NCBI RefSeq assembly: GCF_003111665.1 | Contig: NZ_CP022188.1 | Coordinates: 4,774,001-4,838,000, forward strand | Source: Parazoarcus communis | GTDB lineage: Bacteria > Pseudomonadota > Gammaproteobacteria > Burkholderiales > Rhodocyclaceae | DNA: 64,000 nt | Reading direction: 5' to 3' | Part shown: positions 1 to 64,000 of the stretch, piece after piece | Layout of the letters: every line of letters begins with the position of its first letter | Numbering within the stretch: the first letter of the stretch is position 1 | Translations under genes and position numbers: made by a program | The notes under the pieces: model-generated | The model's database searches: none | What the model saw: the letters and a program-made list of their open reading frames with translations, nothing else | Told to the model about the DNA's origin: nothing

Positions 1-1406
<1,406 letters not shown>

Positions 1407-1427
1407 GACGTCTTCGTCACGGTTCAG

Positions 1428-1464
1428 AAGGCCGGAAGCGCAATGCGCTTCCGGCCTTTTTCTT
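1428..1464 (+). terminator. Rho-independent terminator after ilvC
   Basis: A near-perfect hairpin with arms AAGGCCGGAAGCGC and GCGCTTCCGGCCTT is followed by a T-rich run (TTTTTCTTT). It closes the ilv transcript and separates it from the PepSY/b561 operon. Confidence 0.9.
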
Positions 1465-1505
1465 TGTGTGCCGCCGAAACGAATCGATACATCTGGAATA
1501 TCCAG

Positions 1506-1536
1506 CTTAAGGCTGGCTTCATGTTGGCGGGCTTAA
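1506..1536 (+). promoter_or_regulatory. Candidate response-regulator box upstream of the PepSY gene
   Basis: CTTAA at 1506 and CTTCA at 1517 form a direct repeat with an 11-bp period, and a further CTTAA lies at 1532. PmrA/QseB-type regulators bind CTTAA-N6-CTTAA-like repeats. A QseB/PmrA-like regulator is encoded two genes downstream (2501), so autoregulation is a reasonable inference. Confidence 0.45.
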
Positions 1537-1587
1537 ATGCACTCCGTCGCCCCACCCGGGGCACTTCTACCGAGAAAGGAAGCCAGC

Positions 1588-1848
1588 ATGAAAAAACTCT
1601 TTGCCGCCGCCATCATCGCCGCTACTGCGACCAGCGCCTTCGCCGGCCCCGCCTGCAACGCCCCCGAAGACAAGTGGATGAATGAGGCCGACTTCAAGGC
1701 GAAGATCGAAGCCCAGGGATACAAGATCAAGACCTTCAAGGTCTCCAAAGGCAAGTGCTACGAGATCTACGGCTACGACAAGGCCGGCAAGAAGGTCGAA
1801 ATCTATTTCGACCCGATCACGGCCGAGCCGCTCGAGTCCAAATCCTGA
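1588..1848 (+). CDS. Small periplasmic PepSY-domain protein
   Basis: This 86-residue protein has a clear Sec signal peptide (MKKLFAAAIIAATATSAFA) and then a single PepSY-like unit with the pattern seen in small periplasmic PepSY proteins (GYKIKTFKVSKGKCYEIYGYD, then VEIYFDPITAEPL). Such proteins often accompany sensor kinases and b-type cytochromes. The ATG at 1588 has a good ribosome site (GAAAGGAAG). It is the first gene of a likely operon with cytochrome b561 and a two-component pair. Biochemical role unknown. Confidence 0.8.
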   Translation: MKKLFAAAIIAATATSAFAGPACNAPEDKWMNEADFKAKIEAQGYKIKTFKVSKGKCYEIYGYDKAGKKVEIYFDPITAEPLESKS

Positions 1849-1918
1849 CCCTCTGAATCGACCTTGACGGGTCGGCTGCAATTCGTACCGACCCGGTGAG
1901 CTTCAAGGACACACGACC

Positions 1919-2473
1919 ATGACCCGCAGCGAATCAAACACCTCCATCCGCGTATGGGACCGCTTCGTGCGCCTGTTTCACTGGAGCCTCGTGCTGTGCG
2001 TGATCACCAACTACTTTGTGATCGATGACGGCGAGACCCTCCATCAGTGGATAGGCTACCTCGCCAGCGCGCTCGTACTTGCCCGTATCGTGTGGGGATT
2101 CATCGGCACGCGATACGCAAGATTTTCGGACTTTTTCCCGACGCCCACCCGTCTGCGCCAGCACATAAGTCATGTCATTTCGGGCCAGCCGGACCCTCAT
2201 CCGGGCCACAACCCGATGGGCGCCCTGATGATGCTGACCTTGATCGCACTCGTGCTCGCGCTCGGGTTGAGCGGATTCATGCAGACCCTGGACGCATTCT
2301 GGGGCGAAGAGTGGTTGCAGGAGCTGCATGAAGCATTTGGCTCGATACTGATCGGCCTCGCCGTGCTGCATGCTGCGGCAGCGATTATCATGAGCCGCAT
2401 CGACGGCACCAACCTGATCGGCGCGATGATTTCCGGCGTAAAGACCCGTACCGGGAAAGCTGCCAGATCCTGA
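1919..2473 (+). CDS. Cytochrome b561-family membrane protein
   Basis: This 184-residue inner-membrane protein has four predicted helices and histidines placed for two hemes b: LFHWSLVLC in helix 1, LHQWIGYL in helix 2 and LHEAFGSILIGLAVLHA in the last helices. Proteins of this family pass electrons between the quinone pool or small periplasmic cytochromes and other partners. It lies between the PepSY gene and a response regulator, 27 nt before the latter, so it is probably one of the controlled genes of this two-component locus. The electron partner is not evident. Confidence 0.85.
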   Translation: MTRSESNTSIRVWDRFVRLFHWSLVLCVITNYFVIDDGETLHQWIGYLASALVLARIVWGFIGTRYARFSDFFPTPTRLRQHISHVISGQPDPHPGHNPMGALMMLTLIALVLALGLSGFMQTLDAFWGEEWLQELHEAFGSILIGLAVLHAAAAIIMSRIDGTNLIGAMISGVKTRTGKAARS

Positions 2474-2500
2474 CAAGACCCACATCCAATGGAGGCCTGC

Positions 2501-3154
2501 ATGCGCCTGCTGCTGCTCGAAGACGATGTAACCCTCGGCGAGGGGCTCAGCGACTTTCTGCGCAGTGAGGGCCATGTGGTCGACTGGTTCACTTCGCTCG
2601 CCGAAACCAGGGGACTCTCCCAGGAGGCCTTCGACCTGTTGCTGGTCGACTGGAACCTGCCCGACGGCGAAGGCACCGACTGGATCTCCGCGCTGCGCAG
2701 ACGGGGCAACGTGACGCCGGCACTGATCCTTACCGCACGCGACCGTCTCGGCGATCGAGTCCGCGGCCTCGACAGCGGTGCCGACGATTACCTTGTGAAG
2801 CCTTTTGCCCCCGAAGAACTCGCCGCGCGGGTGCGCGCGATGGGTCGCCGGCTGAGTGGCGTTTCCAGTCATCTGCGAAGGTTCGGCAACGTCGACGTCG
2901 ACCTCACGGCACGCAGCGCACGCGTCGATTCGACGCCCGTGGTCATGACCGCACGCGAATGGGCGCTCCTCGAAGCGCTTGTGCTGCGGGCCGGACGCAT
3001 CGTTTCGAGGACAGACCTTGAGGCCCTGGTGAGCGGCTTCGACGGCGAAACGATGAGCAATGCGCTGGAAGTCCATATCAGCCACCTCCGGCGCAAGCTG
3101 GGCAAGGATCTGATCGAAACGGTGCGCGGCATGGGTTACCGCATCCGGGCATGA
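2501..3154 (+). CDS. OmpR-family response regulator (QseB/PmrA-like)
   Basis: The 217-residue protein has a receiver domain with acidic residues at 7-9, phospho-acceptor Asp50 in LLLVDWNLPDG and conserved Lys100 in YLVKPF. A winged-helix DNA-binding domain ends in the typical VRGMGYRIRA. The ATG at 2501 is chosen over 2489 because GGAGG (2491-2495) sits just before it. The stop overlaps the kinase start by 4 nt (ATGA), so the two are translationally coupled. The likely targets include its own operon. Confidence 0.93.
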   Translation: MRLLLLEDDVTLGEGLSDFLRSEGHVVDWFTSLAETRGLSQEAFDLLLVDWNLPDGEGTDWISALRRRGNVTPALILTARDRLGDRVRGLDSGADDYLVKPFAPEELAARVRAMGRRLSGVSSHLRRFGNVDVDLTARSARVDSTPVVMTAREWALLEALVLRAGRIVSRTDLEALVSGFDGETMSNALEVHISHLRRKLGKDLIETVRGMGYRIRA

Positions 3155-4455
3155 AAGGTCCGCCCTCCATTCGCAGTCGCCTGTCGCGAAGCGTGATCGT
3201 GATTGCGCTCGCCTGGAGCATTGCCGTCACCGTAGCGGTGTGGACGGTCATTCGCCATGAAATCGACGAACTCCTCGACAACACCCTGCAGGAATCGGCG
3301 CAGATCATCTTCGCGCTGATTTCGTACCGGCTTGAGCACTGGCCGGTTGATGGAGAGGCCCCTGCTTCCATGCCCGCGCCCAAGCATGTCGAGCGCCTGA
3401 TCTGGCAACTCGCGGACGCGGACAACAAGGTCGTCCTGCGCTCTCACAATGCCCCCGAGACCGCGCTGCTGAGTACGCGCAGCGCCGGATTCGGCGACGT
3501 CGGCGACGAGTGGCGGATCATCACCATGCTGCTTCCGGGCGAGCATGGCTGGATTCTTCACGTTGCCCAGGATGCGGAAGAGCGCCGCGAAGCGAGCATC
3601 GAAGCGGCGCAATACACCGCCGCAGTGGCCCTGGCAATCGGGCTGTTCTGCGTATTCTGGCTGCGCCGCCGGCTCAAGCACGAACTCCGCCCGGTCGCAC
3701 AACTGTCGGACGCGGTCCGCGATTTCGACCCGCTCGATACGCGCTCGCGACTGCCACCTGTCACACGCGCCGAACTGGAGCCGATGCATCACGCCATCTC
3801 CGCGCTCAGCAGCCGGCTGATTCAGCACATCTCCAACGAGCGCGCCTTTTCCGCACACGCCGCGCACGCCTTGCGCACGCCGCTGGCGGGCCTCGACGCG
3901 CAACTTGCGGTCGCACTGCGGGAGAGCCCCCCCGACCTTCGTAAAAGGCTGCTACGGGCGCGCTCGGCGGCAAACCGGCTGCAAAGAGTGGTCACCGCAC
4001 TGCTCGCCCTGTTTCGCAGCGGGACTGAACCCGAACTGCAGGACCTGAACATGAAGGACCTGGTGGCTCACCTGACCTTCGAGGGGCTGTCAATCAGCGT
4101 CGAGGGGGTCGAGTGGATTCATGCTGACGCCGACCTCATCGCCGCCGCCCTGATGAACCTGCTCGACAACGCCGCACGTCATCACGCCAGCCAGGTGCGC
4201 GTCACGGTTCGCAAGGGCCACGGGATCGTGCTCAGCGTCAGCGACAACGGCAGCGGCATCCCCGAAGCAAAGCGCGTGAACCTGCAGTCCGCACTCTCGG
4301 CCCAGACCTATTCGGGACAGACCGGCCTCGGCCTGATGCTGGCAGACATGGTCGCACGCGCACACGGCGGGGAGCTGAAGCTGTGCGATGCAGCCCCGGG
4401 ATGTACGGTGGAGTTGCACCTGCCGCAAGCCACCAGCGTGGCTCAGCCGGCCTGA
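3151..4455 (+). CDS. Sensor histidine kinase (QseC-like)
   Basis: The 434-residue kinase has transmembrane helices near residues 13-34 and 155-171 flanking a periplasmic sensor region of about 120 residues. A short linker leads to the phospho-acceptor His239 in HALRTPLAGLDAQLAV, then the ATPase domain with the N box NLLDNAARHHA, G1 box DNGSGIP and G2 box TGLGLMLADMVA. It is coupled to the regulator at 2501. The ligand is unknown. Confidence 0.92.
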   Translation: MKGPPSIRSRLSRSVIVIALAWSIAVTVAVWTVIRHEIDELLDNTLQESAQIIFALISYRLEHWPVDGEAPASMPAPKHVERLIWQLADADNKVVLRSHNAPETALLSTRSAGFGDVGDEWRIITMLLPGEHGWILHVAQDAEERREASIEAAQYTAAVALAIGLFCVFWLRRRLKHELRPVAQLSDAVRDFDPLDTRSRLPPVTRAELEPMHHAISALSSRLIQHISNERAFSAHAAHALRTPLAGLDAQLAVALRESPPDLRKRLLRARSAANRLQRVVTALLALFRSGTEPELQDLNMKDLVAHLTFEGLSISVEGVEWIHADADLIAAALMNLLDNAARHHASQVRVTVRKGHGIVLSVSDNGSGIPEAKRVNLQSALSAQTYSGQTGLGLMLADMVARAHGGELKLCDAAPGCTVELHLPQATSVAQPA

Positions 4456-4518
4456 CCTGCGCAGCAGGGCCCGTCAACGGCGCCAACGCGTGCCTGCAGG
4501 CTTTCGCCTGCGTTCGCG

Positions 4519-5400
4519 TCAAACGGCGTCGGGAAGCGGCTCCGGGTGCGTGAATACCCTGGCACCCGGCAACGCTTTCCGGATCGCCGACTCGATTTCA
4601 TCGAGCGCGTCATGCGTGCGTACGATGCTCCAGTCCGGCGGCACCAGTACATCGACGTAGACGAAGCTTTCCGCCCCGGCGCGGCGCGTGCGCAGGTCCG
4701 CATATGCGATGCCACGCTCGGAAAAGCCGCGAAGCGTCGTCTCGATCGCGGCGATGCTCTCCTCGGGCAGGGCCGCATCCATCAGGCCGTGGGCGGAGCT
4801 GCGAATCAGGCCCCAACCCTCAGTCAGGATGTGCAAACCCACCAGAATGGCGACCACCGCATCCAGCCAGAGCCAGCCGGTGAACCCGGCAAGGATCAGG
4901 CCGACCACCACCCCTGCCGAGGTCCAGACATCGGTCATCAGATGCCTGGAACTACCCTCCAGGGCAATCGAGCGCAGACGAACTGCAGCACGCCCGAGCG
5001 ACACCGCGACCCCGAGGTTGATGAGGCTGCTGCCCACCGAGAAGGCCAGGCCAATCCCGATCGACTCAAGCGGAACCGGCGCAAACAACCGCCCGACCGC
5101 AGACCAGATGATTGCACCCGCAGCACCGAAAATCAGGACCCCCTCGAAACCGGCCGAGAAATACTCGGCCTTGCCGTGCCCGAGGGGGTGCTCGTCATCG
5201 GGCGGGCACTTGGCAATGGTGATCATCCACAGTGCAAAACTGGCGCCAGCCAGATTGACGAAGGACTCCATCGCATCCGACAGCAGACTGATCGAGTCGG
5301 TCATCCACCAGGCGAGCGTCTTGAGTACGATGGTGACGACAGCCGCCGCGGTCGACATCCAGAAATAATGACGCGCTTCCATGTTCTCGAAAAAACGCAT
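4519..5400 (-). CDS. Cation diffusion facilitator family efflux protein
   Basis: This 293-residue inner-membrane antiporter exports divalent metals such as Zn2+, Fe2+, Co2+ or Mn2+ using the proton gradient. The family signatures are present: metal-site aspartates in DSISLLSDAMES (helix 2), the HPLGHGKAEY loop, a second metal-binding helix with SSRHLMTDVWTSAG, and a cytoplasmic C-terminal domain ending FTHPEPLPDAV. The start at 5400 gives a normal N-terminus; a longer reading to 5643 would add an atypical extension. Metal specificity cannot be read from the sequence with confidence. Confidence 0.9.
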   Translation of the reverse strand: MRFFENMEARHYFWMSTAAAVVTIVLKTLAWWMTDSISLLSDAMESFVNLAGASFALWMITIAKCPPDDEHPLGHGKAEYFSAGFEGVLIFGAAGAIIWSAVGRLFAPVPLESIGIGLAFSVGSSLINLGVAVSLGRAAVRLRSIALEGSSRHLMTDVWTSAGVVVGLILAGFTGWLWLDAVVAILVGLHILTEGWGLIRSSAHGLMDAALPEESIAAIETTLRGFSERGIAYADLRTRRAGAESFVYVDVLVPPDWSIVRTHDALDEIESAIRKALPGARVFTHPEPLPDAV

Positions 5401-5652
5401 TGGGTGAACCCGGCTCTCAGAATGACAAAGCGGGTTTCTAACACACCATCGGTGAATTGTTCGTGAACGCAGATCAAAAAGGGAACAGGGCGAGCATGAA
5501 ACCGGACCTTCATGCCCACACCGGGCGAACGCCCCTGCCTCAGCTACTTTCCGATACACGACGAATCGAATGGATATCCGGCGACAGCGGTCCGATGGGC
5601 TAGAATCGGGGCTTCTCTCAAGTCGATTGTCCACCTGGACCACACTGACCGC

Positions 5653-6444
5653 ATGCCTCTGATCACACCCGAGAAGCGCCGCCGCGGCATTTACATCCTG
5701 CCCAACCTGTTTACCACTGCGGCGCTGTTTGCCGGATTTTTCGCCATTGTGCAGGCGATGAACCAGCGCTTCGAGGTTGCCGCCGTTGCAATCTTCATTG
5801 CCATGGTGCTCGATGGACTCGATGGCCGCATTGCTCGCCTAACCCATACTCAGAGCGAGTTCGGTGCCGAATACGATTCGCTGTCAGACATGGTCTCCTT
5901 CGGCGCAGCCCCTGCCCTCGTGGTGTATGAGTGGGCCCTCAAGGACATGGGAAAACTCGGCTGGATCGCAGCCTTCATCTACTGTGCCGGTGCCGCGCTG
6001 CGCCTGGCGCGCTTCAATACCAATATCGAAGTCGTCGACAAGCGCTACTTCCAGGGATTGCCGAGCCCGGCTGCAGCGGCGCTGGTTGCCGGACTGGTAT
6101 GGGTGGTCATCGACAACGGCATTGCCGGTCACGACGTGCGCTGGTACGCGTGCATCCTGACGATGTTCGCCGGCATCTCCATGGTCAGCAACGTGCTGTT
6201 CTGGAGCGGCAAGAGCATCAACCTGCGCAAGAGCGTGCCCTTCATTGTCCTGATCGCGCTGGTGCTCGCGTTCGCGCTGGTCTCAAGCTATCCGCCGGGC
6301 GTGCTCTTTGGCCTGTTTGTCGTTTATGCACTCTCGGGCTACGTCATGTACGTGTTGCGCTGGCGCAAGCGCCGGCAGCGCTCCGACGCAAGGAGTGCCG
6401 CGGCCACAACGGAGACTCAGTCGGTCGATACGCCGCAGGACTGA
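5653..6444 (+). CDS. pssA: CDP-diacylglycerol-serine O-phosphatidyltransferase
   Basis: PssA makes phosphatidylserine from CDP-diacylglycerol and serine, the committed step to phosphatidylethanolamine. The CDP-alcohol phosphotransferase motif is complete: DGLDGRIARLTHTQSEFGAE followed by YDSLSDMVSFG. Several hydrophobic helices follow, as in membrane-bound type II enzymes. The 263-residue reading starts MPLITPEKRRRGIYILPNL, the usual N-terminus of the family; the longer frame from 5512 has no family resemblance there. A terminator hairpin follows directly. Confidence 0.93.
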   Translation: MPLITPEKRRRGIYILPNLFTTAALFAGFFAIVQAMNQRFEVAAVAIFIAMVLDGLDGRIARLTHTQSEFGAEYDSLSDMVSFGAAPALVVYEWALKDMGKLGWIAAFIYCAGAALRLARFNTNIEVVDKRYFQGLPSPAAAALVAGLVWVVIDNGIAGHDVRWYACILTMFAGISMVSNVLFWSGKSINLRKSVPFIVLIALVLAFALVSSYPPGVLFGLFVVYALSGYVMYVLRWRKRRQRSDARSAAATTETQSVDTPQD

Positions 6445-6452
6445 GCGCTGCC

Positions 6453-6475
6453 AAGCCCCCGTAAACCGGGGGCTT
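6453..6475 (+). terminator. Hairpin terminator after pssA
   Basis: AAGCCCCCG and CGGGGGCTT pair around a short TAAAC loop and are followed by TTCACAAATTTTTC. It separates pssA from the YejM-like operon. Confidence 0.65.
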
Positions 6476-6502
6476 TCACAAATTTTTCACATTCTTTTGA
6501 AC
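6474..6502 (+). promoter_or_regulatory. Tandem TTTCACA repeats, candidate response-regulator site
   Basis: TTTCACA occurs at 6474-6480 and 6485-6491, an exact repeat with an 11-bp period, and TTTGAAC follows one period later at 6496. OmpR-family dimers bind such one-turn tandem repeats. The operon downstream encodes an OmpR-family regulator (8476). Confidence 0.45.
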
Positions 6503-6512
6503 TTCGCACGAC

Positions 6513-6538
6513 ACCGCGGACCGCATTATCCGCGGTCC
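6513..6538 (+). repeat. Overlapping inverted repeats before the YejM-like gene
   Basis: ACCGCGGA (6513-6520) pairs with TCCGCGGT (6529-6536), and GGACCGC (6518-6524) pairs alternatively with GCGGTCC (6532-6538). The element lies 7 nt before the ribosome site. It could be an operator or a leader hairpin. Confidence 0.35.
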
Positions 6539-6556
6539 ATGTCTCCGGAGTTCCGA

Positions 6557-8452
6557 ATGCAGCCAGCGCGGTCCCGCCTCCCCAGCACTGCCCAGTTCAA
6601 CCGCTTCCTTCTGCTGTCATGGCTGATCTGCTTTGCCCAGGTGCTGCTGTTCCAGACCGCGCGTGAGTTCTCCGAACCCGCCGTGGCCAGCTGGAGTCTG
6701 GCCACAACGCTGAGCTACGCTGCGTTCTACCTTCTGCCCACCTTGCTGCTCGGCCATCTCGGCCTGCGGGCGCTGAGAATGATGCCGGGTCTGAAGTCGG
6801 CACCGGTATTGATGGCGATGCTTGCTGTCGGCCTGGCCGGGCTCACCCAGGTGCTGCTGTTTGCCGACCGCATGATCTACGGCATGTACGGCTTCCATAT
6901 CAACGGCTTCGTCATCGACCTGGTGTCCACGCCGGGCGGGATTGCATCGCTCGGGGCCAGTCGCAGCACCGAACTCACGGCCACCGCCATCGTTGTCGCC
7001 CTCCTCCTCGCCCAGGCAGGCGCCTATCTGCTTGCCCTGCGTGCAAACACCGGCAGCACGCCTGCGCGCAGCGGACGCTGGCGCTGGGTGCTCGCGGCAT
7101 TTCTCGCCCTCACGCTCGGCGAACGGATTGCCTACGGTTTCAGCGCCGTGATGCATTACGAACCGGTGCTCTTCGCCAGCGAACGCTACCCGCTCTACCA
7201 GCCCATGACCTTCGACAAGTTCGCCCGCAAGATGGGAATCGAAGCGGAAGCGGCCGAGAGCAACGGCGTCCGCATCCGCAGTGGCTCGCTGAGTTACCCG
7301 CGCAAGCCGCTCGAAACGGTTGCGCCTGCCGCACCGCTCAATATCGTGTGGCTGGTTGCGGAGTCGCTGCGCTTCGACATGCTCGACCCGAAGATCATGC
7401 CTGAAACGTGGCAGTTCTCGAACGAGGCGCTACGTCTGGAGAAGCATTTCAGCGGCGGCAACATGACCCAGATGGGCGTGTTTTCAATGTTCTACGGGCT
7501 GTACGGAAACAACTGGTTCCCGATGCTCGCCGCCCGCCGCGCACCGGTGCTGATGGACGTGATGCAGCAGCAGAACTACCAGTTCAGCCTTCACACCAGC
7601 CAGCGCTTCACCTATCCCGCCTTCGACAAGACCGTCTTCGCCAACATGCGCGCCGAAGACCTCCACCCCATCGAAAACGGCGCGCCGCCCTGGCAGCGCG
7701 ACGTGCAGAACATCGACAACATGCTCGGCTTCATTGACGGACGGGATACGGCCCGGCCCTTCATGACCTACATGTTCTTCGAATCGACGCATGCCAACTA
7801 CGACTTCCCGGAAGAGGCGGTGATCGCGAGTCCATATCTCGAGGACTTCAACTACATCACCACCAATCTGTCGGAGCAGATCGGCTCCATCAAGAACCGC
7901 TACATCAACGCCGCACATCACGTCGACTCGCAGGTCGGTCGCGTAATCAAGCACCTGAAGGACAAGGGCCTGCTCGAGCACACCGTGGTGATCGTACTCG
8001 GTGATCACGGCGAGGAGTTCATGGAGCGCAAGCGCTGGGGCCACAGTGCCGAGTTCAACCGCTTCCAGACCAGCACGCCCGGGGTCATTTACGTGCCCGG
8101 CGCGGCACCGCGCGTGATCACCGGCATCAGCAGCCACCTCGACATTCCTGCCACGCTGCTGCCGCTGCTCGGCGTGAGCAACCCGCCCGAGGACTACTCC
8201 AACGGCCACAACCTCCTTTCGAGCGACTTTCACCGCGACTACGCCGTAGCCGCAGACTGGAACCGGATCGCCTATATCGGAAACAACTACAAGGTCACCT
8301 TCCCGATCAATGCCGTAGGCGCTGCGCGCAATGAGATCACCGACGGTGACGACAACCCGCTCGCCGACGGCGATGTCGCACGAATGGCGATCCGCAAGCC
8401 GATGGTCGAAATCATGGATACACTCACACGTTTCACACGTGCGCCGGGCTGA
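6557..8452 (+). CDS. YejM/PbgA-like inner-membrane sulfatase-fold protein
   Basis: The 631-residue protein has about five N-terminal membrane helices (to roughly residue 190) and a large periplasmic alkaline-phosphatase-like domain. Within it are IVWLVAESLRFDML (metal-site region), SGGNMTQMGVFSMFYGLYG (the segment that holds the nucleophile Thr in active relatives) and VVIVLGDHGEEF. This arrangement matches YejM/PbgA, which controls LPS synthesis in enterobacteria, rather than the shorter EptA enzymes. The ATG at 6557 is used because CGGAG precedes it by 7 nt. It heads an operon with a two-component system, two methyltransferases and a sugar/lipid-A-type kinase, so an envelope role is inferred. 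Confidence 0.8.
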   Translation: MQPARSRLPSTAQFNRFLLLSWLICFAQVLLFQTAREFSEPAVASWSLATTLSYAAFYLLPTLLLGHLGLRALRMMPGLKSAPVLMAMLAVGLAGLTQVLLFADRMIYGMYGFHINGFVIDLVSTPGGIASLGASRSTELTATAIVVALLLAQAGAYLLALRANTGSTPARSGRWRWVLAAFLALTLGERIAYGFSAVMHYEPVLFASERYPLYQPMTFDKFARKMGIEAEAAESNGVRIRSGSLSYPRKPLETVAPAAPLNIVWLVAESLRFDMLDPKIMPETWQFSNEALRLEKHFSGGNMTQMGVFSMFYGLYGNNWFPMLAARRAPVLMDVMQQQNYQFSLHTSQRFTYPAFDKTVFANMRAEDLHPIENGAPPWQRDVQNIDNMLGFIDGRDTARPFMTYMFFESTHANYDFPEEAVIASPYLEDFNYITTNLSEQIGSIKNRYINAAHHVDSQVGRVIKHLKDKGLLEHTVVIVLGDHGEEFMERKRWGHSAEFNRFQTSTPGVIYVPGAAPRVITGISSHLDIPATLLPLLGVSNPPEDYSNGHNLLSSDFHRDYAVAADWNRIAYIGNNYKVTFPINAVGAARNEITDGDDNPLADGDVARMAIRKPMVEIMDTLTRFTRAPG

Positions 8453-8475
8453 AGCGCGGCAATGAAGGCATGACC

Positions 8476-9159
8476 ATGCGGCTGCTACTGATCGAGGACA
8501 ACCGTGACATCCTCGCAAACCTTGCCGACTACCTCACGCTCAAGGGCTACGAGGTAGACTGCGCCCAGGACGGGCTGACAGGCCTGCACCTTGCCGCAGT
8601 CAATCACTACGAACTCATCGTGCTCGACGTGATGCTGCCCGGGATGGATGGCTTTACCCTGTGCCAGCGCCTGCGCGAAAGCGAGCGCAGTGACACGCCA
8701 GTCATCATGCTCACCGCACGCGACGCACTCGACGACCGCCTGACCGGCTTTCGCGCCGGAGCCGACGATTACCTGACCAAGCCCTTTGCACTGTCCGAAC
8801 TTGCCGCCCGCATTGAGGCGGTGCTCAAGCGCAGCCGCGGCGGCGGCAGGCGAATGCTGAAGGTCGCCGACCTCAGCTACGACCTCGACACACTCGAAGT
8901 CACCCGTGGCGGCCAGATGCTCCATCTGGGGCCGATCGGCCTCAAGCTGCTCGCCGTGCTGATGCAGAAGAGCCCTGCAGTGGTGCGCCGCGAAGTGCTC
9001 GAAACCGCGCTCTGGGGAGATGAGCCCCCCGACAGCGACAGCCTGCGCAGCCACATTCACGCCCTGCGCCAGCAACTCGACAAACCCTTCCCCTCCCCCC
9101 TGCTGCAGACTGTTCATGGTGTGGGCTTCCGTCTCGCTGCACTTGCAGGCGATGGCTGA
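8476..9159 (+). CDS. OmpR-family response regulator
   Basis: A 227-residue regulator with receiver Asp51 (LIVLDVMLPGMDG), KPF lysine in DDYLTKPFALSELAA and a winged-helix C-terminus. The start at 8476 leaves 7 nt to the GAAGG ribosome site, whereas the ATG at 8470 is too close. It follows the YejM-like gene by 23 nt and overlaps the kinase gene by 8 nt. Confidence 0.92.
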   Translation: MRLLLIEDNRDILANLADYLTLKGYEVDCAQDGLTGLHLAAVNHYELIVLDVMLPGMDGFTLCQRLRESERSDTPVIMLTARDALDDRLTGFRAGADDYLTKPFALSELAARIEAVLKRSRGGGRRMLKVADLSYDLDTLEVTRGGQMLHLGPIGLKLLAVLMQKSPAVVRREVLETALWGDEPPDSDSLRSHIHALRQQLDKPFPSPLLQTVHGVGFRLAALAGDG

Positions 9160-10429
9160 GAGAAGCCTTTCCGGGCGCATCGTCACGGCGTTTACGCTGA
9201 TGACGACGGTCGTCGCCGGCCTGTTCGCGCTGGCCATCGTGATCTTCATCAACCAGGCTGAGGTACAGCTGGTAGCAGAAGGCCTGAACCGCCAGCTCGA
9301 TGTCATCATCTCCACCGTCAGCGAAGGAGAGAAACCCTATCTGGGGCCGGAGCTGACGCTGTACCGCGCGCCCTCGGCAGACGACGCGACCCTGCCCGAC
9401 TGGCTGCGCAGCCTGACGCCCGGTTTCAGCGAGATCGAACACGACGACGTCGACTGGCATGTGCTGGCCCGCGACGAGGCCGGGAAGCGGTTCATCCTGG
9501 TTCTCGACCAGGTTGAGTTCGAAGAGCGTGAAAACCGCCTTTACATTGCGGCCGTCTCCGGCTTCGCGCTGAGCCTGCTGGCCGCATTCATCATCGGCAC
9601 GCTGACCGCAGGCAAGGTCATCGCCCCGGTCATCCGCCTGTCTGGCCAGGTGCGACATCGCGACCAGTTGCTGTCGCTGGCGCCACCACTTGCAGCCGAC
9701 TATCCGGCGGACGAGGTGGGACAACTGGCGGCGGCCTTCGACGACACCCTGAACCAGTTGCGCGAAGCGCTCGACCGCGAACGCCTGTTCACCAGCGACG
9801 TCAGCCACGAACTGCGCACGCCACTGATGGTCATCGCCAGCTCCTGCGAACTACTGCTCGAAACCCTGCCGGCAGAAGCCCGCGAAAGAAAGCAGATCAA
9901 ACGCATCCAGCATGCCAGCGAGGAGATGCGGGAGCTCGTCGAAACCTTCATGTGGCTCGCCCGTGGCGAACAGGCCACGCGACAACCCGCGTCGATGAAC
10001 ACACTGCAGCACATCGCCGAGGAGCAGTTCCGGCGCTGGCGCCCCGAAGCCGTGCAGCGCAACCTCACCTTGCAGCTGACGGTGGAAGTACCCGACGAAA
10101 CGCCCTACCCAACCCCGATGCTGCGCGCAGTCATTGCCAACCTGCTGCGCAACGCCCTGCACTACACCGACAAGGGCGGCGTTCAGCTCGTGCTGCAGGG
10201 CAAGCGCTTCCGGGTCATCGACAGTGGAGCCGGCATTCCGGTCTCGGAGCGGCTGAGCGTTTTCCGCCCCTTCGTGCGCGGGGGGCGCACGCGCGGAGAC
10301 GGCATCGGCATCGGCCTCTCGCTCGTTCAGCGCATCTGCACCCAACAGGGCTGGAAGATCGAACTCTCTGACGCTGCCGGTGGCGGTTGCGTATTTGAAG
10401 TCGACCTGGCGAACTTCACGAAAATTTGA
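9152..10429 (+). CDS. Sensor histidine kinase
   Basis: The 425-residue kinase has membrane helices near residues 13-34 and 133-152 around a periplasmic domain of about 100 residues. A HAMP-like linker leads to His219 in DVSHELRTPLMVIASS, then NLLRNALHYTDKGG (N box), DSGAGIP (G1) and GDGIGIGLSLVQRI (G2). Translation is coupled to the regulator at 8476. Its signal may concern the envelope given its neighbours, but that is inference. Confidence 0.92.
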   Translation: MAERSLSGRIVTAFTLMTTVVAGLFALAIVIFINQAEVQLVAEGLNRQLDVIISTVSEGEKPYLGPELTLYRAPSADDATLPDWLRSLTPGFSEIEHDDVDWHVLARDEAGKRFILVLDQVEFEERENRLYIAAVSGFALSLLAAFIIGTLTAGKVIAPVIRLSGQVRHRDQLLSLAPPLAADYPADEVGQLAAAFDDTLNQLREALDRERLFTSDVSHELRTPLMVIASSCELLLETLPAEARERKQIKRIQHASEEMRELVETFMWLARGEQATRQPASMNTLQHIAEEQFRRWRPEAVQRNLTLQLTVEVPDETPYPTPMLRAVIANLLRNALHYTDKGGVQLVLQGKRFRVIDSGAGIPVSERLSVFRPFVRGGRTRGDGIGIGLSLVQRICTQQGWKIELSDAAGGGCVFEVDLANFTKI

Positions 10430-10467
10430 CGCATGAACGACGGCGGGGTCACAGCCGCGCCGCCAGA

Positions 10468-10492
10468 CTCCGCATTTTGAATCACTGCGGAG
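10468..10492 (+). promoter_or_regulatory. Hairpin covering the ribosome site of the next gene
   Basis: CTCCGCA (10468-10474) pairs perfectly with TGCGGAG (10486-10492). The right arm contains the GGAG that would serve the GTG start at 10500, so folding would hide the ribosome site. Confidence 0.4.
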
Positions 10493-10499
10493 CCCGCCC

Positions 10500-11195
10500 G
10501 TGCATACGTCAAACCAGTCACCGACCCAGTTGCCCTTCTCGGAAAAGTACGACCTCCGCCACGCAGCGGCCTACTTCGAGAAGCATCAGGACGGCCTTGC
10601 ACGCCGCCTTTCGCACAATCGTGACATCCAGGTCGCCCGTCAGGCCCTGCACCTCGCAGGCGATCCGACCCTGGTGCTGGATCTGCCCTGCGGTGCCGGA
10701 CGATTCTGGCCACTGCTGGCGGAACAGCCAAACCGGGTGATTCTTGCCGCAGACAACTCGCCGGACATGCTCACTATCGCAACTCAGTCTCAGGCACCGG
10801 AGATCGTCAAGCGGGTAAAGACTTTCCAGACCTCGGCATTCGACATCGATCTCCCGGATCGCGCTGTGGACAGCATCTTCTGCATGCGCCTGATGCACCA
10901 CATCGGCGAAGCCGAGCACCGTCTGGAGATGCTGAGAGAGTTCCATCGTGTCACCCGCGACACCGTCATTCTGTCCCTGTGGGTGGACGGCAACTACAAG
11001 GCATGGAAGCGCGCACGGCTCGAGCACAAGCGCGATCGCAGGGAAGAGCGCGGCCCCCAGAACCGTTTCGTGATCCCGGCAAAACAGATCGAAAGCGAGT
11101 TTCGCAGTAACGGTTTCGAGATTCTTGGCCACTACGACTTTCTGCCGCTGTATGCTATGTGGCGGACCTATGTACTGCGCAGGATCGATAGATGA
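10500..11195 (+). CDS. Class I SAM-dependent methyltransferase
   Basis: The 231-residue protein carries the Rossmann SAM motif LVLDLPCGAGRFWPLLAE near residues 58-75, the acidic second-strand segment ILAADNSPDML and the fourth-strand motif FCMRLMHHI. The GTG at 10500 is used; no ATG gives the full fold. The gene overlaps the kinase gene at 11192 by 4 nt. The substrate is unknown. A paralogue with the same LDLPCG signature lies at 11957, on the other side of the kinase gene, so both may act on one envelope product. Confidence 0.82.
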   Translation: MHTSNQSPTQLPFSEKYDLRHAAAYFEKHQDGLARRLSHNRDIQVARQALHLAGDPTLVLDLPCGAGRFWPLLAEQPNRVILAADNSPDMLTIATQSQAPEIVKRVKTFQTSAFDIDLPDRAVDSIFCMRLMHHIGEAEHRLEMLREFHRVTRDTVILSLWVDGNYKAWKRARLEHKRDRREERGPQNRFVIPAKQIESEFRSNGFEILGHYDFLPLYAMWRTYVLRRIDR

Positions 11196-11872
11196 ACAGA
11201 CTCGCACCCTCACTGTCTGCCACAACCGGAAAGCAGGACGACTTCGAGCACTGGTGGACACTGCCGGGCGAATGGGTGGAAACACCCAATGAAAGGCGTG
11301 ACGGCTGGAGCGGCGTGATTCGCGCCCTCACCGATCACACCCTGTGTTACGTCAAGCGCCAGCGCAACCACCTGTGCCGCACGCTGAGCCACCCGCTGGG
11401 CTGGCCGACGGCGAGCAGGGAAGCGCACTTTCTCGACGCGGTGCGCAACCTCGGCTTGAGAGTGCCGGAAACGGTTTACCACGGGGTGCGCAAGTATTCA
11501 CGCGGAACCGAAGCCGTTCTCGCCACCCGTGCGCTTGATGGTTTTACCGCGCTGTCCGAGCACACAGGATTGAGCGAAGCGCAACGCGAGACGCTGGCAA
11601 CCGAGCTCGGCCGCGTGCTCGGCGTGCTTCATCGCGCGCGCCTTCAGCACGGCTGCCTCTATGACAAGCACGTCATGGTCCGCTGGCAGGGCGAGCAACC
11701 CGACGTGGCCCTGCTCGACCTGGAGAAAATGCGCCGCCGCTTCAGTGCGGATGCCGCGGCAAAGCGCGACCTTGACCAGTTGCAACGCCACCAGTCAATT
11801 CTGACCCCTGCTCAGTGGGAAATGATGCTTGCGTCGCATCGGCAGGCCCTGGTCGAAAACACCGGCATTTGA
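11192..11872 (+). CDS. InaA/WaaP-like lipopolysaccharide kinase family protein
   Basis: The 226-residue protein shows a kinase-like fold of the InaA/Kdo-kinase group. It has a nucleotide-binding lysine region (LCYVKRQRNHLCR), GRVLGVLHRARLQHGCLYDKHVM as the catalytic loop with the LQHGCLYDKH motif, and VALLDLEKMRRR as the metal-binding aspartate segment. Relatives phosphorylate sugars of the LPS core. It is coupled to the methyltransferase at 10500 by an ATGA overlap. Assignment to the family is firm; substrate is inferred. Confidence 0.78.
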   Translation: MNRLAPSLSATTGKQDDFEHWWTLPGEWVETPNERRDGWSGVIRALTDHTLCYVKRQRNHLCRTLSHPLGWPTASREAHFLDAVRNLGLRVPETVYHGVRKYSRGTEAVLATRALDGFTALSEHTGLSEAQRETLATELGRVLGVLHRARLQHGCLYDKHVMVRWQGEQPDVALLDLEKMRRRFSADAAAKRDLDQLQRHQSILTPAQWEMMLASHRQALVENTGI

Positions 11873-11922
11873 GCTTTTCTTCACAGCGGCGACACACTTC
11901 GCTGACGATCGCCAGCTCAGAC

Positions 11923-11948
11923 TCCCTGACACCTTCACCACTCAGGGA
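11923..11948 (+). promoter_or_regulatory. Hairpin covering the ribosome site of the second methyltransferase gene
   Basis: TCCCTGA (11923-11929) pairs perfectly with TCAGGGA (11942-11948). The right arm includes AGGGA, the likely ribosome site for the ATG at 11957. This repeats the arrangement at 10468-10492 with a different sequence. Confidence 0.4.
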
Positions 11949-11956
11949 ACAGCACC

Positions 11957-12604
11957 ATGCACAGCCTCACCGCCGGTTACCGCGGACGCTTCAAGTACGA
12001 CAGCCGCACCGCGACTGCTTACCAGCAGGTGGATCCGGACAAGCATCAGGCTGAAATGCGCCTGGTGGACAAGGCCCTGTCGATGGTGCCGCCCGCCCAC
12101 CGCGTGCTGGATCTGCCTTGCGGTGGCGGCCGCCTGAGCCTTCATGTGAGCCAGCGTGGCTACCAGGTCACCGCGGCGGACCTGTCGGATGCCATGATCG
12201 CCATCGCGGGCAGCACGCTGCACGCACACGGCCTGACGCAAGATGTCGACAAGCAGGACATCGAGCACACCACCTACGCCGACCGGGCCTTCGACACGGT
12301 GTTCTCCTTCCGCCTCTTCCATCACTTCCCCAACGCCGACATTCGCCAGCGTGCGGTCAGCGAGCTGTGCCGGATTTCGGGCAGGTATGTGGCGATGTCC
12401 TATTTCAGCCCGTACTCAGTTACTTCAATCAAGCGCCGGATCCGCGTGCTTCGTGGCGGACGCGCCTCGGAGAAACATGCGACCTCGCTGCGTGAGGTAG
12501 AAACCTACTTTGCACGCGCAGGCTTCCGTCTGGTAAAGGACTTCGCCCGCAGCCCCTTCATTCACACCCTGCATCTCGCGCTGTTCGAGCGTATCGAAGC
12601 CTGA
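11957..12604 (+). CDS. Class I SAM-dependent methyltransferase
   Basis: This 215-residue protein has the SAM-binding motif RVLDLPCGGGRLSLHV near residue 48, VTAADLSDAMIAIA as motif II and VFSFRLFHHFPN as motif IV. The C-terminal half resembles the methyltransferase at 10500 (arginine-rich segment, then FARAGFRLVKDF). It ends the yejM-like/two-component/kinase operon. Substrate unknown. Confidence 0.8.
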   Translation: MHSLTAGYRGRFKYDSRTATAYQQVDPDKHQAEMRLVDKALSMVPPAHRVLDLPCGGGRLSLHVSQRGYQVTAADLSDAMIAIAGSTLHAHGLTQDVDKQDIEHTTYADRAFDTVFSFRLFHHFPNADIRQRAVSELCRISGRYVAMSYFSPYSVTSIKRRIRVLRGGRASEKHATSLREVETYFARAGFRLVKDFARSPFIHTLHLALFERIEA

Positions 12605-12610
12605 ACCGCT

Positions 12611-12644
12611 TGCGCCCCGTGCGGAAATCGCGACCCGGGGCGCA
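12611..12644. terminator. Hairpin between convergent operons
   Basis: TGCGCCCCG (12611-12619) pairs with CGGGGCGCA (12636-12644). No T-run follows on either strand, so termination would be weak or factor-assisted, but it lies exactly between two converging transcripts. Confidence 0.45.
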
Positions 12645-12648
12645 ATAC

Positions 12649-14016
12649 TCATCCGGCTGGCAGGCTCAGGACCGCGCGCAGCCCGCCACCGGGCGATGCT
12701 TCGAGCACAACGGCCCCACCGTACAGCCGGGCGAGATCATCCACGATACCCAGGCCGAGACCGGATCCCGGCACCAGTTCGTCGGTGCGCACCCCACGCT
12801 CGAATACGGCCTGCCTCGCCTCCGGCGCCAGGCCGGGACCATCGTCATCGATACTCACGACAAGCCCCTGCCCGATTACCGACACCTTGACGTCAACCCG
12901 TGAAGCGGCCCACTTGCAGGCGTTATCGAGCAGGTTGCCGAGCATTTCCTGCAGATCCTGCTCCTCTCCGCGGAACACCGCGTCGCCCGCCGCACCGCGC
13001 CACTCGACCGACAGCGCCTGATCCGGATGCAGGCGCCGCATGACCCTGAGCAGCGCCTCGAGCGCCGGTCGCAAGGGGGTGCGCACCCCTGGCACTTGCA
13101 CCGCCGCAGCGGCGCGCGCGCGGGCGAGGTGGTAATCCACCTGACGACGTGCGGCACCGACCTGTTCAGCGACGAGGCGTGCAAGGGCGCTGTCCTCCGC
13201 TGCGGCCGCATTGGCAAGGATGGCCAGCGGGGTCTTGACCGCATGCGCCAGGTTTCCCGCCTGGGTGCGCGCCCGCATGACGACCTCGGCGTCGCGCCCC
13301 AGCACCGCATTGAATTCGTCGACCAGCGGATGGACCTCATCCGGAAAGCGCCCCTCCAGCGCGCGGGCACGACCGTCCCGCACGTCGGCGAGAGCGCTGC
13401 GCAAACGGCGCAACGGAGCCAGGCCTGCCCACACCTGAATGAAGACCGCGGCGGCCAGGCCGGCGGCAAGAATGCACAAAGCCAGCACGAGCAAGCCGAC
13501 GAATTCGCGCACGGGGCCTTCCATCGTCTGCTCATCCACCGCCACGATGAGGCGCAAGGGCAGATCCGGGTGATCGGCCGGCCTGACCACGCGCTCCATC
13601 ATGACCAGCATGGCGCCACCCGGACCGCCGATAAGGTGTCTGTGCAGTTGCCCGTCATCAAGGTGGTCAGCCGGCACGGTCAGCACCGTGTCCCACAGCG
13701 AGCGCGAGCGCAGCAGTCCGACACCGTTAGCGCCTTCGCCATCGACCTGCCAGTAGAGTCCCGAGTACGGCTTCTGCAGGCGCGGATCGCTCAACGCAGA
13801 CAGGAGTTTGGGACGCAGCTCATCCCCAACCTCCACATTGGCCGTGAGCTGGTCGAGCTGTACCCGCAACTCTGCATGCACACGGGCGGCGACATGCTCC
13901 CGGAAAAGGTCGGCGAGAAAGAAACCCGACAGCGTAAGCGCTGCGAGAATCCATACGAGACTGCCGGCAAGGAGCCGAAACCGGAGCGAGCCGACACGCG
14001 ACAGCACCGATCTCAT
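12649..14016 (-). CDS. Sensor histidine kinase (PhoQ-like H-box)
   Basis: The 455-residue kinase has membrane helices near residues 13-35 and 172-196, a periplasmic sensor of about 130 residues, a HAMP linker, phospho-acceptor His258 in LAHAVKTPLAILAN (the HxxKTPL form seen in PhoQ-like kinases), NLLDNACKWA, DDDGPGL and GSGLGLGIVDDLA. The start at 14016 overlaps the regulator stop by 4 nt. It belongs to a PepSY-regulator-kinase operon divergent from the shp/dhc genes. Confidence 0.92.
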   Translation of the reverse strand: MRSVLSRVGSLRFRLLAGSLVWILAALTLSGFFLADLFREHVAARVHAELRVQLDQLTANVEVGDELRPKLLSALSDPRLQKPYSGLYWQVDGEGANGVGLLRSRSLWDTVLTVPADHLDDGQLHRHLIGGPGGAMLVMMERVVRPADHPDLPLRLIVAVDEQTMEGPVREFVGLLVLALCILAAGLAAAVFIQVWAGLAPLRRLRSALADVRDGRARALEGRFPDEVHPLVDEFNAVLGRDAEVVMRARTQAGNLAHAVKTPLAILANAAAAEDSALARLVAEQVGAARRQVDYHLARARAAAAVQVPGVRTPLRPALEALLRVMRRLHPDQALSVEWRGAAGDAVFRGEEQDLQEMLGNLLDNACKWAASRVDVKVSVIGQGLVVSIDDDGPGLAPEARQAVFERGVRTDELVPGSGLGLGIVDDLARLYGGAVVLEASPGGGLRAVLSLPAG

Positions 14017-14675
14017 TCTGGCGTCACGAGCCGATAGCCCAGTCCGCGAACCGTCTCGATCAGGCCCGCCGGCAACTTCTTCCGCAGCCGCCCGATGAAC
14101 ACTTCGATGGTGTTGGAGTCGCGGTCGTAGTCCTGCGCATAGATGTGTTCGTTCAGGTCGGTGCGCGACACGACCTCGCCCTGGTGATGCATCAGATAGG
14201 CAAGCACCCTGAACTCGTGGCTCGTCAGACTCACCGGCTGACCATTCAGACTGACCCTGCCAGCACGCGTGTCGAGTACGATCGGACCGCACACAAGGCT
14301 TGCACTCGCATGCCCGCCCGCGCGCCGAATCAGCGCCCGCACCCGGGCGAGCAGCTCTTCCATGTGAAATGGTTTGGTCAGGTAATCGTCAGCACCCGCA
14401 TCGATGCCTGCCACCTTCTCGTGCCAGCCGTCACGTGCGGTCAGGATCAGCACCGGCACGGTCATCTTGTCAGCGCGCCATTTTCCCAGCACCGTGAGCC
14501 CGTCCATACGCGGCAAGCCGAGATCGAGCACGACCGCATCGAAGGTTTCCACGGCCCCCAGATAGTGCCCATCCTCACCGTTGTCAGCGGTGACAACCGC
14601 ATAGCCCGCCGCATCGAGCGCCTGCTTCAGCTGCCGGGCGAGCGTCGGCTCGTCTTCCACCACAAGAATACGCAT
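14013..14675 (-). CDS. OmpR-family response regulator (PhoP-like)
   Basis: A 220-residue regulator with Asp51 in AVVLDLGLPRMDG, DDYLTKPFHMEELLAR and a winged helix ending IETVRGLGYRLVTPE. Its ATG overlaps the stop of the upstream PepSY gene by one base (TGATG). The four 11-bp-spaced half-sites upstream of that gene (15132-15170) are its most likely binding sites. Confidence 0.93.
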   Translation of the reverse strand: MRILVVEDEPTLARQLKQALDAAGYAVVTADNGEDGHYLGAVETFDAVVLDLGLPRMDGLTVLGKWRADKMTVPVLILTARDGWHEKVAGIDAGADDYLTKPFHMEELLARVRALIRRAGGHASASLVCGPIVLDTRAGRVSLNGQPVSLTSHEFRVLAYLMHHQGEVVSRTDLNEHIYAQDYDRDSNTIEVFIGRLRKKLPAGLIETVRGLGYRLVTPE

Positions 14676-15037
14676 CAGCGTCGTCCTTCCATACGTCGCT
14701 CGTCGTCGGTCCTGCGACCGGTCACAGACAGCACGCGACCGTCTCTCGCATCGACGAGCAACTTGGCCATGCTGCCGTCGGCACGCAGAAGCTTCAGCTC
14801 GTACAGCCAGCGTCCGTCGTCCCGCTCAAGCTCGATCTCGATGATCTGGCCGGGATGCGACTGTTCCACACTGTCGATGATGTCGCGCAGCGGCATCACC
14901 TCTCCGGCCTCCAGCGCGCGCCGCGCGCGGTCGTGGTCATGCGCGTCGGAAGCCAGCGCAGGCGCGCCGCCGGAAGCCGGCAAAAGTGCACCGGCTACGA
15001 GCAGGATGGCGACAAGGCGTGCAGCAAAGGATCTCAT
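14675..15037 (-). CDS. Periplasmic PepSY-domain protein
   Basis: The 120-residue protein has a signal peptide of about 29 residues and one PepSY domain (MPLRDIIDSVEQSHPGQIIE, then YELKLLRADGSMAKLLVDARDG). PepSY proteins often travel with PhoPQ-type systems and cytochrome b genes and may modulate sensor or protease activity. It is the promoter-proximal gene of the two-component operon and has a second family member at 1588. Confidence 0.85.
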   Translation of the reverse strand: MRSFAARLVAILLVAGALLPASGGAPALASDAHDHDRARRALEAGEVMPLRDIIDSVEQSHPGQIIEIELERDDGRWLYELKLLRADGSMAKLLVDARDGRVLSVTGRRTDDERRMEGRR

Positions 15038-15131
15038 TGCGAAGGTCTCCTTTCAGGGCAAGGCTCGAATGATACCGACCGAGCAGGCGACTGCCCGGAG
15101 GGAAGCTCGCTCACTTATAGCCGCGACCGCC

Positions 15132-15170
15132 TGAACCCTCCATGAACGGGGGCTTCAGCATGCGTTCAGC
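15132..15170. promoter_or_regulatory. Four regulator half-sites at 11-bp spacing
   Basis: TGAAC occurs at 15132 and 15143, and TTCAGC at 15154 and 15165, so four half-sites sit exactly one helical turn apart. The first pair points the opposite way to the second (TGAAC is the complement of GTTCA). The array lies between the PepSY/two-component operon and the shp operon and could control both. Confidence 0.55.
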
Positions 15171-15223
15171 CAGCCAAGCCCACCATGACGCCATCTTCCT
15201 TGTCACGCTCATCGGGAGCAAAC

Positions 15224-15640
15224 ATGTCAGGCCATCGTTTCATCTCTGCCCTTCTTCTTGCACTCGCCCTTCCCGCACTTGCCGTGGCAGGCCCGCGCGA
15301 TGAACTTCTCAGCCGCTACAAGGCCGAGGCGCGCACTGCCGATGCCAGTTTCAGCGGGTTTTCCGCTGCGCGTGGCGAGGCGCTCTATCGCGACCGCCAT
15401 GCCGGCGGCAAACCGGACACCCCTGCGTGCACATCGTGCCATGCCAAGGACCCACGCACGCCCGGCCAGACCCCGACCGGAAAGGCCATCGACCCTGTCG
15501 CGTTATCGGCCAGTCCGGATCGGTATACCGACCCGGCAAAGGTGGAGAAATGGTTCAGGCGCAATTGCAACGAAGTCCTCGGCCGCCAATGCACCCCGCT
15601 CGAAAAGGGTGACTGGCTCACCTGGATGATCAGCCAATAA
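15224..15640 (+). CDS. SHP-like monoheme cytochrome c (DUF1924)
   Basis: The 138-residue precursor has a signal peptide (about residues 1-22) and one c-type heme site, CTSCH at 69-73. The C-terminal FRRNCNEVLGRQCTP (Asn114, Cys115, Cys123) matches the sphaeroides heme protein SHP, in which an asparagine is the sixth heme ligand and two cysteines form a disulfide. SHP-type proteins can bind O2 and NO. The ATG at 15224 has GGGAG 5 nt before it. It forms an operon with the diheme cytochrome and the reductase. Confidence 0.85.
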   Translation: MSGHRFISALLLALALPALAVAGPRDELLSRYKAEARTADASFSGFSAARGEALYRDRHAGGKPDTPACTSCHAKDPRTPGQTPTGKAIDPVALSASPDRYTDPAKVEKWFRRNCNEVLGRQCTPLEKGDWLTWMISQ

Positions 15641-15656
15641 TCTGCAGGAGACCACC

Positions 15657-16151
15657 ATGAACGTCCCCGTCCGCCCCCTCGTATCCGCCTCACTCATTCT
15701 TGCCGTCAGCGCTTTCGTCCTCGCGGGTGCGGTTGCCGACGGCGGGCATTACTTCCCGCCGGTCGCAGACAAGACCACTGCGGACGAATGCGGCAGCTGC
15801 CATCTCGCTTTCCCGCCCTCCATGCTGCCTGCAGCATCGTGGCGCAAGATGATGGGACAACTCGACCAGCATTTCGGCGACGATGCAAGCATCGACGCCG
15901 CAAGCGTCGACATCATCACCCGCTATCTGACCTCCAACGCGGGCGACAGCAGCGGGCTGCGCTTCAGCGGCAAACTGCTGCGCGACCTCCCCCCCGGCGC
16001 TGCCCCGCTGCGCATCACCGATCTCCCACGCTGGAAGCGCGAGCACCGCAAGATCCGCGCGGCCGAGTGGGCCGACCCGAAGGTGAAATCGAAAGCCAAC
16101 TGCGCCGCCTGCCACGAGGGCGCTACCCAAGGCTACTTTGATGACGACTGA
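15657..16151 (+). CDS. Diheme cytochrome c (DHC family)
   Basis: The 164-residue precursor has an N-terminal signal sequence and two c-heme sites: CGSCH at 45-49 and CAACH at 149-153. The segment LAFPPSMLPAASWRKMMGQL is typical of the DHC family, the physiological electron donor to SHP. It starts 16 nt after the SHP gene and precedes the membrane reductase, the standard shp-dhc-cytb arrangement. Confidence 0.88.
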   Translation: MNVPVRPLVSASLILAVSAFVLAGAVADGGHYFPPVADKTTADECGSCHLAFPPSMLPAASWRKMMGQLDQHFGDDASIDAASVDIITRYLTSNAGDSSGLRFSGKLLRDLPPGAAPLRITDLPRWKREHRKIRAAEWADPKVKSKANCAACHEGATQGYFDDD

Positions 16152-16192
16152 TCGCCTCCGGTCGTGACGTTTCATTCTCCAGGACAATACCC

Positions 16193-17515
16193 ATGAAACG
16201 CGTTCTGCTCCCCTTCCTCTGCGCCGTCACACTCGCCTGGTTTGGCGCCTTGCTCGTCGAAACGGCGCCAGCCGGTACCGCGCTGCCCTGGGCGTTCCGG
16301 CAGCAGGCGCTTTATCTCACGGGCCTGTGGTCCTTCACGCTGATGTCGCTGATCATGGTGCTGGCAACACGGCCCACCTGGCTTGAAGCGCCACTGGGCG
16401 GCATGGACCGCATCTATCGCATCCATAAATGGGCAGGCATCCTCGCCGTGCTCTTCGCCGCCGCGCACTGGCTGATCGAGATGGCGGACGACGTGATCAA
16501 GGCCCTCTTCGGCCGCGAAGGCCGCATACCAGGGAACCACGACGGCGGCTTTGTCGCCTTGATGCAGGATGTCGGCGAGGATCTTGGCGAATGGGCAATC
16601 TATGCCTTGCTGGCCATGCTGCTCATCACCCTGTGGCGCAAATTCCCCTACCATCTCTGGCGCTATCTGCATCATGTGATGCCTGTGCTCTACCTGATGC
16701 TGGCAATCCATGTCGCCTTTCTTGCACCCACGGTGTGGTGGTCGCAACCGGTCGGGTGGATGCTCGCAGTGCTCATCACGGTGGGCGTTGCGGCAAGCGT
16801 GGTGTCGCTGACAGGGCGCATCGGCAGACGCCGCCGCGTCGCCGGTACGATCGAGTCGGTGCATGCCACGGCCGATGGCATCTGCGAACTCGACTGTCTG
16901 CTGGACCCGCAATGGAAAGGTCATCGCGCCGGACAGTTTGCATTCGTGACCTTCGATGCCATCGAAGGCGCCCACCCCTTCACCATCGCCAGCGCCGACC
17001 GTGGCGATCATCATGTCCATTTCAAGATCAAGGCGCTGGGCGACTACACCCGTGGTCTGGAGCGAAAGCTGCGAGCCGGACAGCCGGTTCAGGTCGAAGG
17101 CCCTTACGGCCGCTTCGACTTCCGCCGCGCGTCACGCAAGGCAGCGCAGATCTGGATTGCCGGTGGCATTGGCGTCACGCCTTTCATCGCCTGGCTCGAA
17201 TCGCTGCAGGACGCGCCCGGCAGTGCGCCCGAGGTCGATCTCTACTACAGCACCCGGTGCCGCGACGACGATCCCTTCGTCAGCCGCCTGGAATCGCTGT
17301 GCGCGGGCCTCGCGTCGGTCAGGCTGCATGTCGTCAGCACCGACCGCGACCCGGTGCTGAACGCCGAGTTGCTGCAGCGGCAGCACGGCTCGGCAAAGCG
17401 CACCGAGCTCTGGTTCTGCGGTCCGCGCGCATTCGGAGAAGCTCTGCGCACGGGCGTCATCCGCCTCGGGATGCGAGGCGTACGCTTTCACCAGGAAGCA
17501 TTCGAGATGCGGTAA
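16193..17515 (+). CDS. Membrane b-type cytochrome with flavin reductase domain (ferric reductase-like)
   Basis: The 440-residue protein has about six membrane helices with paired histidines (IHKWAGILAVLFAAAHWLIE and YLHHVMPVLYLMLAIHV) and a cytoplasmic FNR-like half. That half contains HPFTIAS (FAD binding), GPYGRF, GGIGVTPFIAWLES (nucleotide binding) and LWFCGP. It should carry electrons from NAD(P)H through FAD and heme b to periplasmic DHC and SHP. The family includes FRE/NOX-type ferric reductases, but the operon context favours DHC as acceptor. Confidence 0.85.
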   Translation: MKRVLLPFLCAVTLAWFGALLVETAPAGTALPWAFRQQALYLTGLWSFTLMSLIMVLATRPTWLEAPLGGMDRIYRIHKWAGILAVLFAAAHWLIEMADDVIKALFGREGRIPGNHDGGFVALMQDVGEDLGEWAIYALLAMLLITLWRKFPYHLWRYLHHVMPVLYLMLAIHVAFLAPTVWWSQPVGWMLAVLITVGVAASVVSLTGRIGRRRRVAGTIESVHATADGICELDCLLDPQWKGHRAGQFAFVTFDAIEGAHPFTIASADRGDHHVHFKIKALGDYTRGLERKLRAGQPVQVEGPYGRFDFRRASRKAAQIWIAGGIGVTPFIAWLESLQDAPGSAPEVDLYYSTRCRDDDPFVSRLESLCAGLASVRLHVVSTDRDPVLNAELLQRQHGSAKRTELWFCGPRAFGEALRTGVIRLGMRGVRFHQEAFEMR

Positions 17516-17581
17516 CGACGCCGAAACCGCATGGGCGAGCGTGATCGAAGGCGATGATCGCGGCCGTCCATGCGTTGCGAC

Positions 17582-17610
17582 TTGCCATGACGCAAATCGC
17601 TGCCTTATAG
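17582..17610 (+). promoter_or_regulatory. Promoter upstream of the leucine-rich leader ORF
   Basis: TTGCCA (17582-17587) and TTATAG (17605-17610) are separated by 17 bp, a good sigma-70 arrangement. The expected start of transcription is near 17617, only about 2 nt before the leader ATG at 17619. Confidence 0.6.
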
Positions 17611-17618
17611 TGCGGCAC

Positions 17619-17711
17619 ATGAAACCCGAACGCGACCGCCCCTCTCCGTCGCTTCGCCTCCTGCCGGCGGGTGTGCTGCTGCACGCCCGACTGCTGCGCC
17701 CCGCGCGCTGA
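17619..17711 (+). CDS. Putative leucine-rich leader peptide upstream of leuA
   Basis: A 30-codon ORF begins at 17619 and ends at TGA 17709-17711. Seven of its codons are leucine, in runs (SLRLLPAGVLLHARLLR). It ends 97 nt before leuA, the leucine pathway entry gene, as expected of a translational sensor of leucyl-tRNA. It would be nearly leaderless from the promoter at 17582-17610. The following 97 nt has a 6-bp stem (ACTGCC 17744-17749 with GGCAGT 17764-17769) but no T-run, so the attenuation mechanism is unclear. The candidate is based on composition and position only. Confidence 0.5.
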   Translation: MKPERDRPSPSLRLLPAGVLLHARLLRPAR

Positions 17712-17808
17712 ATACATTCCCCCCTCCCTTCGTGCCACACCCCACTGCCCGCGCACCCATGCAGGCAGTCGAGCCGTATACGCAATCAGACCTTAGCCGG
17801 AGCCGACC

Positions 17809-19344
<1,536 letters not shown>

Positions 19345-19375
19345 GCCAGGCCCGCGCCAGCTGCAGGTTCAGTCT

Positions 19376-21633
<2,258 letters not shown>

Positions 21634-21646
<13 letters not shown>

Positions 21647-23157
21647 GGATCGATTTCGTAGCGGAAGAGCTCGATGCTGGCCGTCTGCATATCCAGCCCG
21701 AGTACCCGCCCCTGTGCAACGTAAAGGTGCTCACCGTCGTTGACCAGCGCAAAACGTCGCGACACATAGGTCCCGGCCGGCGCCACCAGTGCCTGGTGCT
21801 GCCTGACGGCCGCCAGGGGGGGCAGCATCAGCGCGGGTGTCATCTTGCGCACATCGCTGCCACGAAAGCCCACCTGGACCGCGCTGAAGCCCTGGGAGAC
21901 CACCTGCAGACCGAGCTCGACCTGATCCGGGTTGTCGCTGCGAATCCAGCGCACCACGCAGACTGACCAGCCCAGAGAGGACTCACGACGCAGCGCCAGC
22001 AGCATGCCTGCCGACAGCGCGGAATCAACGCCCCCCACGCACAGGATGGCATACCCCCCGGGGCTCTCGTTGAAGACCATCCACTCCGCCACCTCGGTGC
22101 CGGTGCCACGACCGATATCCCAGATCGCCTTCAGACCGGCACAGACCTGCACCGAGTACTGATGCTTGCGCCGAGGCTGCGCCCGCTGCGGCGGTGCGGC
22201 CCAGCGGTCGCGCAGACGACGCAGCAGCGAAAGCACCTCGACCGGCGTCAGCCCTTCGGGGAGACCGGACGTTTCCGGATCGAGCAACTCGCCGTCGCGC
22301 TCAAGCCCGACGACCTCGGCCTCAAGAACCCGCTCCTCCAGCCACGTGATCTGCTCACTGATACGCCGGCAAATCCCTTGCGGACTGAAATAGATGATGT
22401 CGCGCCCTGCCTGCGGCTTGTGCCGCGACACCGGAATTGGCGGATTGTCCTGCGCCAGGTCGATCCAGTAGGACGTGGTTTCCGGCTGCAGCGGCTCGGT
22501 CGACAGGTCTGCGTCGCACGCTGCCGTATCGAGATAATCGAAGAGCCATTGCAATTCACGCGCAGTGAGGCTCTCGGGCTGGCTCACGGCAATGGTCATC
22601 ACACGCCGGTACTGCACACACAGTGCAGCCACCCCCGCGTCAGCGCCTGCGCCACCCGCCAGCTGTTCGCGCATGCCGGCCGCAAGCCACAGAACATGTG
22701 CATGCTGCCACAAGCCAAACGGGACCACCGCACCAGCCATGCTGCCAAGAATGCAGGCCTCGCCGATGAGTTCGAGCGCCTGCGTACTCAGATCCACCAG
22801 TTCCTGCCTGCGTGCCCACAGCCAGCGCCGCTGCAACTCCGCCGCCAGCACGCGGTAGTGATCGGAAATGGCAATCAGACTATCGATCAGCGCCATTGCG
22901 GGACGATGAACATCCCGGCTCAGTGGCAGGCTTGCGGTCAGCAGGCGCGGCCGGAAACGTCCGCAGATGTCTTTTGCGCGTGTCCGCAGCAGCGCGAGCA
23001 ATTCCTCGCGCTGCGCCACCGTGAGCGTACTGTCGCCCGCCACGGGTTCGTGATGACGCAGTGCGGCGAGGTCGGCAACCGGGTCGTCATCCGGCTCGCC
23101 GTTCAGCCAGGCCAGCGCGGCTTCATGGATTGCGGAGGGTTGATCGGGCTCTGACAT
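21634..23157 (-). CDS. Large protein of unknown function, possible C-terminal PilZ-like barrel
   Basis: This 507-residue soluble protein has no family I recognise with certainty. The first 240 residues are helical and rich in Leu and Ala. Residues about 370-480 alternate short strands ([19 protein letters not shown], then [14 protein letters not shown] and [10 protein letters not shown]), a pattern resembling PilZ-type beta barrels, but the RxxxR c-di-GMP motif is not evident. It stands alone between yihY and rpsP. No signal peptide or membrane segment is seen. Confidence 0.6.
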
Positions 23158-23288
23158 CGACTGTCGCTATGGGTTATGTGGCCTACCATTCTATTCAACT
23201 TTGGAACAGTGCACCGCCCTGTACACAGAGGACGAGCACATCGCGCCCGCAACCGAATCCGGGAAAGCCTGAAAAACATACAAGCACC

Positions 23289-23317
23289 TTGCCGAATAAC
23301 GCTATCTGCCCTACAAT
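23289..23317 (+). promoter_or_regulatory. Promoter of the rpsP operon
   Basis: TTGCCG (23289-23294) and TACAAT (23312-23317) are separated by exactly 17 bp. Transcription would begin near 23324, about 30 nt before rpsP. Confidence 0.75.
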
Positions 23318-23355
23318 CGTGCGCTTTTCGTCTCTACCGATCTCAGGATACTCAG

Positions 23356-23604
23356 ATGGTCGTCATTCGCCTTGCCCGTGGTGGCGCCAAAAAGCGCCCG
23401 TTCTACAACATCGTTGCTGCCGATTCGCGTAACCGTCGTGACGGTCGCTTTATCGAGCGCGTCGGTTTCTACAATCCGGTTGCCTCCGGCGCCGAAAACG
23501 CGCTGGTCATCAATACCGAGCGCCTGGCCTACTGGGAGCAAAACGGCGCCCAGCTTTCCCCGACGGTTGCCCGTCTGGTGAAGCAGTCCGCCAAGGCTGC
23601 CTGA
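23356..23604 (+). CDS. rpsP: 30S ribosomal protein S16
   Basis: The 82-residue protein begins [20 protein letters not shown], the signature N-terminus of bS16, and includes [21 protein letters not shown] precedes the ATG. It heads the conserved rpsP-rimM-trmD-rplS operon. The open frame upstream to 23176 crosses the promoter and is not part of the gene. Confidence 0.97.
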
Positions 23605-23623
23605 TTTTCAGGAAGCTTAAAGC

Positions 23624-24130
23624 ATGATCGTACTGGGGCGCATTGTCGCCCCTTTCGGCGTTCAGGGCTGGCTCAAGATCCACCCTTTCGGTGATGATCC
23701 GCTTACGTGGCGGAACATGCCGAACTGGTGGGTTTCGAACGATCCCGACGCCCCTGCAGAAGCATGGTCGCAGCGCGAATTGCGCGGCTGCCGTGCCCAT
23801 GGCAAGGGGCTGGTTGCGACGCTCGAAGGCGTACCCGACCGCAACGCTGCAGAAGCCATCGAAGGCTGGTACATCGGCGCGCCCCGCGAGGCCCTGCCGA
23901 AGCCTGCCGCCGATGAATACTACTGGGGCGACCTGGTCGGTCTGGAAGTGAGCAATGAAGCCGGCGAGGCCCTGGGCACCGTCAGCGGACTGATCTCTAC
24001 CGGCGCACACGACGTGCTGCAGATTCAGGACGGAGACACCGAACGGCTCGTGCCCTTTGTTGCCGCCTATGTCCTTGATGTAGACCTGGCAGGCCGGACA
24101 ATCCGGGTTGCCTGGGAAAAAGATTGGTGA
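23624..24130 (+). CDS. rimM: 16S rRNA processing protein RimM
   Basis: RimM binds S19 and assists 30S head maturation. The 168-residue protein has the N-terminal motif [20 protein letters not shown] and the C-terminal PRC-barrel ([20 protein letters not shown], then [14 protein letters not shown]). It lies 19 nt after rpsP and overlaps trmD by 4 nt. Confidence 0.96.
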
Positions 24131-24924
24131 TTCAGGCATACGGCGATCCGCGCCGCTATGACGTGATCACCCTGTTCCCGGAAATGTTCGCAGCCCTCAC
24201 CGGCAGCGGCATTACCCGTCGGGCACTGGACCGCGATCTCTACCGGATCGCCTTTCACAGCCCGCGCGATTTCGCCACCGACGCACATCGCACGGTGGAC
24301 GACAGGCCTTATGGCGGCGGCCCGGGAATGGTCATGATGCCCTCTCCTCTGGAGCAGAGCATCGCACGGGCCCGGCAACAGCAGCGGGACGCGGTGGGCA
24401 GTGCCGGACCGGTGATCTATCTTTCACCGCAAGGCCGCACGCTGCAGCACGAACGGGTGATGGAACTGGCTCAGGCGCCAGGCCTGATCCTGCTGTGCGG
24501 GCGCTATGAAGGAGTCGATCAGCGTGTGATCGACCGTTGCGTGGATGAAGAAGTCTCGCTTGGCGACTTCGTCCTCTCGGGCGGCGAACTGCCTGCGATG
24601 GTGCTGCTCGATGCCATCGTGCGACAACTGCCCGGCGCACTGAACGATGCCGATTCGGCGGTGGAGGACTCCTTCGCCGATGGCTTGCTGGACTGTCCGC
24701 ACTATACGCGGCCGGAAGTATATGAGAATGAACGGGTGCCGGACGTACTGTTGTCCGGCAACCATGCCTTGATCCGCCGCTGGCGCTTGAAGCAGTCACT
24801 CGGACGCACCTGGTTGCGTCGCCCGGAACTGCTCGCCGACAGGGTGATGAACAAGGAAGAATTGCGCCTGCTTGAGGAATTCAAGCGGGAGCAAGCTGAA
24901 GCGAAGGACGGCACCGCCGACTGA
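24127..24924 (+). CDS. trmD: tRNA (guanine-37-N1)-methyltransferase
   Basis: TrmD methylates G37 of tRNAs to prevent frameshifting. The trefoil-knot motifs are present: [44 protein letters not shown] and [15 protein letters not shown]. The start is a GTG at 24127, which overlaps the rimM stop; a TTG one codon earlier is also possible. No ATG in this frame gives a complete N-terminus. Confidence 0.95.
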
Positions 24925-25010
24925 CGCTTCGATGACAAACCGCATGCATCAGGTGGCGACCTGCTCTGCATGTCAGGCCAAAGGCCATTAGACGAGATGG
25001 AGTCAAACAC

Positions 25011-25403
25011 ATGAACCTGATTCAGCAACTCGAACAGGAAGAAGTCGCCCGCCTTTCCGAAGGCAAGACTTTCCCCTCATTTGCCCCGGGTGACACCGTG
25101 GTCGTGCAGGTAAAGGTCAAGGAAGGTACGCGCGAGCGCCTTCAGGCTTATGAAGGCGTCGTGATCGCAAAGCGTAACCGCGGCCTCAACTCTGCCTTCA
25201 TCGTCCGCAAGATCTCCTCCGGCGAGGGTGTCGAGCGTACGTTCCAGACCTACTCCCCGCTGGTCGCCTCTATCGAGGTGAAGCGCCGCGGTGACGTACG
25301 TCGTGCCAAGCTGTACTACCTGCGCCAGCGCTCGGGCAAGTCGGCACGGATCAAGGAAAAGCTGGACTACAAGTCGGCGGCAGCAAAGAAGCAGCAAGGC
25401 TGA
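25011..25403 (+). CDS. rplS: 50S ribosomal protein L19
   Basis: The 130-residue bL19 starts [15 protein letters not shown] and contains the family core [20 protein letters not shown]. It closes the rpsP operon after an 86-nt gap and is followed by a strong terminator. Confidence 0.97.
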
Positions 25404-25422
25404 TTACCAGTCTCGGAATCGC

Positions 25423-25451
25423 AAAAAACGGACCCTCGGGTCCGTTTTTTT
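25423..25451. terminator. Bidirectional terminator after rplS
   Basis: AAAAAACGGACCC and GGTCCGTTTTTT form a hairpin flanked by A- and T-runs, so it can stop transcripts from rplS and from the convergent lptG. Confidence 0.92.
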
Positions 25452-25559
25452 ATGTCTGTGCAGCGCGTCCGGCGGGTCTTTTCAACTCCGCAAGCCGGCG
25501 CACACCGCCCGCTTGTGCGCAACTCCTTGCCACCGAGCCCCGACGAGAACCCGAAGGCG

Positions 25560-26636
25560 TCAGCGGCGCTCGACCATATAGAGCATCACTGCCGCAGCAA
25601 GCAGGAACAGCATGCTCGGAGTCAGTGCGGCCATCGCCGGCGACCAGGCGTTGATAACGCCGAGATTGGAGAACAGCCCGTTGAGAAGATGAAAGCCGAC
25701 ACCGAGCATCACGCCGAGGAACACCTTGACGCTGACGCCGCCCATACGGTCATGGGTGAAGGCGAAAGGCAGCGCCAGCGCAATCATCACCAGCGCCGCA
25801 AACGGATAGATCAGTTTCTTCCACAGCGCGATTTCGTAACGCTCGGCACTTTGCTGGTTATCGCGCAGGTGACGGATGAAGGCCCACAGGTTGCCGACCG
25901 ACATGCGCTCCGGGACCACCATCAGCACACTGAGCACCTCCGGCGTCAGCTCCGAGTGCCAGATGAATTCGGGCAGGGTTTCAACATCGGTACGGTCAGC
26001 ATGAAAGTTGGTCTGCACCACGCCGGTGAGGCGCCAGAATCCGTCCTGAGTGTACTCACCCCGCTCCGCCTCGCTGATCGAAGCCAGCGCGGTATTGTCG
26101 TCGAAGGTATAGATGCGCACCTTCTCCATCGTGCGATCGGGCTGCAGCGTGCGTACATTGACCACGAGCCGCCCATCCTTGACCCACAAGCCCGAGCGCA
26201 GTTGCTGCGACACCGTCGAGTTGGTCGCCGTCAGCCGCCACTGCTGGGCGGCACTCTCGGCGGGCGGCGCAATGTACTCTCCGAAAACGAAGGTCAGCAC
26301 GACGAATACGCTTCCGATCAGCCCCAGCACCCGCAGCATCCGCCAGGTCGACAAGCCCGACGCACGCATCACCGTGATTTCCGAATGGCGGGCAAGCGTG
26401 GTCAGCGCATAGAGAGACCCGATCAGCACCGCCACCGGGAGCAGCTCATACACCCGCCCGGGAAGAATCATCGCCACATAGATCATGGCGTGATGGAGCA
26501 TGTAGCCGTCCTTGCCGACGCTATCGAGCTCGTTTACGAAATCGAAAAAGGCGAACAGGCCGAGAAAGGCAACCAGCACCATCGCCGTGGCGCCATAGAT
26601 CTCGCGCGCCAGGTATCGGGTCAGAATCCTGCTCAT
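25560..26636 (-). CDS. lptG: LPS export permease LptG
   Basis: LptG is one of two inner-membrane permeases of the LptB2FG transporter that extracts LPS for delivery to the outer membrane. The 358-residue protein has three N-terminal helices (RYLAREIYGATAMVLVAFL onward), a periplasmic beta-jellyroll and three C-terminal helices, with the coupling region ARHSEITVMRASGLSTWRM. It overlaps lptF by 4 nt. Confidence 0.94.
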   Translation of the reverse strand: MSRILTRYLAREIYGATAMVLVAFLGLFAFFDFVNELDSVGKDGYMLHHAMIYVAMILPGRVYELLPVAVLIGSLYALTTLARHSEITVMRASGLSTWRMLRVLGLIGSVFVVLTFVFGEYIAPPAESAAQQWRLTATNSTVSQQLRSGLWVKDGRLVVNVRTLQPDRTMEKVRIYTFDDNTALASISEAERGEYTQDGFWRLTGVVQTNFHADRTDVETLPEFIWHSELTPEVLSVLMVVPERMSVGNLWAFIRHLRDNQQSAERYEIALWKKLIYPFAALVMIALALPFAFTHDRMGGVSVKVFLGVMLGVGFHLLNGLFSNLGVINAWSPAMAALTPSMLFLLAAAVMLYMVERR

Positions 26637-27712
26637 GAGCGCGACCGCCAGAAAGGAGTCACCACCATCCGGCGGTAGAACATGAATGCCACCAGCGCCA
26701 GAACAGCGAGGTGCGGCAACAGCAAGGCGAGCTCGAAACGCAGACGACCCTGCGACACCCAGGCCTGGCAGACGGTGATCGCATTGCTGTAGATCAGATA
26801 GGTAAACAGGGCCAGCAGCAGGTTGTTCGTCCGACCGGCACGCGGGTTAACGAAAGACAGGGGGATCGCGAGCAGCGCCAGCAACAGGGCAGCCAGCGGA
26901 ATGCCGATGCGCCCCGCCAGCTCGGCAAGGTTACGATCATCCGGATTCTGCAGCAGCTGCAGGGTGGGGCGGGTCCGGGTCTTGGCCGGCGCCGCCGCCA
27001 TCTGTTTGGATTCGATCTGTACCTGATAGCGCTCGAAGGTCATGACCCGGTACTCGGGCGTGCCCGGCGTGCCATCGTAGCGCCGCCCCTTTTCGAGAAT
27101 CACGTAGCGGTTGCCGTCGGCATCGTTGTGCATGAAACCTTCGGCAGCGGCGATGACCGTCAGCTTGCCCTTGTCTTCCTCACTGACGAAGACATTGCGC
27201 ACCCGGCCGTCCTCTCCGGCACCCACCTCGACGAAAAACACCCGGCGGGCGCCCGACGATTCACGGAACACGCCCGGCGCCACACGGGTCGTATCGTCGC
27301 GACTGTCCAGACGATCGCGGTACTCGGCGTTCTTGAGCTGCGCCCATGGCCCGAGAAAGAGCGTCACCCCGGCAATGACCAGCACCAGCGGCACCGCAAA
27401 GCGCAGCACAGGCGAGATCCAGGCCGTCAGCGGCACGCCGGATGCAAACCACACCACCATTTCGGAATCACGATAGCCTCGCGACAGCGAGAGCAGCACG
27501 GCAATGAAGAGCGTGAGCGTGAGCACGACCGGAAGCTCGCTCAATGCGCCGAAGCCGATCAGTGCCGCCACGGCGTCCGCGGGCACGCTGCCACCCGCAG
27601 CCTGACCGAGAAGCCGGATCAGCACGGTGGTGATGAGAATCGCGAACAGGGCGACAAACACAGCCGCTGCGGCGTAGGAAAATTCCCGCTGAAGGGCGCG
27701 GCGGAAGATCAT
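26633..27712 (-). CDS. lptF: LPS export permease LptF
   Basis: LptF pairs with LptG in the LptB2FG complex. The 359-residue protein begins MIFRRALQREFSYAAAAVF and has YRDSEMVVWFASGVPLTAWI as its coupling helix and a jellyroll between helices 3 and 4. The start at 27712 is used because longer readings run into the pepA promoter. LptB is not in the window. Confidence 0.94.
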   Translation of the reverse strand: MIFRRALQREFSYAAAAVFVALFAILITTVLIRLLGQAAGGSVPADAVAALIGFGALSELPVVLTLTLFIAVLLSLSRGYRDSEMVVWFASGVPLTAWISPVLRFAVPLVLVIAGVTLFLGPWAQLKNAEYRDRLDSRDDTTRVAPGVFRESSGARRVFFVEVGAGEDGRVRNVFVSEEDKGKLTVIAAAEGFMHNDADGNRYVILEKGRRYDGTPGTPEYRVMTFERYQVQIESKQMAAAPAKTRTRPTLQLLQNPDDRNLAELAGRIGIPLAALLLALLAIPLSFVNPRAGRTNNLLLALFTYLIYSNAITVCQAWVSQGRLRFELALLLPHLAVLALVAFMFYRRMVVTPFWRSRS

Positions 27713-27763
27713 CGCACCAAGTCTGGACCAGTAAGCGTTTTTGGGGAGGGTGTTCAGCTGCTT

Positions 27764-27793
27764 TTGACGGGCTTGTCGGGAACGGGCCATAAT
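27764..27793 (+). promoter_or_regulatory. Promoter of pepA
   Basis: TTGACG (27764-27769) and CATAAT (27788-27793) are separated by 18 bp. The predicted start is near 27800, about 36 nt before the GTG start of pepA. Confidence 0.65.
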
Positions 27794-27835
27794 CGGCAAC
27801 AGACCCAAGGACGCGTCGTACACAGGAGTAAGCTC

Positions 27836-29338
27836 GTGGAATTTACCATAAAGACCGTCAGCCCGGAGAAAGTCCGGACCGGCGTGCTCGTTGTCGGCGT
27901 GTTCGCCGGCGGCACCCTGACCGCCTCTGCCCAGACCCTCGACAAGGCCAGCAAAGGCAAGCTGTCACAACTGATCAAGCGCGGCGACCTCGAAGACAAG
28001 GCCGGCGCCTCCATGACGCTTCACGACCTGCCGGGCACGACAGCCGACCGAGTACTCCTCGTGAGCCTCGGCAAGGCCGAGGACTTCAGCGACAAAGCCT
28101 ATCGCGATGCACTCGGTAGCGTCGCAAAGACGCTGTCGTCCAGCCCTGCCAAGGACGCCACCGTCACCCTTGCCGACACGGCACCGGGACAGCGCTCGCA
28201 GGCATGGTGCCTGCAGCAGGCCAGCCGCATCATCGCCGATGGCGCTTATCGCTTCGACGCTCCGAAAGCAGCCGCCAAGGACAGCAAGAAAGAACGTGGC
28301 GCTCGCAAGATCACCCTCACGATCAGCGGCAAGGTCAACGCTGGGCTCGAAGCAGCCGTGCGCCGTGGGCAGGCCGTGGCGGAGGGTATGGCGCTGGCCA
28401 AGGACCTCGGCAATCTCCCGGGCAACGTGTGCACACCGGCCTATCTCGCGGACACCGCGAAGGCACTCGGCAAGCAGTTCAAGCTCGACGTCGACGTGCT
28501 CGACCGCGCCGATATGGAAAAGCTCGGCATGGGCTCGCTGCTCTCGGTTGCGAAGGGTTCCGAACTGCCACCCAAGCTCATCGTCATGCACTACAAGGGC
28601 GGCAAGGCCAAGGCCAAGCCCGTGGTGCTGGTCGGCAAGGGCGTCACCTTCGACTCGGGCGGCATCTCGCTCAAGCCCGGCGCCGAAATGGACGAAATGA
28701 AATACGACATGTGCGGTGCCGCCAGCGTGATCGGCAGCATCAAGGCCATCGCACGCATGGCCCTGCCGATCAACGTTGTTGCGATCGTACCGGCCACCGA
28801 GAACATGCCCAGCGGCACCGCAACCCGCCCGGGCGATGTGGTCACTTCGATGTCGGGCCAGACCATCGAGATCCTGAACACGGACGCCGAAGGCCGGCTC
28901 ATCCTGTGCGACGCCCTCACCTACGCCGAGCGCTTCAAACCGGACTGCGTCATCGACGTCGCCACGCTGACCGGCGCCTGCGTTGTTGCGCTGGGCAAGA
29001 TCCCCTCCGGATTGCTCGCCAACGACGACGATCTTGCCGCCGAACTGATCAAGTGCAGCAACGACTCTGGCGACCGCGCGTGGCAGATGCCGCTGTGGGA
29101 GGAATACCAGGATCTGCTCAAGAGCAACTTTGCAGACATGGGCAATATCGGCGGCCGTTACGGCGGCACCATCACCGCAGCCTGCTTCCTGTCGCGCTTC
29201 ACCAAGGCCTACAAGTGGGCCCACCTGGACATCGCCGGTACGGCCTGGGTGTCGGGTGATGCAAAGGGCGCGACCGGACGGCCCGTGCCCTTGCTGACCG
29301 AGTTTCTGGTGAGGCGTGCCGAGGGCACGGCGGACTGA
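27836..29338 (+). CDS. pepA: Leucyl aminopeptidase (cytosol aminopeptidase)
   Basis: PepA removes N-terminal residues from peptides using two metal ions; in some bacteria it also binds DNA. The 500-residue protein has an N-terminal macro-like domain and the catalytic domain with KGVTFDSGGISLKPG, the M17 signature NTDAEGRLILCDAL and a GGRYGGTITAACFL segment. The start is GTG at 27836 with AGGAG 7 nt upstream. The frame stays open far upstream (to 26711) only as a shadow of lptF and lptG. Confidence 0.95.
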   Translation: MEFTIKTVSPEKVRTGVLVVGVFAGGTLTASAQTLDKASKGKLSQLIKRGDLEDKAGASMTLHDLPGTTADRVLLVSLGKAEDFSDKAYRDALGSVAKTLSSSPAKDATVTLADTAPGQRSQAWCLQQASRIIADGAYRFDAPKAAAKDSKKERGARKITLTISGKVNAGLEAAVRRGQAVAEGMALAKDLGNLPGNVCTPAYLADTAKALGKQFKLDVDVLDRADMEKLGMGSLLSVAKGSELPPKLIVMHYKGGKAKAKPVVLVGKGVTFDSGGISLKPGAEMDEMKYDMCGAASVIGSIKAIARMALPINVVAIVPATENMPSGTATRPGDVVTSMSGQTIEILNTDAEGRLILCDALTYAERFKPDCVIDVATLTGACVVALGKIPSGLLANDDDLAAELIKCSNDSGDRAWQMPLWEEYQDLLKSNFADMGNIGGRYGGTITAACFLSRFTKAYKWAHLDIAGTAWVSGDAKGATGRPVPLLTEFLVRRAEGTAD

Positions 29339-29343
29339 ACGCG

Positions 29344-29781
29344 GTGACGCGGGTACAGTTCTATCACAACACGCCGGACCGGCTCGCGCTCACCTGCGAG
29401 CTGGCCGCAAACGCACATGCGGGTGGCAGGCAGGTCGCCATCCGCGTTGCAGACTTCGCCCACGCACGCCGGCTTGACCAGCACCTGTGGACAGCCGTGC
29501 CGCTCTCCTTCATTCCCCATGTGCTGCTCGAGTCCCCGCTGGCGGCAGAGACGCCGATCGTGATCGGCACCGCCGACAGCACCCGCCCCTGGCCCCATGC
29601 CGACCTGCTGTTCAACCTTGCCGACGACATCCCGCCGGGTTTCGAACAGTTCCGCACCGTGGTCGAAATCGTCGGCCAGAGCGAGGCGGACAAACTGCCC
29701 GCGCGAACACGCTGGCAGCAGTACAAGTCCAGCCAGGTTCCACTCAAAGCCTTCGACGCCGAAAGCAGGTCAGCCCTATGA
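29344..29781 (+). CDS. holC: DNA polymerase III chi subunit
   Basis: The chi subunit links the clamp loader to single-stranded DNA-binding protein. The 145-residue protein begins TRVQFYHNTPDRLALTCELA and has DQHLWTAVPLSFIPHVLL and PIVIGTADSTRPWPHADLLFNL, all typical of HolC. The start is a GTG 5 nt after pepA. The pepA-holC order is common in betaproteobacteria. Confidence 0.92.
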   Translation: MTRVQFYHNTPDRLALTCELAANAHAGGRQVAIRVADFAHARRLDQHLWTAVPLSFIPHVLLESPLAAETPIVIGTADSTRPWPHADLLFNLADDIPPGFEQFRTVVEIVGQSEADKLPARTRWQQYKSSQVPLKAFDAESRSAL

Positions 29782-30290
29782 ATGAGTGGTCACCCCGGGA
29801 CGAAAGCGCCGACGCCGAACTCGAGCTGGCCGACAGCCTGATCGGCAAAGCCGATGCGCTGCTGCGTCGCCACCACGGCACGAACACCCCGCCCGCTTCG
29901 GCAGCGGCCAACGAACCGAATGACGACAGTGACGAACTGCCCATCCTCACCGATGTCGTGCTCGACTTCGACGAAAGCATCCCGCTGCTCAGCGAAGTGG
30001 CGCAACTGCAGCAGAACACCCTGGCGCCCGCGCCAGCAGCGGCCGCAAGTCAGACCGGCCTGAGCATCCAGGACCGCGCCCTGCTCGTCGAGCACCTGGT
30101 CGAAATCGACACCCTGATCGCGCACGAAGTGGAAACCTGGCTGAGCAACGAGCTCCCGCAATTGCTCTCCCGCGAGCTCGACAAGCTCAATGAGCGACTG
30201 CGCATCGAGACCCTCGCCCACCTGCGCGCCACACTGCTCCCCACCCTGTCCGCACACATCGCGAGCCGGCTGGACGATACCGAACGCTGA
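29778..30290 (+). CDS. Conserved hypothetical protein downstream of holC
   Basis: A 170-residue acidic protein with no membrane segment or signal peptide. The first 75 residues are low-complexity and acidic (NDDSDELPILTDVVLDFDES), and the C-terminal 80 residues are predicted helical (LLVEHLVEIDTLIAHEVETW). It overlaps the holC stop and is thus co-translated. No function can be assigned; the position next to a replication gene is conserved in relatives as far as I know. Confidence 0.7.
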   Translation: MNEWSPRDESADAELELADSLIGKADALLRRHHGTNTPPASAAANEPNDDSDELPILTDVVLDFDESIPLLSEVAQLQQNTLAPAPAAAASQTGLSIQDRALLVEHLVEIDTLIAHEVETWLSNELPQLLSRELDKLNERLRIETLAHLRATLLPTLSAHIASRLDDTER

Positions 30291-30349
30291 AGCGCCGGGA
30301 AGCCGGCGCCAGTTATCGGCCCCGCGAAAAGGTGACTGACCCCATGTAC

Positions 30350-30379
30350 AAAGGGCCCGGCGATCTGCCGGGCCCTTTT
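30350..30379 (+). terminator. Terminator after the pepA-holC operon
   Basis: AAAGGGCCCGGC and GCCGGGCCCTTTT pair around GATCT. The A- and T-flanks allow it to act for the convergent TRAP operon too. Confidence 0.88.
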
Positions 30380-30425
30380 CATCGTTTACGCCGCGCCGGT
30401 TTCCACCGACCAGGCCCTGCCGCGT

Positions 30426-31958
30426 TCAGGAGCCATAGAGCACCCCGGGCAGCCAGGTTGCCAGTGCAGGGAACACCACCACCAGCATCAACGCCAGCAC
30501 CTGGATGGCGAGGAACACCAGCGACGACTTGAAGATCGTGGCCATGCTGATCGTGGCCGGCGCCACGCCGCGGATGTAGAACAGCGCATAGCCGAATGGC
30601 GGACTGAGAAAACTCATCTGCATGTTGACCAGGTAAAGCACCCCGAACCAGACGAGGACCTGGTCAGGCGTCGGTCCGGGCATGCCGAACAAACCGTCAA
30701 AGGCCAGACTCTTCACGATCGGCACGAAGATGGGCACCGCCAGCAGCAGGATGCCGACCCAGTCGAGGAACATGCCGAGAACAACCAGCAGGAACATCAT
30801 CAGGAACAGGATGCCGTAGGGCGAAAGCCCTGTACCGAGCAGACTGTCGGTAATGAAGGATTGCCCGCCCTTGAGGATGTAGAGCCCGACAAAGATCGAC
30901 GCGCCGAAGATGATCCACAACACCATCACGGTTGCCTTGGCGGTCGCGAGACTGGCACCGAACAGGCCATCAAGCGTGAGACGGCCATGAATCAGCGCCA
31001 CGATCATGGCACCGAAGGAGCCGAGGCCCGCCGCCTCCACCGGCGTAGCGACGCCGGTAAACAGCAGTCCCAGCACGATGACGACGAGCAGGATGGGGGC
31101 AATCAGGCCGCGCAACAGGATCAGCTTGGCGCCCAGACTCAGGCGTTCCTCAACCGGAACGGCCGGACCAACTGCGGGGTTCAGCAAGGAACGGATCAGC
31201 ACGTAGGCGACATACAGGCCCGCAAGCATCAGACCCGGCAACACGCTGCCCGCATACAGTTCACCGACCGACTGTTGTGCCACCACCGCGTACAGAATGG
31301 CGAGGATGGACGGCGGAATAAGCACCCCGAGGGCGCCCCCCGCCATGATCGAGCCAAGCGCGATCTGCTCGTCGTAGTGGCGCTTGAGCATCGCCGGCAG
31401 GGCGATGATGCCCATGGTGACGATCGCCGCCCCCACCACGCCGACCATTGCCGCAAGAATGGTGGATGCAAGGATGGTGGCCACTGCAAGGCCGCCGCGC
31501 AAGCCGCCCATCCACTGATAGACGGCGTCGAACATCTCCTCGATCAGGCCCGCGCGCTCGAGCATCGTCGCCATGAAGATGAAGAGTGGAATCGCCGCCA
31601 GATCGGGGTTCGTCATCATCGGGAAGACGCGACTCGGCACCATGTTCAGCATGGCCGAGTCGCCAACCAGGTACAGAAACACCACACCGAGCCCGCCTGC
31701 GACGAAGGCCAGCGGCAGCCCGGCCATCAGCAGCACGAAGAGCGAGCCGAACATGATCCAGGTGAGCGCACTCATGTCCACGTTGGCGAGCACACCTTGC
31801 ATGCGGAACAGGAAGTAGTCGTCACCCCAGGGGTCGTAGAACGCGATGTTTACCGCCTCGACCGCCATGATGGCGGCGAGCAGCAAGGCTGCGCCGTAGA
31901 CGGCCAGACGGAAACCGAAATGCTTGCCAGCAGGGGCTTTTGGATTCGTGGTCTGCAT
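30426..31958 (-). CDS. TRAP transporter large permease (DctM)
   Basis: DctM is the 12-helix channel subunit of tripartite ATP-independent periplasmic transporters, which use the sodium or proton gradient. The 510-residue protein shows PLAFVAGGLGVVFLYLVGDS, AMVGVVGAAIVTMGIIALPAM, GGALGVLIPPSILAILYAVV and the C-terminal DWVGILLLAVPIFVPIV. It is longer than typical DctM (about 430), as in the mannitol/chloroaromatic subgroup. It follows dctQ after one base. Confidence 0.9.
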   Translation of the reverse strand: MQTTNPKAPAGKHFGFRLAVYGAALLLAAIMAVEAVNIAFYDPWGDDYFLFRMQGVLANVDMSALTWIMFGSLFVLLMAGLPLAFVAGGLGVVFLYLVGDSAMLNMVPSRVFPMMTNPDLAAIPLFIFMATMLERAGLIEEMFDAVYQWMGGLRGGLAVATILASTILAAMVGVVGAAIVTMGIIALPAMLKRHYDEQIALGSIMAGGALGVLIPPSILAILYAVVAQQSVGELYAGSVLPGLMLAGLYVAYVLIRSLLNPAVGPAVPVEERLSLGAKLILLRGLIAPILLVVIVLGLLFTGVATPVEAAGLGSFGAMIVALIHGRLTLDGLFGASLATAKATVMVLWIIFGASIFVGLYILKGGQSFITDSLLGTGLSPYGILFLMMFLLVVLGMFLDWVGILLLAVPIFVPIVKSLAFDGLFGMPGPTPDQVLVWFGVLYLVNMQMSFLSPPFGYALFYIRGVAPATISMATIFKSSLVFLAIQVLALMLVVVFPALATWLPGVLYGS

Positions 31959-31959
31959 G

Positions 31960-32601
31960 TCAGTACCGCTCCCGGCAGGCCGTTTCAAATCTTCGGATAT
32001 CCTTTATCAGGTGCGATATTCCCGCCAGCAGGATCAGGATTGCCCCAAGCAGCAGCGCCGCTTTGACCGGCCAGTACTGCACCTGCCAGGTTTCCAGCGA
32101 GCGCTCCCCCTGGTTGAAACTGTCGGAAAAGAAGCGCCATCCGGTGGAGATCATCACCAGCACGAAAGCGAAGAAGAACACCGAGGTCACCACATCGACC
32201 GCGCCTCGCGCCCGTCTCGACAGCTTGGTGTAGATCACATCCACCCGCACGTGCGAGCCATGCAGCAGGCCGTAGGCGCCGGCGAGCGCGTACTGCATGC
32301 CGAACAGCAGATAACTGGACTCATGCACCCAGATCGTGGGCTGATTGAAGGCGTAGCGCATGAGCACCTCGTAGGTGTAGGCGAGCACCGCGTTCACGCT
32401 CCACAGCGCAACGAAGGTCCCACTGCGGTCGCTCAGCCAGTCGACCACTCTTTCAAAAGTGGTCGCAGTCGCCTCATGCTTGACCGCGGGCAGCACCCCC
32501 TGCCGTTGCGCAAGCACGATCAGGATCAGCGGCATCACTGCCAGCCAGCCCCAGTAGGCCCAATGGGGCATGACAAAGCCAAAGCCCTGCAGGTCACTCA
32601 T
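31960..32601 (-). CDS. TRAP transporter small permease (DctQ)
   Basis: The 213-residue protein has helices near residues 13-30, 63-83, 92-115, 132-155 and 180-200, with FERVVDWLSDRSGTFVALW and LLHGSHVRVDVIYTKLSRRA typical of DctQ. The ATG at 32601 follows a GGAG site; a GTG one codon earlier is possible. It lies about 180 nt after the binding-protein gene. Confidence 0.88.
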   Translation of the reverse strand: MSDLQGFGFVMPHWAYWGWLAVMPLILIVLAQRQGVLPAVKHEATATTFERVVDWLSDRSGTFVALWSVNAVLAYTYEVLMRYAFNQPTIWVHESSYLLFGMQYALAGAYGLLHGSHVRVDVIYTKLSRRARGAVDVVTSVFFFAFVLVMISTGWRFFSDSFNQGERSLETWQVQYWPVKAALLLGAILILLAGISHLIKDIRRFETACRERY

Positions 32602-32782
32602 CACGAACTCCGGGAGATAGGCCGGACCGCCCCCGTCCGCAGACAGGTTCGATCCGGAAAAAGATCAGTTGCCGGCAGCGCCGTGCCCCGTCGCCGCGGG
32701 CACGCTGCGGCTGCGCGCCCGGATCGCGCCATGACGCGATCCGCCGCACAGCGGTTTTCAACACCGGCACCGCTGGCCAGAC

Positions 32783-33877
32783 TCAGAGACTCTGACCCTT
32801 GAGGTCGTCGGCGGTCACATAGCCAAGGATCTCGTTCTTCATGTAGTCGAGCTGCAGCTTGAACACACGCGTCGCATCGGGATCTTTCTTCGCCCACTTG
32901 TACCAGATCGGAATCGCCGCCTTGCGGAAGCGCTCGATGTCGGTCGGCCCCATCCGGGAAACCTCGGAGCCCGCAGCGATGAACTTGTCCATCGCCACCA
33001 TGTTGGCCTTCTGGATTTCCACGTAGTGATGCAGGGAGTAGCTCTTGACCTGATCCTCGACGAACTCCTGCATCTTCTTGCTCAAGCGCTTCCAGGCCCC
33101 CATGTTTACCGTGAGGTCCATGATGTCCACCGGCTGGTAGACGCTCATTGTTCCCGGCGGCCCGAACAGGATGTACTTGGTCACCTGGTGGAAACCGAGG
33201 TCGTAGTTGACCGCCGGGCCGACGTAGTCGGCCGCATCGATCGTGCCCTTCTCAAGTGCGGGGAAGATATCCGAGCCCGGCAAGGCCACCGTGGAGCAGC
33301 CAAAGGTCTGGAACACCTCGGCAACCATGCCGCCGGGCAGACGAATCTTCTTGCCCTTCAGGTCATCGACCGAGCGGATCGGCACCTTGGAGTGAATGAT
33401 GTTGGCGTCGTGGTGAATCGGACCAACGAAGAACAGCCCCTGCTTGGCGTAGATTTCGCGCGCCAGTTCGAGCATGCCGAGACCGTAGTACATCGTGTCC
33501 CACTGCGCCGGCTGATCCGGCCCCATCGGGTACGAGGACAGGAACACCGATGCGGGAATCTTGCCCGCCCAGTACAGCGTGAACGGGTTCATGCCCTGCA
33601 GAACACCGCTGCGTACCGAATCGAACAGGGAATTGTTGTCGGCGGCGACTGCCTTTGCCGGAAAAGGCTGAATGCTCAATTCACCGCCGGATTTTTCCTT
33701 GAAGTTGTTGCACCAGGTCTCGAAGAGCTTGTAGCCGGTGGTTCCGGCATCCCAGGTCGACTGCACTTTCCAGGTCGTTCCCGACTGCGCCTGTGCATTG
33801 CCGATGAACGGCGCCGTCACCAGCGCAGTCGATGCAGCCACCTTCAGAGCCTCTCGGCGTGTGAATGTCTTGCTCAT
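32783..33877 (-). CDS. TRAP transporter periplasmic binding protein (DctP), mannitol/chloroaromatic type
   Basis: The 364-residue protein has a Tat-like leader (TRREALKVAASTALVTAPF, cleavage near NAQA) and a DctP-type fold with WKVQSTWDAGTTGYKLFETW, LKGKKIRLPGGMVAEVFQTF and ALEKGTIDAADYVGPAVNYD. The subgroup includes FcbT1 for 4-chlorobenzoate and mannitol/lactate binders, so an organic acid is likely, but the ligand cannot be fixed. GGAGGAG precedes the start. It is the first gene of the operon. Confidence 0.9.
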   Translation of the reverse strand: MSKTFTRREALKVAASTALVTAPFIGNAQAQSGTTWKVQSTWDAGTTGYKLFETWCNNFKEKSGGELSIQPFPAKAVAADNNSLFDSVRSGVLQGMNPFTLYWAGKIPASVFLSSYPMGPDQPAQWDTMYYGLGMLELAREIYAKQGLFFVGPIHHDANIIHSKVPIRSVDDLKGKKIRLPGGMVAEVFQTFGCSTVALPGSDIFPALEKGTIDAADYVGPAVNYDLGFHQVTKYILFGPPGTMSVYQPVDIMDLTVNMGAWKRLSKKMQEFVEDQVKSYSLHHYVEIQKANMVAMDKFIAAGSEVSRMGPTDIERFRKAAIPIWYKWAKKDPDATRVFKLQLDYMKNEILGYVTADDLKGQSL

Positions 33878-34195
33878 CTCGTCTCCTCCGTCGTTATTTG
33901 GCCAGGCAGGCACCCTCGACTTATTTATTCCCGCAGCGCAGCAATTACACTTCGAGCAGATTCTCTACAGCACCTCACCCGGTACATCAAAAGCCAGCCT
34001 GGACGCAGCGACCCGCACCTCAGAATTCGCCACAACCCATTGATATAAGGGATAACCCTTAAGACCACAGCAACGCGCCAAAACATTGGCACCACTGCAT
34101 ATTGCGCTGAATTCAAGCCCTGAAAAACACAGCATAAGGAATATCAATTATTCTTCACAGGAATGAGTGAAAGACTCTGGCGCGGGAGAATGCCG
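33878..34195. promoter_or_regulatory. Divergent control region between TRAP operon and LysR gene
   Basis: This 318-bp gene-free region is AT-richer than its surroundings. Two dyads stand out: TAAGGG-ATAA-CCCTTA at 34046-34061 and GCCAA-AACA-TTGGC at 34077-34090 (one further mismatch-flanked pair on each side). LysR proteins bind interrupted dyads in such divergent regions. I see no clear -35/-10 pair. Confidence 0.45.
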
Positions 34196-35128
34196 ATGGA
34201 CAGATTCACCAGCATGCAGCTCTTCATCCGCCTCGTGGATAGCGGCAGCTTCTCCCGCACGGCGCGCGACATGAACCTGACGCAGCCGACGGTCACCAAG
34301 CACATCGCTGCAATCGAGGCCAGGCTCGGCGTCCGTCTGCTCAACCGCAACACGCGCGGCATGCGGCTTACCGAGGCAGGCACGCTGTTCTACGAACGCT
34401 GCAAGATCATTCAACGTGAGGTCGAGACGGCCGACGACATGGTCACCCGGCTCGGAGAAAGGGTGAACGGCCGCCTGCGCATCGCGAGCTCCTCGGGCTT
34501 CGGACGCAGGGTCGTGATGCCGCTGGCACTCGAGTTCATGGCCAGCAATCCGGGCGTACAACTCGACCTCCAGTTCGACGATCACATGATCGACCTCGTC
34601 GAGCACGGCATCGACGTATCAGTGCGAATGGGAAAGCTCGCGGATTCCACGCTCGGCAGTCGCTGCCTCGGACTCAACCCCTGGGTCACCGTGGCGAGCC
34701 CGGCCTATCTCGCCCGCTGCGGCGAACCCAACCACCCCTCGCTGCTCACCGCGCACCACTGCATCGTCTATAGCAGCGTGCAGGGCGACCACCTGTGGCA
34801 TTACGCCGACAGCAAGGGCACCCCGATTCCGGTGGCAGTTGGCGGCCCCTTGCGCACGAACAACATCTCCTGCATCGCCTCGGCCGCAATCGACGGCATC
34901 GGCATCGCCCTGCTGCCGCTCTACATTGCGCGCAGGTGGATCGTGCGCGGCGCGCTGACGTCGATCCTGAAGGACTTTCCCCTGCCAGCGCAGGAGATCC
35001 ACGCGGTCTACCCTTCGCCCAGACTCGTTCCCGCCAAGGTCAGCGCATGGATCGGTTTTCTGCAGACGCAGTTCGAGGACGATGCGTGGATCAAGCGCGA
35101 ATGGGGAAATCTCGACTCACTGCGCTGA
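34196..35128 (+). CDS. LysR-family transcriptional regulator
   Basis: The 310-residue protein has the LysR helix-turn-helix in residues 1-60 (LVDSGSFSRTARDMNLTQPT) and a periplasmic-binding-like effector domain (NGRLRIASSSGFGRRVVMP, then DVSVRMGKLADSTLGSRCL) of the CrgA/DmlR-like group. The ATG at 34196 is used because GGGAG (34184-34188) is 7 nt away; 34190 is too close. It faces the TRAP operon, which it probably regulates. Confidence 0.92.
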   Translation: MDRFTSMQLFIRLVDSGSFSRTARDMNLTQPTVTKHIAAIEARLGVRLLNRNTRGMRLTEAGTLFYERCKIIQREVETADDMVTRLGERVNGRLRIASSSGFGRRVVMPLALEFMASNPGVQLDLQFDDHMIDLVEHGIDVSVRMGKLADSTLGSRCLGLNPWVTVASPAYLARCGEPNHPSLLTAHHCIVYSSVQGDHLWHYADSKGTPIPVAVGGPLRTNNISCIASAAIDGIGIALLPLYIARRWIVRGALTSILKDFPLPAQEIHAVYPSPRLVPAKVSAWIGFLQTQFEDDAWIKREWGNLDSLR

Positions 35129-35188
35129 GCGAACACGCCTTGCGTTGTTTCGGACGAATGCCACCGGGAGTGTTGGTGGCGCATCCGT

Positions 35189-35194
35189 TATAAT
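35189..35194 (+). promoter_or_regulatory. -10 element of the valS promoter
   Basis: A perfect TATAAT lies 33 nt upstream of the valS ATG. No good -35 hexamer is seen at the usual distance. Confidence 0.5.
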
Positions 35195-35226
35195 TACGCC
35201 TTTGCCTTCAAGCGCGCTAAAACAAC

Positions 35227-38223
35227 ATGGAACTGGCCAAAAGCTTCGAACCGGAGAACATCGAGCGTCGCTGGTACCCCGAGTGGGAATCCCGCGGCTA
35301 CTTTGATGCCGGCCTCGACAAGTCGAACCCCAACGCCTTCTGCATCCTGCTGCCGCCGCCGAACGTCACCGGCACGCTGCACATGGGTCATGGCTTCAAC
35401 CAGACGATCATGGATGCGCTCACCCGCTACCACCGCATGCGTGGCCATAACACGCTGTGGCAGCCGGGCACCGACCACGCCGGCATCGCTACCCAGATCG
35501 TGGTCGAGCGCCAGCTCGACGCCCAGGGCATCTCGCGTCACGAACTCGGGCGCGAGAAGTTCCTGGAGAAAGTGTGGGAGTGGAAGGAGTACTCCGGCGG
35601 CACCATCACCCGCCAGATGCGCCGCCTCGGCACCAGCCCGGACTGGAAGCGCGAGCGCTTCACCATGGACGAAGGCCTGTCGAAGACCGTCACCGAAACC
35701 TTTGTCCGGCTCTACAACGAGGGCCTGATCTATCGCGGCAAGCGTCTGGTCAACTGGGATCCGAAGCTGGGTACGGCCGTGTCTGACCTCGAGGTGGTCT
35801 CCGAGGAAGAAGACGGCAAGCTGTATCACATCATGTACCCGTTCTCCGACGGCGCGATCGACGGACTGCAAGGCCTCACCGTCGCTACCACCCGGCCCGA
35901 AACCCTGCTGGGCGACGTCGCGGTGATGGTGCACCCGGAGGACGAGCGCTACGCTCACCTGATCGGCAAGACCGTGCGTCTGCCGCTCACCGGCCGCGAC
36001 ATCCCGATCATCGCCGACGACTACGTCGACCGTGAATTCGGCACCGGCTGCGTCAAGGTCACCCCGGCGCACGACTTCAACGACTACGCAGTCGGTCAGC
36101 GCCACAAGCTCGACATGATCGTGGTGCTCAAGCTCGACGGCAGCCTGCCCGCCGTCGCCGAGCGCTACACCACCGACGGCAAGGCTCTCGAAGGCGTGGC
36201 CATGCCCGCCAGCATCGTCGGCATGGATCGCGTACCTGCCCGCCACCAGGTCGTGACCGAGCTCGAAGCGCTCGGCCTGATGCTCGAGATCAAGGCGCAC
36301 AAGATGCAGGTGCCGCGTGGCGACCGTACCAACGTCGTGATCGAGCCGATGCTCACCGACCAGTGGTTCGTCGCCATGAGCAAGCCGGGCGCCGACGGCA
36401 AGTCGATTACGCAGAAGGCGCTCGACGTGGTCTCGTCGGGCGAGATCAAGTTCTATCCGGAAAACTGGATCAACACCTACAACCAGTGGCTCAACAACAT
36501 CCAGGACTGGTGCATCTCGCGTCAGCTGTGGTGGGGCCACCGCATTCCTGCCTGGTACGACGAGGAAGGCAAGATCTACGTTGCCACCGACGAAGAAGCC
36601 GCCATTCGTGCATGGAAGACCGCGCTCGAAGCCGAGATCGACGGCCTCAAGGCTGAAGTCCAGGCCCGCCAGGCCAGGGGCGAGACCACCGAGCAGCACC
36701 CGGAACTCGCGCAGCGCCTGTCCGTGCTGCACGCCCGTTACGAAGAGGGCAAGCTGCGCCGCGAAGACGACGTGCTCGACACGTGGTACTCGTCCGCACT
36801 GTGGCCGTTCTCCACGCTCGACTGGACGGCCGAGTGGCCGCAGCAGAGCAACGACGCGCTCGACCTCTACCTGCCCTCCACCGTGCTCGTCACCGGCTTC
36901 GACATCATCTTCTTCTGGGTCGCCCGGATGGTGATGATGACGACCCACATCACCGGCAAGATTCCGTTCAAGCACGTCTATGTGCATGGCCTGATCCGCG
37001 ATGCGGAAGGCCAGAAGATGTCGAAGTCGAAGGGCAATGTGCTCGACCCGATCGACCTCATCGACGGCATCGCCATCGACGAACTGGTGAAGAAGCGCAC
37101 CTTCGGCCTGATGAACCCGAAGCAGGCGCAGAGCATCGAGAAGAAGACGCGCAAGGAATTCCCGGAGGGCATCCAGGCCTTCGGCACCGACGCCCTGCGC
37201 TTCACCTTCGCCAGCCTTGCCAGCCCGGGCCGCGACATCAAGTTCGACCTCGCGCGCTGCGAGGGCTATCGCAACTTCTGCAACAAGCTGTGGAACGCCA
37301 CCCGCTTCGTGCTGATGAACTGCGAAGGTCAGGACTGCGGCATGAACGAGCACACGCCGGATCAATGCGCCCCCGGCGGCTATCTCGACTTCTCCTTTGC
37401 CGACCGCTGGATCGTTTCCCGTCTGCAGCGCACCGAAGCCGACGTTGCCACCCAGTTCGAGTCCTACCGCTTCGACCTCGTCGCCCGCACGGTGTACGAA
37501 TTCGTGTGGGACGAGTACTGCGACTGGTACCTGGAGCTGGCCAAGGTCCAGATCCAGACCGGCACCCCGGAGCAGCAGCGCGCCACCCGGCGCACCCTGC
37601 TGCGCGTACTCGAGACCGTGCTGCGCCTCGCCCACCCGCTGATTCCCTTCATCACGGAAGAGCTGTGGGAAACCGTTGCGCCGCTCGCCGGACGCAAGGA
37701 TGCCGAGAGCGTGATGCTGGCGCGCTACCCGCAGGCGGACCTGAGTCGCGTCGATGAAGCGGCCGAAGCTAAAGTCACCGAACTGAAGGCCATGATCTAC
37801 GCCTGTCGTAACCTGCGCGGCGAGATGAACATCTCCCCCGCCCAGCGCCTGCCGCTGGTCGCGGCGGGCAGCGCCGACAAGCTCAAGGCCTATGCGCCCT
37901 ATCTTGCGGGTCTGGCCAAGCTGTCGGATGTCGAGATCGTCGCCGAAATCAGCGCCGAAGAGCTGGCACCGGTGGCCGTGGCTGGCGAAACCCGCCTGAT
38001 GCTGCGCGTGGAGATCGACATCGCCGCAGAGCGCGAGCGCCTCGGCAAGGAGATCGCCCGCATCGAAGGCGAGATCGTGAAGGCCGAAGGCAAGCTGGGC
38101 AACGCCAGCTTCGTCGATCGTGCCCCCGCTGCCGTCGTGCAGCAGGAACGCGATCGCCTCGCCGGCTTCAAGGTCACGCTGGAGCAGTTGCGCCCGCAAC
38201 TGGCAAAGCTGGCCGGGCATTGA
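35227..38223 (+). CDS. valS: Valyl-tRNA synthetase
   Basis: The 998-residue class I synthetase charges tRNA-Val. The HIGH motif is HMGH in [15 protein letters not shown] near residue 52, and the KMSKS motif is [13 protein letters not shown] near residue 598. The editing domain and the C-terminal coiled coil ([20 protein letters not shown]) are present. It is some 45 residues longer than the E. coli enzyme, partly because of a charged insertion around residues 460-515. It is an intact, single gene. Confidence 0.98.
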
Positions 38224-38231
38224 TGCAATCT

Positions 38232-38301
38232 CCCGGGGCCGACGTGGCCCCGGGGTGAAGCTCAAGCAAAAGGGCCGCTGATCGCGGCCCTTTTGCTTGA
38301 G
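38232..38301. terminator. Terminator hairpins between valS and tusA
   Basis: A first hairpin pairs CCCGGGGCC with GGCCCCGGG (38232-38254). A second pairs CTCAAGCAAAAGGGCCGC with GCGGCCCTTTTGCTTGAG (38261-38301) and has A/T flanks that work on both strands. Confidence 0.85.
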
Positions 38302-38318
38302 TAACACTCAGTGCAACA

Positions 38319-38549
38319 TCACTTGCGCCGCATGAAGAACTCGAATGCCTTGTCAGCGGTCTCGCCCTGCTTGACCAGTTCATTCCCGGTCTGCTTGGCA
38401 AAAGCCTGAAAGTCTTTCACCGAACCCGGGTCGGTCGCAATGATCCGCACAACCTGGCCATGCTCAAGCTCGGCCAGTGCCTTCTTGGCACGCAGGATCG
38501 GCAACGGGCAGTTCAGACCGCGGGCGTCTACTTCCTTGTCGAAATCCAT
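38319..38549 (-). CDS. tusA: TusA-family sulfur carrier protein
   Basis: The 76-residue protein has the CPxP motif with the sulfur-accepting Cys14 (GLNCPLPILRAKKALAEL) and the FAKQTGNELVKQ segment of the family. TusA carries persulfide for tRNA thiolation and for molybdenum cofactor-related chemistry. The start at 38549 follows AGGACGAAG. Confidence 0.9.
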   Translation of the reverse strand: MDFDKEVDARGLNCPLPILRAKKALAELEHGQVVRIIATDPGSVKDFQAFAKQTGNELVKQGETADKAFEFFMRRK

Positions 38550-38640
38550 TGCTTCGTCCTTAGTCTTCGTTATCAGCAAACCCGACGATTTTAATGTAAA
38601 GCACAGCGCACCGGTAGACGCATCCCGCATGCCACACGAC

Positions 38641-40080
38641 TCAGCGCTCGAGTCCGCGCTCGCGACGTTCCTCGCGCACCCGGATCTTCAGTTCGCGCAG
38701 GCGCGCGTCGACGGCAGAGAGGTCGTAGAAGTCGCCGTCCCCAGCCTTGCGCGCGAGCTCTAGCTGCTCGACCGCAGCGGGATAGCTCCCCTGCAGGGCG
38801 TAGACTTCAGCCTGTGCGCGGTGACGGGCGGTCAGCTTGCCAAGCTGCGCATTGGCCCGCGACAGCAATTGCCACAGCCGGATATCCTCGGCGCGCGTCT
38901 GCAGCCCCTGACGGACGCCGACAACCGCGTCCGCCGCCCGTCCCGCAATGATCTGCGCATCAGCCAGCGCGTAGCGCAAGCTCTGATTGGCAGGAAAACG
39001 CCGCGCCGCCGCGTCCAGCGTCTTGACCGCGGCACCCGCGTCACGCCGTGCCATCGAAAGCTCTGCGGCAAGCGTCTCGATGAAGGCCGACGGCTCCGTG
39101 CTGCTGCGCAATGCCTTCAGGCCCGCCTCGGCGTCATCCAGCCGCCCGGCACGCATCTGCGCCCGGATAAGGCCGTACCGCACCGCCTCATCCTTTGGCG
39201 AACGCGCGAAAAGGTCTTCAAAGGTCTTCAGCACTTCCGCAGGCTGCGCGGTCTGCGACCGCAGCTTGGCCCGCACGTAGCGGAAATCGGCGGAATCCGG
39301 CACTTGCCGGTAGCGCAGCGACGCCGCTCGGTTCTCCATGTCGGCAATACGTTCGGTCGTCAGCGGATGGCTGCGCAGATAGGCCGGCGCATTGTTCTCG
39401 TAAAGACGGCTCGAGCGCTGCAGCCGCTCGAAGAAGCTGGGCATGCCGCGCACATCGAAACCGGCAGACTCCAGCGTCTGCAAACCCGCGCGATCCGCCT
39501 CGCGCTCGAAATCGCGGGAGTAGCCAAGTTGCGACTGAATGGCGCCGGCCTGACCGGCTGCAACTGCAGCCATGCTGGCATCCGTATTGCTGCGCGCCGC
39601 CAGCACCGCAACCAGCAGCGAGGCGAGCATCAGAATGCCGGCCTGACTTTGCTTGCCCACGATCTGGGCGATATGGCGCTGCGTGACGTGGGCGATCTCA
39701 TGGCCAAGCACCGAAGCCAGTTCGGACTCGCTCTCGGACGCGAGAATCAGCCCCGAGTGCACGCCGATATAGCCACCCGGCAATGCGAAGGCGTTGAGGG
39801 TGGCATCCTTGACCACAAAAAAATCGAAGCTCTGCAGCGGGTTGTTGCTGACCGCTGCCAGACGCTTGCCGAGGCGATTAACGTATTCTTCGACCTCGGC
39901 ATCATCGAGATAGGCCGCATCCTTCCAGCGGATCTCGCGGATGATCTCCTCACCGATACGGCGCTCTTCCGCGGGCGACAGGTCGGACGTACCCACGTCG
40001 CCGAGATCGGGCAGATCGACGGCATGGGCAGGAAAAGCCAGCGCGAGGCTGAGCAGCAGGGCGAGGGATCGACGCATCAT
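38641..40080 (-). CDS. BepA-like periplasmic M48 metalloprotease with TPR repeats
   Basis: The 479-residue protein has a signal peptide (residues 1-20), the zinc site HEIAH in ASVLGHEIAHVTQRHIAQI and the distal glutamate in DFEREADRAGLQTLES. A C-terminal TPR region spans about 190 residues. BepA assists outer-membrane protein assembly and degrades stalled LptD. ATG codons at 40080 and 40077 are equivalent choices. Confidence 0.9.
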   Translation of the reverse strand: MMRRSLALLLSLALAFPAHAVDLPDLGDVGTSDLSPAEERRIGEEIIREIRWKDAAYLDDAEVEEYVNRLGKRLAAVSNNPLQSFDFFVVKDATLNAFALPGGYIGVHSGLILASESESELASVLGHEIAHVTQRHIAQIVGKQSQAGILMLASLLVAVLAARSNTDASMAAVAAGQAGAIQSQLGYSRDFEREADRAGLQTLESAGFDVRGMPSFFERLQRSSRLYENNAPAYLRSHPLTTERIADMENRAASLRYRQVPDSADFRYVRAKLRSQTAQPAEVLKTFEDLFARSPKDEAVRYGLIRAQMRAGRLDDAEAGLKALRSSTEPSAFIETLAAELSMARRDAGAAVKTLDAAARRFPANQSLRYALADAQIIAGRAADAVVGVRQGLQTRAEDIRLWQLLSRANAQLGKLTARHRAQAEVYALQGSYPAAVEQLELARKAGDGDFYDLSAVDARLRELKIRVREERRERGLER

Positions 40081-40194
40081 GGGATGCTATGATAACCCTC
40101 CCGAAGCGTAGTTCCGGCGTGCGGTGTATCGGCATGTAGCAAGTGCCAGTCGCGCCGTCGAACCATTCACTCAATACCCTTCCGACACCGAACA

Positions 40195-40689
40195 ATGAGC
40201 GATTCCACTCCGTCCGCCCTGACCCATTTCGACGCCGAAGGCCAGGCCCACATGGTTGATGTCGGCGCCAAAACGGAAACCCGCCGGGTTGCCGTCGCGA
40301 CCGGCCGCATCCTGATGGAAGCCGCGACCTTCGACACCATTCAGAGCGGCACGGCAAAGAAGGGCGACGTGCTGGGCATCGCCCGCATCGCCGCCATCCA
40401 GGGCGCCAAACGCTGCAGCGACCTGATCCCGCTGTGCCACCCGATCCCGCTCACCCGCGTCGCCGTCGAGTTCGAAAGCGATCCCACCGCGCTCGCCATT
40501 CGCTGCACGGTGACGGCCGAAACCGTCGGCCGCACCGGCGTCGAGATGGAAGCGCTCACAGCGGTCAACGTCGCCCTGCTCACCATCTACGATATGTGCA
40601 AGGCGATGGATCGCGGCATGCGCATGGAAGGCATCCAGCTGATGGAAAAGCTCGGCGGCAAGTCGGGGCACTGGGTCGCGGAAGGCTAG
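40195..40689 (+). CDS. moaC: Cyclic pyranopterin monophosphate synthase (3' end supplied by an integrated island)
   Basis: MoaC makes cPMP, the first tricyclic intermediate of molybdenum/tungsten cofactor. The 164-residue protein is complete, with [34 protein letters not shown] and the catalytic-lysine segment [14 protein letters not shown]. Bases 40572-40676 are repeated at 45356-45460, and only after that repeat do the two ends differ (VAEG here, VSGS at the right copy). The present 3' end therefore seems to have come with the island, restoring the gene. Cofactor supply fits the downstream aor operon. Confidence 0.95.
40572..40676 (+). repeat. Left attachment-site repeat (attL, within moaC)
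   Basis: These 105 bp match 45356-45460 with two mismatches (40593 and 40598) and no gaps. The last 78 bp (40599-40676) are identical. The exchange point must lie inside that identical block. Confidence 0.88.
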
Positions 40690-40797
40690 ACTGTTGTTTC
40701 CGTTAGAATTTTCGGATCGCAGCCAACCACGAAGACCACGTCCGTCGCGATACAGAACTCTGACAATAGCTTGTAAATTCTGACGCACATTCGATCT

Positions 40798-40816
40798 TGT
40801 CCAATTCCTGTCCAAA
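40798..40816 (+). repeat. Candidate integrase arm-type site, left
   Basis: TGTCCAATTCCTGTCCAAA matches 45253-45271 at 17 of 19 positions in the same orientation, and each copy itself holds two TGTCCA units 11 bp apart. Position just inside each island end suggests arm-type binding. Confidence 0.5.
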
Positions 40817-40828
40817 TGGAGACGAGGA

Positions 40829-41380
40829 ATGGCATCGATACGTCGCAGAGGAACGAAGTGGCAGACCCGAGTTATCCGCAAGGGCTTCATTGATGAAGTG
40901 AAGACCTTCTCGACCCGCCAAGACGCCGAGCGGTGGGCGAGAACCATCGAAGTCGAGATGGAACGCGGTAGCTATGTCAGCAGAACTGAAGCCGAGACAA
41001 CCACGCTCCGAGAAATCATCAACCGCTACATCGTTGAGGTCGTCCCAACAAGGCGTGGTTGAAAGGAAGAGACTATCAGGCTTAGGGCGACTTGCCGCCG
41101 TCAAATTGCCGACCTGAGCATGGCCGCCCTCACACCGAAGCTTATCGCCGCTTACCGCGATGAACGACTAACCGAGGTCAAGCCCGCGACAGTCATTCGG
41201 GAACTCGCCTACCTATCGTCAATCGTCAACCACGCACGACGCGAATGGGGTATCAACATCACGAACCCCGTTACGTCGGTTCGACGCCCAGCGAGTCCAG
41301 AAGGACGCAATCGAGTACCTTCCACTGACGAAGAAATCGCGCTACTGGAAGCACTAGTGGCGACAGGAAGACGAAACCCC
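40829..41380 (+). pseudogene. Tyrosine-type integrase remnant (in-frame stop, catalytic domain lost)
   Basis: The N-terminus MASIRRRGTKWQTRVIRKG is an arm-binding domain and is followed by a core-binding domain (KPATVIRELAYLSSIVNHAR, then INITNPVTSVRRPASP). A TGA at 41060-41062 interrupts the frame after VVPTRRG, but the same frame continues with clear similarity, so this is a nonsense mutation rather than a frameshift. Similarity ends near RRNP (41380), where the WYL gene begins from the other side. The R-H-R-Y catalytic domain is missing. It cannot be active as an integrase. Confidence 0.85.
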
Positions 41381-41389
41381 CGGAGCAGG

Positions 41390-42400
41390 TCAGGGCTCCG
41401 GCGAAGCGTATTTTCGGGCCATTCCAGCGGCGACGTCCGACAATTCCTGTCGCAGGGCAGTTGGGCTCAGCACTTCGACCGCGTCGCCAAAGCCGAGCAG
41501 CCACCATCTGAGCTGCGGGGTATCGGCAACGGTTGCATGGACAAGCAGCGTGTCGCCCTCCTCGCTTACCTTCTGATCGGTAGACAGGGGCGTTTCGAGC
41601 AGATGCTCTCCGGCTTCGCGCGAGAAGCGCAGCGCGACTTGTATTAACTGGCCCTTGCCGAAAGCCCAGATACCCCGCTCGATACCGGCGTCGAGATCGT
41701 AGCCCGGTGGTGGAATGGCTGGTTCTTCGCGTAGCGTTGCCGCCTCAACGCGGTGCAGGGCGAAGTTCTGCGCATTGGGGTAGTCGCCAATCCGGGCATG
41801 CAGGTAGATCACCCAGCCACGCTGGATGATGGCCAGCGGGTGTATCCGGTAACTCTCCGCGGACTTACTGCCCTTCTTCCGGTAGCTGATGTCCAGTTGG
41901 CGTTCGTGCATCAACGCATCCGAGACGGTGCGCTGAATCTCTTGGGCGACTCCGGGCGGTATCAGTGGTTGGGCGGGCGGGACGGTGCGGACCTTGTCCA
42001 ACCAGGATCGCGTGGGCTTGGGTTGCTGCTCGGCAGACAGCCGGCTGCGGGCGGCCTGGAACTGGGGCTGAAGGTGTTCGACGATACCGGCCGGGAGCAG
42101 GCTGCGCAGGTGCTGTTCCGCTAGAACCCAAGTCAGTGCCTCGGCAACCGACAATCCCGGCAGGTCGAAACTACGGGCTTCACGCTGCCAACTCCAACCG
42201 TAAGGCTTGGCGCGCTCATCAACCACCAGCGGAAAGGCACTCGACAGGTCCATCAGGTCGCGCTGGACGGTCCTCTCCGTAGTGTCGAAGCCCTGCACGG
42301 CAAGCGCCTGCTTGAGTTCTTGAACGGTGATTTTCTGCGGATAGCGGGGTAAGAGCCTGAGAAGCTGCCAGTGGCGAAGGATGGTCTCTCGGATAGTCAC
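41390..42400 (-). CDS. WYL-domain transcriptional regulator
   Basis: The 336-residue protein has an N-terminal winged helix-turn-helix (residues about 5-60, VQELKQALAVQGFDTTERT) and a WYL domain (about 150-225) with LDISYRKKGSKSAESYRIHP and RGWVIYLHARIGDY. The C-terminal extension ends WLLGFGDAVEVLSP, as in BrxR/CapW-like and other WYL regulators. Such proteins often control phage-defence genes and sense nucleic-acid ligands. It faces the cargo genes across a 184-bp divergent region and has replaced the end of the integrase gene. Confidence 0.88.
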   Translation of the reverse strand: MTIRETILRHWQLLRLLPRYPQKITVQELKQALAVQGFDTTERTVQRDLMDLSSAFPLVVDERAKPYGWSWQREARSFDLPGLSVAEALTWVLAEQHLRSLLPAGIVEHLQPQFQAARSRLSAEQQPKPTRSWLDKVRTVPPAQPLIPPGVAQEIQRTVSDALMHERQLDISYRKKGSKSAESYRIHPLAIIQRGWVIYLHARIGDYPNAQNFALHRVEAATLREEPAIPPPGYDLDAGIERGIWAFGKGQLIQVALRFSREAGEHLLETPLSTDQKVSEEGDTLLVHATVADTPQLRWWLLGFGDAVEVLSPTALRQELSDVAAGMARKYASPEP

Positions 42401-42468
42401 TCGTGTCTGTCTCGCAATTGCACTGCTTGGCTCTTCTCAGCTCGCGGCATGCGATCTTCCGCACGCCC

Positions 42469-42487
42469 TGCGACAGGCTGCGTCGCA
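42469..42487. promoter_or_regulatory. Candidate WYL-regulator operator
   Basis: TGCGAC (42469-42474) and GTCGCA (42482-42487) form a perfect dyad with a 7-bp spacer between the divergent WYL gene and the cargo genes. It is the clearest dyad in that region. Confidence 0.4.
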
Positions 42488-42584
42488 CAACACCGTTATC
42501 CTACGTCTATCGCGTGTCGGGCTGACCATTCTCATGGTCTACGGCATGATGTCAATGCAATCAACTCATCACGGAGACATCTCC

Positions 42585-42779
42585 ATGAGTGGCTATGCGG
42601 TGAAGGTGCAAGGCGGTTCCGCGAAGGTGGTCGACATCAAGACTGGCGGGATCAAGCGGACTGTAAGCGGCGGCATCCTCTCGGCGCAGGTGCTTGGTGA
42701 CATGGTTCAGGTCACGGACAAGAACGGGCGCGTGAGGGTCATCGAGATCAAGACAGGGGCGGTCAAGCGCAGCCTCTGA
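42585..42779 (+). CDS. Small island protein with two internal repeats
   Basis: The 64-residue reading starts at 42585 with GGAG 8 nt upstream; the longer frame from 42381 overlaps the WYL start and is not credible. The protein has two similar units, AKVVDIKTGGIKRTV and VRVIEIKTGAVKRSL, each a probable beta-hairpin ending in a lysine/arginine-rich turn. No signal peptide or family recognised. It is the first cargo gene opposite the WYL regulator. Confidence 0.65.
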   Translation: MSGYAVKVQGGSAKVVDIKTGGIKRTVSGGILSAQVLGDMVQVTDKNGRVRVIEIKTGAVKRSL

Positions 42780-42805
42780 CGGCCAGCCAAATCCACAACA
42801 CTACG

Positions 42806-43270
42806 ATGGACCTCGAAATGCAAGCAAAGAGACGAAGGGATGCGGCGCTGCTCAACTACCCACACTCGCGCACCGACAGGTCGTTGCGGCCAAGATTCTG
42901 TCTTTACCGCAGCAATGGTGAACTGTTCTTCGTGAACCACACGGATGAGACGCTCGACTGGGTCGCGAACGGCTCGGTAGGCGGGTTCATCGACGCGGGT
43001 GGCGACCCGGTGGCGACCACCGATGCCCAGACCCACTATGAGCAGGTTCTGCCGGGGGAAGGTGTGTTGATCGACGCATTCGACGCTCAGTTCGACTGCG
43101 ATCTGTACATCGCTTCGACCATCACGGTCGCCAGCGCAGCGTCGGGCGTCCTGCAGTTTCAATGCGCAGACAAGGGAGGCGCCCGCGGACGCGTGCTGCT
43201 CTGGCATGACGGGTTCGTCTCGCCGCAGGTTCGTATGGAAGTTCTTACCGAAGACAGGAACAGCAAATGA
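42806..43270 (+). CDS. Island protein of unknown function
   Basis: A 154-residue soluble protein, mostly predicted beta (FCLYRSNGELFFVNHTDETL, then CDLYIASTITVASAASGVLQF). No membrane helix or recognised motif. An internal ATG at 42818 is an alternative start, since no clear ribosome site precedes either. Its stop overlaps the next start by 4 nt. Confidence 0.65.
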   Translation: MDLEMQAKRRRDAALLNYPHSRTDRSLRPRFCLYRSNGELFFVNHTDETLDWVANGSVGGFIDAGGDPVATTDAQTHYEQVLPGEGVLIDAFDAQFDCDLYIASTITVASAASGVLQFQCADKGGARGRVLLWHDGFVSPQVRMEVLTEDRNSK

Positions 43271-43533
43271 CGGCTGATCGCATCAGTGCAATTCTCTATC
43301 GCCACGACCCCGCGAACACGGGCTGCAGCGTGTGCGAGGACATGGAAGACGAATACGACCGCATCGCTGGCGCGATTGCGGAAATCCCGTTGGAGCAACT
43401 CACATTCGAAGCCTTTCGCGCCGTTCTCGTCGACGCGTTCTTTGAAGACGCGCTCTCTGACGAGGATTTAAGAAAGAGCCATGCCGAGATCGTCGGCGTT
43501 GGGGTTTGGCCATCAATCAAGAAACAAGCATAA
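43267..43533 (+). CDS. Small acidic island protein of unknown function
   Basis: The 88-residue protein has [20 protein letters not shown] near its start, with a CxxC pair, and many acidic residues. It is coupled to the previous gene by an ATGA overlap and lies 11 nt before the phosphoesterase gene. No family recognised. Confidence 0.6.
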
Positions 43534-43544
43534 CGGGAGCACTC

Positions 43545-44498
43545 ATGGCGGAAGTTGCTGGGTACGACGTGATTGGAGACATTCATGGTCACGCCGATGA
43601 ACTGGAAGCACTGCTGAGAAAGCTGGACTACCGCAAGCAGGGTGGAACTTGGCGTCATCCTGAACGCACGGCTGTGTTCGTCGGCGACCTTATCGACCGA
43701 GGGCCGAAGCAACTGGAGGTCGTCGACATCGTTCGCAGGATGGTCGAGGAAGGCCACGCAAAGGCCACGATGGGAAATCATGAGTTCAACGCCATCGCGT
43801 GGCGAACGCTCGACGAGCATGGCAGCCCCCTTCGCGAGCACTCCAAGAAGAACGAAGATCAGCACGCCGCCTTTCTTGCTGCAGTTGATGGAAATCCGGA
43901 ACTACACAAGGACGTTGTCGACTGGTTTCTGACCCTGCCGCTGTGGCTCGAACTGGACGGGATCAATGTGATTCACGCCTGCTGGCACACCGGGTATATG
44001 GACCGCTTCGCAGACCGTCTCGCGCCGGGGAATCGCCTGACACCAGAATTGATGAACGAAGCAGCGAGAAAACCTGCTCCAGGTGGCGAGGAAACCTTGT
44101 TCAATGCCATAGAAGTGTGGCTCAAAGGCCTTGAAGCTCCGCTGCCCGTCGGCGAAAAGTTCAATGACAAGGATGGCCATCCGCGGACAGAGGTGCGCGT
44201 TCGGTGGTGGGATGAAGGCGCAACCCTATATCCCGAGGCGGCGATGATAGAAGAACACATCCGCGCGCGGCTGCCTGCGGTCGAGATTCCGGAAGCCGCT
44301 CGATACCGCTATGAGCCACAGAGACCAGTCTTCTTCGGCCACTACTGGATGAGTGGCCACCCGTCCATTCAGAGCACTCTCGCGGCCTGTACAGACTTTT
44401 CTGTGGCCAAACAGGGCAAGTTGGTGGCCTACCGCTGGAATGGCGAGCAGAAACTCTCGAACGAAGGCTTCCACTACGTGCAAGACGGGCGGACTTGA
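43545..44498 (+). CDS. Calcineurin-like metallophosphoesterase
   Basis: The 317-residue protein has the complete metal-site series GDIHGH (residues 11-16), VGDLIDRGP (46-54), GNHEFN (77-82) and HACWHTG, with a late FFGHYW that supplies the last histidines. The pattern is nearest to PrpE/bis(5'-nucleosyl)-tetraphosphatase-like enzymes, which act on dinucleotides or phosphoproteins. The ATG at 43545 follows GGGAG. It is the only island cargo gene with a readable enzyme activity and may be its effector. Confidence 0.85.
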
Positions 44499-44788
44499 AT
44501 GGAGGTATTGCTAAGGCCAAATCAAAGAAGGGGAACGCCCCCACAGGGCTAGCCGCAAACTGTCTCGACTGTCCTAATCACCGGGCAATCCCCGACCCGG
44601 AGCCGGAAGACTGGTGCTTTGCCACTGACCTTGCGGTGGTATGGACTAAGGTGCAGAACCCAGTGCAAGACCCTGAATCTCGCTGGCTCTCGGACCGGAA
44701 CCCCTATCGGTGCGTCGCACAGTCATGCCGGCCCCACCATTTACACGAGGACACGAACAGGCCCGGTTGGTGTCCGTTGCTGAATTGA
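44495..44788 (+). CDS. Cysteine-rich small island protein
   Basis: The 97-residue reading uses a TTG start overlapping the phosphoesterase stop (TTGA). Cysteines lie in [26 protein letters not shown] and GWCPLLN, a spacing compatible with one or two zinc sites. No family recognised. The unusual start lowers confidence, but the frame shows no stop and the pattern looks like protein. Confidence 0.5.
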
Positions 44789-44804
44789 GCCCACTCATCC
44801 AACC

Positions 44805-45146
44805 ATGCCTCGGAAAAATCTGCCCTACCTCGATCAAGAGCGTCTGAACTACATCTTTGAAGCGGTCTACGACCCTCTGCCTGAGAACGCGGCAGAGACG
44901 CTCTACGGCGATGACAAGATGGCGTCTCTGCTGTGCGCGCTGAAGTCCGCGCAGGGTTTCAACCATCGCTTCCGTTGGGACGATACCTGCGACCTCTTCC
45001 ACCAGTTCGACCCGATTCTTAATTTCGCGCACCACACGGAGGGCACGACCCTTTGGTTAGCGATGATTCTCGCCATTCAAGAGCTTTACGGGTTCTCGGA
45101 CGAGAAGATGCGCAATCTGATGAAGATCATGACGATAAGAAAATGA
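44805..45146 (+). CDS. Small helical island protein of unknown function
   Basis: A 113-residue protein with mixed aromatic and acidic residues (YLDQERLNYIFEAVYDPL, then TTLWLAMILAIQELYGFSD). It lies 16 nt after the cysteine-rich gene and is the last cargo gene. No membrane segment is certain; the LWLAMILAI stretch is short. Confidence 0.6.
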   Translation: MPRKNLPYLDQERLNYIFEAVYDPLPENAAETLYGDDKMASLLCALKSAQGFNHRFRWDDTCDLFHQFDPILNFAHHTEGTTLWLAMILAIQELYGFSDEKMRNLMKIMTIRK

Positions 45147-45355
45147 TTTTTATCATGTTTTCGACCCTCACGCGCCTAGCATTGATCGATGCGTAATAGA
45201 TGCACTCTCCGAACCGCCATAATGTCGAGTGCGGCGCTGGACAAGGGGTCGCTGTCCATTCCCTGTCCAAACGCTGTTCAAATTGACCAACCGAATTGGG
45301 CGAAATCGAAAGAAGCGCAACAAACTAAGCGATTGTTATAAAACAACATTAGCAC
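45147..45355. other. Right non-coding end of the island
   Basis: This stretch between the last cargo gene and the moaC remnant is AT-richer than the chromosome. It contains the 19-bp repeat at 45253-45271 but no credible gene; a 65-codon frame crossing it has no supporting features. Confidence 0.6.
45253..45271 (+). repeat. Candidate integrase arm-type site, right
   Basis: TGTCCATTCCCTGTCCAAA matches the left copy at 40798-40816 at 17 of 19 positions. It lies 85 bp inside the right moaC repeat. Confidence 0.5.
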
Positions 45356-45473
45356 CGCCCTGCTCACCATCTACGACATGTACAAGGCGATGGATCGCGG
45401 CATGCGCATGGAAGGCATCCAGCTGATGGAAAAGCTCGGCGGCAAGTCGGGGCACTGGGTTTCTGGCAGCTGA
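45356..45473 (+). pseudogene. moaC 3' fragment (right attachment site, displaced original end)
   Basis: The first 105 bp repeat 40572-40676 (two mismatches), and the frame then continues in-frame with VSGS and a TGA at 45471-45473. It encodes the last 39 residues of MoaC with no start or upstream part. It is best read as attR, with the downstream bases being the original chromosomal end of moaC. Confidence 0.88.
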
Positions 45474-45709
45474 AGCCGCTTGGGCGCAAAACCTTCATTG
45501 CGCGGCACAAGGGGCGAAAGCCGACAATGCGTGCCGCTAAAAGTCGCCCAGGAAACAGCGTAAGCCTCTGAATTCATTCTGTTGATCAAGACCAGACCAA
45601 GACAGGCACCGGAATTGCGTTCACGCCGGATGCAGTTTTGCTTCAAAGGTCAGGCGTGGTGCAGGCGCCACGCCCTAGTTTAAATCTGGAATGATCACGC
45701 AGGGAAATC
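45474..45709. other. Gene-free stretch right of the island
   Basis: No gene is seen. Two dyads are present: GCGGCAC (45502-45508) with GTGCCGC (45531-45537), and GGCGTGG (45653-45659) with CCACGCC (45668-45674), the latter possibly a weak terminator. This was the original region downstream of moaC. Confidence 0.5.
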
Positions 45710-45928
45710 ATGGCAATCAAGGATATCAAGGCCTTTTCGGACAAAGCCCGCGCTGATGCGGCCCTCGGCGAACAGCTGAAGGCCTGTCAGAAAGTCAGGG
45801 AACTGCTCGCACTCGCGCGCGACAGCGGCTTCCCGATCGACGAAGTCGAACTCTATCCGCCCAACGAGCCGCAGTTCACCGAAGACCAGTTCTCCGAGCG
45901 GCTGTGCAAGGCGCTGCTGCGGGTCTGA
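45710..45928 (+). CDS. Small Nif11-like domain protein
   Basis: The 72-residue protein starts MAIKDIKAFSDKARADAALG and continues VRELLALARDSGFPIDEVEL, the helical pattern of Nif11-type leader domains. Nif11 domains occur as stand-alone proteins in diazotrophs and as leaders of ribosomal peptides. There is no Gly-Gly cleavage site or core peptide here, so a stand-alone role is more likely. It lies just outside the island and is followed by a hairpin. Confidence 0.6.
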   Translation: MAIKDIKAFSDKARADAALGEQLKACQKVRELLALARDSGFPIDEVELYPPNEPQFTEDQFSERLCKALLRV

Positions 45929-45936
45929 TCCGACAA

Positions 45937-45958
45937 GGGCCTGACATCCGTCAGGCCC
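45937..45958. terminator. Hairpin between convergent genes
   Basis: GGGCCTGAC and GTCAGGCCC pair perfectly around ATCC. It lies between the Nif11-like gene and the convergent TerB-like gene. No long T-run follows. Confidence 0.55.
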
Positions 45959-45982
45959 GACCTTCCCCCGGCGCGAACAGCC

Positions 45983-46954
45983 TCAGCGCCCGCGCACCAT
46001 GGACATGATCTGGCCCGCATCGAGCGAACCCGCCCGCTCCTGGATCTGCGGCAGATAACGCGCCTGCATCTCCTTGGCCGGTCCCAGCAGATTCTGGAAC
46101 GTGTCGCGCAGCAGTTCGGTACTCATCTGCCGCCCGCCGCCGTAGTAGCGCCGCGCCACCTGACCGAGCGCATAGGTGGTGGCGAAAGAGAAAGCGACGC
46201 TGGTCGCAGACTTGCCGAGCTGGCGCCCCAAGCCGCCCCCGACCTTGCCCAGCAGCCCGCCAAGCAGCTTGCGCCCGAACTGTTCGAGATACTGCGAGGT
46301 CAGGCCAACGCCCATCGTGGCCAGCAGTTCGCGGATATGGCCCTGGTCGAGTTCGTGCCCATAGGTCTTTCCGATGCCATAGACCATCTTGATCTGCAGC
46401 GGAATGATCGCCATCGAGGCCCACGACTGCGGCAGAAGCTCGAGCGCCCCGTTCAGAATCGCGTAGTTGAGAATACTGCGGTCCATCTCGGCGTCCGCCG
46501 CCGGGTTCGATGCAGCGCGCGGGACTTCCTGACCGGCAGCCGCGCCCGCTGGCGCCATCGGCGCTGCCGCATCGATCAGGTCGGCCATTTCCTCACCCTG
46601 CTGGTCGACCGGCGCTGTCACCGCCCGCCCCAGACCCAGCGCGGCCGCGAGCGCATCGAGGAAGGCACGCTCGGCCGGACTGGTGTGACCGTCTGCATCG
46701 CACACGCAAACGGCCATCTCGTATGCAAGCTGCCGGTGGGTCGGCTCGCCCAGCGCGGCGACCGCATCGTCCAGGCTGACGCGCTTGAGCAAGACCTGCT
46801 GGTATAGACCGCGCAGATCGGCCGCACCGGCTTCTCCGCTCAGCGATTCGGCGATGCCGCGAATCTGTTCACGCTCCTGCTCGTCGTTCGCGCCATCTGC
46901 AAAGGCGGCCATCAGGGCGATGGTCAGGACGGCTTTCTGCTGATCTGCATTCAT
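45983..46954 (-). CDS. TerB-like/DUF697-like protein
   Basis: The 323-residue protein has an N-terminal acidic helical domain resembling TerB (LIALMAAFADGANDEQERE-type; VCDADGHTSPAERAFLDALA). Its C-terminal half resembles DUF697 (LLATMGVGLTSQYLEQFGRK, then a Gly-rich segment and ATTYALGQVARRYYGGG). Function is unknown; relatives associate with membranes or GTPases. The start at 46954 is used. It follows the tungstate transporter genes. Confidence 0.65.
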   Translation of the reverse strand: MNADQQKAVLTIALMAAFADGANDEQEREQIRGIAESLSGEAGAADLRGLYQQVLLKRVSLDDAVAALGEPTHRQLAYEMAVCVCDADGHTSPAERAFLDALAAALGLGRAVTAPVDQQGEEMADLIDAAAPMAPAGAAAGQEVPRAASNPAADAEMDRSILNYAILNGALELLPQSWASMAIIPLQIKMVYGIGKTYGHELDQGHIRELLATMGVGLTSQYLEQFGRKLLGGLLGKVGGGLGRQLGKSATSVAFSFATTYALGQVARRYYGGGRQMSTELLRDTFQNLLGPAKEMQARYLPQIQERAGSLDAGQIMSMVRGR

Positions 46955-47035
46955 GATGTCTCGGGCTCGATGAAACGGGTGCACTCAAGACCCGATGAGC
47001 ATGCTCGAGTTCCCCGCAGTGACGCAGGCGCCCGA

Positions 47036-47749
47036 TCAGAAAGTCATGCGCCAGGGCAGTTCGCCCTGGATGAAGAGTCTGGCCTCGTCCGATGCAGGGC
47101 GAGAGAAGAAGCGCTGCGTCGGCGTGTGTTCGCACACCTTGCCGGCGGACAGAAAGACGATGTCATCCCCCAGCCGGGTAGCCTGTCCGAGGTTGTGGGT
47201 GACCATCAGGATGCGGGTGCCGTCGGTACGGATCTCGCGGATGATGCGCTCGACTTCCGCCGTTGCCGACGGATCGAGGCTGGCGGTGGGTTCGTCGAGC
47301 AGCAGCAGGCGCGGGCGGGTCAGCCAGGCGCGCGCAAGCGCCAGCCGTTGCTTCTCCCCGCCCGACAACTGGCGCGCGCTGTCACCGGCGCGATGTGCGA
47401 GCCCGATGCGCTCGAGCACGGCCATCGCCCTGCGCTGGCGCTCGGCCGCAGACACGCCGAGCGGCTTGAGTCCGAGCGCAACGTTCTCCAGCACCGTGGC
47501 ACGCAACATCATCGGATGCTGGAACACCATCATCACTCCCCGCGCCGGACGCACACCACCGCCCCAGTCGATTGTCCCGCCGCTGGGTTCGACCAGGCCG
47601 CACAGCACGCGCAGCAACATGCTCTTGCCCGCTCCGTTGGGACCAAGCAAGAGCGTGATGCCCTCGCTGCCGAGCTGCAGATCGATGCCGTCGAGCACGG
47701 CATGTCCGTTGGGTGAAAAGCGCAGATTGTCGATACGGACAGGGAACAT
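47036..47749 (-). CDS. tupC: Tungstate ABC transporter ATP-binding protein
   Basis: The 237-residue ATPase has Walker A GPNGAGKS, the Q-loop in MMVFQHPMMLRATV, signature LSGGEKQRLALARA and Walker B LLLLDEPTASLD. On its own it could serve several oxyanion importers, but it is directly downstream of a TupB-type permease and of the tungsten enzyme operon. It lies 10 nt after the permease gene. Confidence 0.85.
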   Translation of the reverse strand: MFPVRIDNLRFSPNGHAVLDGIDLQLGSEGITLLLGPNGAGKSMLLRVLCGLVEPSGGTIDWGGGVRPARGVMMVFQHPMMLRATVLENVALGLKPLGVSAAERQRRAMAVLERIGLAHRAGDSARQLSGGEKQRLALARAWLTRPRLLLLDEPTASLDPSATAEVERIIREIRTDGTRILMVTHNLGQATRLGDDIVFLSAGKVCEHTPTQRFFSRPASDEARLFIQGELPWRMTF

Positions 47750-47759
47750 CGGACCTCGG

Positions 47760-48464
47760 TCAGTCGTAGCGTCGCATCGCCCACTGCCGCAGCAGGAAGG
47801 CAAAGGCGTTGAGCGCGAGAATGAGCAGGATCAGCACCACACCGAGCGCAATGGCCAGCGGCAGGTCACCCTTGCTGGTTTCCAGCGCAATGGCCGTCGT
47901 CATCACCCGGGTCGAGCGGTCGATGTTGCCACCGACGATCATTACCGCGCCCACCTCGCTCATGGCGCGGCCAAGGCCCGCGAGCACCGCGACCATCAGG
48001 GAGTGGCGACAGTCGTACAGCAGCGTGGTCACGCTTTGCCACCAGCTGAAGCACATGACCTGCAGCTCTTCGGCGTAGCGTTGCCACACATCCTCCACCA
48101 CCTGGCGCGCAATCGCAGCCATCAGCGGGATCACCAGCAGGGTTTGCGCGACCACCATTGCAGCCGGGGTGTAGAGCAGGCCGAAGTCGCCGAGCGGCCC
48201 TGAGCGCGACAGAAACAGATAGACCACCACGCCCACCACGACCGAGGGCAGGCCCATCATGCCGTTGATGAGTACCGAGGCGGCATGCTTGCCGGGGAAA
48301 CGCCCGACGGCCAGACAGGCACCGAGCGGAAGGCCGATGAGCGTGCCCAGCATGACCGCGCCTCCGCTGACCTTCAGCGACAGCCAGACGATTTCGCCCA
48401 CTCGCGCGTCGAAAGTCGCGAGCAGGGCCAGTGCATCGGCAAAGGTGGAGGTGAACATCGACAT
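47760..48464 (-). CDS. tupB: Tungstate ABC transporter permease
   Basis: The 234-residue permease has about five helices and the EAA-type loop with GLGRAMSEVGAVMIVGGNID and VMTTAIALETSKGDLPLAIA, both characteristic of TupB. It would form the channel for tungstate delivered by TupA, but no tupA is visible in this window. The location behind the aor operon suggests supply of tungsten for AorB. Confidence 0.86.
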   Translation of the reverse strand: MSMFTSTFADALALLATFDARVGEIVWLSLKVSGGAVMLGTLIGLPLGACLAVGRFPGKHAASVLINGMMGLPSVVVGVVVYLFLSRSGPLGDFGLLYTPAAMVVAQTLLVIPLMAAIARQVVEDVWQRYAEELQVMCFSWWQSVTTLLYDCRHSLMVAVLAGLGRAMSEVGAVMIVGGNIDRSTRVMTTAIALETSKGDLPLAIALGVVLILLILALNAFAFLLRQWAMRRYD

Positions 48465-48505
48465 CGCGGGGAGAATACCCGAATCCGCGCGACCTGCCGT
48501 GATCT

Positions 48506-48542
48506 AGGGCGGCCCTGGGGGCTGTTCCGGTGTGGCCGCCCT
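48506..48542 (-). other. Hairpin between the aor operon and tupBC
   Basis: AGGGCGGCC (48506-48514) pairs with GGCCGCCCT (48534-48542). There is no T-run on the minus strand, so it may reduce rather than stop read-through from aor into tupBC. Confidence 0.4.
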
Positions 48543-48555
48543 CGATTACACGCTG

Positions 48556-48861
48556 TCAGCCGCCACCCTTCTGCATCGAACGATCGAGCCTGGCGAGCCA
48601 GCTGCGCCGCGCCGGCTCGTCACCGCCTTCAAAGCAATATCTGACCTGCAGCTGAGGCAGCTCGAAAAGGCCCAGCTTTCGCACCGGCAACACGAGCAGT
48701 TCCAGCCTCAGGCGCTGCTCGCCATCGACAAGCAGCAAGCGCCCCTGCGCCGGACGGCTCACGTCTGCCCATGCGGCACGCAGGTCGCGCTCGAACTCCG
48801 CCGGTGTCGCCGTCACCAGACGCTCGACGATCTCCGGCACCGGACCATTGATGAAGGCCAT
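48556..48861 (-). CDS. Unknown protein in the aldehyde oxidoreductase operon
   Basis: A 101-residue soluble protein (MAFINGPVPEIVERLVTATP, then RLRLELLVLPVRKLGLFELP and LDRSMQKGGG). It starts 2 nt after the MoaD-like gene and so is part of the aor operon. No motif points to a function; a role in cofactor insertion or assembly of the tungsten enzyme is a guess from position. Confidence 0.6.
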   Translation of the reverse strand: MAFINGPVPEIVERLVTATPAEFERDLRAAWADVSRPAQGRLLLVDGEQRLRLELLVLPVRKLGLFELPQLQVRYCFEGGDEPARRSWLARLDRSMQKGGG

Positions 48862-48863
48862 CC

Positions 48864-49115
48864 TCAGCCGCCGGCGATCGGCGGCCAGATCGCCAGTTCG
48901 TCACTCGGCTGCAGACGGTGACGGATGCGCTCGGACGGCGGAATGAAGACACCATTGACCAGCACCAGATGCGCGCTGCGCTCGGGCACGTTGTAGCGGC
49001 GGATCAGGTCTGCCACCGTCGTCCCCTCCTCCACGTCGAGCTCAAGCCTGTTGCCCTTGCGATCGGCGGGAAGATAATCGGACAGCGAAGCAAACAGTTT
49101 GAACGCGACTTTCAT
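48864..49115 (-). CDS. MoaD/ThiS-like sulfur carrier
   Basis: The 83-residue ubiquitin-fold protein ends in the required Gly-Gly (WPPIAGG) and has FKLFASLSDYLP and VNGVFIPPSERIRHRLQPSD, as in MoaD-like proteins. The C-terminal thiocarboxylate would supply dithiolene sulfur for the tungstopterin of AorB. The gene lies 14 nt after aorC; similar genes accompany AOR in Aromatoleum. The start at 49115 excludes a short non-homologous extension. Confidence 0.82.
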   Translation of the reverse strand: MKVAFKLFASLSDYLPADRKGNRLELDVEEGTTVADLIRRYNVPERSAHLVLVNGVFIPPSERIRHRLQPSDELAIWPPIAGG

Positions 49116-49129
49116 CGTAACTTGCGCCC

Positions 49130-50395
49130 TCACCTTGCCAGCGCCATCGGCTGCGACGTTGCGACATAGGCATCGACGAACTGCAACGGTGTCTCAAGCA
49201 GGCGCTCTTTCCACTTCCCGAGTTTGACCTGCCCGTGAATCAGGCCGCGCAGGGCACCGACATGCTCGGTCAGCCCGATCGATGTGGCACCGATCAGTAC
49301 ATCGTCCTTGAACTGCAGGCTGAGGTAGCGACTGCGCATTTCATCCACATGCTCGACGCCCTCACCGCCCTTGTCCGCCGCCTCACCCCACCATTGTCCG
49401 AACGAGGTCGAGATCAGGCCCAGGGTATCGAGCACGTTGATGGCGAGCACGCCGTTGAGGCAGTTGTCCCGTCCCGCCATGTTGAGCGCGGCCACGCGCG
49501 CCTGATCGGCAGCGTTGGGCTGAATCGCGGCGACGAGGTGGGCGCCGGTAAACACGTCCGGTGCCTCGGCGACGTCACCCGCTGCGTAGATACCTTTCAC
49601 GCTGGTTTCCAGATGGTCGTCCACCAGCACGCCCTTGGCCACATGCACGCCCGTTCCCTCAAGGAAGGCGACGTTCGGCGCCACGCCCGCGGCAACGATC
49701 ACCAGATCGCAGTCGATCTTGGCACCCGTGCTCAGGCTCACCGTCAGAGGTGAGCCCGCACCGCAGTCAATGCGATTGACCCCGGCCGAGGTGACCACCT
49801 TCACACCCTTGTTCTCGACCCACTCCTTGATCATGCCGCCCGCTTTCGGCGTCATCATGCGCGGCACCATGCGGTCGCCCATCTCCACGACGGTCAACTC
49901 TACACCGCGCTTGGCCAGCGCCTCCATGATGATGCAGCCGATGAAGCCGGCGCCCAGCTGCAGCACCCGCGCACCGGGCTTCGCGTGTGCGGCGATCGCA
50001 CGCGCATCCTCCAGGGTCCAGCAGGTCTGCACCTCGGGCAGGTCGACGCCCGGAATCGGCGGGCGCACCGGGTGCGAACCGGTCGCGATCAGGAGACGGT
50101 CGTAGTCCTCGAAATGGCCGTCGAAAAACAGCATGCGCTGCTTCTCGGTGTCGAGCGCCACGGCCCGCCCGCGCAGTTCGCGGATGCGCAGCTGCTCGAA
50201 GTGGCCCGGCGCTTTGCGCAGCCAAGTGCCCTTCTCGTCGATGTTCTCTTCCAGCAGGTAGGGAATCGCCATGCGCGAATACGGCGGTGAGTCCTCGTTC
50301 CCAACCAGCACGATCTCGTCCTGCGGCGCGGCGCGGCGCAGGGTTTCGGCGGCCACCACACCAGCGGGGCCGTTACCGAGTATCAGGTGTTTCAT
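49130..50395 (-). CDS. aorC: Aldehyde oxidoreductase FAD/NAD subunit
   Basis: The 421-residue pyridine-nucleotide-disulfide-type flavoprotein has the FAD motif LILGNGPAGVVAAETLRR at the N-terminus, the NAD motif VLQLGAGFIGCIIMEALAKR near residue 150 and the late FAD motif GIYAAGDVAEAPDVF. In AorABC it passes electrons from the ferredoxin-like subunit to NAD+. It lies 75 nt after aorB. Confidence 0.87.
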   Translation of the reverse strand: MKHLILGNGPAGVVAAETLRRAAPQDEIVLVGNEDSPPYSRMAIPYLLEENIDEKGTWLRKAPGHFEQLRIRELRGRAVALDTEKQRMLFFDGHFEDYDRLLIATGSHPVRPPIPGVDLPEVQTCWTLEDARAIAAHAKPGARVLQLGAGFIGCIIMEALAKRGVELTVVEMGDRMVPRMMTPKAGGMIKEWVENKGVKVVTSAGVNRIDCGAGSPLTVSLSTGAKIDCDLVIVAAGVAPNVAFLEGTGVHVAKGVLVDDHLETSVKGIYAAGDVAEAPDVFTGAHLVAAIQPNAADQARVAALNMAGRDNCLNGVLAINVLDTLGLISTSFGQWWGEAADKGGEGVEHVDEMRSRYLSLQFKDDVLIGATSIGLTEHVGALRGLIHGQVKLGKWKERLLETPLQFVDAYVATSQPMALAR

Positions 50396-50470
50396 CAGGC
50401 ATCCTCGATGCTCAGCCGCGGGCGCCCTTGCGCAAAGCGCCCGCGATCATTGCAAGTTCGACCAGCGCGA

Positions 50471-52318
50471 TTACAGGCCCAGACGAGCCTTGGTCTCCGC
50501 GGTCGGCACACCGTCCGGCGTCCAGCCACGCACCTTGTAGTACTCCGGCAGCATGGTCGCCAGCCCATTGACCAGGCCCTTGGCCGGACCGGTCTTGGCC
50601 GGTTCGGTGGTCAGGCGCGGCGGCAGGTTGTCGTCCTTGGAGGTAAAGCCGGCGGCGTTGTTGAACTCACGCTCCATGTTCCAGATGCGCTCGCCCACCT
50701 CGTTGAGCTTGTCCATGCTCCAGTCGCCCTCGCAGGCGGCGTCGAGCTGGGGCTGCACATCGGCCAGGGTCCACGCAAAGCTGGTGAAGACGCAGATACC
50801 GGCAGAGTCGAACACCGCGGTGGCATCCTGGAAAGCCTTGACCAACTCCGGTTTGCCCTCGGTGGTGAGCGGATCGGTCTTGACCGGAATGCCGAGCACT
50901 TCGGAAGCCACGGTGTAGCCGCGCAAATGGCAGGCGCCGCGGTTCGAGGTGGCGTAGGCCAGGCCCATGCCCTGGATGCCGCGCGAATCGTAGGCCGGGA
51001 ATTCCTGGCCCTTCACGCTCATCGACAGCTCGGGATGACCGTACTTTTCGCACAGGCGCTTGGAGCCGAGGCCGATCTCCTTGCCAAAGCCCTCGCCATT
51101 TGCCGTCATCTCCACCAGCTTCGCCAGCGCCTCGGCAGAGCCGAAGGGCGAATCGATGCCGATCTTGGCCGAATCGAGCACGCCCATGTCGTACAGCTCC
51201 ATCACCGCACCCACGGTCGCACCGAAGGAGATCGGGTCCATGCCCTGCTCGTTGCAGATCATGTTGGCGTACTGCAGGGCCTCGATATCGCCCACGCCGT
51301 TGGCTGCGCCCAGTGCCCAGGCGGCCTCGTACTCCAGACCGCCGGACGCACCCCAGTACTTGGGACTGTTCTTGACGGTGAAGTGGCCCTTGTCGATCTC
51401 CGAAATTCGTCCGCAGGCAATGGTGCAGCCGAAACACGCGGCATTGGTCACCAGCTGCGGCTTGCCGTCGCTCTCGCGCTTCTCGTGCATCGCCTCGGCG
51501 GAGATCTTGCCTGCGTCCTCGAACTGCACGTCGCGGTGGTTGCGCGTCGGCAGCGCCCCCATCTCGTTGATCACGTTCATCAGCACCTGGGTGCCGTACT
51601 TGGGCAGCCCCTGGCCGGTCACCGCGTTATCCGCCAGCACCTTCTTGGCGTCGGTGGTCGCCTTCATGAAGGCCTTGAAGTCGTGAATGCCGGACACGCC
51701 CTTGGTGCCGCGCAGCGCGACCGCCTTGAGGTTCTTCGAGCCCATCACCGCGCCCACGCCGGAGCGCCCTGCTGCGCGGTGCAAGTCATTCACCACGCAG
51801 GCGAACATGACTTCGTTCTCGCCCGCCAAGCCAATCGAAGACACCCGCACCAGCGGGTCCTGCAGCTCGTGCTTGATCGTTTCTTCGGTTTCCCAGCAAC
51901 TGCGGCCCCAGAGATGTCCGGCGTCGCGCAGCTCGGCCTTGTCGTTCTCGATGAAGAGATAGACCGGCTTGGGCGACTTGCCCTCGAAGATGATCATGTC
52001 CCAGCCGGCAAACTTGAGCTCGGCGCCAAAGTAGCCGCCCGAATTCGAGCACGCGATGGCCCCGGTCAGCGGCCCCTTGGTCACCACCGTATAGCGCCCG
52101 CCGGTCGATGCCATGGTGCCGGTCAGCGGACCGGTAGCCATGATCATCTTGTTGTCGGGTGACAGCGGATCGACCTTGGGATCGATTTCCGATACCAGGT
52201 ACTTGGTAGCCAGACCGCGCGAACCCAGATATTCCTGGGCCCACTTCATGTTCAGCGGCTCTTCCTTGCATGTGCCCGCAGTCAGATCGACACGCAGGAC
52301 TTTTCTGTTCCAGCCCAT
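50471..52318 (-). CDS. aorB: Tungsten-containing aldehyde oxidoreductase catalytic subunit
   Basis: The 615-residue enzyme oxidises aldehydes to acids with a tungsto-bispterin cofactor and one [4Fe-4S] cluster. The start MGWNRKVLRVDLTAGTCKEE is typical of AOR. Cluster cysteines are C295, C298 and C302 (CFGCTIAC) and C509 (DSAGICVF). Pterin-contact segments include DLHRAAGRSGVGAVMGSKNL. The start at 52318 has GGAGGAG upstream; a longer frame to 52606 overlaps aorA and is rejected. Confidence 0.94.
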   Translation of the reverse strand: MGWNRKVLRVDLTAGTCKEEPLNMKWAQEYLGSRGLATKYLVSEIDPKVDPLSPDNKMIMATGPLTGTMASTGGRYTVVTKGPLTGAIACSNSGGYFGAELKFAGWDMIIFEGKSPKPVYLFIENDKAELRDAGHLWGRSCWETEETIKHELQDPLVRVSSIGLAGENEVMFACVVNDLHRAAGRSGVGAVMGSKNLKAVALRGTKGVSGIHDFKAFMKATTDAKKVLADNAVTGQGLPKYGTQVLMNVINEMGALPTRNHRDVQFEDAGKISAEAMHEKRESDGKPQLVTNAACFGCTIACGRISEIDKGHFTVKNSPKYWGASGGLEYEAAWALGAANGVGDIEALQYANMICNEQGMDPISFGATVGAVMELYDMGVLDSAKIGIDSPFGSAEALAKLVEMTANGEGFGKEIGLGSKRLCEKYGHPELSMSVKGQEFPAYDSRGIQGMGLAYATSNRGACHLRGYTVASEVLGIPVKTDPLTTEGKPELVKAFQDATAVFDSAGICVFTSFAWTLADVQPQLDAACEGDWSMDKLNEVGERIWNMEREFNNAAGFTSKDDNLPPRLTTEPAKTGPAKGLVNGLATMLPEYYKVRGWTPDGVPTAETKARLGL

Positions 52319-52331
52319 GGTTTCTCCTCCT

Positions 52332-52808
52332 TCAGGCAGCGGTGGTCGGCGTATTGGCCTTGGCGGCCCAGGTGCGCATCTTGTCCAGCCCGGTCCAGTC
52401 GGCGTCGATGTAGGTGATCGCCGCCGTCGGACAGGCCTCGGCACAGGCAGGATTGCCATCGCACAGGTCGCACTTCTGCACCTTGCCCGAATCCTGGTTG
52501 TAATTGATCGTGCCGAAGGGGCAGGCAATCGTGCACACCTTGCAGCCGACACAGGTGTCTTCGAACACCATCTTTGCGCCGGTGGCAAGGTCGATTCGGA
52601 TCGCATCGACCGGACAGGCGTTCAGGCACCAGGCTTCGGTGCACTGAGTACAGGTGTACGGCACCTTGCGCCCCTCGGCCTCGAAGTTGAATACCTTGAT
52701 CCGTGATTTGCTGGGATTAAAGACCCCGGTGTGCTCATAAGAGCAGGCCATCTCACACTGCAGACAGCCGGTACACTTTGCGGGATCAATATGAAGTGAT
52801 TTCCACAT
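52332..52808 (-). CDS. aorA: Aldehyde oxidoreductase four-cluster ferredoxin-like subunit
   Basis: The 158-residue protein has sixteen cysteines in four groups (12/15/18/22, 53/56/61/65, 86/89/92/96 and 113/116/122/126), enough for four [4Fe-4S] clusters in the arrangement of DMSO reductase DmsB-like electron carriers. It links AorB to AorC. GGAGGAG precedes the ATG. It is the first gene of the operon behind a sigma-54-type promoter. Confidence 0.92.
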   Translation of the reverse strand: MWKSLHIDPAKCTGCLQCEMACSYEHTGVFNPSKSRIKVFNFEAEGRKVPYTCTQCTEAWCLNACPVDAIRIDLATGAKMVFEDTCVGCKVCTIACPFGTINYNQDSGKVQKCDLCDGNPACAEACPTAAITYIDADWTGLDKMRTWAAKANTPTTAA

Positions 52809-52863
52809 CGACCTTCTCCTCCGAAATGCATTGTTATGACAGTGATGAAGCACTCCCTATGAA

Positions 52864-52879
52864 GCACACTTCATACCTG
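52864..52879 (-). promoter_or_regulatory. Candidate sigma-54 promoter of the aor operon
   Basis: On the minus strand GG (52877-52876) and GC (52865-52864) have the exact -24/-12 spacing, in the context AGGTAT...TGTGCT, a partial match to TGGCAC-N5-TTGCW. Transcription would start near 52852. ATGAAGCAC is repeated at 52845-52853 and 52859-52867, and CTAATGGATTAG at 52934-52945 is a possible upstream activator site. Confidence 0.5.
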
Positions 52880-52963
52880 CCTTCGAGGATACGCCCGACC
52901 CGGGACGGGACAAGCGCAGGAAAACCCCTAGTACTAATGGATTAGACAGCCCGTAACGCAGCC

Positions 52964-54991
52964 TTATTTCATGCGGCCGATCTTGCGATACAGGGTGTTG
53001 CGGCTGATACCGAGGCGGCGTGCTGCGGCCGACACGTTGCCACCCTCTTCGAGCATCACGCGGGAAATCACATCAAGCTCGATCTCGTCCAGACTCCGAC
53101 CAGCCTTGCCTTGCGCGGGCATTACCGCAGGGGCCGGCGAGGACGCAACCTCCGCGCTGGCCTGCCCGCTCTCGGCATCGTCCATCGGGTCGGAACCGAA
53201 CAATTCCTCAGGCAGGTGCAGTGGCAGAATCTCGTACTCGTCTTCATCCAGCAACGCCACTGCGACCCGGATCACGTTTTGCAACTGACGCACATTGCCC
53301 GGCCAGGGGTAGCGCTCGAAGAAGTCGAGCACCTGTTCGCTGATCGTCACCTCGCCACGTGCGGCCTCGACTTCGGACGCCAGAATGATGGCGACGATCG
53401 AGCGGATGTCACTGCGGTCGCGCAGGGGTGGCAGGGTGACGGTAAGGCCATTCACCCTGTAGTAGAGATCCTCGCGGAAGCTGCCGTTACGCACAGAATC
53501 CCGCAGCACCCGGTGGGTCGCACACACAAGGGTGATATCGACCGGCACATTGCGTTGAGCGCCCACCGGCGTCACGCAGCGCTCCTGAAGCACCCGCAGC
53601 AGACGTGCCTGCATCGCCAGAGGCATGTCACCGATCTCGTCGAGAAACAGCGTGCCGCCATGCGCCTGCTGGATCTTGCCCACGGCACCTTCGCGCCGCG
53701 CACCGGTAAAGGCACCGCCGACATAACCGAAGAGTTCGGATTCGATCAGGTTCTCCGGAATGGCGGCACAGTTCACTGCAACGAACGGCCCGTCCTGACG
53801 CGGACTGGAATAGTGAAAAGCGCGCGCAAACAACTCCTTGCCCACCCCGGACTCGCCCTGCACCAGCAACGGAATGTCCTTACCCATGATCCTCGCCGCA
53901 CGGTCGAGCGCGAGTTGCAGGCGCGCATCGCCGGTTGCCAGACACTCAAGCGTTGCACGCCCGTTGCGCCGATCACAGGGCGGCGTCTTGCGCCCGCCAA
54001 CTGCAGCAACTGCGCTGCGCTCACCGGCAACAGGGGCAACAGTGCTTGCGGAGAGCGGAACGCTGCCCCGCAAACGTACATACAGACGCTGATTCGCCCG
54101 CAAATCCAATGCCTGCATGGAGCCGGGGTCGCGCACGCAGCGATCGAGAAACACCCCGAAAGGCACCCGGAACAAAGAATTAAACTCCCCGCCAGCCAAA
54201 GGTCCGGGGGAAATGCCCAGCAAGGCGCGGGCGACAGGATTCGCCCCGACAACACGGCCCTCAGGCGACACTGCGAGCAATCCCTCCTGCAACCCACCCA
54301 CACATTCCGGGCGGACGTGCATCGCCATCAGTATGTGACGGGAGAACTCGAACTCGAAAAGTCGCTTTTCCAGCAACTGGGCGGCGAGTCGCGCCAACCC
54401 AAGCGTGTGGCGCTGGTTGCTGCGGTAGTCGCCGGAGATGTCCAGCACGCCGGCGATTTCGCCGCAGGGGTTGAACACCGGAGATGCGCTGCAGGTCAGC
54501 ACACCATTGCGGTCAAGAAAGTGCTCCGCACCAATAACCTCGACCGGTGCAGCCTCGATGAGCGTCGTGCCGATTGCATTGGTCCCGCGCACGTCCTCGC
54601 GCCAGGATGATCCCGGCTGCAATGCCACGCGCTGCGCTTTGCTGACGAAGTCCGGGTCGCCCAGACTGTGCAGGATCATGCCCTGACAATCAGCCAGAAT
54701 GACCATGCTCCCGGATGCACGAATCTGATCGAAGACGTGCTCCATGATCCCGGCCGCATTGCTGAGCAGGCTTTCGCTCTGCTCCCGCGCCTCGGCAAGT
54801 CCGCAGCGCCCTTCCGGGTCACCCCGTCCGTCATCACGGTAATCAACTCCGCTGTCACGACAACGCAGCCAGGAACGCAGCACCTCCTGCGGCACCTCGC
54901 CCTCTGGAAAGTCCCCGCGCTCGAAAAACTGTCGGCGAGCTTCGAGCACACGCAAATCATGCGGACTCGTGGTCATTGGATGACCTGTCAT
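52964..54991 (-). CDS. Sigma-54-dependent activator, AcoR type
   Basis: The 675-residue regulator has an N-terminal GAF-containing sensor region (GTNAIGTTLIEAAPVEVIGA), then a central AAA+ domain with Walker A GESGVGKE near residue 380, the sigma-54 contact loop GAFTGA and Walker B GTLFLDEIGD, and a C-terminal Fis helix-turn-helix (NVSAAARRLGISRNTLYRKI). It is complete and has GGAGGAG before the start. It lies next to the aor promoter and also faces the cytochrome/YVTN operon at 55227; either or both may be targets. Confidence 0.92.
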   Translation of the reverse strand: MTGHPMTTSPHDLRVLEARRQFFERGDFPEGEVPQEVLRSWLRCRDSGVDYRDDGRGDPEGRCGLAEAREQSESLLSNAAGIMEHVFDQIRASGSMVILADCQGMILHSLGDPDFVSKAQRVALQPGSSWREDVRGTNAIGTTLIEAAPVEVIGAEHFLDRNGVLTCSASPVFNPCGEIAGVLDISGDYRSNQRHTLGLARLAAQLLEKRLFEFEFSRHILMAMHVRPECVGGLQEGLLAVSPEGRVVGANPVARALLGISPGPLAGGEFNSLFRVPFGVFLDRCVRDPGSMQALDLRANQRLYVRLRGSVPLSASTVAPVAGERSAVAAVGGRKTPPCDRRNGRATLECLATGDARLQLALDRAARIMGKDIPLLVQGESGVGKELFARAFHYSSPRQDGPFVAVNCAAIPENLIESELFGYVGGAFTGARREGAVGKIQQAHGGTLFLDEIGDMPLAMQARLLRVLQERCVTPVGAQRNVPVDITLVCATHRVLRDSVRNGSFREDLYYRVNGLTVTLPPLRDRSDIRSIVAIILASEVEAARGEVTISEQVLDFFERYPWPGNVRQLQNVIRVAVALLDEDEYEILPLHLPEELFGSDPMDDAESGQASAEVASSPAPAVMPAQGKAGRSLDEIELDVISRVMLEEGGNVSAAARRLGISRNTLYRKIGRMK

Positions 54992-55036
54992 CTTGTCTCC
55001 TCCAGATCCCCTGCTGTCTGATTTTTATTCAGGGAA

Positions 55037-55072
55037 TGTTCCAAAACTTAGCACCTGTCTCAAAGCGCAGCA
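55037..55072 (+). promoter_or_regulatory. Two candidate activator sites upstream of the cytochrome operon
   Basis: TGTTCCAAAACTTAGCA (55037-55053) and TGTCTCAAAGCGCAGCA (55056-55072) are related 17-mers in tandem, 70-100 bp before the sigma-54 promoter at 55140. A third relative, TGTTCCAAAACGAGACA, lies at 58065-58081 and shows the TGT...ACA dyad most clearly. Confidence 0.45.
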
Positions 55073-55139
55073 ACCGCTGCTCACGGACAGTCACTGCTCC
55101 GTCAGCAATTTCCTTGCCAGTGCTAGCAAGCGCCATGAG

Positions 55140-55155
55140 TGGCACAGCCTTTGCA
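55140..55155 (+). promoter_or_regulatory. Sigma-54 promoter of the cytochrome/YVTN operon
   Basis: TGGCACAGCCTTTGCA fits the consensus TGGCAC-N5-TTGCW at every defined position. Transcription would start near 55167, 60 nt before the GTG of the first gene. Confidence 0.85.
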
Positions 55156-55226
55156 GAGCATGAGCACACCAGGCCACACAGCGCCTGAAAAGCAGAACCC
55201 GACAATCAGCCAGGAGGAAGACAAAA

Positions 55227-55673
55227 GTGGACCACAAGGACAACAAGGAGAGGATTTCCCGCACGCTGCGCAAGGCCGTCTGTGCTGCTGCACTCGCCGG
55301 CATTGCGGGCCTCGCGGGGGCGCATGGTGATGTAACGCCACAGGCTGTCGATGTATCCACGCTGAAGGCCCTGGGCAAGGACTGGCTCCCTGCCAACCCC
55401 TACCGCAAGGATAAGGAAGCCATCCGCATCGGTGACTCGGCCTACAACCAGAACTGCGCACGCTGCCACGGGCTGGGTGCCGTCTCGGGTGGCATCGCAC
55501 CGGACCTGCGCTACCTGCCGGAAGGTGACGAAGGCGACGAGATCTTCATGCAGCGCATCCGTGACGGCGCCAGCCGCGGCGGACGTGTTTACATGCCGCC
55601 GTTCGAGGGCATCCTGCCTCAGGAAGCGATGTGGTCCATTCGCGCATGGCTGGAGACCGTCCGTGAAGAATGA
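55227..55673 (+). CDS. PedF-like cytochrome c
   Basis: The 148-residue precursor has a signal sequence to about residue 32 and one c-heme site, CARCH at 77-81, with a later methionine in RVYMPPFEGIL. It resembles the c-550 cytochromes that take electrons from PQQ alcohol dehydrogenases. It starts with GTG after GGAGG (55213-55217). It is the first gene of a four-gene operon. Confidence 0.82.
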   Translation: MDHKDNKERISRTLRKAVCAAALAGIAGLAGAHGDVTPQAVDVSTLKALGKDWLPANPYRKDKEAIRIGDSAYNQNCARCHGLGAVSGGIAPDLRYLPEGDEGDEIFMQRIRDGASRGGRVYMPPFEGILPQEAMWSIRAWLETVREE

Positions 55674-56517
55674 ACGCAGACACTTTCTCCTGAGCGCAGG
55701 CGCGATGCTGGTCGCCGCAGCGCTGCCCGCGCATGCAGCGGCAGCCGAACTCGAACTGCAACAGCCTGGCGCACTGCGCATTGCGGTCTACGCCAACTAT
55801 CCGCCCTGGTCGGACAAGGGCCAGGGCATTGATATCGCGCTGGGCAGGGCACTGGCGGCCCGGCTCGGGCTGCGCGCTGAATTCGCCGAGTTTCCGGCCG
55901 ACGAAGACATGAGCGACGACCTGCGCAACATGGTGTGGAAGGGCCACTACCTGGGCATGCGCCCGGGCGACGTGATGCTGCACGTACCGGTCGATCGCAA
56001 CTTTGCCGCCAACAACGACAAGGTCGCGATCTTCGCACCCTACCACCTCGAAACCATGGCGATTGCGCGCAACAGCGCGCGCATTCCAGCCATTGCGGGG
56101 TCGGCCGCCAACGCATTCGAGGTGTTCACGCGCGAGCGCATCGGCGCCGAACTCGACACCCACGGGAGCGACTTCATGCTCCATGTGCTCAACGGTCGCC
56201 TGCGTGACCAGGTCACTCACTACCGCAGCATTCCGTTCGCAGCGGCAGGGCTGAAGGCCGGCGAAGTGGCTGCCGTAATCGGCACCCGCACCGAACTTGA
56301 AGTGGCATTCAAGGATGCACCGGGCGTTGCCATCGACAGTCTGCAGATGCCCGAGCTCCGCGTGACTGGCTGGCCGCTGGGCATGGCAGTAAAAGCCGAT
56401 CATCCGGCGCTTGCCGCAGCGCTAGGAGACGCACTGGCAGAACTTCAGCGCAGCGGCGAACTCGGCCGCATCTTCAGTGAAAACGGCAGCACTCATCGTC
56501 TACCCGGAGGAATCTGA
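55663..56517 (+). CDS. Periplasmic substrate-binding-type protein associated with quinoprotein dehydrogenases
   Basis: The 284-residue protein has a signal peptide (FLLSAGAMLVAAALPAHA) and an SBP type 3 fold (LRIAVYANYPPWSDKGQGID, then IDIALGRALAARLGL and LGMAVKADHPALAAALGDAL). Proteins of this kind are found with PQQ dehydrogenase clusters and no ABC permease, suggesting a cofactor or substrate role rather than transport. The GTG start overlaps the cytochrome gene by 11 nt. Confidence 0.75.
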   Translation: MKNERRHFLLSAGAMLVAAALPAHAAAAELELQQPGALRIAVYANYPPWSDKGQGIDIALGRALAARLGLRAEFAEFPADEDMSDDLRNMVWKGHYLGMRPGDVMLHVPVDRNFAANNDKVAIFAPYHLETMAIARNSARIPAIAGSAANAFEVFTRERIGAELDTHGSDFMLHVLNGRLRDQVTHYRSIPFAAAGLKAGEVAAVIGTRTELEVAFKDAPGVAIDSLQMPELRVTGWPLGMAVKADHPALAAALGDALAELQRSGELGRIFSENGSTHRLPGGI

Positions 56518-56520
56518 CTC

Positions 56521-57495
56521 ATGACAACACGCCAGAACAGCCCTAAGAACACTCTCCGTCACACCTTGCTCTGTGTGGCATTTGCAGGCCTTGCGCCCGG
56601 CCTCGCCGGCGCAGCCCCGTTTGCCTATGTCCCCAATGAAAAATCGGGCACGGTCAGCGTCATCGACACCGAAACCGATCAGGTCGTCCGCACCCTCAGC
56701 CCCAGCGAACGTCCGCGCGGCATCGCCGTTTCTCCAGACGGCACACGGCTGTATCTGACCAACTCGCCCACCGAGTCGGTCGTGGTCCTGGCCTTGCCCG
56801 AAGGCAACAAGGTTGCCGAGTGGAAGGTTGGTGAATCACCCGAGGGCTCTCACGCCTCGCACGATGGTCGCTATTTGTCCGTCGCGGTTGAGGAAGAGGA
56901 CAAAGTCGCACTTATCGACACCAGCAACGGTGCGGTGCTGGCGAAAATTCCGGTGAAGGGTGAAAACCCGGAGCACGCGGTGTTCAGCCCTGACGGGCGC
57001 TGGCTTTACGCCAGTGCGGAAGACGCCAAGCAGGTCGACGTGATCGACGTCGCCAGCCGCAAACAAGTGGCGCAGATTCCGGTTGGCAAGCGCCCGCGCG
57101 GCATCGGTTTCACCCCGGACGGCAGCCGCGCCTATGTCGCCTGCGAGCTGGCGAATACCGTCTATGCGATCGATACCGCCACCCACAAGGTCATTGCGAA
57201 AATTCCTGCCGGCAACTTCTCCAACGGCATCGCCATCCGGCCCGATGGCAAGCGTGTGTTCGTATCGAATGGCCGTGACGGCACGGTGATGGCCATCGAC
57301 ACCGCGAGCAACACCATGATTGCCACCATGCCGGTGGGCAAGCGCCCGTGGAACATGGCGATCACGCCTGACGGCAAGAAGCTCTACGTGGCCAACGGTC
57401 GCTCGAACAGTGTCAGCGTGATCGACACTGAGGCACTCACCGTGCTTGGCGAGATCGCCGTGGGCGAATTGCCTTGGGGCGTCGAGATCAAATGA
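56521..57495 (+). CDS. YVTN-family beta-propeller protein, PQQ catabolism-associated
   Basis: The 324-residue precursor has a signal peptide and about seven repeats of the type GTVSVIDTETDQVVRTL with RPRGIAVSPDGTRLYLTN, the YVTN seven-bladed propeller. Close relatives accompany PQQ-dependent alcohol dehydrogenases. The role may be structural or in cofactor maturation. It starts 3 nt after the binding-protein gene. Confidence 0.82.
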   Translation: MTTRQNSPKNTLRHTLLCVAFAGLAPGLAGAAPFAYVPNEKSGTVSVIDTETDQVVRTLSPSERPRGIAVSPDGTRLYLTNSPTESVVVLALPEGNKVAEWKVGESPEGSHASHDGRYLSVAVEEEDKVALIDTSNGAVLAKIPVKGENPEHAVFSPDGRWLYASAEDAKQVDVIDVASRKQVAQIPVGKRPRGIGFTPDGSRAYVACELANTVYAIDTATHKVIAKIPAGNFSNGIAIRPDGKRVFVSNGRDGTVMAIDTASNTMIATMPVGKRPWNMAITPDGKKLYVANGRSNSVSVIDTEALTVLGEIAVGELPWGVEIK

Positions 57496-58028
57496 GCACG
57501 CAACGCTACGGTCGCGGCGCCATGCTGCTGCACTGGGGCCATGCCGTTCTGGTGCTGGGCATGATCGGCTGGGGCCTGTATATGGCCGATCTGCCCAAGG
57601 GCCCCGACCGCAGTTTTGCAATCGGCGTGCACAAGTCCTTCGGCATCGTGGCAATCCTCGTCGTCGCGGTCCGCCTGCTATGGCGCCGCAGCCATCCTGC
57701 GCCGGTCGATCTTCGGCTCTCCCGGGCCGAGCACAAGCTTGCCGCAGCGGGGCATCACCTGCTCTACCTGCTGCTGGTGCTGACCCCGCTCGCTGGCTAT
57801 CTGTCTGCCAGCTTCACGCAGTATCCGATGCGTTTCTTTGGCATCGTCATCCCCAAGCCTGGCTGGCCCGACGAAGGGATCAATGCCTTCTTCAACGCGA
57901 GCCACGGCTTTCTGGCGTGGTCGCTGATGGGGGTGATCGGCATTCATCTGGCGGCCGTCGTGTTGCACAGCATCAAGAAGAAGCCGGTTCTCGGGCGCAT
58001 GCTGCCAGGCAGTAAACCGATCGACTGA
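57492..58028 (+). CDS. Cytochrome b561-family membrane protein
   Basis: The 178-residue protein has four helices with heme histidines in LLHWGHAVLVLG, GVHKSFGIVAIL, HHLLYLLLVLTPLAGYL and FFNASHGFLAW. It would connect the periplasmic cytochrome c to the quinone pool. It overlaps the propeller gene by 4 nt and closes the operon. Confidence 0.87.
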   Translation: MSTQRYGRGAMLLHWGHAVLVLGMIGWGLYMADLPKGPDRSFAIGVHKSFGIVAILVVAVRLLWRRSHPAPVDLRLSRAEHKLAAAGHHLLYLLLVLTPLAGYLSASFTQYPMRFFGIVIPKPGWPDEGINAFFNASHGFLAWSLMGVIGIHLAAVVLHSIKKKPVLGRMLPGSKPID

Positions 58029-58079
58029 GTCGGGAAACGGTGTCGCAGGCAAACATACGACACCTGTTCCAAAACGAGA

Positions 58080-58110
58080 CACCTGCTCCACTCCGGAGCA
58101 GGTGTTTTTT
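58080..58110. terminator. Terminator between convergent cytochrome genes
   Basis: CACCTGCTCC (58080-58089) pairs with GGAGCAGGTG (58095-58104), followed by TTTTTTCTT on the plus strand. Confidence 0.88.
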
Positions 58111-58115
58111 CTTGC

Positions 58116-58436
58116 TCAATCCTTTGCGCCCGAAAGAATCCACTCAATTGCGGCCTTCAGATTGTCGTCGCTGATCCTGCTTTCGTCGTTCGGCGTCATC
58201 GGAATGGCGCCCCAAACACCTGAGCCACCATGGCGCACCTTGTCAAAGAGTGCGGATGCTGCGCCAGCCTGCCCCTCGTACTTCGCGGCCACCTCGCGAT
58301 AGGCCGGCCCCACCATCTTCTTGTCCACTGCATGACAGGCCACGCAGCGCGCTTTCTTCACGATCTCCATCGAAGCCATTGCCGACGCCGACATCGAGGC
58401 CATCAGCACGGCCCCCACTACCATCGTCCTGATCAT
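58116..58436 (-). CDS. Small cytochrome c (c551-like)
   Basis: The 106-residue precursor has a signal peptide and the heme site CVACH at 31-35, with the distal methionine in IPMTPN. It resembles class I c551/c552 electron carriers. It ends the ALDH-DUF779-cytochrome series and may serve as electron acceptor for periplasmic dehydrogenases. A GTG one codon before the ATG is also possible. Confidence 0.87.
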   Translation of the reverse strand: MIRTMVVGAVLMASMSASAMASMEIVKKARCVACHAVDKKMVGPAYREVAAKYEGQAGAASALFDKVRHGGSGVWGAIPMTPNDESRISDDNLKAAIEWILSGAKD

Positions 58437-58494
58437 CACGGTTTTCACTCCTTGCCTGGGTGCGAGCCGCACCCCTCTGTTGGGAAACGGGATT

Positions 58495-58863
58495 TCAAAC
58501 AACACCGGCCGCCACCAGCCCGGCCCACTCTTCATCGGTAAACAGCCGCGAGCGGGTGTGAAAGCTCTTGCCTTCAGGCCCTTCCAGCGAGAACGTTCCA
58601 CCTCCACGCGTATCGAGCACATCAATGATCAGCTGCATGTGCTTCCAGTACTCGTACTGCGAGCTGCTGATATAGAAAGGACAGCCGCCGATCTCGCCCA
58701 GGCGCACATCCTGATCGGTGCACAGCTCGCCCGGCAGATAACAGTTGGCGGCACTGCCGTCACAGCATCCACCTGACTGGTGGAAGATCAGCTCACCATG
58801 CTTGGCGCGCAGCACGTCGATCAGTGCCAGCGTCGCTTCGGTTGCAATGACTCTCTCGACCAT
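58495..58863 (-). CDS. DUF779 protein
   Basis: The 122-residue protein has the DUF779 cysteine cluster HQSGGCCDGSAANCY and GGCPFYISSSQYEYWKH. DUF779 genes are regularly next to aldehyde dehydrogenases of the AldB/ExaC group; function is unknown, perhaps metal or thiol related. GGAGG precedes the start, which lies right after a terminator. Confidence 0.85.
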   Translation of the reverse strand: MVERVIATEATLALIDVLRAKHGELIFHQSGGCCDGSAANCYLPGELCTDQDVRLGEIGGCPFYISSSQYEYWKHMQLIIDVLDTRGGGTFSLEGPEGKSFHTRSRLFTDEEWAGLVAAGVV

Positions 58864-58881
58864 GACGGCCTCCATCGTTGC

Positions 58882-58909
58882 AAAAAAAGCGGGCGGCAAT
58901 TGCCGCCCG
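58882..58909 (-). terminator. Terminator between the aldehyde dehydrogenase and DUF779 genes
   Basis: On the minus strand a perfect 20-bp palindrome (58890-58909, half CGGGCGGCAA) is followed by CTTTTTTTG. It should cut most read-through into DUF779. Confidence 0.82.
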
Positions 58910-58945
58910 TGAACTCACTTTCATGAGGAGGGAGAACTTCAGGCA

Positions 58946-58976
58946 GCCCCGCATATGCCAAGCCGGCATGCGGGGC
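58946..58976 (-). other. Hairpin just after the aldehyde dehydrogenase gene
   Basis: GCCCCGC (58946-58952) pairs with GCGGGGC (58970-58976), and inside it ATGCC pairs with GGCAT. It lies between the stop codon and the terminator and may protect the mRNA 3' end. Confidence 0.5.
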
Positions 58977-58982
58977 CTTGCA

Positions 58983-60503
58983 TCAGAAGAAGCCGAGCTT
59001 CTTCGGGTCGTAGCTGACCAGCAGGTTCTTGGTCTGCTGATAGTGGTCGAGCATCATCTTGTGCGTCTCGCGACCGATACCGGACTCCTTGTATCCGCCG
59101 AAGGTGGCGTGTGCCGGATAGGCGTGATAGCAGTTCGTCCACACACGACCGGCCTTGATCGCGCGGCCCATGCGGTAGGCAGTGCTGCCGTCGCGCGACC
59201 ACACGCCGGCACCCAGTCCGTAGAGGGTATCGTTGGCAAGCTCGAGCGCTTCGGCTTCGGTCTTGAAGGTGGTCACCGCCAGCACCGGTCCGAAGATCTC
59301 TTCCTGGAAGATGCGCATCTTGTTGTGGCCCTTGAACAGGGTCGGCTTGACGTAGTAGCCGTCACCCAGCTCGCCCTCCAGCTGCGCCCGGCCGCCACCG
59401 ATCAGCAGCTCGGCACCTTCCTGCCGGCCCACATCCATATAGCTCATGATCTTGCTCAGCTGCTCTTTCGAGGCCTGTGCGCCCATCATCACGTCGGTAT
59501 CGAGCGGGTTGCCCTGCTTGATGGCTGCGACGCGCTCGAGCACGCGCGACATGAACTTGTCGTAGATCGACTCATGGATCAGCGCACGCGACGGGCAGGT
59601 GCACACTTCGCCCTGGTTGAAGGCAAACAGCACCAGACCTTCGATCGCCTTGTCGAAGAACTCGTCGTCGGCATCGGCGATGTCGGCGAAGAAGATGTTG
59701 GGCGACTTGCCGCCCAGCTCGAGCGTTGCCGGAATCAGGTTGTTTGCAGCGGCCTGGGCGATCACGCGGCCGGTGGAGGTGGAGCCGGTGAAGGCGATCT
59801 TTGCAATGCGCTTGCTGTTGGCCAGCGGCATGCCGGCTTCGCGACCGAAACCGTTGACCACGTTGAGCACGCCCGGCGGCAGCAGATCGGCGATCAGCTC
59901 GGCCAGCACCAGGATGCTGACCGGCGTCGATTCAGCCGGCTTGAGCACCACGCAGTTGCCGGCGCCGATGGCAGGCGCCAGCTTCCAGGCTGCCATCAGG
60001 ATGGGGAAGTTCCACGGAATGATCTGACCCACCACGCCCAGCGGCTCGTGGAAGTGGTACGCCACGGTATTCTCGTCGAGATCGCTCAGGCTGCCTTCCT
60101 GCGAGCGCAGGCAGCCGGCGAAGTAACGGAAGTGATCAACCGCCAGCGGGATGTCGGCATTGAGCGTCTCCCGAATCGGCTTGCCGTTATCCACGGTCTC
60201 GGCATAGGCAAGGATCTCGAGGTTGGCTTCGAGCCGGTCCGCGATCTTCAGCAGGATGTTGGCGCGTTCGGCCGGTGGTGTGCGGCCCCAGGCGTCAGCA
60301 GCAGCATGCGCAGCATCCAGTGCGAGTTCGATGTCTTCCGCGGTGGAGCGGGCGGCCTTGCAGAACACGGCGCCGGTAATCGGCGTGATGTTGTCGAAGT
60401 ACTGCCCCTTGACCGGCGGAACCCACTCGCCACCAATGTAGTTGTCGTACTTTTCCTTGAACTGAACCTTGGCACCAGGCCTGCCGGGCATTTCGTAGAT
60501 CAT
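58983..60503 (-). CDS. NAD-dependent aldehyde dehydrogenase (AldB/ExaC/AcoD group)
   Basis: The 506-residue enzyme oxidises aldehydes such as acetaldehyde. It has the Rossmann/active-site motifs [31 protein letters not shown], catalytic Glu in [10 protein letters not shown] and catalytic Cys in [15 protein letters not shown]. Its ATG follows AAGGAGACAAAA. A good sigma-54 promoter lies upstream, and an AcoR-like regulator gene is divergent. Confidence 0.94.
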
Positions 60504-60856
60504 TTTTTGTCTCCTTCCGGGTGAGCGAATAACGCGGTGTTGCGTTGCGCTCTATTCGCAGACGCCATGCCAGCCCCAGAGCCATTGCGTTCAATTCTGG
60601 AAAAACCCCATATTTTTCCGACACATGCCACATTTCCGAGGCACATGCACCGGTATCGGGCTGCGGGCTTCTGTCACCCACCGCAGTGTTCAATTTGGGT
60701 ACATCTGCTCAAATGCGATGCAGGCAGCCCTATGAATCAGGCTGCATATCGACGCACACAAGGCGCATGCAACAGAATTTGTGCAGTAGAAACAAGCACG
60801 CCGCACCCAGGAGGGTTAACGTTCGCGGAAGGCACGTTTCCTGCATCAAAAACATC
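60504..60856. promoter_or_regulatory. Divergent control region of the aldehyde dehydrogenase and second regulator genes
   Basis: This 353-bp gene-free region holds a sigma-54 promoter for the aldehyde dehydrogenase (minus strand TGGCATGGCGTCTGCG, 60557-60572) and two related direct repeats, TTTCCGACACATGC (60615-60628) and TTTCCGAGGCACATGC (60633-60648), 40-75 bp upstream of it. I see no clear promoter for the plus-strand gene. Confidence 0.6.
60557..60572 (-). promoter_or_regulatory. Sigma-54 promoter of the aldehyde dehydrogenase gene
   Basis: TGGCATGGCGTCTGCG on the minus strand keeps the GG and GC doublets at the right spacing and matches TGGCAC-N5-TTGCW except at three of the defined bases. 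The start would be near 60545, about 40 nt before the ATG. Confidence 0.7.
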
Positions 60857-62494
60857 ATGAACAAGGCAAGCTCATCCGTTGCGCTCCCTCCCAACCTGCG
60901 CGCCTCCTGGCTGCGCAGCCAGGCGCATGGGCTGCAGACCGACCAGCCACTTCCGCTCGATCCGCTGAACCGGGCAGATCTCGCAGACCGTCTCGAGTCC
61001 AACGCCCGCCTGGTGACGTTCTCGCAACCGGTCATCGAGAACCTGCTGCGCCAGATCGACAGCAGGGACGCAACCGTACTCCTGACCGACGATCAGGGGC
61101 TGATCCTCAGTGCAAATGGAGACACCGGCTTTCTGGACCGCGCCGCCCGCGTCGCGCTCGGCCCCGGCGCAGCGTGGAGCGAGGACGCCATGGGCACCAA
61201 TGCCATCGGCACGGCGCTCGCGACTGGCGACATCATCGCGGTTCGCGGGCATGAACATTTTCTCGAGCGCAACCGCTTCCTGACCTGCGTCGCGATCCCC
61301 ATCCTGGCGCCCACCGGCGGCATCGCAGGCATCCTCGACATCTCGACCGATGCCAATGCCAATCTGTCGCATTCCAATGCGCTGTTGCGCACGACGGCCG
61401 AGATCATCGAACACCGCCTCGTCGAGAGCATGGACGACGGCTTTCTTCGCGTGCGCTTCCACAACCGCCCTGAACTGCTCGGCAGCCCCCTCGAAGCCAT
61501 TGCGGTGTTCGACGAAGGCGGGCGAGTGATGGCCTGCAACCGTAACGCCCGCAACCTGCTCAGGCTGCATCAGGAGTATCCAGACGCAAGCTGCGAAGAC
61601 TGCTTCGCCATCACCTGGCAAAGACTGCTCGACTGGGCAGCGCTCGATCAGAGCCTGCCCTTCCCGCTGCGCGCCCGACAGGGCCAGACTCTGGCGGCGC
61701 GTGTCAGTCTTCACCACTGCCCGCTCAACTTCAGCCAAAGCCGCGCTAGCGGCAAGACGGCGACACTGGGGGCAGGCAGTCCGCCCGCAGCGAACGCGGA
61801 CAGCGTCGTTGCCGTCGCACGCAGCACGCCATCCGGCGACCCTCGCGTCATCGCTGCCACGACACAGATCCGCCGTTGGGCCAGTGGTACAGGACCGGTG
61901 CTGATCGAGGGTGAAACGGGCACCGGAAAGCACTACCTGGCGAGCGCGCTCTGGCACGAACACGCCCCCGGAACACCGTTGATCCAGATGGATTGTCGGG
62001 CGCTCGCTTCCAGCGCCGACATCGGCACCGACCTGGCAGTCGCAATGCAGCAGGCCAGCGGCGGTGCGCTCTATCTGAGCGACATCGACACCCTGCCACT
62101 CGCATGGCAGGGCACCCTGTTCGAAAATGCTGCGCGCCTCAGCCCGCGGCTCATTGCCACGACCCGTCGCAACCTGGACGTCCTGGTCGACGAAAACCGC
62201 TTCAACATGAGCGCCTTCGTCGCCAGCCACGGCACCGAAGTCCACCTGCCGCCCCTGCGCCGCCGCAGCGACTTCGACAGTCTGGTGCGCGGTATCGTCC
62301 GCGAGGAATGTCCCGACCGTCCGATGTACGTCTGCCCCGACGCCCTCGCCCTGCTGCGCAAACACCGCTGGCCCGGCAACCTGAGCGAACTTCACAACCG
62401 CCTGCGCCTGATCCTCGCGCTGATGGGCGACGAAGCCGGGCAACTGTGCCCGGACGACATCCCCGAAGAGCTGCTGGAGCAGATCGGCGACTGA
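60857..62494 (+). CDS. Degenerate AcoR-like regulator lacking the sigma-54 loop and DNA-binding domain
   Basis: The 545-residue protein has the AcoR-type GAF region (GTNAIGTALATGDIIAVRGH, then GGIAGILDISTD) and an AAA+ domain with Walker A GETGTGKH near residue 352. The expected GAFTGA loop is absent: the segment reads ADIGTDLAVAMQQASGGALY. Walker B is altered to LYLSDIDTL, and the chain stops at PDDIPEELLEQIGD with no Fis helix. It should not activate sigma-54 polymerase by itself. No ribosome site is near the ATG at 60857, so the start is provisional. It may modulate the intact AcoR-type protein at 52964. Confidence 0.8.
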   Translation: MNKASSSVALPPNLRASWLRSQAHGLQTDQPLPLDPLNRADLADRLESNARLVTFSQPVIENLLRQIDSRDATVLLTDDQGLILSANGDTGFLDRAARVALGPGAAWSEDAMGTNAIGTALATGDIIAVRGHEHFLERNRFLTCVAIPILAPTGGIAGILDISTDANANLSHSNALLRTTAEIIEHRLVESMDDGFLRVRFHNRPELLGSPLEAIAVFDEGGRVMACNRNARNLLRLHQEYPDASCEDCFAITWQRLLDWAALDQSLPFPLRARQGQTLAARVSLHHCPLNFSQSRASGKTATLGAGSPPAANADSVVAVARSTPSGDPRVIAATTQIRRWASGTGPVLIEGETGTGKHYLASALWHEHAPGTPLIQMDCRALASSADIGTDLAVAMQQASGGALYLSDIDTLPLAWQGTLFENAARLSPRLIATTRRNLDVLVDENRFNMSAFVASHGTEVHLPPLRRRSDFDSLVRGIVREECPDRPMYVCPDALALLRKHRWPGNLSELHNRLRLILALMGDEAGQLCPDDIPEELLEQIGD

Positions 62495-62555
62495 AGGTGC
62501 GACAGACGCAGGCCTGCCCTGCCCGTAATCTCAATGATTGAAACGGCGGCTGTTT

Positions 62556-62620
62556 CGCGCAGAGGCACAGAGGACAACTCGTGCAGTCGTGCTTCTCCGC
62601 GTCCTCCGCGCCTCCGCGTG
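62556..62620. repeat. Imperfect inverted repeat, REP-like
   Basis: CGCGCAGAGGCACAGAGGAC (62556-62575) and GTCCTCCGCGCCTCCGCGTG (62601-62620) are complementary at 16 of 20 positions. The composition is typical of dispersed REP-like elements found between genes. Confidence 0.45.
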
Positions 62621-62680
62621 CCACTACCCCCTTTGGTACAGTGACGTTCCTGTCAGAGAGCCACAAAGCGGATATTTTCC

Positions 62681-63361
62681 ATGCACATCAACGCGGACTT
62701 CTCCCTGCGCGCCGTCGTACAACATCAGGACCTGCCCTGGGTCAGATCTCCCGCTGGTGGCGTCGAGCGGCGGATGCTTGAGCGCGATGGCGACGAGGTG
62801 GCGCGCGCGACCTCGATCGTCCGCTACCTGCCCGGGGCAAGGTTCGAGCGCCACCTGCATGAGCTGGGCGAGGAGATCTTCGTGCTCGAGGGCACATTCA
62901 GTGACGAATCTGGCGACTACGGCGCGGGCACCTATCTGCGCAATCCCCCGGGGTCGTCGCACGCGCCGCACTCGGCCACGGGCTGCGTGCTGTTCGTGAA
63001 ACTGCGTCACATCAACCCGGCGGATCAGGCCCATCTGGCGATCGATACCACGACCGCGACCTGGTATCCGGGGCTTGTGCCCGGCCTGTCAGTGCTACCG
63101 CTTGCCGAGTTCGGTACCGAGCACACGGCGCTGGTGCGCTGGGCACCGGGGACCTGCTTCAACCCGCACCGTCACTACGGCGGCGAGGAAATCTTCGTCA
63201 TCGACGGCGTATTCGAGGATGAATTCGGACGCTACCCTGCGGACACCTGGATACGCAGCCCTCACCTGAGCCAGCACGAACCCTTCAGCCGCGAGGGCTG
63301 CACCATCCTTGTCAAGACCGGCCATCTGCCCCTCCCCGCCGACATCGCGTCAGGGAAATGA
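62681..63361 (+). CDS. Double-cupin protein (ChrR-like)
   Basis: The 226-residue protein has two cupin units with histidine-containing metal motifs: PGARFERHLHELGEEIFVLE and PGTCFNPHRHYGGEEIFVID. Both resemble the C-terminal cupin of the anti-sigma factor ChrR, but the zinc-binding N-terminal anti-sigma domain is missing. It may be an enzyme or sensor. It is monocistronic in appearance. Confidence 0.82.
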   Translation: MHINADFSLRAVVQHQDLPWVRSPAGGVERRMLERDGDEVARATSIVRYLPGARFERHLHELGEEIFVLEGTFSDESGDYGAGTYLRNPPGSSHAPHSATGCVLFVKLRHINPADQAHLAIDTTTATWYPGLVPGLSVLPLAEFGTEHTALVRWAPGTCFNPHRHYGGEEIFVIDGVFEDEFGRYPADTWIRSPHLSQHEPFSREGCTILVKTGHLPLPADIASGK

Positions 63362-63524
63362 CATTTGCGGCTGCGGGGATGAGCACCTATGCTCCAGAGG
63401 CACACCCGACGCGCAGTGCCGTGCTTCGCGCTCACGCCGGGCGCTGAAGCGGAAGACATTTTCATGCATGCCCGAAGCATGTGTTTGCGGCACCGTCGAA
63501 TATCGACTGTGAAGGCTCACGTAC

Positions 63525-63917
63525 ATGGACAAGGATATGCCGGACCTCGACCGCGAAACCCATGCGCTTCAGGAACCCGATGCGCACACGCGCAAATTTC
63601 AGGCAGTCGCAAGCTGGGTGGTCGTGGTCATCCTGATCGGCTTCGGCTCCTACGCCTTGATGAAGCTCGTGTCCGTGCATGAAACCCCGGGCACCTACTG
63701 GCGTGATCTGATCCGCGAGCAGTTTCCGGTGCTGGTGGGTTTGCCCATGGCCGGGCTGGGCGCGCTGTTCGTCACCCTCATTCTGCGGATTTCGACCGGG
63801 CCGCTGGAGTTCGAGATGGCGGGCGTCAAGTTCAAGGGCGGCGCCGCACCGATCGTGTTCTGGATCATCTGCTTTCTGAGCATCGTGCTGTCCATCCGGA
63901 TGCTGTGGCAGAGCTGA
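63525..63917 (+). CDS. Small membrane protein of unknown function
   Basis: The 130-residue protein has three predicted helices (VASWVVVVILIGFGSYALMK, FPVLVGLPMAGLGALFVTLI and IVFWIICFLSIVLSIRML) and a charged N-terminus. No family recognised. It is convergent with the response-regulator gene at the window edge. Confidence 0.65.
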   Translation: MDKDMPDLDRETHALQEPDAHTRKFQAVASWVVVVILIGFGSYALMKLVSVHETPGTYWRDLIREQFPVLVGLPMAGLGALFVTLILRISTGPLEFEMAGVKFKGGAAPIVFWIICFLSIVLSIRMLWQS

Positions 63918-63930
63918 TCCGCGCGCAGAA

Positions 63931-64000
63931 CTACTTCCAGCTCACCGTCGATGCAAACAGGTAGCCCGCGCCGTACACCGTCTTGATCACCTTGGCGCGT
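63931..64000 (-). CDS. OmpR-family response regulator, C-terminal end (5' part outside window)
   Basis: The minus-strand frame ends with KVIKTVYGAGYLFASTVSWK and a TAG at 63931-63933. The IKTVYGAGYLF segment is the end of an OmpR/PhoB-type winged helix. Only the last 22 codons are visible. Confidence 0.75.
   Translation of the reverse strand, partial: RAKVIKTVYGAGYLFASTVSWK

Follow-up and report, generated by a model that had tools for sequence, protein, structure and literature searches.

The window analysed here, a stretch of 64,000 nucleotides from the Parazoarcus communis contig NZ_CP022188.1, carries a moaC gene whose 3' end occurs a second time some 4.8 kb downstream. The locus thus raises the question of which of the two ends is the original one, how the other came to be joined to the gene, and whether the same event has happened elsewhere.

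The two moaC ends and the empty site

When direct repeats were searched for, two copies of a 105 nt sequence were found on the + strand at 40572–40676 and 45356–45460, with 98% identity and a spacing of 4784. Within the same 10 kb the runner-up by length was a direct repeat of 44 nt at 70%, so that the 105-nt repeat stands far above chance. The copies differ at two positions (T at 40593 against C at 45377, and G at 40598 against A at 45382), and their final 78 bp are identical. The present moaC (40195..40689, + strand) encodes 164 aa, as judged by its match to Pfam MoaC (PF01967, E = 2.5e-56) and by alignment with a relative of the same genus (G001). The left repeat copy, which adjoins an integrase remnant, translates to VAEG followed by a stop, and the right copy keeps the MoaC frame to VSGS and a stop. 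Both the repeat, with its two mismatches, and the two translations had been described in an earlier sequence-only reading of this DNA, and were reproduced exactly. The G+C content of the 4.8 kb between the repeats is 57.9%, as against 64.1% and 64.7% outside.

That reading had proposed that an island brought a substitute moaC end and moved the original one to the far side, and had named alignment with an island-free relative as the check. G001 provided such a relative. It has a single, uninterrupted moaC ending in VSGS, and its moaC region is collinear with that of the window, on the left as far as 40676 and on the right from 45356 onward. The displaced moaC 3' end (45385..45473, + strand) showed no difference from G001 in the stretch shown (75/75, with the tail at 45/45). 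Because the moaC of the empty site ends in VSGS, VSGS is taken to be the original end and VAEG the island-borne one. The proposal was therefore supported: we are confident that an island has been inserted in the 3' end of moaC, with VAEG as the substitute end and VSGS as the original. The features by which a tyrosine-integrase island is recognised, namely a target end repeated at both borders, an uninterrupted relative and an integrase remnant at the border, are all present in the window.

The integrase remnant, the element ends and the cargo

Homology to intact relatives and Pfam searches identified a tyrosine recombinase remnant at 40829..41386 (+ strand), corresponding to residues 1–186 of 327 and interrupted by one in-frame TGA (41060–41062). 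Over these residues it is 59% identical to the intact integrase adjoining moaC in G026, and its second piece matches PF24624 (Int_N, E = 1.3e-7). The catalytic domain PF00589, which occupies residues 187–320 in the intact relative, is absent from the remnant. Since the integrase lacks its catalytic domain, the island has probably lost its self-mobility and is itself probably a remnant that can no longer leave unaided. Hence, of the integration picture drawn earlier, the insertion stands, but the integrase is broken (one stop codon and no PF00589 region).

Both island ends carry the end motif of related elements, a motif that is not found in all subgroups. At the left end, TAGACTGTTGTTT (40687..40699, + strand) begins at the stop codon and lies at the same offset as in related elements. 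At the right end, TAAGCGATTGTTA (45326..45338, + strand) lies some 40 bp before the right core, at an offset matching that in the elements L081, L082, L087 and L089. The former has 2 mismatches to TAAGNNRTTGTTT (base-shuffled mean 4.22) and the latter 1 mismatch (base-shuffled mean 3.52); the motif was itself derived by eye from the ends in question, and the shuffles were of single bases only. Both attachment ends and their motifs are thus largely intact, and a first look at the genome gave 14 integrase candidates, so that mobility of the island through a recombinase acting in trans, or through a related element at moaC, may be imagined. We consider it improbable: among the 7 candidates that were scored only the remnant matched at E ≤ 1e-30, and one base differs in the right core.

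The first cargo gene (41390..42400, − strand) encodes a WYL-WCX regulator of 336 aa (Pfam WCX 1.2e-17 and WYL 2e-11; PADLOC WYL 1.9e-28). All other cargo ORFs lie on the + strand. The product of 43545..44498 is a calcineurin-like metallophosphoesterase of 317 aa (Pfam Metallophos 3.5e-13), which also matches a NinI-like phosphatase in PHROGs (3.8e-19) and falls below the NCBIfam cut-offs for Pnkp, PrpE and ApaH. Reading of the ORFs gave a small one of 64 aa at 42585..42779, for which all Pfam matches were sub-threshold, and profile searches assigned no family to those at 42806..43270 (154 aa), 43267..43533 (88 aa), 44495..44788 (97 aa) and 44805..45146 (113 aa). No relaxase, transfer or virion gene, and no replication initiator or primase, was found among the seven cargo ORFs with Pfam, NCBIfam and PHROGs. 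The island DNA had no near match among plasmids. When 55 ORFs, each of 170 aa or longer and drawn from 15 relatives, were compared with PADLOC and PHROGs (20 of the 55 also with Pfam), the cargo was found to differ from element to element, with primase or replication initiator genes in L065, L069, L070, L084 and L089.

In its small size, and in having an integrase from a clade linked to a single kind of attB, the island resembles the PICI-type phage satellites, as they are described in the available part of PMC10111431, and the primase and replication genes of several of its relatives add to this likeness. The window island differs in that neither a primase nor any match to virion or packaging genes was found in it; moreover, the target of the PICI clade in that part of the source is a prophage gene, whereas here it is a housekeeping gene.

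moaC is a recurrent attachment site of one integrase clade

In an integrase tree built by a quick method, moaC-linked integrases made up 34 of 109 rows, all of them inside one 42-row set (SH-aLRT 97), and the moaC-linkage label changed 3 times against a shuffled mean of 29. The remnant falls into a 7-row set (SH-aLRT 98) together with moaC-linked integrases from Ralstonia, Cupriavidus and Paraburkholderia. Two moaC matches were present in 8 of the 10 genomes with the best-matching integrases. In 7 of those 8 the integrase follows a moaC end, the second end lying beyond it or on another contig. G492, where the integrase adjoins a moaC end that is away from the full gene, speaks against the present reading. 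The same duplicated moaC end was seen in 26 near/far pairs; the comparison of loci took in the 141 integrase loci except one (L127). The search for such integrases beside moaC elsewhere, suggested by the sequence-only reading, was thereby answered, and its view of moaC as an unusual target is corrected: one integrase clade has used moaC repeatedly, so that this is not the site of a rare accident. Nested in the moaC-linked set is a subclade that uses pntB, with a duplicated pntB end.

Wider searches were also made. A class-wide search with the 40-aa moaC end as query told little: apart from the genome of the window, 44 of 369 genomes had one match each. An order-wide search gave two matches in some genomes, among the matches listed. 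Integrases of phages and plasmids were found only at below 60% identity. None of the 30 viral loci tested (of 80) had moaC upstream, 12 of the 30 being uninformative as they start within 150 bp of a contig end.

The duplication, the empty site, the adjacent remnant and the same arrangement in relatives were observed directly. As a mechanism, a small integrative island of a moaC-specific tyrosine-integrase family would enter the 3' end of moaC while carrying a copy of that end, so that after recombination the interrupted gene would gain VAEG as its substitute end; the original VSGS would be left on the far side without a gene start. The joining would be done by the integrase, as judged by comparing sequences. 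Could the same picture arise without an integrase, by segmental duplication of the moaC end or by homologous recombination of a plasmid through a moaC fragment? For a site-specific core, 105 bp of identity is a long stretch, on which homologous recombination could act, and in the G1102 pair a second, weak piece of moaC lies about 1 kb off, with no integrase within 1.5 kb. Against this, the remnant adjoins the repeat, the same arrangement occurs with intact integrases in many genera, and the end motifs are shared. An integrase-free origin is accordingly regarded as hardly credible.

No account of moaC serving as the attachment site of an integrase was found in the open-licence literature that we searched. 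In the TIGER/Islander study (PMC12424338), 43.4% of islands lie in protein-coding sequences, 68% are of the tyrosine type, 58% are not categorised, and island size peaks at 10 kb. Its islands resemble the present one as integrase-bearing islands inside protein genes; the text does not name moaC, and such islands may stand unremarked in its data table. For CMGI-A of Cupriavidus metallidurans, moaC (Rmet_4428) is listed as a flanking gene in the available part of PMC7019866. It is likewise a genomic island adjoining moaC in a betaproteobacterium; unlike the window island, it measures 87 kb and has ISRme1 at one extremity, according to the part of PMC3384475 at hand. The available parts of these two sources mention neither an attachment site nor a duplicated end.

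The present results add a recurrent chromosomal attachment site that lies within the codons of a conserved cofactor enzyme and is used by one integrase clade in many Betaproteobacteria, and provide candidate integrases for insertion at moaC. With a switch to pntB nested in this defined clade, it becomes possible to test how the target choice of integrases evolves. As a caution, an element can be the source of an annotated moaC end or of a stray moaC fragment.

The position of the crossover

Integration by the integrase being preferred, it was asked how much of moaC the element supplies. The crossover probably lies at or next to the 7-bp segment ATGTGCA (40594..40600, + strand; codons for DMCK), towards the left of the repeat rather than within its 78 identical bp, a placement drawn from near/far agreement and homology limits, on which the tests are mixed. 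The element would then supply about the last 29 codons, and moaC right of about 40600 is probably element-supplied. Comparison of near and far copies places the right counterpart, ATGTACA, with one base different, at 45378..45384 (+ strand). A length of 7 bp is given as usual for the strand-exchange segment in the available part of PMC10111431. Near and far copies agree over this segment in 17 of 18 pairs of one set and 8 of 9 of another; this is weak by itself, because random native moaC pairs agree there in 90% (a control of 139 loci, some of them from element-bearing or duplicate genomes).

Alternatively, the same island and integrase could have recombined close to the 3' end of the repeat, in which case the host would have kept almost the whole of moaC and gained from the island no more than the final codons (VAEG) and the stop. 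The 75 bp right of the core are identical between near and far copies in 9 of 26 good pairs, that is, in the window and in the L065, L068, L069, L070, L088, G1077, G1098 and G1110 pairs. The near end of the window also equals the G001 end there at 75/75, so that the left-hand placement requires either gene conversion or a very close donor. When 30 natives of the order were compared with ten usable elements (L032/31 left out), the near copy was closer in 6 and the far copy in 4, a comparison biased by the free drift of the far copy after insertion. Among genus relatives, the near copy of L075 was favoured 20 to 0 (4 ties), clearly on the side of the right-hand placement. For L081 the far copy was favoured 16 to 4 (3 ties), and its nearest empty relative matched the far copy at 72/75 and the near copy at 66/75, which points to the left; these genus comparisons covered 29 of 30 and 29 of 58 genomes. 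Nor does a right-hand crossover explain why, in 12 of the 26 good pairs, moaC homology of the far copy sets in 0–10 bp before the core and continues rightward. Moreover, over the 75 bp that follow the core, near and far copies differed at 23 first, 17 second and 105 third codon positions (26 good pairs, the G1102 pair being left out of the count); the differences fall mainly at third positions, as for a segment used as protein. A right-hand crossover is thus rather unlikely. The earlier claim that the attachment site of the element carries moaC beyond the core holds as to the carried moaC, but the tests, mixed as they are, place most of this more likely right of the core, where it would rebuild the gene, than left of it.

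With the crossover at ATGTGCA, it is conceivable, and we offer it tentatively, that the elements carry interchangeable moaC 3' ends that overwrite about the last 29 codons, that excision or gene conversion leaves versions of these ends behind, and that the move from moaC to pntB has followed since. Element-borne ends left behind would make moaC genes mosaic across species, and the move to pntB would, if this is true, provide a naturally occurring series in which to follow how integrases come to use another target. The moaC of L075 fits such a scheme: compared with the empty locus L290, the best match in ungapped comparison with 23 other genomes (five gapped alignments being left out), it showed 48 mismatches over the 393 bp that precede the core and none over the 89 bp that follow.

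Duplication of the moaC end around the island

The 3' end of moaC is present twice in the window, at 40572–40676 (near copy) and 45356–45460 (far copy), the two agreeing without a gap over 105 bp except at two positions. As the sequence-only reading had described, the near copy closes the gene as VAEG and the far copy runs in frame to VSGS. The G+C content between the copies is 57.9%, compared with about 64% outside, and ARAGORN detected no tRNA gene in the window. When 61 genomes were searched for MoaC, a match was obtained in 59, and a second, C-terminal piece was observed only in the window's own genome and in G026.

The nearest relative, G001 of the same genus, has one moaC, ending in VSGS. 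Collinearity between G001 and the window extends to 40676 (94.0% over 1982 bp) and resumes at 45356 (97.5% over 1609 bp); from 45383 on, the far copy and its flank equal G001 throughout the stretch compared. This empty locus bears out the insertion proposed earlier. Since G001 has its single VSGS end and other native moaC genes end differently (e.g., VAGA, VAQA, and VAPA), neither a pair of moaC ends lacking the island nor a VAEG end native to all relatives was found. The observation is real and its first reading was correct; the island is a decayed instance of an already known type of element.

The decay is seen in the integrase. The stretch 40829–41386 corresponds to residues 1–186 of a tyrosine recombinase and is interrupted by a TGA (41060–41062). 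In the intact relative from G026 the PF00589 catalytic domain occupies residues 187–320, so it is absent from the window remnant. A WYL-regulator gene on the opposite strand ends at 41390, directly past the last integrase homology. The window genome gave 14 first-look integrase candidates; of the seven that were scored, the remnant alone reached E ≤ 1e-30. We infer that the island is immobile.

Islands within protein-coding sequences make up 43.4% of those mapped (PMC12424338). The 87-kb island CMGI-A is mentioned in excerpts of PMC7019866 and PMC3384475, the former also giving moaC as a flanking gene. Excerpts of PMC12884075, PMC5406005, PMC3120642, PMC6108181, and PMC6650914 do not concern this site. 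No description of moaC as an attachment site was recognised in searches of open-licence papers.

Related integrases at moaC and pntB

In a family-wide sample, a related integrase was found at E ≤ 1e-30 in 99 of 297 genomes. Eight of the ten best (G026, G603, G492, G639, G556, G497, G532, and G679) had two moaC matches; the other two, G482 and G018, had one each, and their integrases were not moaC-linked. The same type of integrase beside moaC elsewhere, which the sequence-only reading had suggested looking for, was present in seven of the eight, adjoining the moaC end on its 3' side (the G556 contig starts within the moaC end; G026 has its far end on a separate contig). The exception was G492. 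Its integrase (L071, G492:C22) follows a bare moaC end (residues 131–163) about 960 bp from the contig end. Non-moaC DNA, with another integrase-like frame before it, comes within a few bases of the left side of the proposed crossover core ATGTGCA (in the window 40594–40600 and, with one base different, 45378–45384), and the full moaC is on a different contig with no integrase nearby. This fragment has the appearance of either an attP that was not used or the boundary with a second element.

A moaC match beside the integrase was likewise obtained for 26 of 80 named-genome loci (L073 being G026 again; the contig starts within the moaC end in L091, L095, L097, and L099). These include Ralstonia soli, Cupriavidus pauculus and basilensis, Paraburkholderia lacunae, saeva, and elongata, as well as Thiomonas, Methylotenera, Polaromonas, Limnohabitans, and Massilia. 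The two moaC ends are spaced about 3 to 27 kb apart across elements. It may be noted that L088 and L094, metagenome-assembled genomes labelled Chitinophaga pinensis and Bordetella parapertussis, have moaC or pntB elements similar to the ones in other Betaproteobacteria; their labels or bins may be wrong.

A tree was built from 109 integrase rows, of which 107 were different, by a quick method with SH-aLRT support and no bootstrap. All 34 moaC-linked rows (33 loci and the window remnant) fell within one 42-row set (SH-aLRT 97), the moaC label requiring 3 changes compared with 29 in shuffles, and the remnant grouped in a seven-row all-moaC set (SH-aLRT 98). The eight remaining rows of the 42 were five pntB rows together with L083, L041, and L108. 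The integrases of these five (L092, L094, L096, L098, and L100) are nested in the moaC set and lie 3' of pntB, identified in L098 by PF02233 (E = 1.5e-189), the other four being 71–91% identical to it. A second C-terminal pntB piece was found in four of the five genomes, on another contig in three and 13.7 kb downstream in one, at only E = 0.0085 for the last. All four near/far pairs were clearly duplicated at the DNA level, and an integrase followed every near copy. Because pntB-linked rows lie within the moaC set and duplicated pntB ends lie beside the integrase, the lineage appears to have moved from moaC to pntB as its target. In Photorhabdus and Xenorhabdus, pntB is one of the genes listed as borders of plastic regions (excerpt of PMC3091717). 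The part worth following is the recurrence of the moaC site together with the apparent nested switch to pntB. Beside the related integrase of L083, a 101-bp direct repeat (99%) joins L083:9821-9921 to a copy about 6.4 kb beyond the integrase; the site is not moaC, and ARAGORN found no tRNA gene there.

Position of the crossover

Near and far copies were aligned for 18 elements and nine more; exclusion of G1102 (no integrase, poor alignment) left 26 good pairs, among them G1138, which likewise lacks an integrase within 1.5 kb. The core ATGTGCA (ATGTGTA in L088), encoding D-M-C-K, was identical between copies in 17 of the first 18 pairs and 8 of the further 9, the exceptions being the window, whose far copy differs by one base, and G1102. 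Random native moaC pairs agree there in 90%, so this agreement counts for less. The left limit of homology is better evidence for an exchange at the core, in which the element would supply about the last 29 codons: in 12 of the 26 good pairs, the moaC homology of the far copy begins 0–10 bp before the core, and right of the core near and far copies match at 56–75 of the 75 positions. In that right-hand part, G1102 left out, first, second, and third codon positions differed 23, 17, and 105 times, and nine of the 26 pairs, the window's included, had no difference.

An exchange near the 3' end of the repeat would make the near copy the native one. Against 30 natives from the order, the near copy was indeed closer in six elements (L075, L082, L087, L089, L090, and L101) and the far copy in four (L064, L081, L084, and L093), a comparison biased by free drift of the far copy after insertion. 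Closer relatives were then compared for two of these. For L081 the far copy was native-like, matching the nearest empty locus, L317, at 72 positions of 75 vs 66, and being favoured over the near copy by 16 to 4 with 3 ties across all empty loci. For L075 the near copy was favoured as native by 20 to 0 with 4 ties, which again speaks for the 3' exchange. However, the L075 near end equals the empty locus of another species over a stretch that starts 21 bp before the core and runs almost to the stop, and the remainder of its moaC has 48 differences in 393 from that locus; this near end may have arrived with the element. On balance, we consider a crossover at the left, at or near the core, the probable one.

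Aligned to E. coli MoaC (1ekr), the window protein is offset by five residues, and its DMCK codons correspond to E. coli 128–131; we take residues 128, 131, and 147 to be important for catalysis. If the crossover is at the core, the element encodes MoaC beyond DMCK and has to maintain a working moaC end, in line with the excess of third-position differences.

In the window's part of the tree, a motif near TAAGNNRTTGTTT occurs at the near-copy stop and about 40 bp left of the far-copy core (in the window, 40687–40699 with two mismatches and 45326–45338 with one). Other elements have it in a weaker form or lack it, and it was picked by eye from the same ends on which it was scored. This motif may be an arm site.

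Cargo and prevalence within genera

The window island carries a predicted WYL-type regulator, a predicted metallophosphoesterase, and unknowns; to our knowledge, WYL regulators are not defence-specific. An ORF of 64 aa at 42585–42779 has an internal repeat pattern (VDIKTGGIKR / IEIKTGAVKR) and sub-threshold Pfam matches only. Primase or replication-helicase domains were detected by Pfam and PHROGs in the relatives L065, L069, L070, L084, and L089; phage satellites often carry such genes. PADLOC, run on 55 cargo proteins, returned PD-Lambda-2 once and dCTPase once. Both probably belong to L075, the Cupriavidus pauculus moaC element, judged by the Pfam domains at L075:11715-16199 (M78 peptidase, Beta protein, and a deaminase domain). 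What the elements have in common is the integrase and the site, the cargo being exchangeable.

Among 17 genomes of the genus to which G603 belongs, 2 had a second C-terminal moaC piece. In that of G821 it was clear in 3 of 30 (G1062, G1063, and G1077), three more second matches being weak or odd (G1055, G1072, and G1074), and an integrase lay within 1.5 kb after moaC in 5 of 29 loci compared. For the genus of G915, the piece was clear in 7 of 58 genomes and weak in one, with an integrase after moaC in 6 of 29 loci compared. The second match of G1072 (L356; G1072:C60:107543-107848) is a longer piece, covering residues 62–161 with one TGA, about 16 kb from moaC.
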